34,410 nucleotides of DNA from Chloroflexota bacterium. GTDB taxonomy: Bacteria > Chloroflexota > Dehalococcoidia > UBA2979. This document shows positions 1 to 34,410 of this stretch, one piece after another. Where the stretch lies: contig VXTU01000039.1 of assembly GCA_009837285.1 (NCBI GenBank), positions 1 through 34,410 on the forward strand. Reading direction: 5' to 3'. A program made the position numbers and the translations under genes. Under the pieces are notes generated by a model, which was given only the letters and a program-made list of their open reading frames with translations, did no database searches and was not told the DNA's origin. The number at the start of each line of letters is the position of its first letter. The stretch's first letter is position 1.

Positions 1-232
1 TGTGGGGGGGTTGGGGTGTCTTCTTCCCCCCTTTCGGCGGGGGGGGGTGTTTGGGTGTGTGTGAGGGGGGTTCGCGGGGTGTGACCAGCCATCGAGGCTG
101 GCAAGACCCTCACTCCAACCCTCCCGCAGTAGTACGGGAGGGGGGCCCGGACTGTTCGCCACTCCGCCGGCCGCCCGACGCGCCGGTATACAATCCCGGC
201 AGCCCGGTTCGCCGCGTCCGAGGAGGTCCACC
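1..232. other. G-rich low-complexity contig end and leader of the first gene
   Basis: The first ~110 bases are dominated by runs of G and GT and do not encode a recognisable protein. They look like a contig edge or low-quality sequence, not a biological element. A hairpin with an 8-bp stem (CCCTCCCG at 119-126 pairing with CGGGAGGG at 135-142, 8-nt loop) follows and could be the terminator of a gene beyond the left edge. After it come a -10-like element and the Shine-Dalgarno sequence of the gene starting at 233. Confidence 0.5.
187..194 (+). promoter_or_regulatory. Probable -10 element of the molybdenum hydroxylase gene
   Basis: TATACAAT stands out in very GC-rich sequence about 40 bases ahead of the GTG start at 233. 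TACAAT (189-194) matches the TAnnnT form of a sigma-70 -10 box. No convincing -35 hexamer lies 16-18 bases upstream. AGGAGGT at 221-227 is the ribosome binding site and fixes the GTG at 233 as the start. Confidence 0.45.
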
Positions 233-1120
233 GTGGTAGCTACCGAGAAGCCCGAGTACCGCGTCGTCGGAACAAGGCCACTCCGGCCGGACGGCGCCGA
301 CAAGGTGACCGGCCGCGCGCAGTACGGCGTCGACGTGTCGCTGCCCGGCATGCTCTACGGCCGCGTGCTGCGCAGCCCGCATGCCCACGCCACCATCAAG
401 AGCATCGACACCTCGAAGGCCGAGGCGCTGGACGGCGTGCGCGCCGTCTGCACCTTCGCCGACCTCCCGATTCAGGACGAGGAGACCGTCGTCGACATCG
501 GTGAGGGCGCGGCCGAGGGGCGCTGGATGGCGCGCCTCGTCTTCGCCGACGACAAGGCGCTGTTCAAGGGTCACGCCGTGGCCGCGGTCTGCGCCACTGA
601 CCTCCACATCGCCGAGGACGCGCTCGAGTTGATCGAGGTCGAGTACGAGCCGCTGCCCGTGCTCCTGGACGCGCGCGAGGCGATGGATGAGAACGCGCCC
701 CTGCTGCACCCCGACCTGCTCACGGAGGAGGTCGCCGGCTTCGGTGTCGGCGACGTCTCCACGAGCAAGCCGACGAATATCGGCAAGCACTGCGAGTTCG
801 CGTTCGGCGACGTCGACGCGGGGTTCGAGGACGCCGAGATCATCCTCGAGCGCGAGTTCGAGACCTCGGCGTACCACCAGGGCTACCTGGAGCCGCAGAA
901 CGGCGCGGCAATGTGGAACCCGGACGGCGAGCTGACCGTGTGGGTGAGCAGCCAGGGCCCGTTCGTCGTGCGTGCGCAGCTGGCGCAGCTCCTCAACTTG
1001 CCGCTCAGCAAGGTGAAGGTCGTGCCGATGGAGATCGGCGGCGGCTTCGGCGGGAAGATCCCGGTCTACATGGAGCCGATGGCGGCCATCATGTCGAAGA
1101 AGCCTGGCCGCCCCGTGTAG
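233..1120 (+). CDS. Xanthine dehydrogenase family molybdopterin-binding subunit, N-terminal part (ends at in-frame TAG)
   Basis: This is the N-terminal ~295 residues of a CO/aldehyde/xanthine dehydrogenase-type large subunit, the Mo-cofactor subunit of a molybdenum hydroxylase. Family hallmarks are the opening RPDGADKVTGRAQYG, LRSPHAHA, and GGGFGGK near the end, the Mo-cofactor contact loop. The GTG start is supported by AGGAGGT seven bases upstream. The frame ends with TAG at 1118-1120 after GRPV, where relatives usually continue with Lys (GRPVK). The next codon is ATG and the same frame continues for 468 more residues with the rest of the family sequence. The stop therefore looks like an AAG-to-TAG change inside one ~764-residue gene. 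The FAD (CoxM) and 2Fe-2S (CoxS) partner genes are not next to it. Either the gene is a recent pseudogene or sequence error, or the two parts are made separately. Confidence 0.85.
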   Translation: MVATEKPEYRVVGTRPLRPDGADKVTGRAQYGVDVSLPGMLYGRVLRSPHAHATIKSIDTSKAEALDGVRAVCTFADLPIQDEETVVDIGEGAAEGRWMARLVFADDKALFKGHAVAAVCATDLHIAEDALELIEVEYEPLPVLLDAREAMDENAPLLHPDLLTEEVAGFGVGDVSTSKPTNIGKHCEFAFGDVDAGFEDAEIILEREFETSAYHQGYLEPQNGAAMWNPDGELTVWVSSQGPFVVRAQLAQLLNLPLSKVKVVPMEIGGGFGGKIPVYMEPMAAIMSKKPGRPV

Positions 1121-2527
1121 ATGAGCATGACGCGCCAGGAGGTGCTCGAGTCCACCGGCCCGACGCCCGGCTCGTGGGTGCGGGTGAAGCTCGGCGCGAA
1201 GCGCGACGGCACGCTCGTCGCGGCCGACGTGGCCCTGGCCTTCGAGTCGGGCGGGTTCCCCGGCTCGGCGTTCGTCGCGGGGGCGCGCTGCGCGCTCGGG
1301 CCGTACGACATCCCGAACATGCACGTCGAGGGCTGGGACGTGGTGGTCAACAAGCCCAAGGTCGCGGCCTACCGCGCGCCGGGCGCGCCGCAGACCGAGT
1401 TCGGCGTCGAGTCCGTCATCGACGAACTCGCCGAGATGCTCGAACGCGACCCGATGGACCTGCGCCATCAGAACCGAGCCGTGCAGGGCACGCGTCTAGC
1501 GGACGGCACGGCGCTGGGCGTGATCGGCAACACCGAGGTCATGGACGCGATCTCGCAGAGCGACCACTACCGCTCCGAGCTGCAGGGCGAGAACCGCGGA
1601 CGCGGTGTCGCCATGGGCTACTGGGGCAACGGCGGCATGGAGACGAGCGCGCTCGCGAACGTCAACGCCGACGGCACCGTCAGCCTCGTCGTCGGCACCG
1701 TCGACATCGGCGGCCTGCGCGCGACGCACGCGATGCAGCTCGCCGAGACGCTCGGCCTGCCGTACGAGGACGTGCACCCGAAGGTGGTCGACACCGACAG
1801 CGTCGGGATGACCTCGGTCACTGGCGGGAGCCGCAGCACGTTCGCCGGCGGGTGGGCGATGCACGAGGTCGGCCTGGACCTCCGCCGCCAGCTGGAGGCG
1901 CGCGCCGCACAGATCTGGGAGGTCGACGCCTTCGAGGTGACCTACGGCGACGACGCCGTGATCCACGGCCCCGCGGATGGCGACGAAGCGCGCAGCATGA
2001 CCTTCGGCGAGCTCGCCGGCCAGCTGGCGATGACCGGCGGCATGATCCAGGGCAGCGCCTCGGTGCGGCCGGAGACCGTCGGCGTGACCTTCGCAGGCCA
2101 CATCGTGGACGTCGAGGTGGACCCCGAGACCGGCAAGGTCGACATCCTCCGCTACACCGCCGTGCAGGACGTCGGCACCGCCATCCACCCCTCGTACGTC
2201 GAGGGGCAGATCCAGGGCGGTGCGCTGCAGGGCGTCGGGATGGCGCTGACCGAGGAGTACTTCTACGACGACGACGGGGTGATGCGGAACTCGAGCCTGC
2301 TCGACTACCGCATGCCAACGGCGCTCGACACGCCGATGATCGACGCGATCCTCGTCGAGGTGCCGAACCCCGGCCATCCGTACGGGGTACGGGGCGTCGG
2401 CGAGGTGCCGATCGTGCCGCCGCTGGCGGCCGTCGCCAACGCGATCCACGATGCGGTGGGCGTGCGCATGGCGAAGCTGCCGGCCACGCCGCGCGCGATC
2501 CTCGAGGAGTTGGAGCCGGACGCCTAG
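1121..2527 (+). CDS. Xanthine dehydrogenase family molybdopterin-binding subunit, C-terminal part (downstream of the in-frame TAG)
   Basis: This 468-residue open frame is in phase with the preceding fragment and completes the molybdenum hydroxylase large subunit. Recognisable parts are AYRAPGAPQTEFGVES (~84-100), the Mo-pterin segment TSVTGGSRSTFAGGW, and the C-terminal GVRGVGEVPIVPPLAAVANA, whose Glu matches the catalytic Glu of xanthine dehydrogenases. The ATG follows the TAG directly (TAGATG), so termination-reinitiation is conceivable, but no Shine-Dalgarno is visible just upstream. The sequence shows no decay beyond the single stop, which argues for a recent mutation or a base-calling error. 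A MoaD/ThiS-like gene follows after 35 bases. The substrate cannot be inferred; an aldehyde or N-heterocycle is typical. Confidence 0.85.
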   Translation: MSMTRQEVLESTGPTPGSWVRVKLGAKRDGTLVAADVALAFESGGFPGSAFVAGARCALGPYDIPNMHVEGWDVVVNKPKVAAYRAPGAPQTEFGVESVIDELAEMLERDPMDLRHQNRAVQGTRLADGTALGVIGNTEVMDAISQSDHYRSELQGENRGRGVAMGYWGNGGMETSALANVNADGTVSLVVGTVDIGGLRATHAMQLAETLGLPYEDVHPKVVDTDSVGMTSVTGGSRSTFAGGWAMHEVGLDLRRQLEARAAQIWEVDAFEVTYGDDAVIHGPADGDEARSMTFGELAGQLAMTGGMIQGSASVRPETVGVTFAGHIVDVEVDPETGKVDILRYTAVQDVGTAIHPSYVEGQIQGGALQGVGMALTEEYFYDDDGVMRNSSLLDYRMPTALDTPMIDAILVEVPNPGHPYGVRGVGEVPIVPPLAAVANAIHDAVGVRMAKLPATPRAILEELEPDA

Positions 2528-2562
2528 CGTCCGGCGCGAACCTGGGCCGGGAGGCCGAAGAG

Positions 2563-2826
2563 ATGGCGAAAGTCTTCGTACCCGCGCTGATGCGCAAACT
2601 GTCCAACGAGGAGCCCGTGGTCGACATCCCCGGGAAGACGCTGCGCGAGGTGGTCAACAACCTCGACGATGCGTACCCGGGCATGAAGGACCTGATCATC
2701 GAGAACGGCCGCGTCAGGCCGGGCCTCGCGCTCGCGGTCGACGGCGTGATGTCGGCGACGGGGCTGATGGCGAAGGTGCCGGAGGACGGCGAGGTACACA
2801 TCCTGCCGGCCATCGGCGGCGGGTAG
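2563..2826 (+). CDS. MoaD/ThiS family ubiquitin-like sulfur carrier protein
   Basis: This 87-residue protein has a beta-grasp fold pattern and ends in AIGGG. A C-terminal Gly-Gly is the tail that MoaD/ThiS proteins use to carry sulfur as a thiocarboxylate after adenylation by a MoeB/ThiF-type enzyme. The pattern KTLREVVNNLDDAYPGMKD in the first half and the hydrophobic strand VHILPAI before the tail are typical. The ATG at 2563 lies behind GGGAGG and a purine-rich leader. Its place 35 bases after a molybdenum hydroxylase large subunit suggests a role in molybdopterin synthesis or in maturing that enzyme, though a general sulfur-transfer role is equally possible. A hairpin downstream ends the unit. 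Confidence 0.8.
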   Translation: MAKVFVPALMRKLSNEEPVVDIPGKTLREVVNNLDDAYPGMKDLIIENGRVRPGLALAVDGVMSATGLMAKVPEDGEVHILPAIGGG

Positions 2827-2897
2827 ACGCCGCCAGTCCGCCAACGTCGGGGGACGCCGAGCGGGGCTCGCACGCGCGGTATCGCTGACCGCTCTCG

Positions 2898-2936
2898 AAC
2901 GCCGCCGGGTCGCCGTCTCGACTCGGCGGCGGCGTT
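2898..2936 (+). terminator. Hairpin after the MoaD-like gene
   Basis: AACGCCGCCG (2898-2907) pairs perfectly with CGGCGGCGTT (2927-2936), giving a 10-bp GC-rich stem with a ~19-nt loop. The following sequence is only mildly T-rich (GTCTGT). The position 71 bases after the stop fits a terminator. Confidence 0.5.
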
Positions 2937-3080
2937 GTCTGTGGCCCGTCGCGGCCGCTCATGGCGCGAACCAGTCTGCTAGACTGCGCCGCGACGAGAG
3001 CCGCTCCGCGGGCAGGTGCTCCGCGTTGCGGGGGTATCGCGGGCGGCTACCCGCACGAGGCAAGACGCAGGAGGTGCAGA

Positions 3081-3938
3081 TTGACGCAAGACAGGTATGG
3101 CGGAAACATCCAGGCCCCGATCGAGCGGACCCCGCTGCCGGACTGGCCGTATGAGGAGCTCCTCTACGAGACCATCGATAACGGGCGCATCGCCCTGATC
3201 ACGATGAACCGCCCCGAGCGCATGAACTCCAGCGACCCGGAGATGGGTCAGCGCTGGTACGACGCGTGGACCACGTTCGCCAATGACGACGAGCAGTGGG
3301 TCGCGATCGTGACCGGCGCAGGGGACCGCGCCTTCTCGGCCGGCCAGGACCTCAAGATCCGCGCCGAGCTGGAGCAGGAAGGCGGCGACGCCCCGTACCA
3401 GCGGCGTGCCCCGAACGTCACGCCCCTCGGTGAGAAGTTGGGCTGCTGGAAGCCCACAATCGCCGCGATCAACGGCTTCGCGATCGCCGGTGGCTGGGCC
3501 ACGGCCCAGAACTGCACGTTCCGCATCGCCGAAGAGCACGCGGAGATGAACATCGCCGAGGCGCGCTGGAACCAGGGCGCGGGCTTCGTGGCCTGGCTGC
3601 CGCGGCTCATGCACACGGCGCACGCCCTCGAGGTCTGCATCATGGGCGACCGGCGCGTGAGCGCGCAGCGCGCCTACGAGATGGGCTTCGTCAACAAGGT
3701 GGTGCCCAAGGGCGGGTCGGTCGAAGAGGCCGTCGACTGGGCGCGCACCATCACGCGGATGGCTCCGCGCGCGGTGCAGAACTTCCACCAGCTCATCTAC
3801 CAGTGCTGGAACCAGAGCATCCCGGAGTCCCAGGCGACTGCCTCGGCACTCGAGTTCAACCTCCGCGGCATGGAGGACTCGCTCGAGGGCCCGCTGGCCT
3901 TCGCCGAGAAGCGGCCGGCGGTCTTCAAGAACCGCTAA
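3081..3938 (+). CDS. Enoyl-CoA hydratase/isomerase (crotonase) family protein
   Basis: This 285-residue protein is a crotonase-fold enzyme acting on acyl-CoA thioesters, probably a hydratase or isomerase in fatty or aromatic acid breakdown. The two oxyanion-hole segments are clear: AFSAGQDLKI and AAINGFAIAGG. The active-site helix region reads IAEARWNQGAGFVAWLPRL, and the C-terminal FAEKRPAVFKNR is a normal crotonase end. The TTG start at 3081 is chosen because AGGAGGTG sits five bases upstream; an upstream ATG at 2961 would add a low-complexity Arg/Ala-rich extension and has no such site. The N-terminal ~35 residues before the core are longer than usual. It resembles the second crotonase at 12.6-13.4 kb, including the Trp-rich active-site region, so the two are probably paralogues. 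The exact substrate is unknown. Confidence 0.88.
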   Translation: MTQDRYGGNIQAPIERTPLPDWPYEELLYETIDNGRIALITMNRPERMNSSDPEMGQRWYDAWTTFANDDEQWVAIVTGAGDRAFSAGQDLKIRAELEQEGGDAPYQRRAPNVTPLGEKLGCWKPTIAAINGFAIAGGWATAQNCTFRIAEEHAEMNIAEARWNQGAGFVAWLPRLMHTAHALEVCIMGDRRVSAQRAYEMGFVNKVVPKGGSVEEAVDWARTITRMAPRAVQNFHQLIYQCWNQSIPESQATASALEFNLRGMEDSLEGPLAFAEKRPAVFKNR

Positions 3939-3973
3939 ACCGCAGCCGGGCGCTCACCAGCAGCGCACACCAC

Positions 3974-4000
3974 AAGGGCGGCCCCGGCGGGGCCGCCCTT
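3974..4000. terminator. Bidirectional terminator hairpin between convergent genes
   Basis: AAGGGCGGCCCCG (3974-3986) is followed by its perfect reverse complement at 3988-4000 and then TTT. It lies between the crotonase stop on the plus strand and the stop of the minus-strand gene at 4048, and could serve both directions. Confidence 0.75.
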
Positions 4001-4047
4001 TGGCATGTCCGGCGTCGCGCCCTCCGCGAGAGGGCGCTACATAACGC

Positions 4048-4593
4048 CTAGTCGCCGAGGGTCGTCTCGTAGCCGAGCGCGTGTATCTCCTCGACGTACT
4101 CGGCACGCCATCCGGGGGCGGGGATGCGGCGGCGGAGACTGCGGAACTCCGCGTGGTAGCGCAGGTACTCCTCCTCCAGGCGCCGGCGCCACTCGGCCTC
4201 CTCGCGGGCCGCGTCCGGCGCGACTTCCTCGAAGGCGAGCTCGTACTGGTCCTCGGTGAGGTCGTACTCGTCGCGCCAGTATTCCGCGAGGTAGTCGAGC
4301 GAGTCCTCGAGGTCGCGACGGCAGTCCAGCATGTAGGTCTCGAGGAGCTGGCCGGCGTCGGCGAGGGTGCCTCGCAGCCGCTCGGTGCGAGCGCAGTCGG
4401 CGCAGAGCGTGGTGAGCTTGCGCGCCTCGCAGGCGTCGCCGCGCGGGCAGTTCTGGTGGCGCGGGGCGTAGGGCGAGAGTGCAGGCTTGCGCGAGTAGCC
4501 GACGACGATCTCCTCGACGTCGGCCTCACAGCGCGGACAGGTGAGGCGACGCGCGAAGATCTGGTTGATCGCGTTCTCCCAGTCGATCTGCAC
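4048..4593 (-). CDS. Zinc-ribbon protein of unknown function with acidic coiled-coil C-terminus
   Basis: I do not recognise a named family. The 181-residue protein starts with a short helix, then has a Cys-rich part with CPRC (~19-22), NCPRGDAC (~48-55) and CADC (~64-67), enough cysteines for one or two zinc sites. The rest is helical and strongly acidic, rich in Glu, Tyr and Arg, with a likely coiled coil around EEAEWRRRLEEEYLRYHAEF. There is no signal peptide or membrane segment, so it should be cytoplasmic. The start is GTG at 4593, with GGAG about nine bases upstream. A good promoter lies at 4649-4676. It is transcribed away from the pterin gene region but on the same strand, with its own promoter. 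A nucleic-acid-binding or scaffold role would be a guess. Confidence 0.7.
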   Translation of the reverse strand: MQIDWENAINQIFARRLTCPRCEADVEEIVVGYSRKPALSPYAPRHQNCPRGDACEARKLTTLCADCARTERLRGTLADAGQLLETYMLDCRRDLEDSLDYLAEYWRDEYDLTEDQYELAFEEVAPDAAREEAEWRRRLEEEYLRYHAEFRSLRRRIPAPGWRAEYVEEIHALGYETTLGD

Positions 4594-4648
4594 GTCGCTC
4601 GCTCCGATCAGTCGGTGACACGGTGTCTCGAGGAGGACCCGTCAATCG

Positions 4649-4676
4649 ATGGTACGCCGGGTGGGAGAACTGTCAA
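4649..4676 (-). promoter_or_regulatory. Sigma-70-type promoter for the zinc-ribbon gene
   Basis: Read on the minus strand, a perfect TTGACA (4676-4671) is followed after 16 bases by TACCAT (4654-4649). Transcription would start near 4642, giving a ~50-base leader to the GTG at 4593. This is the clearest -35/-10 pair in the window. Confidence 0.65.
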
Positions 4677-4705
4677 CGGACCGCGTAGGTAGTGGTGGTG
4701 GGGGG

Positions 4706-5239
4706 TTACTCGCCGTGCGTCGAGGGCCAGTCGGGCGGCAGATCGCGGGCGTAGCTGCCGCTCTGGCCCGGCATCTCCTCGATCTCCACATCGATGCGCG
4801 TGAGGTTGCCATGGTCGCCTGTCGCCAGCGAGGCGAGCACGCGGCCGGCGACCCACTCGGCAAGCAGCTCGGCCGTGCTGTTCTCGATCGGCAGGGCGAC
4901 CACGTCGCTGGCCGGAAAGCGGTACTCGCGCCCGCGGAAGCCGACGGTCCAGGCGGCGACATCCTCGACGATGTCGAGCAGCGTCGAGTCCCGCTGGAGC
5001 AGGAAGCGATGGTCGAGCTCCTGGCACGCCTCACGGACGGCGCGCTTGAGGATGCTGAAGTCGATCACCCAGCGGTCGTCTGTGAGTGTCCCGTCGACGC
5101 GGCAGCGAGCGATGTAGTTGTGCCCGTGCAGCGGCTCGAGGTCGTCGCCGAGCGTGGCCATGTGCGAGGCGGCGAAGCGCAGGCGCACGCCCTCGACGGT
5201 GACGGCGCGAGCGACGTTCCCGGGCGAGTCGTCAGCCAT
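4706..5239 (-). CDS. 6-pyruvoyl-tetrahydropterin synthase family protein, PTPS-III-like (probable folate pathway)
   Basis: This 177-residue protein belongs to the PTPS/QueD family, zinc enzymes that act on dihydroneopterin triphosphate. Zinc ligands are visible as His26 in FAASHM and His38/His40 in LHGHNY. VIDFSILK (~58-65) and ELDHRFL (Asp76-His77, a catalytic pair) are also conserved. QueD and true PTPS have a catalytic Cys a few residues before HGH. Here that place reads GDDLEPLHGH, with Glu35 and no Cys. A Glu at this point is the mark of the PTPS-III group, which forms 6-hydroxymethyl-dihydropterin and replaces dihydroneopterin aldolase (FolB) in folate synthesis. So a folate role is more likely than queuosine. 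No folate or queuosine genes are adjacent. The ATG at 5239 follows ACGGAGGAGTGC on the minus strand. Confidence 0.8.
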   Translation of the reverse strand: MADDSPGNVARAVTVEGVRLRFAASHMATLGDDLEPLHGHNYIARCRVDGTLTDDRWVIDFSILKRAVREACQELDHRFLLQRDSTLLDIVEDVAAWTVGFRGREYRFPASDVVALPIENSTAELLAEWVAGRVLASLATGDHGNLTRIDVEIEEMPGQSGSYARDLPPDWPSTHGE

Positions 5240-5279
5240 GCACTCCTCCGTAGGCTAGCGCTGCCGGGTCTACATAACA

Positions 5280-5305
5280 GAATGGCAGCCGTTCGGCTGC
5301 CATTC
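5280..5305 (-). terminator. Terminator hairpin downstream of korB
   Basis: GAATGGCAGCC (5280-5290) and GGCTGCCATTC (5295-5305) form a perfect 11-bp stem with a GTTC loop. It sits 50 bases after the korB stop and 41 bases before the PTPS start on the same strand, so it probably separates the two transcripts. The trailing sequence (CTGTTATGTA) has only a short T-rich stretch. Confidence 0.65.
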
Positions 5306-5355
5306 CAGTAGAGCCAGCGGTCGGGCAGGGCCGCGAGCGGCGCCTGCCGTCCCGG

Positions 5356-6228
5356 CTAGATAGCCAGCGTGTCCAGCATCTCGTCGACGGTGCGCTGGTG
5401 GGCCTTCGTCCGCTCGCGCGCCTCGGTGAGGCGGTCGTGCATCGGGATGCTGTCCTGTGCGCGGTACAGCAGCCCGATGGGGATGCCGCCCTGCTGCGCG
5501 ATGTCGAGTGCGCTCGCGAGGTTCGACGGGTCGTGGCTCTCCGGTACGTCCCACGCGCCGGGGTCGATGCCCTTGGCGGGGTTGCCCTTGAGCGCCTCGT
5601 AGGTGTCGTTGTAGGTGGTGCAGGGCGACTGCACGTGCACCATCGCAAAGCCGGGGTACTCCATCGCTTCGCCGATCTGGCGGGCGAGCACTCGCGGCTG
5701 GGTTGAGATGGCCGACACCACGTACTTCACGCCATACGAGAGGTACAGGAGCAGCGGGTTCACCGGGTCGTCGAGCTTCCCGTAGGGCGTCGTCGGCGTG
5801 ACCATGCCGAACTCGGTCGTGGGCGAGGCCTGGCCCTTGGTCAGGCCGTACACGCCGTTGTCCATGATGATGCAGGTCACATCGAGGTTGCGCTTCGCGG
5901 CGGGGGCGATGTGCTCGCCGCCGATGCTCAGGAAGTCGCCGTCGCCGGCCACGACCACGACGTTGAGGTCGGGGCGGCCGGACTTGATGCCGAGGGCGAT
6001 CGGAAGCGTGCGGCCGTGGATGCCGTGGATGCCGAAGGGCTGCGGGCCCTCCTGCAGGTGCACGAGGTTTCCGGAGCAGCCGATGCCGGCCACCATCACG
6101 GTGTCCTCGATCGGCCGGCTGTTGGTATTCACCCAGTCGGCGAGCGCGAGCTCGATGGAGCGGACGACGGCGAAGTCACCGCATCCGGGGCACCACTTGA
6201 AGTCGTAGTCGGGGTTTCGCTTGGTCAT
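5356..6228 (-). CDS. korB: 2-oxoacid:ferredoxin oxidoreductase, beta subunit
   Basis: This 290-residue protein is the thiamine-diphosphate-binding beta subunit of a 2-oxoacid:ferredoxin oxidoreductase, which converts a 2-oxoacid (2-oxoglutarate or pyruvate) and CoA to acyl-CoA and CO2 while reducing ferredoxin. CPGCG at residues 13-17 is the start of the family's cluster-binding region. GIGCSGN, HGIHGR, and the ThDP/Mg motif GDGDFLSIGG followed by DNGVYGLTKGQASPT are all present. The ATG overlaps the end of the alpha gene by four bases (ATGA), so the two are translationally coupled. The alpha-gamma fusion next door and the length are typical of two-subunit KorAB enzymes of the TCA cycle. Substrate assignment to 2-oxoglutarate is by family resemblance only. 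Confidence 0.9.
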   Translation of the reverse strand: MTKRNPDYDFKWCPGCGDFAVVRSIELALADWVNTNSRPIEDTVMVAGIGCSGNLVHLQEGPQPFGIHGIHGRTLPIALGIKSGRPDLNVVVVAGDGDFLSIGGEHIAPAAKRNLDVTCIIMDNGVYGLTKGQASPTTEFGMVTPTTPYGKLDDPVNPLLLYLSYGVKYVVSAISTQPRVLARQIGEAMEYPGFAMVHVQSPCTTYNDTYEALKGNPAKGIDPGAWDVPESHDPSNLASALDIAQQGGIPIGLLYRAQDSIPMHDRLTEARERTKAHQRTVDEMLDTLAI

Positions 6229-7931
6229 ACGGTGGCCAGCCTTTCGGCTCCGCTGCGTGCACCGATCTGCGAGACAAGGTCACTGACCTTGAACGGCAGA
6301 CCCGTGATCTGCGTGACTGATTCCGCGTTGACGCCCAGCTGCCGCAGCCAGCTGGAGAACTGGCCGAGGTAGTTGAGTTCCGGAACGATCACCAGCTCCT
6401 TGCTGCGCAGCTCTTCGAGCAGCGCGGCCGGGAGCGGGTTCAGATACATGGTGTAGTACCAGCCGATGTCGACGCCGGCCGCGCGCAGCTGGTCGTACGC
6501 GGACCGGGTCGTGCCCTTCGCGCCGCCCCAGGGCATCACGGCAACCGAGGCGCCGTTGTTGTCGGCCTCGTAGTCGTTCTCCTCGAGGAGCTCGAGCTTG
6601 CCGAAGCGCCTCCGGGTCATCGGCAGGTGCGTGTGCGGCTGGTGGACCGTATCGCCCTGCTCGTCGTGCTCGGAGGCGTTGGCGACGTAGGCGCCGGGGC
6701 CGCCGGGCACCGGGAACGGGCTCATCGTCTCGCCGGCGTAGCGGCGGTTGCCGACCGAGCCGTCGGAGACCACGCGGTTCTCGATGGTCCACGCCGACGG
6801 GTCGGGGCGGACGATGTCCTGCGCGCGCTCGGCGATCTGCATCTCGGTCAGCAGGATCACCGGGCCCTGGTACCGCTCGGCCCAGTTGAGCGCCATGATG
6901 CCCGCCTTGAAGCACTCCTCGACGTCGCCGGGGGCGATGACGGGCAGACGCATGTCGCCGTGCCCCGGGTTCAGGCACGTCAGCAGGTCGGACTGCTCGG
7001 TCTTCGTCGGGAGGCCGGTCGCCGGGCCACCGCGCTGCACGTCGACGACGACGCAGGGGATCTCCGCCATCCACGCGAAGCCGAGCCCCTCGCCCATGAG
7101 GCTGAAGCCCGGCCCGGCCGTGGAGGTCATCGCCTTCTTGCCGGCGTAGCCCGCTCCGATGATCGTCGAGATCGACTCGATCTCGGAGCTGGCCTGCACG
7201 ACCGCCTTGTCCTCGCCGTGGAGGTTGCCCTCCATGAACACGAGGATGGTCGTGGCCGGCGAGATCGGGTAGCCGACGAAGACGTCGAGCCCGGCCGTGA
7301 TCGCGCCCAGCGAGAGCGCGTCGTTGCCCTTGATGACCACGCGCGGCTGCGTCTCTTCGGGCGGGTCGTCCAGGTCGGCGACCTTGAAGCCGGTCTTCGT
7401 GACTTCCTCGAACCCCAGCCCGAGCGCCTGGATGTTGGCGGTGATGATCTGCTCGTCGTTCGGGCGCCCGCGGGTGAAGCGGACCGTGATGAAGTCCTCG
7501 AAGTAGTCCGGCGGCATCCCGCCGAGCGCGGCGACGGCGCCGATGACGACCATGTTCGCCGCGCGCGGGTTCCCCGTGGAGCGCGCCAGCTCGTCCACGG
7601 CCAGGCCGATGGCATTGCCGTTCGACTCGAGCTCGAAGTCCTCGGCGTTGTAGACCAGGACGCCGCCGTCACGGAGTTCGCTGATGTGGTCCTCGTAGGC
7701 CTCACGGTTGAGGACCACGAGCACATCCAGTGCGTCTCCGTCATGGAGGATCGGCTCGGTGGAGATCCGGGTCTGGGCCCACGTGGGGCCGCCCTTGATC
7801 TGCGATGGATAGGTGGCGTACGTCTGCACGTGATAGCCGACGCGCGCCGCCGCCTCGGCAAGCCCTTCGGCCGCCGTGACCTGGCCCTGTCCGCCTTCAC
7901 CGGCGAACCTGACGATGAGATCCGTACTCAT
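6225..7931 (-). CDS. korA: 2-oxoacid:ferredoxin oxidoreductase, fused gamma-alpha subunit
   Basis: This 568-residue protein combines the gamma domain (residues ~1-185, with the opening RFAGEGGQGQVTAAEGLAEA and SQIKGGPTWAQTRIS) and the alpha pyrimidine-binding domain (from ~200, starting KGNDALSLGAITAGLDVFVG). STAGPGFSLMGEGLGFAWMAEIP and RGGPATGLPTKTEQSDL are classic alpha-subunit segments. With KorB it forms the heterodimeric oxidoreductase. The ATG at 7931 is the family start. The gene is divergent from a stand-alone Lrp-type effector-binding domain gene across 353 bases, which suggests that this small protein may sense a metabolite of the same pathway. No stop or frameshift interrupts it. 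Confidence 0.92.
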   Translation of the reverse strand: MSTDLIVRFAGEGGQGQVTAAEGLAEAAARVGYHVQTYATYPSQIKGGPTWAQTRISTEPILHDGDALDVLVVLNREAYEDHISELRDGGVLVYNAEDFELESNGNAIGLAVDELARSTGNPRAANMVVIGAVAALGGMPPDYFEDFITVRFTRGRPNDEQIITANIQALGLGFEEVTKTGFKVADLDDPPEETQPRVVIKGNDALSLGAITAGLDVFVGYPISPATTILVFMEGNLHGEDKAVVQASSEIESISTIIGAGYAGKKAMTSTAGPGFSLMGEGLGFAWMAEIPCVVVDVQRGGPATGLPTKTEQSDLLTCLNPGHGDMRLPVIAPGDVEECFKAGIMALNWAERYQGPVILLTEMQIAERAQDIVRPDPSAWTIENRVVSDGSVGNRRYAGETMSPFPVPGGPGAYVANASEHDEQGDTVHQPHTHLPMTRRRFGKLELLEENDYEADNNGASVAVMPWGGAKGTTRSAYDQLRAAGVDIGWYYTMYLNPLPAALLEELRSKELVIVPELNYLGQFSSWLRQLGVNAESVTQITGLPFKVSDLVSQIGARSGAERLATV

Positions 7932-8284
7932 CTAACCGACCTCGTTACGCACTGATCCCGTTGCCGGGGTCCCAGCTGGATGGACGGGCGGGAGGGGGCT
8001 GCGAGGACCAGAGGTGTCGTCCGCCGAGCCCGACGGAGCATGCGCTGTGCCGCGGGCCGGCTGGCTCGGAGACCGTGGTGCTCGTCGCTGCATCATCCGG
8101 CGTGTCCGGTCGCGCTGAGCATTCCCCCAAGGCAAGCACGCTTGCGTGCTCGGATGCGAGTATCCGCCTCGCATGCGGGTACGTTCAACTGTCCCCAGCT
8201 TATTCAAACCTGCCGCTATCATATCGCGTCGAGGGCGGCGTCCCTGAGCGGCCAATCAGCCCTCGATCGAGCCGGGAGTCGAGC
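7932..8284. promoter_or_regulatory. Divergent intergenic region with two tandem hairpins
   Basis: No gene is seen in these 353 bases between korA (-) and the Lrp-type domain gene (+). Two adjacent hairpins stand out: AGCACGC/GCGTGCT at 8135-8150 with a two-base centre, and ATGCGAG/CTCGCAT at 8154-8174 with a 7-nt loop. A more AT-rich patch follows (8183-8225, including TATTCAAA and CTATCATAT), the likely place for promoters in either direction. Whether the hairpins are operators or RNA leader elements cannot be told. Confidence 0.4.
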
Positions 8285-8536
8285 GTGGTCAAGACCTACG
8301 TACTCATCGTGACCGACCCGGGCCGCACGCGGCGCGTGACCGCGGCGCTCGCCGATGTCGGGCACGTCGAGGCGGTGAACGAAGTGATGGGCCCGTACGA
8401 CATCGTCGTGGAGATCGTGACCGAGAGCCTGGCGGACATTCGCCCCATCCTCTCGGACCAGATCCGTGTCATAGAGGGCGTCGAGTCGACCACCTCGCTG
8501 GTCACACTCCCGCACGAGGCTCAGCCGCCAGCTTGA
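8285..8536 (+). CDS. Stand-alone Lrp/AsnC-type ligand-binding (RAM) domain protein
   Basis: This 83-residue protein matches only the C-terminal effector-binding half of Lrp/AsnC regulators: KTYVLIVTDPGRTRRV at the start, VNEVMGPYDIVVEI in the middle and a final beta strand TTSLVTL. The N-terminal helix-turn-helix is absent, so it cannot bind DNA in the usual way. Such single-domain forms make ring-like oligomers and bind amino acids or other small effectors. The GTG start is preceded by GGGAG at a workable distance. The gene is divergent from korAB and is followed after 24 bases by a methyltransferase and then a peroxiredoxin, probably one transcript. A role as a metabolite sensor is inference. 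Confidence 0.8.
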   Translation: MVKTYVLIVTDPGRTRRVTAALADVGHVEAVNEVMGPYDIVVEIVTESLADIRPILSDQIRVIEGVESTTSLVTLPHEAQPPA

Positions 8537-8560
8537 CGTAACAGGTCAGGACTCCCAACC

Positions 8561-9439
8561 GTGAGAGTACACCTCGACCGCTGGCGGGCGCTGGTGCGCG
8601 AGCGCCGCGAGCAGATGGACCGGCAGCTCGCCGCACTCGGCGGTCCGCCCGAGGACTGGTGGGCGGACCGCGCTTCGTTCTTCACGCGCGGCACCGGCGA
8701 CGCCGCAGCCTCGCCGCCGCCGGGTCTCGAGGCGATCGTGGAGCGCCTGGAGCGCCACCACACGCTCATCGACGTCGGCGCCGGGGCAGGGCGCTACGCC
8801 GTGCCGCTCGCCCGCGCGCTCCGGCACGTCACGCTCGTCGAGCCGTCGCCGGCGATGGGGCGGCTCGCCCGTGAGCAGCTCGACGGGGCCGGACTGGACA
8901 ACTGGACGCTCGTCGAGGATGGCTGGCTGGAGGCGAACGACCTCGATCCGGCGTCCGCGGTGCTGTTCGCGAACGTGCTCAATCCGCACGAGGACCTCGA
9001 GGCGTGGATCAGCAAGGGCCTTGCGCTGGCTCGGGGCTGGCTGTTCATCGTGCACGGCTCGATTCCGGAGGTGACGCCGCACATGCAGCGCGTCGCGCGC
9101 GAGCTCCACGGCGAAGAGCGCGTACCGCAGCCGGGCATCAGCCACCTCATCCCGGCACTCCACGACCTCGACGTCTATCCCGACGTCGTGATGTACGAGC
9201 GCCGCTTCGCGCGCTCGTACGCCGACGCTGGTGAGGCAGCCCGCGAGATCGCCTCGACACTGCTCATCGAGCCGACCGGGGAGGCGCTGTCGCGCATCCG
9301 CGCGATCGTCGAGCCGGACCTGCGGACGACGTCGGACGGCCGTGTCGCGCTGCCCGCGGTCACGGCGCCGCACGCGCTGCTGACGTGGCGCACTGCCGGG
9401 CGGGGCGATAGCCGCCGCTGGCGCTGGCTGCGAGACTAG
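8561..9439 (+). CDS. Class I SAM-dependent methyltransferase
   Basis: This 292-residue protein has the Rossmann-type methyltransferase motif I, LIDVGAGAGRYAVPLA (~69-84), followed by the acidic end of strand 2 in VTLVEPSPAM, and the motif IV strand AVLFANVLNPHEDLEAW. The last third (residues ~200-290) is less typical and includes a basic tail. The N-terminus is helical with DWWADRASFF, a feature of a family often annotated only as methyltransferase type 11/12. The target molecule is unknown. GTG at 8561 is the family-length start. It sits between a small effector-binding protein and a peroxiredoxin, with 24- and 20-base gaps, so co-transcription is likely. Confidence 0.78.
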   Translation: MRVHLDRWRALVRERREQMDRQLAALGGPPEDWWADRASFFTRGTGDAAASPPPGLEAIVERLERHHTLIDVGAGAGRYAVPLARALRHVTLVEPSPAMGRLAREQLDGAGLDNWTLVEDGWLEANDLDPASAVLFANVLNPHEDLEAWISKGLALARGWLFIVHGSIPEVTPHMQRVARELHGEERVPQPGISHLIPALHDLDVYPDVVMYERRFARSYADAGEAAREIASTLLIEPTGEALSRIRAIVEPDLRTTSDGRVALPAVTAPHALLTWRTAGRGDSRRWRWLRD

Positions 9440-9459
9440 AGGCGGAAGGGACGTACGCG

Positions 9460-9942
9460 ATGCCCATCACCCTCGGCGCCGGCGACGCCGCGCCCACGTT
9501 CGAGCTGGCCGACCAGGACGGCGAGGTGCACCGTCTGGCCGACTACCAGGGCCAGACCGTCGTCCTCTACTTCTACCCCCGCGACTTCACACCGGGCTGC
9601 ACGACGCAGGCCTGCTCGCTCCGCGACACGCACCAGGAGATCGCGGACGAGGGCGCCGTGGTCTTCGGCGTCTCCACCGACGACGCCGAATCGCACCAGA
9701 AGTTCCGCGAGGAGCACGGCCTGCCGTTTCCGCTGCTCGTGGACGACGAGGCGAAGGTGGCCACGCGCTACGGCGCGTGGGGCGAGAAGACGCTCTACGG
9801 CCGCAAGAGCATCGGCATGACGCGCGCGACCTTCATCATCGGTCCCAGCGGGCGGCTGCTGAAGGTGTGGAAGCGCGCCCGCGCTGCCGACCACGGCGAG
9901 GCGGTCCTGAAGGCGCTGCGCGACCTCGTCGGCCACGCGTGA
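9460..9942 (+). CDS. bcp: Thioredoxin-dependent peroxiredoxin (BCP/PrxQ type)
   Basis: This 160-residue protein reduces hydrogen peroxide and alkyl hydroperoxides with electrons from thioredoxin. The peroxidatic Cys is in FTPGCTTQACSLRD (~45-58), and the second Cys five residues later is the resolving Cys of the atypical 2-Cys PrxQ subgroup. GVSTDDAESHQKF and the later Arg in MTRATFIIGPSGRL are conserved. The start ATG at 9460 has GGCGGAAGG upstream. It closes a probable three-gene transcript with the effector-binding protein and the methyltransferase. The protein is cytoplasmic because no signal peptide is present. Confidence 0.92.
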   Translation: MPITLGAGDAAPTFELADQDGEVHRLADYQGQTVVLYFYPRDFTPGCTTQACSLRDTHQEIADEGAVVFGVSTDDAESHQKFREEHGLPFPLLVDDEAKVATRYGAWGEKTLYGRKSIGMTRATFIIGPSGRLLKVWKRARAADHGEAVLKALRDLVGHA

Positions 9943-10162
9943 GGGTGCTGTGTCCGGCCCTGCGTGCGGGCGCCCTCGCGGGTCCGCGTATCGTTATGTC
10001 GAAGTGGACGCCATCGAGACTACTTGGGCGCACATAATGGGAATAGTGCGACGTTAACTCAGGCCCGTCGGCCAGCAGGCCAGGAGGGCCTCCCGCTCGC
10101 TCTCGTGACGCTGGCGCCGGCGCTCCGGGCGTGCCGGACGCAGACGCAGCGCGCGCCGGTGA

Positions 10163-10168
10163 TAAACT
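10163..10168 (+). promoter_or_regulatory. Probable -10 element of the S41 protease gene
   Basis: TAAACT inside CCGGTGATAAACTGACG is the only AT-rich hexamer in the 295-base gap after the peroxiredoxin. It would start transcription near 10175, ~63 bases before the ATG. No clear -35 is seen. The rest of the gap shows nothing else I can name. Confidence 0.35.
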
Positions 10169-10237
10169 GACGATCGCAATCGCCCCACCTCAACGTCCGC
10201 CGACCCACCCGTGGGCGGTTCCCCGAGGAGATCTGGA

Positions 10238-11566
10238 ATGAACTCCAATCTCGTGCAGACGCTGCTCGTGGGCGTCCTCTCCGTCTTCATCGCGGCCCTG
10301 CTGGTCGCGATCGGCTTCCTCGGTCGCGTCGTCATCGAGGGCGACCCGGAGACCATCGAGGTCCCCGCCACTGCGGCGGTACCGGCCACACCCACTGTCG
10401 AGGCGGAGGACCCTCCGGACCCCTCCGGCACCACTCCCGACGACGACCCCCTGGTCAACATCGAGTCCAGCCTGCTCGACGAGATCATCGATATTCTCGA
10501 GCGCGAGTTCGTGGAGCCCGATCTGGTTGACCGCCAGCTGCTCTACGAGGGCGCCATCAATGGCCTGTTCCAGGCGCTCGGTGACCCCCACTCCGTCTAC
10601 ATCGACCCGCAGACCTACGCCGTGTCGCGCGGCGACTTCGATGGTGCCTTCGAGGGCATCGGCGCGACCGTATCGCGACAGGACAATTATGTCGTGATCG
10701 TGCGGCCACTGCCCGACACGCCCGCCGAGCGCGCCGGCGTCCGCGCGGGCGATATCATCCTCGCCGTCGACGGCGAGGATGCCGAGGGCTGGAGCGTCGA
10801 GAAGGCAGTGCTCCGCATCCGCGGCCAGCGCGGCACCTCAGTCGACATCACGGTGCGACACACCGACGGCACGGAGGAGACGATCACCATCGTCCGCGAC
10901 AACATCCTCGTCGCGTCGATCGACACCGCCCCGCCCGGCGGCATCCTCAAGGACAGCGCGGGCGACGAGGTCACCAACATCGGCTACATCCGGATCCGCA
11001 GCTTCACGTCGCGCACACCGCAGGAACTGAGCGATTTGGTGCGCGAGCTCGAGGACAGCGGCGAGATCGACGCGTTCATCCTCGACGTGCGCGCCAACCC
11101 GGGCGGCCTGCTGGACGAGACGGCCCAGACGGCCGACCTGTTCCTGGACGACGGGGCCATCCTCGTGTCCGTCGACCGCACCGGCACCGAGCAGGTCTAC
11201 CGCGCCGACCGCAATATCGTCACACGGCTCCCGATCGCAGTGATCCAGGACGAGTTCTCGGCTTCGGGGTCCGAGGTGCTCGCTGCGGCGATCCAGGAGA
11301 ACGGCCGCGGGATCGTCGTGGGGTCGACATCGTTCGGCAAGGGCACGGTCAACCGTGCGCGCGACCTCAGCAACGGCGGCGCCGTCTACGTGTCGATCGC
11401 GCGCTGGCTGACACCGGACCGGAACATCATCGAGGGCCGCGGTGTGATCCCGGACATCGAGGTCACACTCACCGCCGACGACATCGAGGCGGACCGCGAC
11501 CTGGCGGTGTACCGGGCGATCGACGCCCTGCGTGCGATGCTGGCCTCGTCGGCGCAGGGCTCGTAA
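10238..11566 (+). CDS. C-terminal processing peptidase, S41 family (membrane-anchored, PDZ-containing)
   Basis: This 442-residue protease begins with a single N-terminal membrane segment (residues ~5-28), then a Pro/Thr-rich linker (~40-70), a helical region, a PDZ domain (~125-205, with AGVRAGDIILAVDGED), and the tail-specific protease core. The catalytic dyad is Ser343 in FSASGSEVL and Lys368 in SFGKGTVN, 25 residues apart as in CtpA/Prc. The catalytic part faces the cell exterior. Substrates are usually misfolded or C-terminally marked cell-envelope proteins. GAGGAG eight bases before the ATG at 10238 supports this start over an in-frame upstream one. smpB follows after 100 bases. Confidence 0.92.
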   Translation: MNSNLVQTLLVGVLSVFIAALLVAIGFLGRVVIEGDPETIEVPATAAVPATPTVEAEDPPDPSGTTPDDDPLVNIESSLLDEIIDILEREFVEPDLVDRQLLYEGAINGLFQALGDPHSVYIDPQTYAVSRGDFDGAFEGIGATVSRQDNYVVIVRPLPDTPAERAGVRAGDIILAVDGEDAEGWSVEKAVLRIRGQRGTSVDITVRHTDGTEETITIVRDNILVASIDTAPPGGILKDSAGDEVTNIGYIRIRSFTSRTPQELSDLVRELEDSGEIDAFILDVRANPGGLLDETAQTADLFLDDGAILVSVDRTGTEQVYRADRNIVTRLPIAVIQDEFSASGSEVLAAAIQENGRGIVVGSTSFGKGTVNRARDLSNGGAVYVSIARWLTPDRNIIEGRGVIPDIEVTLTADDIEADRDLAVYRAIDALRAMLASSAQGS

Positions 11567-11665
11567 GCGCATACTGGACGGACACTTATGTCCCCCTGCG
11601 CTGCCCTCCGGGGTCCTTCCCCGGGGGCGTGGGTGCGTGGGGACGGTCCGGGGTGAGGCAAGCCG

Positions 11666-12160
11666 GTGCCCAAGCGTTCGTCAAAGAAGCAGCAGCCCGA
11701 CTTGCGCGAAGGTGGCACCGTCGCCACGAATCGTCGCGCCCGCTACGACTACTCGATCGAGACGACCTATGAGGCGGGCATGGTGCTTACCGGGTCGGAG
11801 ATCAAGTCGATCCGCGCGGGCCAGGCCAACATCGCCGAGGGCTTCGCGCGTTTCCAGCGCGGCGAGCTCTGGCTCCACAACGTGCACATCGCTCCGTACG
11901 CGCCTGCCGGTGAGAACCACGAGCCGACGCGGACGCGCAAGCTCCTCCTGCATCGCGGTGAGCTCGAGCGCCTCGAGCGGGCGCTCCGCGAGCAGCCCGG
12001 CATGACCATCGTGCCGCTGCGGCTCTACCTGACCCGCGGGCTGGCGAAGGTCGAGATCGGGCTCGCGCGCGGTCGCCGCCAGTACGACAAGCGGCAGGCG
12101 ATCGCGAAGCGCGAGGCCGAGCGGACCATGCAGCGAGCCCTCCGCCGAGACGCGCGCTAG
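11666..12160 (+). CDS. smpB: SsrA-binding protein SmpB
   Basis: This 164-residue protein is the partner of tmRNA in rescuing stalled ribosomes. The N-terminal lysine-rich tail precedes the core: ATNRRARYDYSIETTYEAG, then VLTGSEIKSIRAGQANIAEGF, and the strand LHNVHIAPYAP. The C-terminal tail is basic (RGRRQYDKRQAIAKREAE), as needed to enter the mRNA channel. The GTG start gives the usual family length. The tmRNA gene itself starts only 44 bases downstream on the same strand, so protein and RNA are adjacent. Confidence 0.96.
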   Translation: MPKRSSKKQQPDLREGGTVATNRRARYDYSIETTYEAGMVLTGSEIKSIRAGQANIAEGFARFQRGELWLHNVHIAPYAPAGENHEPTRTRKLLLHRGELERLERALREQPGMTIVPLRLYLTRGLAKVEIGLARGRRQYDKRQAIAKREAERTMQRALRRDAR

Positions 12161-12204
12161 GCGGGGCTTCCATCGCTACGGCTGACGTGCGAGCATGGAT
12201 CCGT

Positions 12205-12560
12205 GGGGACGAAAGGGGTCGACAGCGGTACACGGACACGGTTTGCGGGTCGAGGCGCCACCAACCTCGTAAAACCGGTGGCACCTTCATAACAGGCGAT
12301 AAAGAACTCGCCCTCGCCGCTTAACAGGCGGTGACGTTGTCCCCGGCTCACGCCTGGCGAGCTGGGAGACGGCGCCGAAATGCCGGGCTGCAATTGCGGG
12401 CGCGCGTCTCAGGCCTCGCAACCAAGACTACTGGGACTGGCCGGCAGTCTCCCTCGTCGGCGCAGGGATGCCGGTAAGAACCCGCCGCCGACTACGCCCG
12501 TAGCAGATCCGTGACGGAGGCTTGCTGGACGGGGAGTTCAATTCTCCCCCGTCTCCACCA
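12205..12560 (+). ncRNA. ssrA: Transfer-messenger RNA (tmRNA)
   Basis: The ends pair as a tRNA-like acceptor stem: GGGGACG at 12205-12211 with CGTCTCC at 12550-12556, followed by ACCA. The 3' part has a T-arm (GGGGAGTTCAATTCTCCCC). The 5' part carries GGGGTCGACAGCGG, typical of the D-loop region. The tag reading frame is GGC GAT AAA GAA CTC GCC CTC GCC GCT TAA at 12295-12324, encoding GDKELALAA. ALAA is the standard ClpXP/ClpAP degron end. The resume codon is Gly (GGC), not the common Ala (GCN). Position right after smpB supports the call. Confidence 0.95.
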
Positions 12561-12589
12561 AACATCATCACCCCACCGCCCACACGGTT

Positions 12590-12622
12590 GACGGGCGCGC
12601 GCCCCAGGGGGACGCGCCCGTC
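12590..12622 (+). terminator. Hairpin downstream of tmRNA
   Basis: GACGGGCGCG (12590-12599) pairs with CGCGCCCGTC (12613-12622) across a 13-nt loop, 30 bases after the tmRNA CCA end. No T-run follows. It lies between tmRNA and the convergent crotonase stop. A second small palindrome, GCGTAGCG-T-CGCTACGC, covers the crotonase stop region (12636-12652). Confidence 0.5.
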
Positions 12623-12645
12623 TGCGTGCGCGTGGCGTAGCGTCG

Positions 12646-13443
12646 CTACGCGTCGATGAAGTTCGGGCGGCGCTTCTCGGAGAAGGCCGTGGGGCCCTCG
12701 ATCGAGTCCTGCATCCCGGCGAGGTTCTGCTCCAGCGCGTTCCCCCACTCCAACGCCACCTCGGGCGGCATGTTGAAGCCGCGGTACAGCGCCTGCTTGT
12801 TGTTGCGCACGGCGCGGGGCGCCATGTCCAGCATGCGGTTCGCGTACTCCATGGCGGCGTCCATGAGCTCGTCGTCGGGCACGACGCGCTGCGCCCAGCC
12901 GAGCTGGTACGCGCGCTGGGCGTCCCACTGCGTGTCGCCCCACAGGGTCAGCTCGAGGGCCGAGCTGAGGCCGATCTGCCGCAGGACCGGGATCATCCAG
13001 CCGGCGCCCGGCATGTTCCACCGCACTTCGGCGATGCCGACGCGGGCCGACTCGGCCATGATGCGGATGTCGGTCTGCATGGCGTACATGAAGCCGCCGG
13101 CGATGGCGAAGCCGTTGATGGCGGCGATGGTCGGCTTCCACAGGCCCATGCCCTCGGCGAGCGGCACGGAGTTCTTGCGCGGCCCCGCCGCCGGCCGGGG
13201 CGCGTCGCCATCGGCCGCCTCCGCCTGCCGGGTCTCCGAGGTCTGGATCAAGTCGGCGCCCGCGCAGAACGCCTTGCTCCCCGCGCCGGTGAGGATCGCG
13301 ACGCGCGCGTTCGGGTCGTCGCGGAAGTCGGCGTAGGCATCGTAGAGCGCCTCCCCGAGCCCATCACCGATCGAGTTCATGCGGTGTGGACGGTTGAGCA
13401 TGATCACGTGGATCTTGCCGTCCTCGTGCTTGTCGACCTTCAC
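12646..13443 (-). CDS. Enoyl-CoA hydratase/isomerase family protein (5' end interrupted by TAA)
   Basis: The 265-residue frame contains a whole crotonase core: MLNRPHRMNS, oxyanion segments AFCAGADLIQ and AAINGFAIAGG, and the active-site region GIAEVRWNMPGAGWMIPVL. It resembles the crotonase at 3.1-3.9 kb. The true start appears to be ATG at 13515, with GGGAGGAG seven bases upstream, but the tenth codon there is TAA (13488-13486) in the same frame. Between that stop and the GTG at 13443 the frame encodes KHGRDTPQEIFGPVV, which looks like genuine coding sequence. The core could still be made from GTG 13443, though no good ribosome site is there. Either a mutation or sequence error has created the stop. 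The substrate is unknown. Confidence 0.82.
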   Translation of the reverse strand: MKVDKHEDGKIHVIMLNRPHRMNSIGDGLGEALYDAYADFRDDPNARVAILTGAGSKAFCAGADLIQTSETRQAEAADGDAPRPAAGPRKNSVPLAEGMGLWKPTIAAINGFAIAGGFMYAMQTDIRIMAESARVGIAEVRWNMPGAGWMIPVLRQIGLSSALELTLWGDTQWDAQRAYQLGWAQRVVPDDELMDAAMEYANRMLDMAPRAVRNNKQALYRGFNMPPEVALEWGNALEQNLAGMQDSIEGPTAFSEKRRPNFIDA

Positions 13444-13596
13444 GACGGGGCCGAAGATCTCCTGCGGCGTATCGCGGCCGTGCTTTTACGGGTCGTACTC
13501 CTGGTACTCGGGCATGCCCTGTCTCCTCCCAGCGCCACTTCGACGCGAGGGCAGTGTAGTGGGGGGACCGAGCGATGTGGGGTAGAGCCCCGAGCG

Positions 13597-14841
13597 TCAC
13601 GACGCCGGGGTCGAATCGGTAGGCGCGCACTCCTCCCCGACCTCCGCGAGCGGAAACCCTCGCTCTCTCCAACATGCGAACTGCCGGTAGAACTCGTCAG
13701 TACTGATTCCCCAGAACTCTTGAAAGGCTCGCTCGCCGGCGCGCTCGTATTGATGGTCGCCATCCTCCGGCCGCGGGTCATGCTGCGACAGGGCGTGGTA
13801 GTAGTCAGCGACCGATTTGCCGCTACGGCCCTCAAGCCATTCCGTGGCCAGTGCGCCAAGACTGTACTCGGGCGAGCCCGGTTGAATTCTGAGCGTTGGA
13901 TCATCAAGAGCTATCGTACGTCGACTCGCCGCGGCCACGATTCCCGCTCGGGTTTCAGACCACTCCGTGCCAGACACGCTAGCCAGGTAGACGTTACCGA
14001 TAAATGTCGCTGATCCCTCTAACATGAAAGGCGGATAGGTTCGCAGAGCCTGAAGGCTGTCGGGCACTGACCGTTCATTCTGGAGACGGTGAAAGTACTC
14101 GTGGGCGTATACCCCTGGCGCCAACAGGCAGCGTGAGCCGATGTCGATCGTTGTTGGTGCGGCCAGCCCACAGTGGGAACCTTGCGAATCAACTCTCCAC
14201 ACTGCACTGGCTGCGGGATAGGCGAACTGCTCCTCGAACCACTGTTCGACAGCCGACACAATACGTCGAATGTCTTCAGCCTGCTCTAGCGCATCTTCGC
14301 CTAGGAAGATGATCCGAGCTGTTTCCGATGAGAGCGGCGGTGCGACGATCTGACGGTATGACTCGAAGTTGGTATGGAATTCTTCCAGCGACAAGCCAAA
14401 TGCGTGGTCCAGCGCTGTTTCAGTGTTACGCCCGGTGGACAGGTTCTCGAAGTACCTGATCAGGTTCTGGTCTCCGAATGTGTCAGCCAGGTAGCTAATC
14501 GCCAGGAATTTCAAGGGGCGCGCGTCAAGACGTGTACCGGTAGCCTGGATTTGCGCCAGCGGAGCGGAGAGGACACGCGCTTCCGACACCTGGCGAGTAA
14601 TGGCATCGGCCTCCCGTTCGGGGCCACCGGCTGCGAAGCCGATGTAGGTTAGGAATCCGAACCGTAGATCGCGATCGAGTTGGGAACTTGCTACTGCACC
14701 GCTGATGGCCTCGCGAGCGACGCGAACACCTACCGAAGAGTTGACGCCGCTACAGCTGCGGTTGAACAGAATGAAGTTGGTGGATATGGGTGGACAACCG
14801 CCGCTAGATCGTTCGCGCGCGAATCTGGCGACTCTCCATGA
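13597..14841 (-). CDS. Gluzincin-type metalloprotease domain, C-terminal part of a frameshifted gene
   Basis: This frame is open from 14841 to the stop at 13597, but the first in-frame start codon is only a GTG at 14589, so it lacks a natural beginning. It encodes HEYFHRLQNE (HExxH zinc motif) and, some 25 residues later, FMLEGSATFIG, whose Glu is the likely third zinc ligand. This is the arrangement of peptidase MA-like gluzincins. The upstream reading frame (14730-15509) supplies the signal peptide and repeats, and overlaps this one between 14841 and 14733. A -1 change of frame there would join the two into a secreted protein of about 635 residues. Base composition is visibly less GC-rich than the neighbours, which may indicate a foreign origin. 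Confidence 0.7.
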   Translation of the reverse strand, partial: SWRVARFARERSSGGCPPISTNFILFNRSCSGVNSSVGVRVAREAISGAVASSQLDRDLRFGFLTYIGFAAGGPEREADAITRQVSEARVLSAPLAQIQATGTRLDARPLKFLAISYLADTFGDQNLIRYFENLSTGRNTETALDHAFGLSLEEFHTNFESYRQIVAPPLSSETARIIFLGEDALEQAEDIRRIVSAVEQWFEEQFAYPAASAVWRVDSQGSHCGLAAPTTIDIGSRCLLAPGVYAHEYFHRLQNERSVPDSLQALRTYPPFMLEGSATFIGNVYLASVSGTEWSETRAGIVAAASRRTIALDDPTLRIQPGSPEYSLGALATEWLEGRSGKSVADYYHALSQHDPRPEDGDHQYERAGERAFQEFWGISTDEFYRQFACWRERGFPLAEVGEECAPTDSTPAS

Positions 14842-15509
14842 TCAATCAGGAGGTCGTGCGCATCCCTCCAGTCCTCTGCGGCATAGAGTGTGTATGGCTG
14901 TACCTCGGCACCGAAGCGATACGCGAGGATTTGTTCCGTGTAACGCACATAGCCGGTGATGCGTTCGCGATCCGGTTCGGTCAATTCCGGCGAGAAACGA
15001 ATGGTGCCCGGCGGCTCGACGGGTGCGGAAGGACTGACCGGCCCCGGCACGGGGACCGGGAGCGTGATCCCGCCGTAGCGGAAGGTGCCGCGGCTGTTGA
15101 GGCCACCCATGTCCACCCGAGTGGTGCCGAGGGTGTCCCAGCGCCCACCCTCGTGTCTGGCGCTGATGTACAAGATCCCGGCGTTTCGGGCGCCTTGCCA
15201 CACCCGGATCTCCATGTTGACGGTGAAGGGTTCAAGTTCAAGCGGTAGCGCGACGCCCCCAGTGATGTCGCCATAACGATAGGCGCCACTGCTGCTGAGG
15301 CCACTCAAGTCGAGCGGGACGGGCCCCAGCGCGTCCCAGCGCGCACCTTCGAGGCGCGCGCGGACGAACACCGTCTGGGCATCGCGGGTGCTCTGCCAGA
15401 CACGAAGCTCGAGGTTGGCCGTGTGACCTTCCTCCGCACGCACGGTCGTGACCAGCGAGAGCGTGAGTGCGCCGACGAGTGCCACGACGGACCAGTTCTT
15501 GACGGACAC
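14730..15509 (-). CDS. Secreted repeat protein, N-terminal part of the frameshifted metalloprotease
   Basis: The start is taken as GTG 15509, with GGAGG six bases upstream. The protein begins with a signal peptide (hydrophobic VVALVGALTLSLVTT, then VRA before EEG). Two ~65-residue repeats follow, each with the pattern LRVWQ...RDA, ARxEGxRWDxLG and RYGDIT/RYGGIT. Then come a Pro-rich linker (PVPVPGPVSPSAPVEPPG) and the beginning of the enzyme domain (IRFSPELTEPDRERITGYV, then YTLYAAEDWRDAH). The frame ends at 14730 in meaningless sequence after the point where the other frame takes over. The repeats probably fold as beta-rich surface modules. Together with the next frame this is one interrupted exported protease. 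Confidence 0.68.
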   Translation of the reverse strand: MSVKNWSVVALVGALTLSLVTTVRAEEGHTANLELRVWQSTRDAQTVFVRARLEGARWDALGPVPLDLSGLSSSGAYRYGDITGGVALPLELEPFTVNMEIRVWQGARNAGILYISARHEGGRWDTLGTTRVDMGGLNSRGTFRYGGITLPVPVPGPVSPSAPVEPPGTIRFSPELTEPDRERITGYVRYTEQILAYRFGAEVQPYTLYAAEDWRDAHDLLIDHGESPDSRANDLAAVVHPYPPTSFCSTAAVAASTLR

Positions 15510-15652
15510 AAGAACCCTCCGCCGCAACCAATGAGTCGCGTCGCTATTCGATCGTTACCAGAGTCTACGCGAGAGGAGATAACAGGGGCGGCATCGCGGT
15601 TCGGGGCGCTCTTGCCCCGTACGCCCGCTCCCCGACCTACTGCGCGAACTCA

Positions 15653-15683
15653 GGCCCGGGTCGCAAGCGTCGCGACCCGGGCC
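15653..15683 (-). terminator. Strong hairpin downstream of the LppM-like gene
   Basis: GGCCCGGGTCGC (15653-15664) and GCGACCCGGGCC (15672-15683) form a perfect 12-bp stem with a 7-nt loop, 50 bases after the minus-strand stop at 15734. No T-run follows. The rest of the 15510-15733 gap holds a TAGACT -10-like hexamer upstream of the repeat/protease gene. Confidence 0.65.
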
Positions 15684-15733
15684 CTGCGGGGCGGATCGGC
15701 CCGCCCTGTTCAGCCGTTCCGATGTCGTCCGCG

Positions 15734-16510
15734 CTAGCGACGGACCTCCCGTCGCCGTCCGGTGACCGCACGTGCAGCCAGCACGACCACGACTGCGGCG
15801 ACCGCGATCGCGGCAAGCGTGCTCGCGCCGCTGCCGCTCTGCTCGGTGGCGAGGACGCCGTGGCCCGTGTCGGGTGCGGCGGCCGCCTCGCCCGCTGCGC
15901 CGGTGGTCGTCGCCGTCAGCGCGCGCGGCTCGGTGCTGGTGAGGTCGATGTCCCAGATGAGGACGCCATCCTCAATGCGGTCCGCGTTATGTTCGGCAAT
16001 CGTGCCCGGTAGCTGCACGCGTATCCGAGCCCATCCGCCCTGGAGCAGCTCGGGCGGCAGTGCCTGTGCCTGGGCGGCCTGCGGCCCTGCCGCTTCGGCG
16101 GCCGGCACAAGGACGGTCGAGAATGACCATCCACCCTGGCCGTCCGGGCGCAGGTCGAAGTCGCTCGTCAGGGCGTCAGCCTGCTCGGTGCCCATGAAGA
16201 AGCCAAGCTGCTGGAGGTTCGCGAACGGGACGGTCACCCGCGAGCCGGTGAAGCCGTCCTCGCTGTACGCCTCGACGGCCGTCCCCGGCAGGGCCGAGGG
16301 GTCGAGCGGGAGCGCGTCCTCGGTGCTCATGCCGGTCATCGCCGTGATCTGGTCACTGATGGCGAGGAGCACGCTCATGCTGCCCGATCCGTCGTCGTTC
16401 ACGGTGAAGCCGAGCTCGTAGCGGATGCAACCGACCATCGAGAATGCGGTGACGGCCAGCAGGAGAATCAGCCCCCGCATGCTGCGGAGCGTAGTTCGTG
16501 TCCATCGCAT
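15734..16510 (-). CDS. LppM-like lipoprotein with C-terminal membrane anchor
   Basis: This 258-residue protein has a lipoprotein signal: a basic N-terminus, a hydrophobic stretch (GLILLLAVTAF) and the lipobox SMVGC with Cys28. The body begins YELGFTVNDDGSGSMSVLLAI, the pattern of the LppM domain (a beta-rich fold first described in a mycobacterial lipoprotein). A membrane helix near the C-terminus (TLAAIAVAAVVVVLAARA) is followed by a basic tail RRREVRR, so both ends are membrane-attached and the domain lies outside the cell. The start ATG 16510 has AGGGG upstream. The function of this family is poorly known; a role in envelope or surface interaction is possible. It is divergent from the LLM gene. 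Confidence 0.78.
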   Translation of the reverse strand: MRWTRTTLRSMRGLILLLAVTAFSMVGCIRYELGFTVNDDGSGSMSVLLAISDQITAMTGMSTEDALPLDPSALPGTAVEAYSEDGFTGSRVTVPFANLQQLGFFMGTEQADALTSDFDLRPDGQGGWSFSTVLVPAAEAAGPQAAQAQALPPELLQGGWARIRVQLPGTIAEHNADRIEDGVLIWDIDLTSTEPRALTATTTGAAGEAAAAPDTGHGVLATEQSGSGASTLAAIAVAAVVVVLAARAVTGRRREVRR

Positions 16511-16679
16511 AGTGACAACCCCTATCTACGTTGCGCTGCGGCACATCCTACGACGTAGCACGTGTGATAGCACGTCGCGGTGCTGGCCTGCGAGCCGCGC
16601 GGGGCGCCGCCGCCGAACACCGGACGCGACGGCGAGGCCCAGGATTGCTACCGTCTGACCGTGCGAGAGGAGCGCGGCG

Positions 16680-17741
16680 ATGCGCGTTACGGCGATGTAC
16701 GACCTCCAGGGAAAGATGGGCGATGCCGTCGAGTGGGCGACGTTGCACGAGCACCTCGGGTTTGACGCCATCCACTTCCCCGAGGTGGGCCGCAACCCGT
16801 TCACCTCGCTCACGCTGGCCGCCGAACACACGGAGCGGATACGTGTTGGCACGAGCGTCGCGATCGCGTTCGCACGCTCGCCGTATGTCATGGCGAACCT
16901 CGGGTGGGACCTGCAGGAGTACTCGGGCGGGCGGCTCATACTCGGCCTCGGCACGCAGGTGAAGGGGCACAACGAGCGCCGCTTCTCCGTCCCGTGGGGT
17001 CCGCCGACCGCTCGCCTGCGCGAGTACATCGAGATGATGCGCGCCGTCTGGCACACGTGGCGGACCGGCGAACGCCCGGACTACGAGGGTGAGCACTACC
17101 GCTACACCCTCGACAGCTACGTGTTCAACCCGGGTCCCATCGACTATCCCGACCCCCCGATCGCGGTCGCCGCCGTGCGTCCTCGTAACACTGCGCTTGG
17201 CTGCGAGATCGCCGACGGCGTGATGTGGCACGGGATGCTCAGCTGGGCATACCGCGACGAGGTGCTCGTCCCCGCCGTCGAGGAGGGGGCACGCGCGGGC
17301 GGCAAGGACCCGAAGGACCTCGTCATCTCGGGCGGCGGCTTCGTCATCACGGCCCGCGATGAGGAGCGCCTGCGCGAGGTCCTGGGCGAGGCGCGTCGGC
17401 AGATCGCGTTCTACGCGTCCACACGCACCTACCAGGACAGCATCAAGATGGCCGGGTTCGAGGACGAGGGCGCGTTGCTACACCGGCTCTCGATGGAGCA
17501 GCGCTGGGCGGAGATGGCGAAGATCGTCGACGACGACTTCGTCGAGCAGTTCGCGATCGTCGCCACCTGGGACGAGCTGCCCGCGAAGATGGCGGAGCGC
17601 TATGCCGGCGTGAACACCGAGGTCGGCTTCCGCGCGGACATCGAGTCGCCGGAGGACGCCGAGCACGCGCGCGAGGTGATCGCGCGGCTGCGGGCGATCC
17701 CGGCCTACGGCGAGGTGGAGCCGGCGGCGGTCTCCGGGTAG
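16680..17741 (+). CDS. LLM-class (luciferase-like) F420-dependent oxidoreductase
   Basis: This 353-residue TIM-barrel enzyme belongs to the bacterial luciferase-like superfamily, most similar to the F420-using subgroup often named after mycobacterial MSMEG_2256. Characteristic segments are HLGFDAIHFPE, IRVGTSVAIAFARSPYVMA, GRLILGLGTQVKGHNERRF and PIAVAAVRPRNTALGCEIADG. It would carry hydride between reduced F420 (or FMN) and an unknown substrate. AGAGGAG seven bases before the ATG at 16680 sets the start. It is convergent with a MaoC hydratase gene 13 bases away. No F420 synthesis gene is in view, so cofactor use rests on family similarity. Confidence 0.87.
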   Translation: MRVTAMYDLQGKMGDAVEWATLHEHLGFDAIHFPEVGRNPFTSLTLAAEHTERIRVGTSVAIAFARSPYVMANLGWDLQEYSGGRLILGLGTQVKGHNERRFSVPWGPPTARLREYIEMMRAVWHTWRTGERPDYEGEHYRYTLDSYVFNPGPIDYPDPPIAVAAVRPRNTALGCEIADGVMWHGMLSWAYRDEVLVPAVEEGARAGGKDPKDLVISGGGFVITARDEERLREVLGEARRQIAFYASTRTYQDSIKMAGFEDEGALLHRLSMEQRWAEMAKIVDDDFVEQFAIVATWDELPAKMAERYAGVNTEVGFRADIESPEDAEHAREVIARLRAIPAYGEVEPAAVSG

Positions 17742-17754
17742 CGGCCGCGGCGCG

Positions 17755-18204
17755 CTAGCCGCGCGACGGCAGGAGCACCGAGCCGGTCGCCCGTGTCGCC
17801 ATCCCCTCGCGGTCGTTCTCGATGGAGAGCTCGATCTCGACGACGTTGCCGTCCTCGGTCTGCTCCTTGCCGACGACCTCGCCGCTGACCACGATGGTGT
17901 CGTCCGCCATGTTCATGCGGCGCATCTCGAAGTGCAGCTTGCGCACCCAGCCATCGGGGCCCGCGAAGTCTGCGAGCAGCCGGTAGAGGTTCGCGCGGGT
18001 CCAGCCCGTGTTGTAGAAGATCCCGCTGTGCCCGCCGGACTGGGCGAACGGCGGGTCGTGGTGGACGGCGTAGAAGTCCTGCGAGCCGCTCACCTGCTTG
18101 ACCATCTCGGTCCACGTCAGGTCATAGCTGAAGCCGGGGAGCTTGTCGCCCACCTCGATGTCCTCGAAGTAGGTCTGCGGCAGCGGGTCGAGCTTGACGG
18201 CCAT
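17755..18204 (-). CDS. MaoC-like hot-dog dehydratase/hydratase (catalytic half of a pair)
   Basis: This 149-residue hot-dog protein carries the hydratase-2 active-site pattern as SGSQDFYAVHHDPPFA (~39-54), with Asp43 and His48/His49 as the catalytic pair. It adds water to enoyl-CoA or removes it from 3-hydroxyacyl-CoA. The start ATG 18204 follows GGGAGGA at six bases; a longer start would overlap the upstream gene and has no better site. The gene lies 25 bases behind a FAS1-like MaoC gene on the same strand, and the two very likely form a heteromer. In actinobacterial steroid degradation a similar pair (ChsH1 with the N-terminal half of ChsH2) hydrates a branched, side-chain enoyl-CoA. Confidence 0.85.
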   Translation of the reverse strand: MAVKLDPLPQTYFEDIEVGDKLPGFSYDLTWTEMVKQVSGSQDFYAVHHDPPFAQSGGHSGIFYNTGWTRANLYRLLADFAGPDGWVRKLHFEMRRMNMADDTIVVSGEVVGKEQTEDGNVVEIELSIENDREGMATRATGSVLLPSRG

Positions 18205-18229
18205 GATGGATCCTCCCTGTGGGGTGAGC

Positions 18230-18805
18230 TTACTTCTCCTGCAGCCCAAGCGGGTCGGGGCTCGCCTCGACCTCGCCCGGCTCGCGGTGGCGGAGGCCGG
18301 TGTTCCGGCTGATCGCCACCAGTTCGTCGTCCTGGTTGTAGAACCGCGTCTCGTTCACGATCCAGATCGCGTTCGGGTCCAGGCGGATCGGTTTTACGAA
18401 CACGTCGGCGACCGAGGGCTGCGACCACAAGCGGTCGCCGACCTTGATGGGCCGGAGGAACTCCCACGTCGTGCTGAGGTTGATCGCTCGGTCCCCGATC
18501 GCCGGCACGTCGAGCGCCGGGTCACCGCGACTGGGGATCTCGTGGCCGCCGTTCCAGGAGGGCCACGTCCCGTCGCCGGCGAAGTAGTCCGCCATCACGC
18601 CCGGGGCGATCGTCTGGCCGTACTGGCTCTCGCTCCCGTACTGCGGGTCGAGGAACAGCGGGTTCGTGCCGTAGCACATGTGCTCATGGCGTCGGATCGG
18701 GTCGTGCTCGACGGGGTAGAGCCCGTCGGAGCGCTGACCCAGCTTGCCGACGTACTCGGCGCGCACCTTGTCGATGTCGAAGTCTTGCGGGGCGACCTTC
18801 GCCAT
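18230..18805 (-). CDS. FAS1-like MaoC-family dehydratase (partner half)
   Basis: This 191-residue protein has the N-terminal MaoC/FAS1-like dehydratase pattern YGTNPLFLDPQYGSESQYG, followed by APGVMADYF. The Asp/His pair of the active hydratase motif is not visible here (GTNPLFLD), so it is probably the structural, CoA-binding partner of the MaoC protein encoded downstream. Such two-gene MaoC sets act on bulky acyl-CoAs. The start ATG 18805 follows GGGGGAGG. The gene heads a two-gene unit with its catalytic partner; the DUF35 and thiolase genes on the same strand 2.4-4 kb upstream are likely functional companions. Confidence 0.82.
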   Translation of the reverse strand: MAKVAPQDFDIDKVRAEYVGKLGQRSDGLYPVEHDPIRRHEHMCYGTNPLFLDPQYGSESQYGQTIAPGVMADYFAGDGTWPSWNGGHEIPSRGDPALDVPAIGDRAINLSTTWEFLRPIKVGDRLWSQPSVADVFVKPIRLDPNAIWIVNETRFYNQDDELVAISRNTGLRHREPGEVEASPDPLGLQEK

Positions 18806-18901
18806 GCGCCTCCCCCTTCACGTCGTGTCCGATTGCGGGGCCAAGCATACCGGATGCCGCGCTCGCGACGCTCGCCGTCGCCCGGTGGTCGGGTCGCGAT
18901 C

Positions 18902-20461
18902 CTAGTTGAGGCGCCAGAGCTCGGCTTCGGGGAAGAACAGGAACCACCCGAGCCAGAACGCGATGTGCCCGTTGACGCGCTCGAGGCGCTCCCCTTCGGG
19001 GCCGACGAGCGCCTCCTCGGTCACGGTCCACTCCGCGCCGTCCTCGTCGAGGACGGTGTCGGGCTCCGGGCCGGGCGAGAACGTGTTGCGCCCCCGTTCG
19101 AAGGAACGGATCTCGCCGCCGTAGTCGTAGTTCGGCCACGGGATGCGCACCAGGATGTCCTCGACGTCGGCGAGGCCGCGCTGCGCCACCAGCACGATGG
19201 GTGAGCCGGCGAACTCGTCGTTGAGGACCTGCTCCTGCACGAGATCGTCGATGACCCATGCCTTGCGGATCCCGCCCAGGCGAAGCCCGTAGACGCGCTC
19301 CTTCGGGTGCAGCTCGTCGCTGCGCTGGAAGGCGGGGAAGCGGACCTCGTCCGTGCGGAAGTAGTCGCCGTAGGGCTGGCCGAACACCTCGTAGACGCGG
19401 TCGTGGCCGGTCTTCACGTCCAGCACCTCGGTCTCCGGGTGCTGCTCCAGCCAGTCGCGCCACGAGGTGGTCACCACGGGTAGCAGGTTGAGTTGCACGG
19501 CGTCCGGGTCGGCGGCGAGCGAGCCGATCACCGGCTTGCCGGTGAACTGGTTCCACAGCGACCGCGTAGTGCGGTCGTACATCAGCTTGTTGGTGCGGTA
19601 GAGCAGGCCCGAGGTGCCGAAGACGTAGGTGTTGCCGTCGGGTGCGCGCCCGTCGTACGCGATCGCGGCGCCGCAGAGCGTGCAGTACGCGAGTGAGACC
19701 GGGACGCCGCCGACGACGTCGTTCGACAGCTCGTGCCAGTCCATGAGGCGCACCGGGTACGCCATGGCCTCGCCGTTGAGGGCGATGCCGAAGACGGGCT
19801 CGTTGGGGTCGAGGTACGTCGCCTCCTCGGGGCTCAGCCGGGCGGGGTTGTCGAGCGACGGGATGCCGTCCACGCGCACGCCGCCCCACAGCACCTCCTC
19901 GACGCGGATGGTCGTGGGGGCGTCGGCGTACAGGAATCCCGCGAAGAGCGGGTCGATGCGCGACATGAGCTCGCCCTTCCACGCGGTGAAGCCGGGCGGC
20001 GGCTCCAGGTCGGTGCCGGCGTACCACTCGAACCACCCGAACCAGTGCGGCCCGAGGTCGACGCCCGACATGGCGACAAGCGCATCCTGGATGACGTTGA
20101 GGGACTCGATGCCCTGCACGCCCCGGTGGAAGCTGGCGCGGATGATCTCGATGAAGGGCGCGATGAACCGGTAGTCCCGGGCCTCAATAATGCGCTCGAC
20201 CGTCGAGACCGTGAGTTCGAGGTTGGGGCCCGCCTCGAGCAGGTTCTCAAGCAGCTGCCGCGCCTCGGCGTCCGGGGTTGGGGGCGTCGGCGTTGGCTCG
20301 GGCGTCGCGACGGCCGTTGCTTCCACCGGCTCCTCGGCCGGTTCGTCATCGGTGCAGGCCCCGACGAGCAGCAGCGCGAACGCGAGGGAGGCGAGGACCA
20401 CGTGCTGCCACGACGAGACTGTGCGGTGGCGCGCGGGCGCCCCGCCGGATGGTGCGCGCAC
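18902..20461 (-). CDS. DUF3179 domain lipoprotein
   Basis: This ~519-residue protein begins with a basic stretch, a hydrophobic helix (VVLASLAFALLLVGA) and the lipobox LVGAC (Cys36), then a Thr/Pro linker (EATAVATPEPTPTPPTP). It should be a surface lipoprotein. The DUF3179 region covers the latter two thirds: DGIPSLDNP, EPVFGIALNGEAMAYP, VSLAYCTLCGAAIAYD, FGTSGLLYRTNKLMYD and SLWNQFTGKPVIG. The paired Cys in YCTLCGAA is a family hallmark, but no reaction is known. GTG 20461 is preferred because AGGAG lies five bases upstream; TTG 20482 has nothing comparable. It is separated from the MaoC pair by 96 bases with no clear promoter. Confidence 0.85.
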   Translation of the reverse strand: MRAPSGGAPARHRTVSSWQHVVLASLAFALLLVGACTDDEPAEEPVEATAVATPEPTPTPPTPDAEARQLLENLLEAGPNLELTVSTVERIIEARDYRFIAPFIEIIRASFHRGVQGIESLNVIQDALVAMSGVDLGPHWFGWFEWYAGTDLEPPPGFTAWKGELMSRIDPLFAGFLYADAPTTIRVEEVLWGGVRVDGIPSLDNPARLSPEEATYLDPNEPVFGIALNGEAMAYPVRLMDWHELSNDVVGGVPVSLAYCTLCGAAIAYDGRAPDGNTYVFGTSGLLYRTNKLMYDRTTRSLWNQFTGKPVIGSLAADPDAVQLNLLPVVTTSWRDWLEQHPETEVLDVKTGHDRVYEVFGQPYGDYFRTDEVRFPAFQRSDELHPKERVYGLRLGGIRKAWVIDDLVQEQVLNDEFAGSPIVLVAQRGLADVEDILVRIPWPNYDYGGEIRSFERGRNTFSPGPEPDTVLDEDGAEWTVTEEALVGPEGERLERVNGHIAFWLGWFLFFPEAELWRLN

Positions 20462-20544
20462 AGGCGCTCCTCTCGGGAGCAAGGTGGCAGCGGGTGCGCT
20501 ACCAGCCTATCACCCCGTGCGGCTCTGACCCGCCGCAACCAGTG

Positions 20545-20868
20545 CTACCGCACTGCGTTCTCGACTGCCTCGGCCAGCCAGGCATTCAGGCTCTTGCCTT
20601 CGGCGGTCGCGCTCTCGGTGGCGGCGCGGTGGAGTTCCGGTCGGATTCTCAAGGGGATCTTGCCTGAGTAGACCTTGTCCGGCGTGCGTCCGCGCTCGGC
20701 GCACACCTTCAGGTACTCGTCGATGGACGCAGCGAAGGCATCTCGTAGTTCAGGTACCGAGGTTCCCTGGAACGTGATCACGTCACGGGTGCCCACCACT
20801 TCGCCGTGGAATACCTCGGCGTCGTCGTCGAACATGACCCTCGCCCGGTATCCGCCGTACTCCATCAT
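20545..20868 (-). CDS. hicB: HicB family antitoxin
   Basis: This 107-residue protein has the HicB pattern: an N-terminal partial RNase H-like fold (YRARVMFDDDAEVFHGEVVG, then ITFQGTSVPELRDAFAASI) and a C-terminal ribbon-helix-helix (GKIPLRIRPELHRA, GKSLNAWLAEAVENAV) that binds DNA. It would neutralise the HicA toxin encoded 10 bases upstream and repress the operon at its palindrome. Order hicA-hicB is the usual one. The start ATG 20868 directly precedes a second ATG. Confidence 0.88.
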   Translation of the reverse strand: MMEYGGYRARVMFDDDAEVFHGEVVGTRDVITFQGTSVPELRDAFAASIDEYLKVCAERGRTPDKVYSGKIPLRIRPELHRAATESATAEGKSLNAWLAEAVENAVR

Positions 20869-20878
20869 GAGTTGTGCC

Positions 20879-21139
20879 TCACTCGCCGGGCTCGATCCCC
20901 GCCTCGGAGAGGAATCTCCGTACGGAGGCGACAGACCCCTTGTCCGCCTCCTTGCGCGGGTGTGGCCGGTGCAGGATCGCGATCACGCCGTTCAACTCGA
21001 TCGCTACGCGCGAGCCCGCCCTCTCCTCGATGTCCGCGCCACAGGCCACGAACAGTGACTCGATGTCTGTCCAGGCGATGCCCGCCGACGCCGGGCGGCG
21101 AAAGATCGCCGCCAGCGTCCGGCGATGTCTGCGCCTCAC
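20879..21139 (-). CDS. hicA: HicA family toxin (mRNA interferase)
   Basis: This 86-residue protein matches HicA toxins, small double-stranded-RNA-binding-fold proteins that cleave mRNA. The sequence runs RRTLAAIFRRPASAGIAWTD, SLFVACGADIEERAGSRVAI, then LHRPHPRKEADKG and VRRFLSEAGI; the His in LHRPHP occupies the catalytic place. GTG 21139 gives the family's normal N-terminus (compare the common KxRKTLEAIF opening). No Shine-Dalgarno is present, and a -10 box (TATCAT) ends only six bases before the GTG, so the mRNA may be leaderless. Confidence 0.88.
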   Translation of the reverse strand: MRRRHRRTLAAIFRRPASAGIAWTDIESLFVACGADIEERAGSRVAIELNGVIAILHRPHPRKEADKGSVASVRRFLSEAGIEPGE

Positions 21140-21145
21140 CGAATC

Positions 21146-21166
21146 ATGATACCACGATGTGATATC
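21146..21166 (-). promoter_or_regulatory. Promoter and operator of hicAB
   Basis: GATACCAC (21148-21155) and GTGATATC (21159-21166) form an inverted repeat with 7 of 8 positions matched and a 3-base spacer. On the minus strand TATCAT (21151-21146) is a good -10 overlapping one arm, so binding by HicB would block the polymerase. No good -35 is visible. Confidence 0.6.
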
Positions 21167-21184
21167 ACTGGAGGTCTCGTGCGC

Positions 21185-21598
21185 TTACGCAGGCTCAAAC
21201 ACAGGGATCGGGTACTCGCCTTCGTCCTGCTCCTCGAACGCCACGCGCACGCGCATGCCGCACTCGATGTCTTGCGTCGGGTCGTCGACGCCGACGATGT
21301 TCGTGAAGACGCGGAACCCCTCGTCGAGGTCGACGTACGCCACGGCGTAGGCGCCGAGGTCGGCGAAGCGCGGGTTCCGGTTCTGGCGTACGACCGAGTA
21401 GGTATAGACCGTGCCTTCGCCGGTGGATGTCCTCCACTCCATGTCGTCGGTCCCGCACTCGGTGCAGTGCAGGCGAGGCGTGAAGACCACCGCGTCACAG
21501 AGGTTGCAGCTCTGGTAGCGCAGCTCACGCTGCTTCACGCCCTCCCAGTACGGCTCGGTGTTCGGCTCGGGGAATCGTGGCTGTGGACGGTTCGGCAT
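21185..21598 (-). CDS. DUF35 protein: zinc ribbon plus OB-fold, thiolase partner
   Basis: This 137-residue protein has the DUF35 layout: an N-terminal helix (PNTEPYWEGVKQRELRYQ), a rubredoxin-like zinc ribbon (CNLCDAVVFTPRLHCTECG, two CxxC knuckles) and an OB-fold (GTVYTYSVV, LGAYAVAYVDLDEGFRVFTN, GMRVRVAFEE). DUF35 proteins act with Cys-less or SCP2-type thiolases and hold acyl-CoA at the shared active site. The thiolase gene is directly upstream, 43 bases away. In mycobacteria the same domain is the C-terminal half of ChsH2, which binds the aldolase Ltp2. The start ATG follows GGGAG. Confidence 0.87.
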   Translation of the reverse strand: MPNRPQPRFPEPNTEPYWEGVKQRELRYQSCNLCDAVVFTPRLHCTECGTDDMEWRTSTGEGTVYTYSVVRQNRNPRFADLGAYAVAYVDLDEGFRVFTNIVGVDDPTQDIECGMRVRVAFEEQDEGEYPIPVFEPA

Positions 21599-21641
21599 TG
21601 CTTCGTTCTCCCGTCGTGTCGGCTGGTCGAGGGTTGCTGCG

Positions 21642-22844
21642 CTAGTCGCGCGCGAGGATGACGGTGCCGCCCGAGTGCGACCCGCCGAGCGTGCCGCCGT
21701 TGCCGTGTGCGACCGCCAGGCTGGCCCCGTCGACCTGCGAGGTGGACTCGCCGCGCAGCTGCCGCACGGACTCGAGCAGCAGGAACAGCCCGCGCATGCC
21801 CGGGTGGTTCGAGGACAGCCCGCCGCCGTCGGTGTTCAGCGTCGGCTTGAGTGGGTTGTCGAAGCGCAGCCGGCCTCCCTGCACGAAGTCGCCGATCTCG
21901 CCCTTCCCGCAGAACCCGAGGTCCTCGATGCACGTCGCCGTGGTGATCGAGAACGAGTCGTAGATCATCGCGATGTCGATCTCCTCGGCCGTGATGCCGG
22001 CCTGGCCGAAGGCGATCGGGGCGCTCTGCGCGCCGGCGGTGGTGGTGATGTCGCCGCCGTTCTCGCGGTACTTCGTCGCCTCGCCGGTCCCGATGATCCA
22101 CACCGGCGGCTTGGCGATGTCCTGCGCGACCTCCGGCGAGACGATGACGAGCGCGCCGCCGCCGTCGCTGACCATGCAGCACTCGAGGAGGTGCAGCGGG
22201 TCCGCGATCACGCGGGAGTCGAGCACGTCGTCGATGGTGATCTCGCTCACCGGATGCACAGCGCCGAACTCCAGGTCGACCATGGCCTTCACGGCCTCCG
22301 GGTTGCGCATCGCGTGCGCGCGGGTGACCACGGACAGCTCGGCGAAGGCCTCCTCGGGCGTGCCGTAGTCGTGCATGTGGCGCATCTTCACCATGGCGTA
22401 GCCCGAGATGAGCGTGAGCCCGTAGGGGTCCTCCATGTTGCCCTGCCAGTTGGCGGGGCCTTGCCCGGTCATGCCGCCGGTACCGATGGCGCGACGGTCG
22501 GAGTGCGAGGTCGAACCGTAGCTCAACACCGCGACGTTGCAGGCGCCCGCGGCGATGTCGCGCAATGCGTGCGCGGTCTGGAACTCGAACGCCGAGCCGC
22601 CGACCTGCGTGGTGTCCGTGACGGTGGGGTTGATGCCGAGGTAGGCGGCCATGCCGAGGCCGCCGCCGCCTTCACCCTCGTCGCAGTCGTAGAGCCCGTC
22701 GACATCGGACCACGCGAGCCCGGCGTCCTCGAGGGCTGCACGTATCGACTCGACCTTGATCTGCATCGCGCTGACTCCCGGCGCGACGCGCAGGGGGTAC
22801 TCGTGGATCCCGGCGATCGCCGCCAGGCGCTCCTGCGTGGCCAT
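21642..22844 (-). CDS. Thiolase-fold (SCP2/Ltp-type) protein lacking the nucleophilic Cys
   Basis: This 400-residue protein has the thiolase fold: GIHEYPLRVAPGVSAMQIKV, then the domain-linking VSDGGGALVIVS, the active-site region GGLSSNHPGMRG and the C-terminal AVAHGNGGTLGGSHSG. At the place of the nucleophilic Cys (NNxCxSG in true thiolases) the sequence reads TTQVGGSAFEF, with no Cys. The C-terminal Cys of active thiolases is also replaced (AHGNGG). It therefore probably does not do Claisen chemistry by the normal mechanism. Such Cys-less proteins paired with DUF35 include Ltp2, a retro-aldolase of steroid side chains. AAGGAG precedes the ATG at 22844. The downstream DUF35 gene is its likely obligate partner. 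Confidence 0.86.
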   Translation of the reverse strand: MATQERLAAIAGIHEYPLRVAPGVSAMQIKVESIRAALEDAGLAWSDVDGLYDCDEGEGGGGLGMAAYLGINPTVTDTTQVGGSAFEFQTAHALRDIAAGACNVAVLSYGSTSHSDRRAIGTGGMTGQGPANWQGNMEDPYGLTLISGYAMVKMRHMHDYGTPEEAFAELSVVTRAHAMRNPEAVKAMVDLEFGAVHPVSEITIDDVLDSRVIADPLHLLECCMVSDGGGALVIVSPEVAQDIAKPPVWIIGTGEATKYRENGGDITTTAGAQSAPIAFGQAGITAEEIDIAMIYDSFSITTATCIEDLGFCGKGEIGDFVQGGRLRFDNPLKPTLNTDGGGLSSNHPGMRGLFLLLESVRQLRGESTSQVDGASLAVAHGNGGTLGGSHSGGTVILARD

Positions 22845-22971
22845 GGCTTCACTCCTTCGAGGGCGCCGCGAAGCGCGCGGCGCATTACACGGCGCACTAG
22901 AGCACTCGCACGCGAGCGCGTCAACGTCGGCGTACCTTGCCCACCTCGCCCGGCGCGGCTACCGTTCGGCG

Positions 22972-23601
22972 ATGCGAGTAGGTCTCATCGCCGACACGCA
23001 CCTGCCGTCGCTGATCCGTCACCTCGACGAGCTCGGGCCGGAGCCCGCCGAGTTCCTGGCGACGGTCGACCTCATCCTCCACGCCGGCGACATCAGCACC
23101 CGCACCGTGCTCGACTGGTGCGAGCAGTTCGCGCCCGTGCGCGCCGTCCGCGGCAACCACGACGTGTTCGACGACCCCCGCCTCGCGGAACGGCAGGTCG
23201 TGGAGCTCGAGGGGTGGCGCGTTGGCATGACGCACGATCTCCGGCCGCGCACCGCCTCCCCGGGCGAGCTGTCCTCGATGCACTTCGACGGTGCGGATCT
23301 CGATGTGATGATCGCGGGCGACACGCACGTTGAATGGCTGGAGTACCGCGACGGCGTGCTGCTCGTGAACTCCGGAAGCCCGAACCTGCCGCACAACAAG
23401 GAGACGCGCCTCGGCACCGTGGGACTGCTCGAAGTCGAACGCGGCCGGCTACATGCCGAGATCGTGACGCTGGGCGAGACAGACGGCCGACCGAACCCTG
23501 GCACGCCGCAGCACATCGAGGTGGCCGAAGGGCGACTCGTCGGGAGCTCCTACAACCGCGACGCCTCGGCCGAGCCGCCGCGCGCCGCGCTGCGCGGCTA
23601 G
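22972..23601 (+). CDS. YfcE/MJ0936-type metallophosphoesterase
   Basis: This 209-residue protein has the calcineurin-like phosphoesterase motifs in order: GLIADTHLP (Asp8, His10), ILHAGDIS, VRGNHDVFDD, MTHDL and GDTHVEWLEY followed by NSGSPNLP. Usually the fourth block is GHTH; here it is GDTH, a change of one residue near the metal site. It likely hydrolyses a phosphodiester or phosphomonoester with two metal ions. ATG 22972 makes the conserved MRVGLIADTH the N-terminus; longer frames upstream are not conserved in type. The protein has a ~40-residue C-terminal tail beyond the family core. Confidence 0.85.
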   Translation: MRVGLIADTHLPSLIRHLDELGPEPAEFLATVDLILHAGDISTRTVLDWCEQFAPVRAVRGNHDVFDDPRLAERQVVELEGWRVGMTHDLRPRTASPGELSSMHFDGADLDVMIAGDTHVEWLEYRDGVLLVNSGSPNLPHNKETRLGTVGLLEVERGRLHAEIVTLGETDGRPNPGTPQHIEVAEGRLVGSSYNRDASAEPPRAALRG

Positions 23602-23777
23602 CGCCCGGACAGCCGGCCGCCGGAGGTCGTGCTCCTGCGAGCGCGAGTTGCGGCGCGAGCTCCCCCCGAAGTCGTGGCTCGAACACGGGTCGGACGCGAG
23701 GGCTAACGCCGTCGGCGCGCGACCGGTAATCTCGCTCGTGATTGAGACGCAGTGCACGCAACGAGGAGCGGGGATCG

Positions 23778-25274
23778 GTGTTCAGCCCGATCGTCGTCGT
23801 GGTGTTCGTCGGCTACTTCCTGGCGCTCGTCGGGATTGCCATCGTGCGCGCGCGGCGCATGAACGCCATGTCCGACTACGTGCTCGGCGGGCGCCGCATG
23901 AGCAGCATCACCTCGGGGCTCAGCGCGAGCGTATCGACCACGAGCGGGTGGACGATGCTGGCGCTGCCCGCACTCGCCTTCACCGAGGGCGCCAACATCC
24001 TCTGGCTCGTTGGCTTCCTCGCGGTGGGGGTGTGGCTCAACTGGACGCTCGTGGCGAAGCGGCTGCGGCGCTACACCATCGCGGCCGGGGACTCGCTGAC
24101 CGTCCCTGAGTTCTTCGAGCGTCGCTTCGCCGACGGGACCGGCGCCGTGCGCACCATCGCAGCGGCACTCACGATCTTCTTCATCATCTTCTACACCAAC
24201 TCCGGGCTGATCGCCGGGGCCGACCTGCTGGGCTCGGTCTTCGGGATCGATTCCAACTCCGGCGTCTGGATCACGCTGTTCGCCGTGGCGTCGTACACCT
24301 TTATCGGCGGCTTCCTAGCGGTGTCGAGGACGGACGTGTTCCAGGCGGTGCTGATGCTCGCCGGGTTCATGATCATCCCGCTCACGCTGCTCTTCGTCTC
24401 CGATGACCCGTTCGGCGAGGTAGGCGGTGGGCCCGGGTTCTTCAATCCCTTCACCGACCCGAGCGGCGAGGTGGTCACGCCGGTGTTCCTGGCCGGTCTC
24501 GCGGGCTGGGGCATCGGCGCCCTCGGTTCACAGCGCGTGCTGCAGCGTTTCATGGCCGTGGAGAGCGAGGAGAAGATCGACGAGAGCCGCAACATCTCCG
24601 CCGCGTGGATCATCGGCATCTACGCGCTCAGCTTCCTGCTCGGGCTGCTCGCGCACCCCGCGCTCGAGGCTGCCGGGGTCGAGACGACGGACCCCGAGCA
24701 GGTCTACTTCGCAGTCGTCGACCACTTCTTCCCCGTACTCATCGGCGGCCTGCTGCTCTCGGCGGTGATCGCGGCCGTGATGAGCACGGCAGACTCCCAG
24801 CTGTTGCTCGCCTCGGCGGTCGCATCGAACGACCTGCCGATCGTCCGAGGATTCAGCGCAGCCCTCGACACACGAGAGCAGGTCTGGCTCGGTCGTGGCT
24901 GGCTGGTCGTCGTCGGACTGCTGTCCGGGGTCCTCACCGTCGCGTTCCCCGACTCGATCCTCAACCTCGTCGCGTATGCGTGGGGAGGTATGGGCGCGAC
25001 CTTCGGCCCGGTCGTCGTGCTCTCGCTCTACTGGCGACGCTTCAACGCGGCCGGGGCGGTGGCGGGCATGCTGGCCGGGTTCGCGACCGCCACGTTGTGG
25101 CAGTTCGGGCTCGAGGGCGGCCCGCAGGGCCTCTTCGACATCATGCCCTGCACGCCGGGCTGCATCGCCGGCACGATCGCGGCCGTGGCTGTCACGCTAC
25201 GCACGGCTCCACCGTCGAACGATGTCCTGGCGGTGTTCGACGGAGTCGTCGGACGAGCGACGGCCCGCCCATGA
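23778..25274 (+). CDS. Sodium:solute symporter family (SSS) transporter, PutP-like
   Basis: This ~498-residue membrane protein belongs to the SSS family, which imports organic solutes such as proline with sodium. It opens with a first membrane helix (IVVVVFVGYFLALVGIAIV) followed by YVLGGRRMSS and ASVSTTSGWTMLALPALAF, the sodium-site region of PutP-type carriers. Later helices include LRRYTIAAGDSLTVPEFFE, GWGIGALGSQRVLQRFMAV, and LLSAVIAAVMSTADSQLL, the last carrying the conserved STADSQLL sodium-binding motif. Start GTG 23778 is chosen because AGGAG lies upstream and the protein then begins just before the first helix; an earlier in-frame start would add a charged stretch. The substrate is not decided by sequence. 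Confidence 0.88.
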   Translation: MFSPIVVVVFVGYFLALVGIAIVRARRMNAMSDYVLGGRRMSSITSGLSASVSTTSGWTMLALPALAFTEGANILWLVGFLAVGVWLNWTLVAKRLRRYTIAAGDSLTVPEFFERRFADGTGAVRTIAAALTIFFIIFYTNSGLIAGADLLGSVFGIDSNSGVWITLFAVASYTFIGGFLAVSRTDVFQAVLMLAGFMIIPLTLLFVSDDPFGEVGGGPGFFNPFTDPSGEVVTPVFLAGLAGWGIGALGSQRVLQRFMAVESEEKIDESRNISAAWIIGIYALSFLLGLLAHPALEAAGVETTDPEQVYFAVVDHFFPVLIGGLLLSAVIAAVMSTADSQLLLASAVASNDLPIVRGFSAALDTREQVWLGRGWLVVVGLLSGVLTVAFPDSILNLVAYAWGGMGATFGPVVVLSLYWRRFNAAGAVAGMLAGFATATLWQFGLEGGPQGLFDIMPCTPGCIAGTIAAVAVTLRTAPPSNDVLAVFDGVVGRATARP

Positions 25275-25284
25275 GGGCGGGCCG
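25261..25284. terminator. Bidirectional terminator overlapping the symporter stop codon
   Basis: CGGCCCGCCC (25261-25270) and GGGCGGGCCG (25275-25284) form a perfect 10-bp stem with the loop ATGA. The symporter's TGA stop (25272-25274) lies in that loop. The convergent SDR gene ends at 25315, so the hairpin could end both transcripts. Confidence 0.7.
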
Positions 25285-25314
25285 CGCCGGGTCCGGGTCC
25301 CGGGTGAAATCGTA

Positions 25315-26097
25315 CTACGCCTGGGCGAGCACCGACCGGTCGTACAGGATGTTGCCGGTGTAGCCGCTCGGCTCCTGCTGGCAGACCCACACCGTTGCCT
25401 CGCCCATCGGGTCGGCGGCCTCGAAGTTGAGGTCCGGGTTCTCCGGGTCGTTGCCGGCGAAGATCAGGCCCGGCGTGCGGTAGCCGCTCTCCGGCGACAG
25501 CACGTTCACGGCGATGTTGTCGTCCTGCAGCTCGACGGCCTGCGACTGCGAGAAGTGCTCGAGGCCGGCCTTGATGCCCCCGTAGAGCAGGTCGCCGCCG
25601 CGGCGGACGTCGTCCCCGTACGGGCCCGGGCCCGGCGGGATCGCGCCGCGCGAGGAGATGTTGATGATGTGTCCGCCGCCGCCCTCGCGCATGTGCGGGA
25701 TCACGGCCCGCATCATCATGATGTAGCCGATGTAGTTCACCTCGAGGCTGAGGTGGATGTGGCGCTCGCGCGCGCTCTCGATGGTGCCGGGGATGAAGAT
25801 CGCCGCGTTGTTGACGAGGATGTCGATGCGGCCCCACTCGTCCATCACGGTCTGCGCACAGGCCTGGATGCTCTCGGCGTCGCGAAGGTTGAGCACCACG
25901 GGTAATGCGGCGCCGCCCTCGCTCGTGATGGCCTCGGCGACGGAGTGGATGGTGCCGGGCAGCCGCGGGTCCTGCACGGTCTCGGTGCGCGCGGCCACGG
26001 CGGTCTTCGCGCCGGCGGCGGCGAGGTGGCGGGCGATGTCGGCGCCGATCCCGCGGCTCGCGCCAGCGACGATGGCGACCTTCCCGTCAAGCGACAT
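25315..26097 (-). CDS. Short-chain dehydrogenase/reductase (SDR)
   Basis: This 260-residue Rossmann-fold oxidoreductase has the cofactor motif VAGASRGIG (10-18), NNAA after strand 4, the INISSRG catalytic-Ser strand and YGGIK (YxxxK). AARTE after strand 2, with a basic residue, suggests NADP(H), though that is weak. A ~15-residue insert lies between the Ser and Tyr (PPGPGPYGDDVRRGGDLL). The C-terminus (QEPSGYTGNILYDRSVLA) is the usual SDR end with GxxxxxDR/GG-like loop. GGAGGA precedes the ATG at 26097. A role on a hydroxyacyl-CoA or other alcohol in the surrounding catabolic genes is inference. Confidence 0.88.
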   Translation of the reverse strand: MSLDGKVAIVAGASRGIGADIARHLAAAGAKTAVAARTETVQDPRLPGTIHSVAEAITSEGGAALPVVLNLRDAESIQACAQTVMDEWGRIDILVNNAAIFIPGTIESARERHIHLSLEVNYIGYIMMMRAVIPHMREGGGGHIINISSRGAIPPGPGPYGDDVRRGGDLLYGGIKAGLEHFSQSQAVELQDDNIAVNVLSPESGYRTPGLIFAGNDPENPDLNFEAADPMGEATVWVCQQEPSGYTGNILYDRSVLAQA

Positions 26098-26227
26098 GTG
26101 ATCCTCCTCGGGTGCCCCGAGGCGGGACCGTTCGCCGCGCCTCGGGTGTATGTCTGCGTCGGCTGGCGAGTCTAGCCCGATCCCGCCGCGCGCACACCTC
26201 TGGCCGGTCGGCGGCGTGCCTGCTAGA

Positions 26228-26239
26228 GTTACATGTAAC
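26228..26239 (+). promoter_or_regulatory. Palindromic operator ahead of mazEF
   Basis: GTTACATGTAAC is a perfect 12-bp palindrome in otherwise GC-rich sequence, 32 bases before the mazE start. A further GGTTAC half-site copy occurs at ~26261. TAGAGT just upstream (26224-26229) could be a -10 box. Autorepression by the antitoxin at such a site is the usual toxin-antitoxin arrangement. Confidence 0.5.
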
Positions 26240-26270
26240 GTCGAGCAAGCGACTGAGCGGGGTTACACCG

Positions 26271-26495
26271 TTGGCTACCGAACCGCGACGCCAATCATCG
26301 CGAGATCGAGTACGGGCGCACAGGGCGCGGCTGCGCGAGCAGGGTTTGCGGCCGATCCAGATTTGGGTCCCGGACACGCGATCGCCTGAGTTCGCTGCCG
26401 AGGCGCATCGCCAGTCCCTGATGGCCGCCAACAGCCCTTATGCCGAGGAAGATCAGGCGTTCATCGATTCAGTCTCCGACGTGTTCTCTGAATGA
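26271..26495 (+). CDS. MazE-family antitoxin (DUF3018)
   Basis: This 74-residue protein matches the antitoxin group often labelled DUF3018. The conserved block is RVRAHRARLREQGLRPIQIW followed by VPDTRSPEFAAEAHRQS and EEDQAFIDSVSD. The basic N-terminal part should bind DNA and the acidic C-terminal part the toxin. TTG 26271 gives the family's normal length; no strong Shine-Dalgarno precedes it. The stop overlaps the toxin's ATG by four bases (ATGA), so the two are translationally coupled. Confidence 0.87.
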   Translation: MATEPRRQSSRDRVRAHRARLREQGLRPIQIWVPDTRSPEFAAEAHRQSLMAANSPYAEEDQAFIDSVSDVFSE

Positions 26496-26821
26496 ATCGG
26501 GGGGAAATCTGGACACTGGCGGGCGGCGGTGACTACAGCGGGAAGGCCCGCCCGGCGGTCATCTTGCAGGACGATCAGTTCGATGCGACGGACTCCATTA
26601 CCGTGTGTCTACTCACAACGGCTCCTGACGACATGCCGCTGTTCCGGATTCCAGTCGAACCCAACGATCGGAATGGCCTCGACGAGGTCTCCCGGATCAT
26701 GGTCGACAAGGTGACTACCGTGCGGAAATCGCGCCTGGGGTCCCGCATAGGGCGGCTCGCTGATGAGGATGTCGTCCGGCTTGACCGCGCAGTTCTTGTG
26801 TTTCTTGGTCTCGCAACATAG
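26492..26821 (+). CDS. mazF: MazF/PemK-type mRNA interferase toxin
   Basis: This 109-residue toxin of the MazF/PemK fold cleaves mRNA at short sequence motifs. Family features are MNRGEIWTLAGGGDYSGKARP at the start, VILQDD, ITVCLLTTAP, and IMVDKVTTVRKSRLGSRIGRL towards the end; the Arg in KARP and the Ser/Thr in LLTT belong to the usual catalytic region. It is coupled to the antitoxin by a 4-base overlap. The gene pair sits between an SDR and rarA with no transposase or phage gene nearby. Confidence 0.92.
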   Translation: MNRGEIWTLAGGGDYSGKARPAVILQDDQFDATDSITVCLLTTAPDDMPLFRIPVEPNDRNGLDEVSRIMVDKVTTVRKSRLGSRIGRLADEDVVRLDRAVLVFLGLAT

Positions 26822-26881
26822 CGGTGAGTGCTGCGCGACGGTGATGCCGCACCGCCGGCTCTCATCCCCTACACTCCCCCC

Positions 26882-28261
26882 ATGACCCCCACCGGCAGGC
26901 AGCCGCGACGGCGCGGCGACGCGCCTCCCGGGCTTCAACGCGACCTCTTCGCGGGCGATGAGCCTCGCCTCCCCGAAGGCGCGGTCGGCGACCGGCGCCG
27001 CGGTTCGGCGCCGCTTGCCACCCGGCAGCGCCCCAGGGACCTCGACGACTTTGTCGGTCAGGAGGCCGTGGTCGGGCCGGGCAGCCCGCTGCGAGGGATG
27101 ATCGAGCGTGACGAGACGCCCTCGCTCGTGCTGTGGGGCCCACCCGGCTCCGGCAAGACCACGCTCGCCGCTATCATCGCGCGCCGCACCCAGCGCTACT
27201 TCGAGCCGCTCTCGGCCGTCGACGCCGGCGTGGCCGACATCCGCCGCGTCGTCGCCGACGCGCGCCAGCGACGCTCGGCAGGTGGCGTCGAGACGATCCT
27301 GTTCATCGACGAGCTGCACCGCTTCAACCGCGCGCAGCAGGACCACGTCCTCCCCCACGTCGAGGACGGCACCGTCACGCTCATCGGCGCAACGACGGAG
27401 AACCCGTCGTTTTATGTAGTGGCCCCACTCATCTCACGCGCGCGCGTCTTCAAGCTCGACGTGCTGTCCGAGGAGGACATTCGCACCATCGTGTTGCGAG
27501 CGCTTGATCAGGACGAGCAACTCGCCGCCCTCGATCTGGACGTCGCCGACGACGCGATCGACACCATCGTCGGGCTCGCGGGCGGTGACGCGCGCTCGGC
27601 GCTGAACCTGCTGGAGCTCGCGGCCACCTCCACGCGCCCTGATGGCGACGGCGTGCGCCACGTGACGCGCGAGGCTGTCGAGACGACCGGCCAGCGCCCG
27701 ACGGTGCTCTACGACCGCATGGGTGACGCCCACTACGACCACATCTCCGCCTACATCAAGTCGGTGCGCGACTCCGACCCCGACGGGGCGCTGTACTGGC
27801 TCGCGCGCATGCTCGAGGCCGGCGAGGACCCGCTGTTCGTCGCGCGGCGCATGGTGATCCTTGCCGCCGAGGACGTCGGGCTCGCCGACCCGCAGGCGCT
27901 GGTCGTCGCGGTGTCCGGGCAGCAGGCGGTGCACTTCCTTGGCATGCCCGAGGCACGCCTGCCTCTCGCCGAGGTGACCGTGTACCTCGCGCGCGCCCCG
28001 AAGTCGAACTCGGCCTACGCGGCCTACACGCGCGCGGCCGCCGATGTCGAGCGCACGCGCAACGACCCGGTGCCGATCCACCTCCGCAACGCCGCGACGC
28101 GCCTCATGCGCGACTTCGGCTACGGCGAGGGATACCGATACGCCCACGACTTCGAGGGCCATGTCGTCCCCGAGCAGACGCACCGCCCACCCTCGGCCGA
28201 GGGCAACGTCTACTACGAGCCCGGCACGCTGGGTGACGAGGCCCGCCCAAGGGACGCCTAG
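26882..28261 (+). CDS. rarA: Replication-associated recombination protein A (RarA/MgsA AAA+ ATPase)
   Basis: This 459-residue AAA+ ATPase acts at stalled replication forks. Walker A is [13 protein letters not shown] (~82-94), Walker [12 protein letters not shown], sensor 1 [11 protein letters not shown], and sensor 2 [12 protein letters not shown]. The C-terminal part contains [20 protein letters not shown] and [12 protein letters not shown], hallmarks of the RarA/WRNIP1 family. The N-terminal ~40 residues carry a QRDLFAG motif. The ATG at 26882 has no Shine-Dalgarno; TACACT ends six bases before it, so the mRNA may be leaderless. Its stop overlaps that of the convergent gene in CTAG. Confidence 0.94.
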
Positions 28262-29367
28262 GCCGTCACGCCTGCTCCGAGGATCGTCGGTGGCGTCGCC
28301 GCCTTGAACGTCGCGTGCTCGGCGCGGCGCCGTGCGATCTCCGCGCTGCCGGGGCCTTCCCCACCTTCCAGGGAGCCGACGAGTTCGGCGCGCCGCAGGT
28401 AGAACACGTCGGCCGCCCCGGCGAGTTCGCCGCGTGCCACGAGGCGCGAGCCGACGCCAAGCCACATCGCCCGCGAGGCCGCGACCAGCCGCGCGACCGG
28501 CTCGGCCAGCGCGTCGACCGCGAGCGCGTGCTCCTGGGCGGCGGGTAACAGCGCCATCAACTCGGAGACCGCGGGCTCGGTGGCCGAGGCGGCGAGTTCC
28601 GCCTGCGCCGAGTGGCGCTGGGCGAGACGGCGCTGCTGCGCTTCGAGCGGGCTCGCGGCGTCCGGCAGGGCGGCCGCCGTCCGGACGGCGCGCGTAACCA
28701 TGGCGTGGTCCTCACTCCACGAGGGCACGTCCTGCCGGTAGCCGGGGACGGCGTGCGGGAAGTCCCGTTGCGCGTGCTCGCGCAGCTCCATGTACTCGCG
28801 CTGCCCGCCCGTTGGCCCGAACGTCTGGGAGAGCCTGCTGCCCTGGCTGCGCAGTAGTCGGCTCATCTCCCACACCACGGCCGCACGCCGCGAGGCGCGG
28901 GACGGAATCGCCTCGATCAACGCCCGCGCGTCGTCGCGCTGCCCTGCTCCAAACCGGGCGGCGAAGCGGGCTATGAACTCCTCCGCGACCCTCTCGGCGG
29001 GGTCCAGTACGTCCCCGTGCAGCCCAGTCACGACCGCGCGCCAGTCTTCGACGAGCCCCGTGAGCGCGTCACCGTTGAACTGCGCGGTGTTGACCGCGCC
29101 GAGCGCGGTCGTGAGTGCCTCCACACGCGGGAGCCACTCACCGTGGAGGCGGTCGAGTGTGCCTGAGGTGTTGGCCTCGTCGCGCCCACCAGCGTCCGCG
29201 CGCTCGTACAGGTAGCCACCGACAGCCACAGCGTCGTTCCCGAGCAGGTCGGCATACAGCTCGGCTATCAGGGGTGGGTGGGACTGCGCGTCAGGTCCGC
29301 ACGCGAGGAGCCAACGGTGCGCCGAGAGCGCGGCCCCGGGTAGCTCGAACGAGACTTCGGTGCTCAT
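28258..29367 (-). CDS. Stand-alone helical domain resembling the middle of PEP-utilising enzymes
   Basis: This 369-residue protein is largely helical and Ala/Arg/Glu-rich, with no signal peptide. The C-terminal piece reads AADVFYLRRAELVGSLEGG, then RRRAEHATFKAATPPTILGAG. In phosphoenolpyruvate synthases and rifampin phosphotransferases a very similar stretch (DIFYLTLDEL followed by RRAExxRYRxLTPPxxL) leads into the mobile phospho-His domain. Here the protein ends at that point: no TSHAAI-like swivelling His domain follows, and no ATP-grasp domain precedes it. So it looks like a free-standing or cut-down piece of such an enzyme whose partner domains may be encoded elsewhere. GGAG precedes the ATG. 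The stop overlaps that of rarA. The assignment rests on my memory of the family motif. Confidence 0.6.
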   Translation of the reverse strand: MSTEVSFELPGAALSAHRWLLACGPDAQSHPPLIAELYADLLGNDAVAVGGYLYERADAGGRDEANTSGTLDRLHGEWLPRVEALTTALGAVNTAQFNGDALTGLVEDWRAVVTGLHGDVLDPAERVAEEFIARFAARFGAGQRDDARALIEAIPSRASRRAAVVWEMSRLLRSQGSRLSQTFGPTGGQREYMELREHAQRDFPHAVPGYRQDVPSWSEDHAMVTRAVRTAAALPDAASPLEAQQRRLAQRHSAQAELAASATEPAVSELMALLPAAQEHALAVDALAEPVARLVAASRAMWLGVGSRLVARGELAGAADVFYLRRAELVGSLEGGEGPGSAEIARRRAEHATFKAATPPTILGAGVTA

Positions 29368-29462
29368 GGCTGCTCCGGAGGAACCGTTGCGTGGAAGTCG
29401 CTCGCGCCATGCTAATGCGGACTGCGTCGCAGCGGGAGCGGCATCGTCGGGCCGTCCGGTGA

Positions 29463-29468
29463 TACCCT
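29463..29468 (+). promoter_or_regulatory. Possible -10 element of ribBA
   Basis: TACCCT within CCGGTGATACCCTCG resembles the TGATAAACT element before the S41 protease gene. It lies 47 bases before the ATG at 29515. No FMN riboswitch is recognisable ahead of ribBA. Confidence 0.3.
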
Positions 29469-29514
29469 CGCAGGGCGAGTTGTGGTGAGGCGCACACAGC
29501 GCGGGCGGTTGGCG

Positions 29515-30726
29515 ATGACAACAGCGGAAGCAGGGACACTCCAGCTCGGGCCTCCCGAGCGTGTGAGCGCCGTTGAGGCGATGGACGAGTTCCGGCGGGG
29601 TCGGCCCGTCATCATCGTTGACGACGAGGGCCGCGAGAACGAGGGAGACCTGTGCATCCCGGCGCAGTTCATCGACGCCGCGATGATCGCATTCATGAGC
29701 ACGCGTGCGCGCGGCATGATCTGCGTCGCGATGTCCGGTGAGCGGCTGGACGCGATGAACGTACCACTCATGAGCGGCCGCAACACCTCGCCGCTCTCGA
29801 AGCAGTTCACCGTCTCAGTCGAGGCGCGCGACGGCATTGCGACAGGCGCCTCGGCCGCCGACCGGGCGCGCACCATCCAGGTGCTCGTAGACCCCGATTC
29901 GATCCCGGAGCATCTCACCCGCCCCGGCCACGTCTTCCCGCTGCGGGCCCGCGACGGCGGCGTCCTGGCGCGCGCCGGCCACACCGAGGCCTCGGTGGAC
30001 CTGGCACGCTTCGCCGGGTGCACGCCGGCGGCGGTGATCTGCGAGATGCTGCGCGAGGACGGCTCGGTGGCGCGCACGCCGGACCTCGTGGCGTTCGCGC
30101 GCGAACACGACATCAAGGTGGTCACGGTCAACGACGTGATCGCCCACCGTCTCCGCACCGACACCCTCATCGAGCGGGTCACCGAGGCCGGACTGCCGAG
30201 TCGGTTCGGTGACTTCACGGCGGTCGCCTACCGCACGCTCGTCGACACACGCGAGCACATCGCCTTCGTCCTCGGGGACATCACAACGCCCGATCCGGTG
30301 CTCGTGCGCGTCCACGACCAGTGCGTGACGGGCGACGTATTCCGCTCGCTGAGCTGCGACTGCGGCTACCAGCTGCGAGCCGCGATGGACCTCGTGCGCG
30401 AGGCGGGGCGCGGCGTCGTCGTGTACCTCTACCAGCAAGGGCGAGCCATCTGCGTGCAGGAAGAGGGGATCCAGCGCTGGAGCGACGACGGTGAAGCGCT
30501 GGCATCGATCGAGGCGCTGGGTCTGCCCGACTACGGGATCGGGATGCAGATCCTGGCGGATCTCGGAGTCGGCGAGATGCGGCTCATCACGGATAACCCG
30601 GTGAAGCGCTCGGGCCTTGGTGCGTACGGGCTGGAGATAACCGAACTCGTCCCCCTCGTCGATCGCACGCGCGAGCAGCGCGAGGCGGCCCTGAGCGCAG
30701 CCCGAAGAGACGACGAGGGCGCGTAG
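29515..30726 (+). CDS. ribBA: RibBA: DHBP synthase fused to a degenerate GTP cyclohydrolase II domain
   Basis: The N-terminal half (~15-215) is 3,4-dihydroxy-2-butanone-4-phosphate synthase, which converts ribulose 5-phosphate for riboflavin synthesis. Its acidic loop DDEGRENEGD (36-45), GVSAADR-like GASAADR, RPGHVFPLRA and GGHTEA-like AGHTEAS are all intact. The C-terminal half resembles GTP cyclohydrolase II and keeps the zinc ligands (HDQCVTGD, SLSCDCG). The next block is abnormal: YLYQQGRAICVQEEG replaces the usual YxRQEGRGIGLLNK, and the segment with RAY, DTVEAN and ADxRDY is shortened to end in GLPDYGIG. Residues equivalent to the catalytic Asp/Arg appear lost. The second domain may be inactive or altered. 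ATG 29515 is chosen; an in-frame GTG at 29482 would add an Arg-rich stretch. Confidence 0.88.
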   Translation: MTTAEAGTLQLGPPERVSAVEAMDEFRRGRPVIIVDDEGRENEGDLCIPAQFIDAAMIAFMSTRARGMICVAMSGERLDAMNVPLMSGRNTSPLSKQFTVSVEARDGIATGASAADRARTIQVLVDPDSIPEHLTRPGHVFPLRARDGGVLARAGHTEASVDLARFAGCTPAAVICEMLREDGSVARTPDLVAFAREHDIKVVTVNDVIAHRLRTDTLIERVTEAGLPSRFGDFTAVAYRTLVDTREHIAFVLGDITTPDPVLVRVHDQCVTGDVFRSLSCDCGYQLRAAMDLVREAGRGVVVYLYQQGRAICVQEEGIQRWSDDGEALASIEALGLPDYGIGMQILADLGVGEMRLITDNPVKRSGLGAYGLEITELVPLVDRTREQREAALSAARRDDEGA

Positions 30727-30762
30727 CACCGCAGTGCCACGCGCCCCGCTCGGGCCGCTGTC

Positions 30763-30781
30763 GCGCGGGCACTGCCCGCGC
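30763..30781. terminator. Hairpin between convergent ribBA and the UGSC gene
   Basis: GCGCGGGC (30763-30770) and GCCCGCGC (30774-30781) form a perfect 8-bp stem with the tight loop ACT. It lies between the ribBA stop (30726) and the UGSC gene stop (30786). Confidence 0.5.
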
Positions 30782-30785
30782 CCAA

Positions 30786-31304
30786 CTAGTCGATGAGCGC
30801 CGAGATCACCTCGTCGATGACGGCGTCAGCCTTCTCGTAGAGTTCCTCGTCCGTCGCATCCTGGATGGGGTGGTCGACGAACGCGCGCGCCATGGCGGGC
30901 AGGCCCAGTGAGCCGGCCTGCGCCTCAGCCGCGTCGACGAACTCGTCGGAGGCCATCATCACCGAGGGGATGCCCTGAATCTCGAACCAGACCGTGTCGT
31001 GCACACTGCACGTCGTGCACGAGCCTCAGTCGGCGAGGGCTTCGATGACGAAGTCCACCTCCTCCATCATCTTGCGCCGTAGCTCGTCCGGCGCCGGCTT
31101 GGCGAAGGTCGGCTTCATGTAGCGCTTCACCGTCACCTCGGGCACGCGCTCGTTCAGCAGCGACTCGATGCGGTCGAGCAGAACGTTCCCGCGCGGCTTG
31201 CTGATGTCGAGCAGGCCGACGGTGCCCGTGATGTGCTCGGGACGCTTCGTGAGTTGCCTCCCGATCGGTTCCCGTTCGTCTGTCGGGTCAAGAATCGTCG
31301 TCAT
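30786..31304 (-). CDS. UGSC family selenoprotein (in-frame TGA read as selenocysteine)
   Basis: Read through one TGA, this is a 172-residue protein: the first 92 codons, TGA at 31028-31026 as residue 93, then 79 more residues in the same frame. The junction reads ALAD-U-GSCTTCSVHD, exactly the U-G-S-C motif that names the UGSC (seleno)protein family. Conserved flanks are TVGLLDISKPRGNVLLD before it and WFEIQGIPSVMMASDEF and AGSLGLP after it. The redox residues would be Sec93, Cys96 and Cys99. A perfect hairpin begins three bases after the TGA (SECIS-like, separate entry). The start ATG overlaps the stop of the upstream thioredoxin-fusion gene by four bases, so the pair is co-translated. Function is unknown; a redox role with the thioredoxin domain next door is a reasonable inference. 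selABCD are not in the window. Confidence 0.88.
30997..31022 (-). promoter_or_regulatory. SECIS-like hairpin just after the in-frame TGA
   Basis: On the minus strand TCGTGCAC (31022-31015) pairs perfectly with GTGCACGA (31004-30997) around the loop GACGTGCAGT. The stem starts three bases after the TGA and the loop is centred ~16-18 bases from it, about where bacterial SECIS apical loops lie. The loop contains GU. It lies inside the coding sequence, as bacterial SECIS elements do. Confidence 0.6.
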
Positions 31305-32875
31305 ACGACCTCCTCGATCTTCCTGCTATCCAGCCCGCTCGCCCAGCCCGGGAAGATCGAGGTGAACTTCCCGGCGCCGCTGCCGGCGATCACGATGTGG
31401 ATGTTATCGGGTGACTGGAACTTTGGTATGAGCTCCTCGAGCTGCTCCTCGCTCGGCCCGTCCGGCCCGAAGCTCTCGGGCGGGATGCCCGCGCCCGCTC
31501 GCTCGTCGATCAGGAGCTCGCGCACCGGTCGGTGGGTGAGCTCCCAGAGCCGCCGCTGGAGGTCGGCCCGCGTCCAGCCGTCCCGGCCGATGGTGTCGAC
31601 GTGCTCGGGGCAGAGCACCATCAAGATCTCACCCGACCTCGATCGGGGGTGACTGATCGCCTGCAACGACATCGCGAGGCTGCCCGCGAGCGCCTCGGCG
31701 GTGCGAGAGGTCTGGTCGACGCACACCAGCGGCCCCGGGGACGCGGGGAACACCGAGACCACGCTCTCGGCGGCCTCGTACCCGTGCTTGACGTGGAACG
31801 GCTCCCAGGGGCTGCGCTCTTCGCGTTCGGCGAACGCGAGCGTGAACTTCGCGGGCGACCCGAGCATGGAGCGCTCCGTGCCGCCCGGCTTCGCCCCGCC
31901 CACGTTACGCAGCACGAGGCGGACGGCCCGTCCGATCGTCGCGTTCGCGCGGTTGCCCTGGCCGAGCGCGCCGAGTCCGGAGTTCATCCCGATGCGGTCG
32001 CGGATCGGCCCGTTCACGATGACGGCCGGCGAGGCGCCCATGGTGGTCGCCATCACGCCGTGCGCGTTGAATTGCTCCGTACACACCGCCTCGACCGCGG
32101 CGATCACGACGGGCAGGTACTCGGGCTTGCAGCCGGCGAGGACCGCGTTGATGGCGATCTTCTCGACCGTCGCCTCACCCATGTTGGGCGGAACGATGGC
32201 GACCACGTCCTGCGCGTCGCGACGGCTGCCGGCCAGCATGCGCATCACGCGCTCCGGGCTGGGCGCCACCACGGGCAAGCCGTCGGTGAAGCCCTGGTCG
32301 AACATGAACTCGTCGACATCGTCCGCGCTGCCGACCTCGATGCGCCGTGCTCGGAGCGGGCTTCCCTCGGCTTCCGCCGCGAGTCGCTCGGCGATGCCGG
32401 GCTCGAGCGTGCGCGAACCGCAACCGGGCTGCGACAAGGGGTAGCGCTCCCAGTCGACGTCGCCTGAGTCGGCATCCGAAAGGTCGGCGAGCCGGCCGTA
32501 AAGCGCGCGCCAGTCCTCGCGGCCGAAGCCGACGAAGCGGTCGACCTCGGCGCCGTCGCGGTCGGTGAGGATCACGGTCGGCACGGTCTCGAGGTCGTAG
32601 CGGTACGAGACGCCGAGCTCCGAGTCGTCGAGGAGTGGCAGTGTCAGGTCGTGCCGTTCGACGAGGATCGCGTTGCCCTCGGCCTCCTGGCCGATCGCCA
32701 GCACGTCGACGGCCGCGCCGAAGGCGCGGTGCGCGCCCTCGATGAGCGGCATCGAGGTGCCGCACGTGGGACAGTCCTCCTTGACGAAGGCGAGCAGCGC
32801 CGGGCGACCGGTCGGGAACGCGCGCTCCTCGCTGCGCTGGTCGAGCAACGCGAAGCCAGGCAGCTCGCTCACCAT
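31301..32875 (-). CDS. Thioredoxin-like domain fused to a large conserved domain, partner of the UGSC selenoprotein
   Basis: This 524-residue protein starts with a thioredoxin/TlpA-like domain (~1-150) with active site EDCPTCGTS (Cys35, Cys38), a cis-Pro strand TVPTVILTDRDG and no signal peptide. The rest (~175-524) is a conserved domain with the segments FTDGLPVVAPSPERVMRML, VPPNMGEATVEKIAINAV, AGCKPEYLPVVIAAVEAV, NSGLGALGQGNRANATIGRA and SPWEPFHVKHGYE. I recall this domain beside UGSC genes in Actinobacteria and marine Chloroflexi, but know no reaction for it. AAGGAG precedes the ATG. The stop overlaps the UGSC start, which implies a common pathway; the Trx domain could reduce the Sec/Cys centre. 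Confidence 0.8.
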   Translation of the reverse strand: MVSELPGFALLDQRSEERAFPTGRPALLAFVKEDCPTCGTSMPLIEGAHRAFGAAVDVLAIGQEAEGNAILVERHDLTLPLLDDSELGVSYRYDLETVPTVILTDRDGAEVDRFVGFGREDWRALYGRLADLSDADSGDVDWERYPLSQPGCGSRTLEPGIAERLAAEAEGSPLRARRIEVGSADDVDEFMFDQGFTDGLPVVAPSPERVMRMLAGSRRDAQDVVAIVPPNMGEATVEKIAINAVLAGCKPEYLPVVIAAVEAVCTEQFNAHGVMATTMGASPAVIVNGPIRDRIGMNSGLGALGQGNRANATIGRAVRLVLRNVGGAKPGGTERSMLGSPAKFTLAFAEREERSPWEPFHVKHGYEAAESVVSVFPASPGPLVCVDQTSRTAEALAGSLAMSLQAISHPRSRSGEILMVLCPEHVDTIGRDGWTRADLQRRLWELTHRPVRELLIDERAGAGIPPESFGPDGPSEEQLEELIPKFQSPDNIHIVIAGSGAGKFTSIFPGWASGLDSRKIEEVV

Positions 32876-32948
32876 GCGCTCCTTACGTAGACCAGCCCGT
32901 CCGCCTGCATTCTAGCCACATCGGGCCAACGTCGTGGCGCATCCTCGC

Positions 32949-33353
32949 TCAGGTGCGCGCATCAAGGCGGTCGAGCCGCCCGGGCCAGTCGAGGAGCCGC
33001 TCGTCGGCGGTGAGGAGCCGGCAGCCGGGGACCGTGATGGCGGTGGCGGTGATGATTCGGTCCCCGGGGTCGCCGTGCATGTCGGGGAGCACGCCCGACC
33101 TTGCCGCGATGTCCCCCCGAACCGGTACCTCGATGAGACCATCCGTCAGGAGCTCGAAGCGCCAGCTTTCTACATCAATGTCCACTTCAAGGCGTCCCTT
33201 GGCGACGAGTAGCCCGACCTCCCAGAACGTGATTGTTGAGACCGCAGCATCGCCATCAGCCCAGGCGTGGCCGAGGAGCCGGCGAGCCCTCGATCCAAGC
33301 CTGGGTGAGCCGAGGCGCAGCCACAGCAGGACGTGGGTGTCGAGCAGGATCAC
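32949..33353 (-). CDS. vapC: VapC-type PIN-domain toxin (ribonuclease)
   Basis: This 134-residue PIN-domain protein carries the acidic active-site residues in order: Asp5 in MILLDTHVLLW, Glu in ISTITFWEVGLL-like STITFWEVG, and Asp pair in MHGDPGDRIITATA, followed by LLTADERLLDW. These bind Mg2+ and cut RNA, usually tRNA or rRNA. The GTG start overlaps the antitoxin stop by four bases (GTGA), giving translational coupling. Confidence 0.92.
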   Translation of the reverse strand: MILLDTHVLLWLRLGSPRLGSRARRLLGHAWADGDAAVSTITFWEVGLLVAKGRLEVDIDVESWRFELLTDGLIEVPVRGDIAARSGVLPDMHGDPGDRIITATAITVPGCRLLTADERLLDWPGRLDRLDART

Positions 33354-33661
33354 CCTGACTGCCGCAGGTCGGGATTGAGCACGCGGTCCGGATCCGCGAG
33401 GACGTCAATCTCCGCCTCGTCCATGGGACTGATGATGTCACCAAGGATGCGTATGCGGCCCTTGTCCGCGCCCCACGGCGCCTTACGCGGCTGCTGGTAC
33501 GCGATGAGCTTTGCGATGGGCTCGCCGTTCTTGGTGATCACGATCTCCTCCCCCGTCTCCGCCACCTCGTCCATGAGTTTCAGGCACCTCGCCTTGAACT
33601 CCGAGGCCTTGATGATCTGGCCCGTGGTGTACACACCCCGGAGGTCACTCAGCCCTGGCAT
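33350..33661 (-). CDS. Phd/YefM-family antitoxin
   Basis: This 103-residue protein has the Phd/YefM pattern: an N-terminal DNA-binding part with IIKASEFKARCLKLMDEVAE and the strand-turn EEIVITKNGEPIAKLIAYQ. The acidic C-terminal tail would wrap the VapC toxin. ATG 33661 with GGGAGG upstream is preferred; a longer frame to 33724 would run through the operator palindrome. It is the first gene of the vapBC operon. Confidence 0.9.
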   Translation of the reverse strand: MPGLSDLRGVYTTGQIIKASEFKARCLKLMDEVAETGEEIVITKNGEPIAKLIAYQQPRKAPWGADKGRIRILGDIISPMDEAEIDVLADPDRVLNPDLRQSG

Positions 33662-33680
33662 GACCGCCCGCCTCCCTTGT

Positions 33681-33706
33681 ATGACTATAGTCAGGACTAT
33701 AGTCAT
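33681..33706 (-). promoter_or_regulatory. 26-bp perfect palindrome: vapBC operator
   Basis: ATGACTATAGTC (33681-33692) is followed by AG and its exact reverse complement GACTATAGTCAT (33695-33706). Each half contains the 10-bp palindrome GACTATAGTC, so two nested sites 12 bases apart (about one helical turn) can bind two antitoxin dimers. It overlaps the promoter -10 box and lies 20 bases before the ATG. Confidence 0.8.
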
Positions 33707-33724
33707 CATCTTACTCGTCCGCAA
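33696..33724 (-). promoter_or_regulatory. vapBC promoter
   Basis: On the minus strand TTGCGG (33724-33719) and TATAGT (33701-33696) are separated by 17 bases. The -10 box lies inside the operator palindrome, which fits autorepression. A second TATAGT occurs one turn downstream (33689-33684). Confidence 0.6.
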
Positions 33725-33805
33725 CCCCGTCCCCCAATGGCGGAGAGCCTAGCTCCGAGGGCTGGTAGGCTCGTTTGGACCTCCGTCGAGACTGGAGCTT
33801 CGCGA

Positions 33806-34410
33806 GTGAGACTGCTGTCGGCGCCGCGCGTCTTCTATGGCTGGTGGATCGTCGTCGCGGGCTTCGCTATCCAGTGGACCGTCGGCGCGTTGATGCTCCA
33901 CCCCTTCGGCATCTACGTGGTCGAGTTCGAGGAGGAGTTCGGCTGGAACCGCACCGAACTCTCCGTGGCGTTCTCGCTTGCGCGCGTCGAGGACGGCCTG
34001 CTCGGCCCCATCCAGGGGTGGATGATTGACCGCTTCGGGCCACGCGCCGTGATTCGCGTGGGGGTGGTGCTCTTCGCGCTCGGGTTCGTCGCGTTCAGCA
34101 TGATGGACTCACTGCTGATGTTCTATGTGACGTTCCTGCTCATGGCCGTCGGCGCGGCCCTCGCCGGCTTCCTTTCCGTCACCACGGCCGTCGTGAACTG
34201 GTTCGTCCGGCGCCGTACGCTCGCGGTGAGCCTCGCGCTTATCGGGGTGGCCGGGGGCGGCTTCGCCGCGCCGGGGATCGCCCTGCTCATCGAGGAGGTC
34301 GGCTGGCGGAACACGGCGCTCATCTCTGCCGCGATCATCGCGATCGTCGGGCTCCCCGCGGCTCAACTCGTGAGGCACCGCCCCGAGCCCTACGGCATGC
34401 TGCCCGACGG
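33806..34410 (+). CDS. MFS transporter (monocarboxylate/oxalate-formate type), partial at right edge
   Basis: The first ~201 residues of a major facilitator superfamily carrier are present; the gene continues beyond the window. It opens FYGWWIVVAGFAIQWTVGAL (helix 1), then YVVEFEEEFGWNRTELSVAFS, a typical loop and helix 2 of the OFA/MCT-like group, and the MFS signature region GWMIDRFGPRAVI after helix 2. Helices 3-6 follow, ending near TALISAAIIAIVGLP. Start GTG 33806 has GGAG eight bases upstream. Such carriers import organic acids, which would suit the surrounding catabolic genes. Confidence 0.85.
   Translation, partial: MRLLSAPRVFYGWWIVVAGFAIQWTVGALMLHPFGIYVVEFEEEFGWNRTELSVAFSLARVEDGLLGPIQGWMIDRFGPRAVIRVGVVLFALGFVAFSMMDSLLMFYVTFLLMAVGAALAGFLSVTTAVVNWFVRRRTLAVSLALIGVAGGGFAAPGIALLIEEVGWRNTALISAAIIAIVGLPAAQLVRHRPEPYGMLPD

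Follow-up and report, generated by a model that had tools for sequence, protein, structure and literature searches.

The closest described counterparts of the locus reported here include the igr operon of M. tuberculosis, which comprises ChsE1-ChsE2, ChsH1-ChsH2 and Ltp2. The same enzyme set occurs in C. testosteroni as ORF40-44 (ChsE1E2H1H2-Ltp2), where, according to the accessible part of the report, ChsH2 is fused, the genes are clustered, and the MaoC and DUF35 domains of ChsH2 retained hydratase and aldolase activity when expressed separately (PMC12502768). A further system is the bile acid hydratase/aldolase CtShy-CtSal (9myr), in which, as far as the available sections describe it, the aldolase has a Cys-less nucleophile site, a YDxY/F motif and a DUF35 partner, and Shy needs no inert MaoC partner (PMC12329534, PMC11321319). 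Within the Chloroflexota, a sterol-like route has been proposed for the SAR202 group from CYP125, CoA-transferases and general beta-oxidation, and the accessible text of that proposal names no aldolase and uses the word "thiolase" 0 times (PMC5395668). A later report describes experimental evidence for the SAR202 route as missing, and limits its assignment of the complete ring pathway to Actinobacteria and Proteobacteria (PMC5790920). Our literature search outside subscription journals found nothing joining Chloroflexi with a thiolase and a DUF35 protein, a weak absence given that scope, and among the matches listed within the same scope, judged by titles and term counts, none joined Chloroflexi with Ltp2 or ChsH1 and none tied igr genes to SAR202.

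The window, by which we mean the whole 34,410-nucleotide stretch that was analysed, comes from the genome of a marine Chloroflexota bacterium and carries seven genes between positions 22844 and 17755 that run in one direction with short gaps in the ORF map:

17755..18204, minus strand: MaoC2, ChsH1-like catalytic hydratase subunit with D43-x4-H48 (phmmer and profile to ChsH1)
18230..18805, minus strand: MaoC1, FAS1-like hot-dog subunit without D-x4-H, like the ChsH2 N-domain (PF13452 FAS1_DH_region, E 2e-9)
18902..20482, minus strand: DUF3179 lipoprotein, between the MaoC pair and the thiolase/DUF35 pair (PF11376, E 2e-76)
20545..20868, minus strand: HicB antitoxin-like protein (PF05534)
20879..21139, minus strand: HicA toxin-like protein (PF07927)
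21185..21598, minus strand: DUF35 protein, zinc ribbon and OB fold (Pfam zf-ChsH2 and OB_ChsH2_C)
21642..22844, minus strand: thiolase-superfamily protein lacking the nucleophile Cys and assigned to a third clade, putative acyl-CoA C-C lyase (Thiolase_C_1, E 1e-41)

An initial annotation, made from the sequence alone, had read the MaoC pair, the DUF35 gene and the thiolase as one split hydratase/retro-aldolase module. Its inventory holds: the ORF map confirms the four minus-strand ORFs, Pfam confirms the FAS1-like MaoC, DUF35 and thiolase domains as well as the DUF3179 gene and hicAB between the two halves, the catalytic MaoC is recovered by phmmer and profile searches to ChsH1, and DUF35 is indeed a gene of its own with a canonical C4 zinc motif (C-x2-C-x10-C-x2-C). 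A scan of the window for promoters and terminators gave zero matches of either kind, a result that carries little information, and no terminator-like site was seen; with seven co-directional genes and short gaps, co-transcription of the MaoC pair with the thiolase is thus possible. The DUF3179 protein of the window has an LVGAC lipobox-like start and a CTLC motif. In a near-identical genome (G003) the DUF3179 gene likewise adjoins the MaoC pair, and the MaoC half and the thiolase half each reach a contig end, the breaks falling to the two sides of the hicAB region, with positions 20515-21176 unmatched at those ends.

The MaoC pair consists of two hot-dog subunits, one with the D-x4-H motif and one, MaoC1, from which it is absent in the alignment. 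MaoC2 has no Pfam match; its best solved relative is ChsH1 (phmmer E 3e-6), which also ranks first among solved structures with a 14-row profile (E 3e-11), and D43 and H48 are invariant across those 14 aligned rows. An AF2 model of MaoC1 (pLDDT 88.5) has as its top VIA fold match the ChsH2 N-domain (4w78_A, Z 15.4 over 162 residues), ahead of Shy (Z 13.4) and HadA-type folds (Z about 12). A ChsH1/ChsH2-N-type hydratase is therefore a well-supported prediction for the pair from its sequences and the MaoC1 model. The likeness to ChsH1 and ChsH2 drawn in the initial annotation stands, with a change of mapping: MaoC1, the FAS1-like subunit, is the counterpart of the inert N-domain of ChsH2, and MaoC2, the catalytic one, that of ChsH1. 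MaoC2 adjoins MaoC1 in 47 of 48 relatives, and within 5 kb of the pair these relatives carry a CaiB gene in 32 cases, an acyl-CoA dehydrogenase (ACAD) in 7, DUF35 in 5, a thiolase in 4 and thiolase with DUF35 in 3. Since thiolase and DUF35 accompany 3 of the 48 pairs and CaiB 32, an aldolase may have no part in the action of many such pairs.

The window thiolase was aligned with its relatives (72 unique sequences of 87 matches, all longer than 900 bases). "Cys-less", as it had first been described, is right for the active site, where Gly-Gly occupies the nucleophile position beside YDSF, SNHPG and HGNGG motifs; six cysteines (54, 102, 222, 223, 305 and 312) lie away from it. Tyr295 is kept, and the His of SNHPG stands in place of the second Ltp2 Tyr. 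In a tree from which rows shorter than 340 aa were excluded, the window protein and 4u4e form a clade of 25 rows with support 100/95 (the window clade having been reduced to the window protein and 10 relatives), apart from the Ltp2 clade (26 rows, 100/100) and the Sal clade (20 rows, 100/100). The closest solved relative, 4u4e (E 1e-78), is a thiolase-like protein of Sphaerobacter thermophilus listed without a function; it shares the YDSF and HPG motifs and is 42% identical over 348 residues in the fold alignment. Three identities were considered and rejected for the window thiolase: Ltp2, as it has no Tyr294/Tyr344 dyad and falls outside that clade; Sal, as it has YDSF instead of YDCY with its catalytic Cys, falls in another clade and has a C4 DUF35; and an ordinary SCP2 or classical thiolase, as it lacks the nucleophile Cys and sits apart from the Cys-bearing rows, so that the grouping with SCP2 thiolases that the initial annotation had named as evidence against itself does not occur. 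Compared with CtSal, according to the available sections on that enzyme, Ser replaces the catalytic Cys304 and the DUF35 zinc ligands are C4 rather than C3H1. The AF2 model of the thiolase is weak (pLDDT 72.6, loops 114-143 and 340-349 below 50) and was taken for fold comparison alone, in which 6esq, 9myr, 6ok1, 7yvy and 4u4e differ by only about 2 Z.

Among 28 loci of close thiolase relatives, DUF35 adjoins the thiolase in 25 and a MaoC pair lies nearby in none. The window DUF35, whose best solved relatives are 9myr_B and 6ok1_B, likely pairs as a subunit with the thiolase-like protein encoded next to it, and by sequence the two represent a third Cys-less clade that is neither Ltp2 nor Sal. 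With the clade, the missing Ltp2 Tyr dyad and Sal Cys, and 0/28 neighbourhoods, a module of the four window genes is not supported; a conserved four-gene neighbourhood, on which the initial annotation had staked its proposal, is lacking for this thiolase. The window thiolase is probably a C-C lyase of acyl-CoAs and probably not the partner of the MaoC pair.

The likelier cutting partner of the MaoC pair lies on another contig of the same draft bin, C54, in a set of genes that lacks a MaoC pair and comprises CaiB, a double CaiB, Ltp2, DUF35 and two ACADs, including:

C54, 36705-37874 (genome G000): Ltp2-clade aldolase, YENF and ECY corresponding to Tyr294/Tyr344, Ltp2 clade support 100/100
L101, 10454-12757: ChsE-like ACAD pair beside the C54 aldolase, both ACADs by Pfam

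The best match of this aldolase is TcLtp2 (E 3.5e-66), and Tcur3481 is the best solved match of the second ACAD, the one of the two that was searched. In another member of the genus (G001) a single strand carries CaiB-CaiB-Ltp2-DUF35-MaoC1-MaoC2-ECH with 35-236 bp between matches; its MaoC proteins are 78/84% identical to the window pair and its Ltp2 72% identical to that of C54. A cluster in a further genome (G055) contains the MaoC pair with two ACADs, an aldolase and DUF35. At identity cut-offs of at least 46% for the MaoC pair and 48% for Ltp2, 12 of 60 genomes carry both, none the pair alone, 5 Ltp2 alone and 43 neither (p 4e-9), or 7/0/3/31 at genus level (p 5e-6), counts confounded by kinship; the genomes, the window's own included, come mostly from its genus and family. 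The identity of the MaoC pair, the C54 set, the G001 gene run and the 12/12 co-occurrence together make a split igr-like side-chain system in this Chloroflexota lineage probable, on the evidence of sequence. It resembles the M. tuberculosis igr operon in its MaoC pair and C4-motif DUF35 and in having a Tyr/Tyr Ltp2-clade aldolase and a ChsE-like pair in the same genome; it differs in that the counterpart of ChsH2 is divided over two genes, the hydratase lies on another contig than the aldolase, CaiB CoA-transferases stand beside the aldolase, and the window's own thiolase falls outside the Ltp2 clade. It also differs from Shy, as described in the available sections, in pairing the hydratase with an inert partner.

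We thus favour, at a probability of roughly 0.58, two adjacent and probably separate enzymes in the window, with the MaoC pair serving the scattered igr-like set on C54, the thiolase and DUF35 forming another complex, and HicA, HicB and the DUF3179 protein as bystanders. That the window instead holds a single operon, broken up by hicAB and DUF3179, in which the MaoC pair hydrates and the thiolase-DUF35 complex cleaves the same acyl-CoA, would agree with the shared strand, the short gaps without a terminator-like site, the two G003 halves flanking the hicAB stretch and the Cys-less active site. Thiolase and MaoC pair also co-occur (8/4/17/31 for both, pair alone, thiolase alone and neither in the 60 genomes, thiolase identity at least 64%, p 0.05; p 0.006 at genus level), but 17 of the 25 genomes with this thiolase have no MaoC pair, the neighbourhood is absent from all 28 relative loci, the thiolase lacks the acid residues of both Ltp2 and Sal and lies outside their clades, and the congener G001 keeps its MaoC pair with Ltp2, which leaves a single operon improbable. 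Also unlikely, if less so, is a hydratase of some other CoA pathway, medium-chain or dicarboxylic and coupled to CaiB, with no part in side-chain cleavage. CaiB is far commoner near the pair than thiolase or DUF35, Halieaceae loci have the order MaoC1-MaoC2-CaiB, and a sequence profile of MaoC1 alone scores HadA-type dehydratases above ChsH2-N; against these stand the ChsH1 and ChsH2-N matches, the G001 and G055 clusters and the presence of Ltp2 in every genome with the pair.

For the thiolase-DUF35 complex, an enzyme of condensation, acyl transfer or decarboxylation whose active site is atypical is a somewhat doubtful alternative to an aldolase. Acetoacetyl-CoA thiolase/HMGS, benzoylsuccinyl-CoA thiolase and PhlABC belong to the same DUF35-thiolase superfamily and match the model at Z 40-44.5, and His347 of the HP motif is retained; however, Cys is missing from both the nucleophile and the second position, and Tyr295 of YDxF is common to both proven aldolase clades.

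Families, motifs, clades, gene order and co-occurrence are observed; in the favoured reading of two separate enzymes, the complexes, reactions and substrate that we infer from them would be as follows. CaiB-type CoA-transferases from C54 would put the acid onto CoA, and the two ChsE-like ACADs would convert it to the enoyl-CoA. MaoC1 and MaoC2 would then add water as a heterodimeric enoyl-CoA hydratase, with Asp43 and His48 from MaoC2 and with MaoC1 as an inert half giving space for a bulky acyl group. The Ltp2-clade Tyr/Tyr aldolase of C54, with its own DUF35, would make the retro-aldol C-C cut. The side chain of a sterol-like or another alicyclic compound would be the likeliest substrate; a KshA-like Rieske oxygenase is the only steroid ring-pathway gene traced in the window's genome. 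The window thiolase and DUF35 would form a separate complex, incapable of thiolysis via the usual Cys and most likely an acyl-CoA aldolase or lyase in which Tyr295 would act as the base and His347 perhaps as the acid; in some relatives an acyl-CoA synthetase would supply it.

A side observation concerns Sal-like paralogues in 16 related genomes, which carry in-frame UGA codons at active-site positions. Among loci chosen for a flagged TGA, UGA occupies the NG-U-GG column in 19 of 19 genes and also YD-U-Y in 4, and in all 16 full-length rows the next stop lies 18 codons further on. SelB exceeds its cut-off in 13 of the 16 genomes, tRNA-Sec exceeds 60 bits in 12, and at least one of the two is present in 15. 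A hairpin after the YD-UGA has 1 covarying pair of 10, from 4 sequences only, and RNAalifold found no conserved hairpin after the NG-UGA. From their sequences these paralogues look like an unlisted selenoprotein family: a Sal-like family is absent from Table 1 of a 2026 inventory of 119 prokaryotic families (PMC13188914), and a search joining selenoproteins and thiolases outside subscription journals found nothing relevant. Acid-base chemistry at these positions would be an uncommon role for selenocysteine. Tentatively, the lineage may hold three acyl-CoA aldolase branches, an Ltp2-type with Tyr/Tyr, a Sal-type that can have selenocysteine as its catalytic acid and at a nearby loop position, and the window branch with a new catalytic set of Tyr295 and His347 and with Ser for the Sal Cys, mixed as separate genes with MaoC pairs and CoA-transferases and cutting sterol-like and other alicyclic side chains.

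The proposal of a C-C bond-cleaving system in a non-actinobacterial lineage is partly supported: igr-like sets with an ACAD pair, Ltp2, DUF35 and the MaoC pair exist there, and the window thiolase is probably not part of them. The division of ChsH2 into two genes would be a natural split; in C. testosteroni the two halves were separated by genetic means and still worked, according to the accessible part of that report (PMC12502768). Together, the C54 run and the window MaoC pair would provide a small, testable enzyme set for C-C side-chain cleavage in Chloroflexota.

The open reading frames were confirmed at the positions given in the initial annotation, and the genes of the run lie in the following order:

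22844-21642, minus strand, thiolase
21598-21185, minus strand, DUF35
21139-20879, minus strand, HicA
20868-20545, minus strand, HicB
20482-18902, minus strand, DUF3179 lipoprotein with a CTLC motif
18805-18230, minus strand, MaoC1
18204-17755, minus strand, MaoC2

Intergenic gaps from the thiolase to MaoC2 are about 10-100 bp, and a scan across the run found no terminator-like or sigma-70-like sites, a weak sign at 69% GC. A convergent F420/LLM gene lies past MaoC2 on the plus strand, and the divergent gene upstream of the thiolase is presumably a metallophosphoesterase. Among named organisms, the closest to this 2.4 Mb draft genome of 153 contigs is 'Chloroflexi bacterium SB0661_bin_44' (91% in MaoC1); the remaining close matches are titled Chloroflexota or Dehalococcoidia. 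Elsewhere in the window, a tmRNA (12205-12560, plus strand; tag GDKELALAA) lies directly 3' of an ORF (11666-12160) that we take to be SmpB-like, and a presumably molybdenum-hydroxylase-like (CoxL/XDH-like) gene at 233-2527 (plus strand) has its reading frame broken by a TAG (1118-1120). In the near-identical genome G003 the copy (93% identical) is open at this site, and the TAG is a mutation or an assembly error.

MaoC1 and MaoC2 are a catalytic/inert pair of the kind formed by ChsH1 and ChsH2-N, the inert MaoC domain of the ChsH2 fusion. MaoC2 contains a D43-x4-H48 motif that alignment shows to be invariant in 14 relatives, and its best solved relative is ChsH1 (E 3e-6 as a single sequence, 3e-11 as a profile). 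The motif is absent from aligned MaoC1, whose sequence profile ranks HadA-type dehydratases at the top (E 7e-8 to 4e-6) and gives ChsH2-N 8e-4. The fold of a MaoC1 AF2 model (pLDDT 88.5, 34 alignment rows) is best matched by ChsH2-N (Z 15.4 over 162 residues), followed by the bile acid hydratase Shy (Z 13.4) and then HadA-type proteins (Z ~12). MaoC2 adjoins MaoC1 in 47 of 48 MaoC1 relatives, and we infer that the two form a complex with hydratase activity.

The congener G001 carries an orthologous pair (78/84% identical) in the run CaiB, CaiB, thiolase, DUF35, MaoC1, MaoC2, ECH, where alignment and tree place the thiolase in the Ltp2 clade, with YENF and ECY motifs. In the congener G002 the pair occupies a 3 kb contig with ECH only, and Ltp2 is on a different contig. 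Both congeners have a further locus ordered CaiB, MaoC1', MaoC2', DUF35 and two acyl-CoA dehydrogenases (ACAD), while a longer cluster in the relative G055 holds, in order, two ACADs, a thiolase of the Ltp2 clade whose reading frame contains a TAA, DUF35, MaoC1 and MaoC2. This igr-like cluster also has a KAS III/HMG-CoA-synthase-like domain fused to DUF35 (L177:7899-9365, minus strand). In the window's own genome, contig C54 reads CaiB, double CaiB, Ltp2, DUF35, ACAD, ACAD, and the MaoC pair is absent from this aldolase locus. The C54 Ltp2 is an ortholog of the G001 thiolase (72%) and matches TcLtp2 (E 3.5e-66), and one C54 ACAD has Tcur3481 as its first match. The differing gene orders in G001, G002, G055 and C54 show one set of parts shuffled among loci.

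Across 60 genomes, all 12 with the MaoC pair also encode Ltp2, 5 have Ltp2 without the pair and 43 lack both (p 4e-9; at genus level, p 5e-6); for the pair and the window thiolase the counts are 8 with both, 4 with the pair only, 17 with the thiolase only and 31 with neither (p 0.05; genus level p 0.006), all of these p values being inflated by kinship. What connects the pair to C54 is orthology together with co-occurrence, and the two lie on separate contigs of a draft bin. Many related pairs, including those of Halieaceae, may serve other CoA pathways; thiolase and DUF35 both lie within 5 kb of the pair in only 3 of the 48 relatives, and CaiB does in 32.

The aligned active-site columns of the window thiolase read GG (without the nucleophile Cys), Y295-D-S297-F, SN-H347-PG and HG-N382-GG. 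Excerpts of PMC12329534 name Tyr294 and Tyr344 as catalytic in TcLtp2, and Tyr302 and Cys304 in the bile acid aldolase CtSal; unlike either, the window thiolase retains the first Tyr only. In a 76-row tree it groups with 4u4e, a thiolase-like structure from Sphaerobacter thermophilus, and 23 others (support 100/95); the Ltp2 and Sal clades are separate from this group and comprise 26 and 20 rows, each with support of 100/100. The C4 zinc motif of the window DUF35 is as in TcChsH2 and not as in Shy. Among 28 loci with close relatives of the thiolase (identity at least 64%), DUF35 adjoins it in 25 (2 of the other 3 are truncated by contig ends), a metallophosphoesterase is nearby in 15, and an AMP-binding acyl-CoA synthetase, its family assigned on one of the eight loci, follows downstream on the same strand in 8 (L065, L072, L077-L080, L084, L086). 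These recurrences indicate that the thiolase-DUF35 pair has conserved company of its own, and the synthetase offers a hint of its pathway. The MaoC pair and DUF3179 occur near the thiolase in none of the 28 relative loci, and HicB gives a single weak match 4 kb away (L061).

The hicAB genes and DUF3179 look like bystanders. G003 has the window genes at two contig ends, and its similarity to the window ends at 21176, just beyond DUF35, and restarts at 20515, so that the hicAB stretch is without a match at the flanking G003 contig ends; 20515-21176 is possibly a recent insertion or replacement. DUF3179 is a listed selenoprotein family (UxxC/T; PMC13188914), and on contig C139 a 50%-identical lipoprotein paralogue (L100:10264-11799), which also has the CTLC motif, has a different thiolase nearby.

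Some thiolase paralogues, 35% identical, were flagged for an in-frame TGA. In a set picked for TGA (17 loci, L042-L058, from the genomes of 16 relatives, among them L047:897-2075 and L052:1562-2653), the codon falls exactly at the window N382 column (NG-U-GG) in 19/19 genes, and 4 of the 19 have a second TGA where Sal has its essential Cys304 (YD-U-Y). The TGA paralogues cluster with CtSal in the tree, and in 16/16 full-length rows the frame continues past the last TGA for 18 codons that include a conserved tail. Seven homologues without TGA here have YDCY (5) or YDSF (2) at the first site, with Asn or Ser occupying the second. SelB or tRNA-Sec is present in 15 of the 16 genomes, and DUF35 adjoins the paralogues in 7/7 loci taken with wider flanks (L178-L184). 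Table 1 of a 2026 inventory of prokaryotic selenoproteins contains no thiolase or aldolase (PMC13188914), and these Sal-like genes are likely a new selenoprotein family. The window's genome has SelB, and a UGSC-type gene (31304-30786, minus strand; TGA 31028-31026) with the readthrough ...EALAD-U-GSCTTC... indicates that the lineage uses selenocysteine. Beside it, a large ORF (31301-32875, minus strand) has a thioredoxin-like CPTCG motif close to its start.

Sterol degradation in SAR202 is described, in excerpts of PMC5395668 and PMC5790920, as proposed and yet to be demonstrated. The genome's sole Pfam KshA_C match (92 bits) is a KshA-like Rieske oxygenase on contig C101 (L238:1426-2592, minus strand), whose best solved matches are KshA, 3-ketosteroid 9alpha-hydroxylases (E 2e-24). 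The MaoC and DUF35 domains of C. testosteroni ChsH2 retain both activities when expressed separately, as an excerpt of PMC12502768 reports, which makes a split ChsH2 gene workable. The initial annotation had joined four genes into one module, but its thiolase half is a different, uncharacterised enzyme; the hydratase half stands, and the MaoC pair is credibly part of an igr-like, split system.

Follow-up and report, generated by a model that had tools for sequence, protein, structure and literature searches.

On the minus strand of the window (the whole 34,410-nucleotide stretch of DNA analysed here, designated C94 among the 153 contigs of a draft genome of 2.4 Mb that is 90.5% complete), two short frames, 31304-31026 and 31025-30786, follow one another with a TGA between them, and the question this locus raises is whether they are the remains of a broken gene or a single gene in which TGA is read as selenocysteine (Sec). 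Translation confirmed the preliminary description in that the frames share one phase and the TGA at 31028-31026 is all that separates them. When TGA is taken as U, positions 31304-30786 (minus strand) form one frame of 172 residues, running from ATG (31304-31302) to TAG (30788-30786), with LADUGSCTTC at the junction (EALAD-U-GSC-TTC). The putative Sec codon is residue 93 (U93, 31026-31028), and the UGSC motif occupies residues 93-96, in agreement with the U/C-G-S-C that the family requires; the codon of Cys96 (31017-31019), the second position of the UxxC motif, presumably supplies the resolving Cys. In a diverse alignment of 37 UGSC members, residues 93 and 96 are the sole strictly invariant positions.

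Conserved family sequence had been noted earlier on both flanks of U-G-S-C. The curated cut-offs of NF041046 (UGSC_fam) and PF24696 stand at 125 and 25 bits, and the joined protein exceeds them with 164.3 and 167.2 bits, respectively; the upstream half by itself reaches 61.3 and 63.9 bits. It had also been predicted that the split gene would appear as two unrelated hypothetical proteins with the active site lost. The loss of the active site stands, and the upstream half does miss the NF041046 cut-off, but it passes that of PF24696, so the split product is not wholly unrelated-looking. Judged by its sequence, the gene is an ordinary member of the UGSC family known since 2008 (NF041046/PF24696; Zhang and Gladyshev 2008, PMC2398784), with which it shares scores over both cut-offs, the UGSC motif, the Sec position and marine-type hosts, and no feature sets it apart. 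A promoter and terminator scan found none, and there was no match among phage records. Elsewhere in the window lie a tmRNA gene (12205-12560, plus strand; tag GDKELALAA) and a gene for a DUF3179 protein (18902-20482, minus strand) in its Cys form (CTLC). The DUF3179 family also has selenoprotein members.

A stop in mid-domain is typical of pseudogenes and the assembly is a draft, and one could thus envision a nonsense mutation, an assembly error or a pseudogene, leaving only a truncated 92-aa protein or no product. Eighty related loci, 63-97% identical, came from a single scan of 84,980 species genomes and belong to Chloroflexota and to Alpha- and Gammaproteobacteria. All 80 have TGA at the Sec codon and none has a further in-frame stop, a pattern that is not chance. 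The UGSC profile matches 42 among 400 Chloroflexota genomes, nearly all of the matches having exactly one internal TGA and a few having none, and three congeners also have UGSC with TGA. Compared with the closest relative (L025), the codon differences are 16 synonymous and 2 non-synonymous 5' of the TGA and 12 synonymous and 3 non-synonymous 3' of it; on these counts, coding pressure beyond the TGA is equal to that ahead of it, and the sequence is protein-like on both sides. In six distant plasmid homologues Cys replaces Sec, and Trp never occurs where TGA is absent. Another sense codon or additional stops in relatives had been named beforehand as grounds for abandoning the selenoprotein reading; the site holds only Sec (80/80) or, in the distant plasmid homologues, Cys, and no extra stops occur. 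The presence of TGA at the same codon in 80 of 80 independent assemblies already refutes a pseudogene or assembly error, the protein-like substitutions past the TGA and the covariation and Sec machinery described below also stand against it, and we give it practically no credence. Some Chloroflexota genomes (G149, G164, G339 and others) carry 7-9 UGSC paralogues, several of them fused to longer frames.

Just 3' of the TGA, a conserved SECIS hairpin (30998-31012, minus strand) pairs 31012-31008 with 31002-30998 in a 5-bp stem that closes on the pentaloop AGUGU (31007-31003), and with a G in the apical loop it agrees with the criterion for bacterial selenoproteins. Folding energy would not have revealed it: the 52 bases from the TGA onward are not unusual when folded as a single sequence (z -0.48), and raw folding energies across relatives are weak (mean z -0.76). 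Folding energy alone is not diagnostic; the case for a SECIS is made by covariation and codon conservation. Codons +5 to +7 past the TGA are ACG TGC AGT in 80-81 of 81 genes, despite encoding 4-, 2- and 6-fold degenerate residues, and mean codon conservation is 0.78 at +1 to +11 as against 0.53 elsewhere. Among 47 distinct sequences, divergent paralogues included, 97% of stem cells are paired, compared with a mean of 83% and a maximum of 89% when the arms were dealt anew (2000 trials) and at most 60% when the partner arm was slid. The innermost stem pairs swap C-G for G-C while the loop GU is kept, the second and third loop places being GU in 46 of the 47 sequences. The loop GU occurs in 0/6 Cys homologues, in which the stem may persist, whereas stem and loop are both present in a homologue with TGA carried by an Acidovorax plasmid. 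This last gene, with its TGA and a complete SECIS hairpin, lies on the conjugative IncP plasmid p2-T1 of Acidovorax sp. T1 (NZ_CP021650.1; L182:8640-9149) and is annotated just as a short hypothetical protein ending at the TGA (CCX87_RS20235).

Sec insertion had been left conditional on the finding of selA, selB, selC and selD, and a genome devoid of this machinery would have spoken against it. In a profile search of the genome, selA (537 bits), selB (298 bits) and selD (363 bits) are complete matches, all over their cut-offs, and selD is itself Sec-coded, with an in-frame TGA in CGGUAGK. An Rfam search for tRNA-Sec returned ordinary tRNAs only, below the cut-off, and no selC adjoins selA, selB or selD. 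A DNA search with the gene of a congener found 41/41 identity at the very end of another contig (C148; L163:1-41), comprising the 5' half and the anticodon TCA; all three congeners have an intact tRNA-Sec with this anticodon (74-77 bits). Because the contig end slices this tRNA-Sec gene, profile searches miss it, and a DNA search with a relative's gene detects it; on this match, selC is present in the genome as a 41-base contig-end fragment, having been cut by the assembly. We thus regard the TGA as almost certainly decoded as selenocysteine. That it is read as another amino acid, e.g., as Trp through a code change or suppression, would likewise leave the frame open through the TGA, but the partner gene described below and others in the window terminate in TGA, homologues without TGA have Cys and never Trp, the SECIS loop is lost exactly in those Cys homologues, and the genome holds selA, selB, selD and a tRNA-Sec fragment with the UCA anticodon, all of which makes such a decoding exceedingly improbable. 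Readings as a sequencing error, a code change or two separate genes were rejected on the TGA conservation, the Cys homologues, the SECIS covariation and the Sec machinery.

What the selenoprotein does is a second question, and the gene upstream bears on it. This partner gene (31301-32875, minus strand; 524 aa) shares the four bases ATGA (31304-31301) with the start of UGSC and encodes an N-terminal thioredoxin-like domain of ResA/TlpA type (32471-32875), with CPTC at residues 35-38 (32773-32762), followed by an unnamed C-terminal domain of ~340 aa (31304-32323), which most relatives have next to UGSC or joined to it and which no Pfam or NCBIfam model matched. The CPTC motif likens the N-terminal domain to ResA/TlpA-type thioredoxins; the partner differs from them in having no membrane anchor or signal peptide apparent in its sequence and in its fusion to the unnamed domain. 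It lies directly upstream of UGSC in 75 of the 80 relatives, at spacings from a 1-base overlap to 151 bases apart, and was not seen within the stretch of sequence covered in the other five; of the 69 relatives with a readable motif, 10 have T or S in place of the second cysteine of CPTC. A relative of the C-terminal domain also adjoins UGSC, on either side and with or without the thioredoxin, in most UGSC loci of greater divergence, and in one (L143) the two are fused; the 2008 paper (PMC2398784) had described UGSC joined to an unknown domain. On balance, we lean towards UGSC and the upstream gene forming one enzyme. Just upstream of the partner gene, the window also holds a PIN-domain toxin and a Phd/YefM-type antitoxin with a 4-base overlap (32949-33724, minus strand).

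In glycine reductase and D-proline reductase, the substrate is bound by the selenoproteins GrdB and PrdB (PF07355), respectively. When a diverse UGSC alignment was compared with a profile built from eight GrdB/PrdB-type sequences of related genomes, the match had a probability of 93.4% (E 2.6e-7) and set Sec on Sec, covering only 73 columns. It persisted at 85% with all Cys and Sec masked and at 83% without true GrdB, and reversed and column-shuffled decoys stayed below 1%; an earlier comparison, with close relatives of UGSC only, had given 30.7%. As a control, GrdB/PrdB matched the thioredoxin domain of the partner at 42%, a value driven by CxxC, so matches of that size are meaningless here, and the UGSC match is well above it. 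The likeness consists in a beta-strand that ends in Sec, after which come xxC or xxS, a helix and a G-I-P strand, i.e., the Sec-bearing strand-UxxC/S-helix-strand unit of GrdB/PrdB is present in UGSC, and in a dependence on thioredoxin that the neighbouring genes suggest for UGSC. UGSC differs in being a single short domain. Its partner shows no detectable relation to GrdE or GrdC, the C-terminal domain scoring 0.5% and 0.2% against each in profile comparison, and hence gives no reason to assume pyruvoyl or acetyl-phosphate chemistry; on these scores it does not resemble a pyruvoyl subunit of GrdE/PrdA type, such as the glycine and proline reductase system has. PF07355 itself had no Pfam match in the UGSC protein or in the genome, the similarity being seen only profile to profile, and we conclude that UGSC would work like GrdB/PrdB but is not a member of PF07355. 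Single-domain PrdB-like genes with an in-frame TGA (UxxC) occur in related genomes (L172, L174-L179), several per genome in one case (G011), and a genome of the same class (L188:4434-9165) has a complete-looking glycine reductase cluster, composed of GrdE, GrdB with Sec, a GrdC-like gene and GrdA with Sec.

The neighbourhoods of the Cys forms were read at the six plasmid loci with readable annotation, a small sample. At three of the six (Roseovarius, Arthrobacter and Variovorax), trxB or trxB-trxA lies near the UGSC-partner pair, and further neighbours are parts of TRAP, ABC or tricarboxylate transporters, CoA-transferases, acyl-CoA dehydrogenases and LysR/IclR regulators. The transporters, CoA-transferases and regulators suggest that the substrate pathway is the catabolism of an organic acid or similar compound. 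Metal binding has been suggested for several uncharacterised selenoproteins in a 2026 review (PMC13188914), and UGSC could by extension be an electron acceptor or carrier in metal or xenobiotic detoxification, its Sec binding a metal or metalloid instead of serving as the catalytic nucleophile; no metal-resistance gene stands beside the plasmid loci read, and the homology is to reductases, so we consider such a role quite improbable.

A thioredoxin-like fold has been assumed for UGSC in the literature (PMC2398784, PMC13188914), from which our prediction departs. The AlphaFold2 model (pLDDT 92) has five strand-helix repeats, with Sec at the end of or just after strand 3, and its best PDB matches in Foldseek are flavodoxin-like (a flavodiiron core and an azoreductase) at a modest TM of ~0.5; no solved structure matches UGSC by sequence. 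The fold is thus predicted to be flavodoxin-like rather than thioredoxin-like. This bears on the view, assumed in those 2008 and 2026 papers, of UGSC as a selenoprotein of general redox function with a thioredoxin fold, which reduces disulfides or peroxides and has no dedicated small-molecule substrate. UxxC does resemble thioredoxin motifs, and a thioredoxin domain is encoded in the adjacent gene; on the other hand, five successive strand-helix units are not the thioredoxin order, the best structural matches are flavodoxin-like, in profile comparison UGSC fails to match the partner's thioredoxin domain (0.5%) but matches GrdB/PrdB strongly, and the Cys forms sit among transporter and CoA-transferase genes. 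A general thioredoxin-fold protein is therefore unlikely.

The selenoprotein reading, taken together with a model in which UGSC and its partner act as an enzyme, is the best explanation and, as a whole, is probably right. UGSC would most likely be one subunit of a thioredoxin-dependent small-molecule reductase resembling GrdB/PrdB, the chemistry being inferred. In such an enzyme, the flavodoxin-like domain, akin to the Sec-bearing one of GrdB/PrdB, would present U93 where beta-strand 3 ends; as a selenolate, U93 would attack the small-molecule substrate, and Cys96 would then close a selenenylsulfide, a redox pair deduced from these being the only two strictly invariant positions. Reduction of the selenenylsulfide would fall to the partner's thioredoxin domain with its CPTC motif, or in Cys-type relatives to free TrxA/TrxB, as the fused thioredoxin domain and the trxB/trxA neighbours suggest. 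Binding or activating the substrate would be the task of the unnamed domain, which would make the partner the substrate subunit.

With 255 sequences, UGSC ranked fifth in number among the selenoprotein families of the Global Ocean Sampling data (PMC2398784), and no function for it was reported in the literature found. The gene in this window is one more selenoprotein of a known family split by ordinary gene calling; what is new is the link to GrdB/PrdB, the constant partner domain, the thioredoxin neighbours and the fold prediction. Taken together, these yield a testable hypothesis, that of a thioredoxin-dependent reductase with a defined partner. More tentatively, UGSC and the partner domain may be kin to GrdB/PrdB and make up a thioredoxin-dependent reductase of two components that has so far gone unrecognised, existing in Sec and Cys versions and widespread in aquatic bacteria and haloarchaea, which would carry out a GrdB/PrdB-like reductive cleavage of a small molecule outside the classic amino-acid fermenters.
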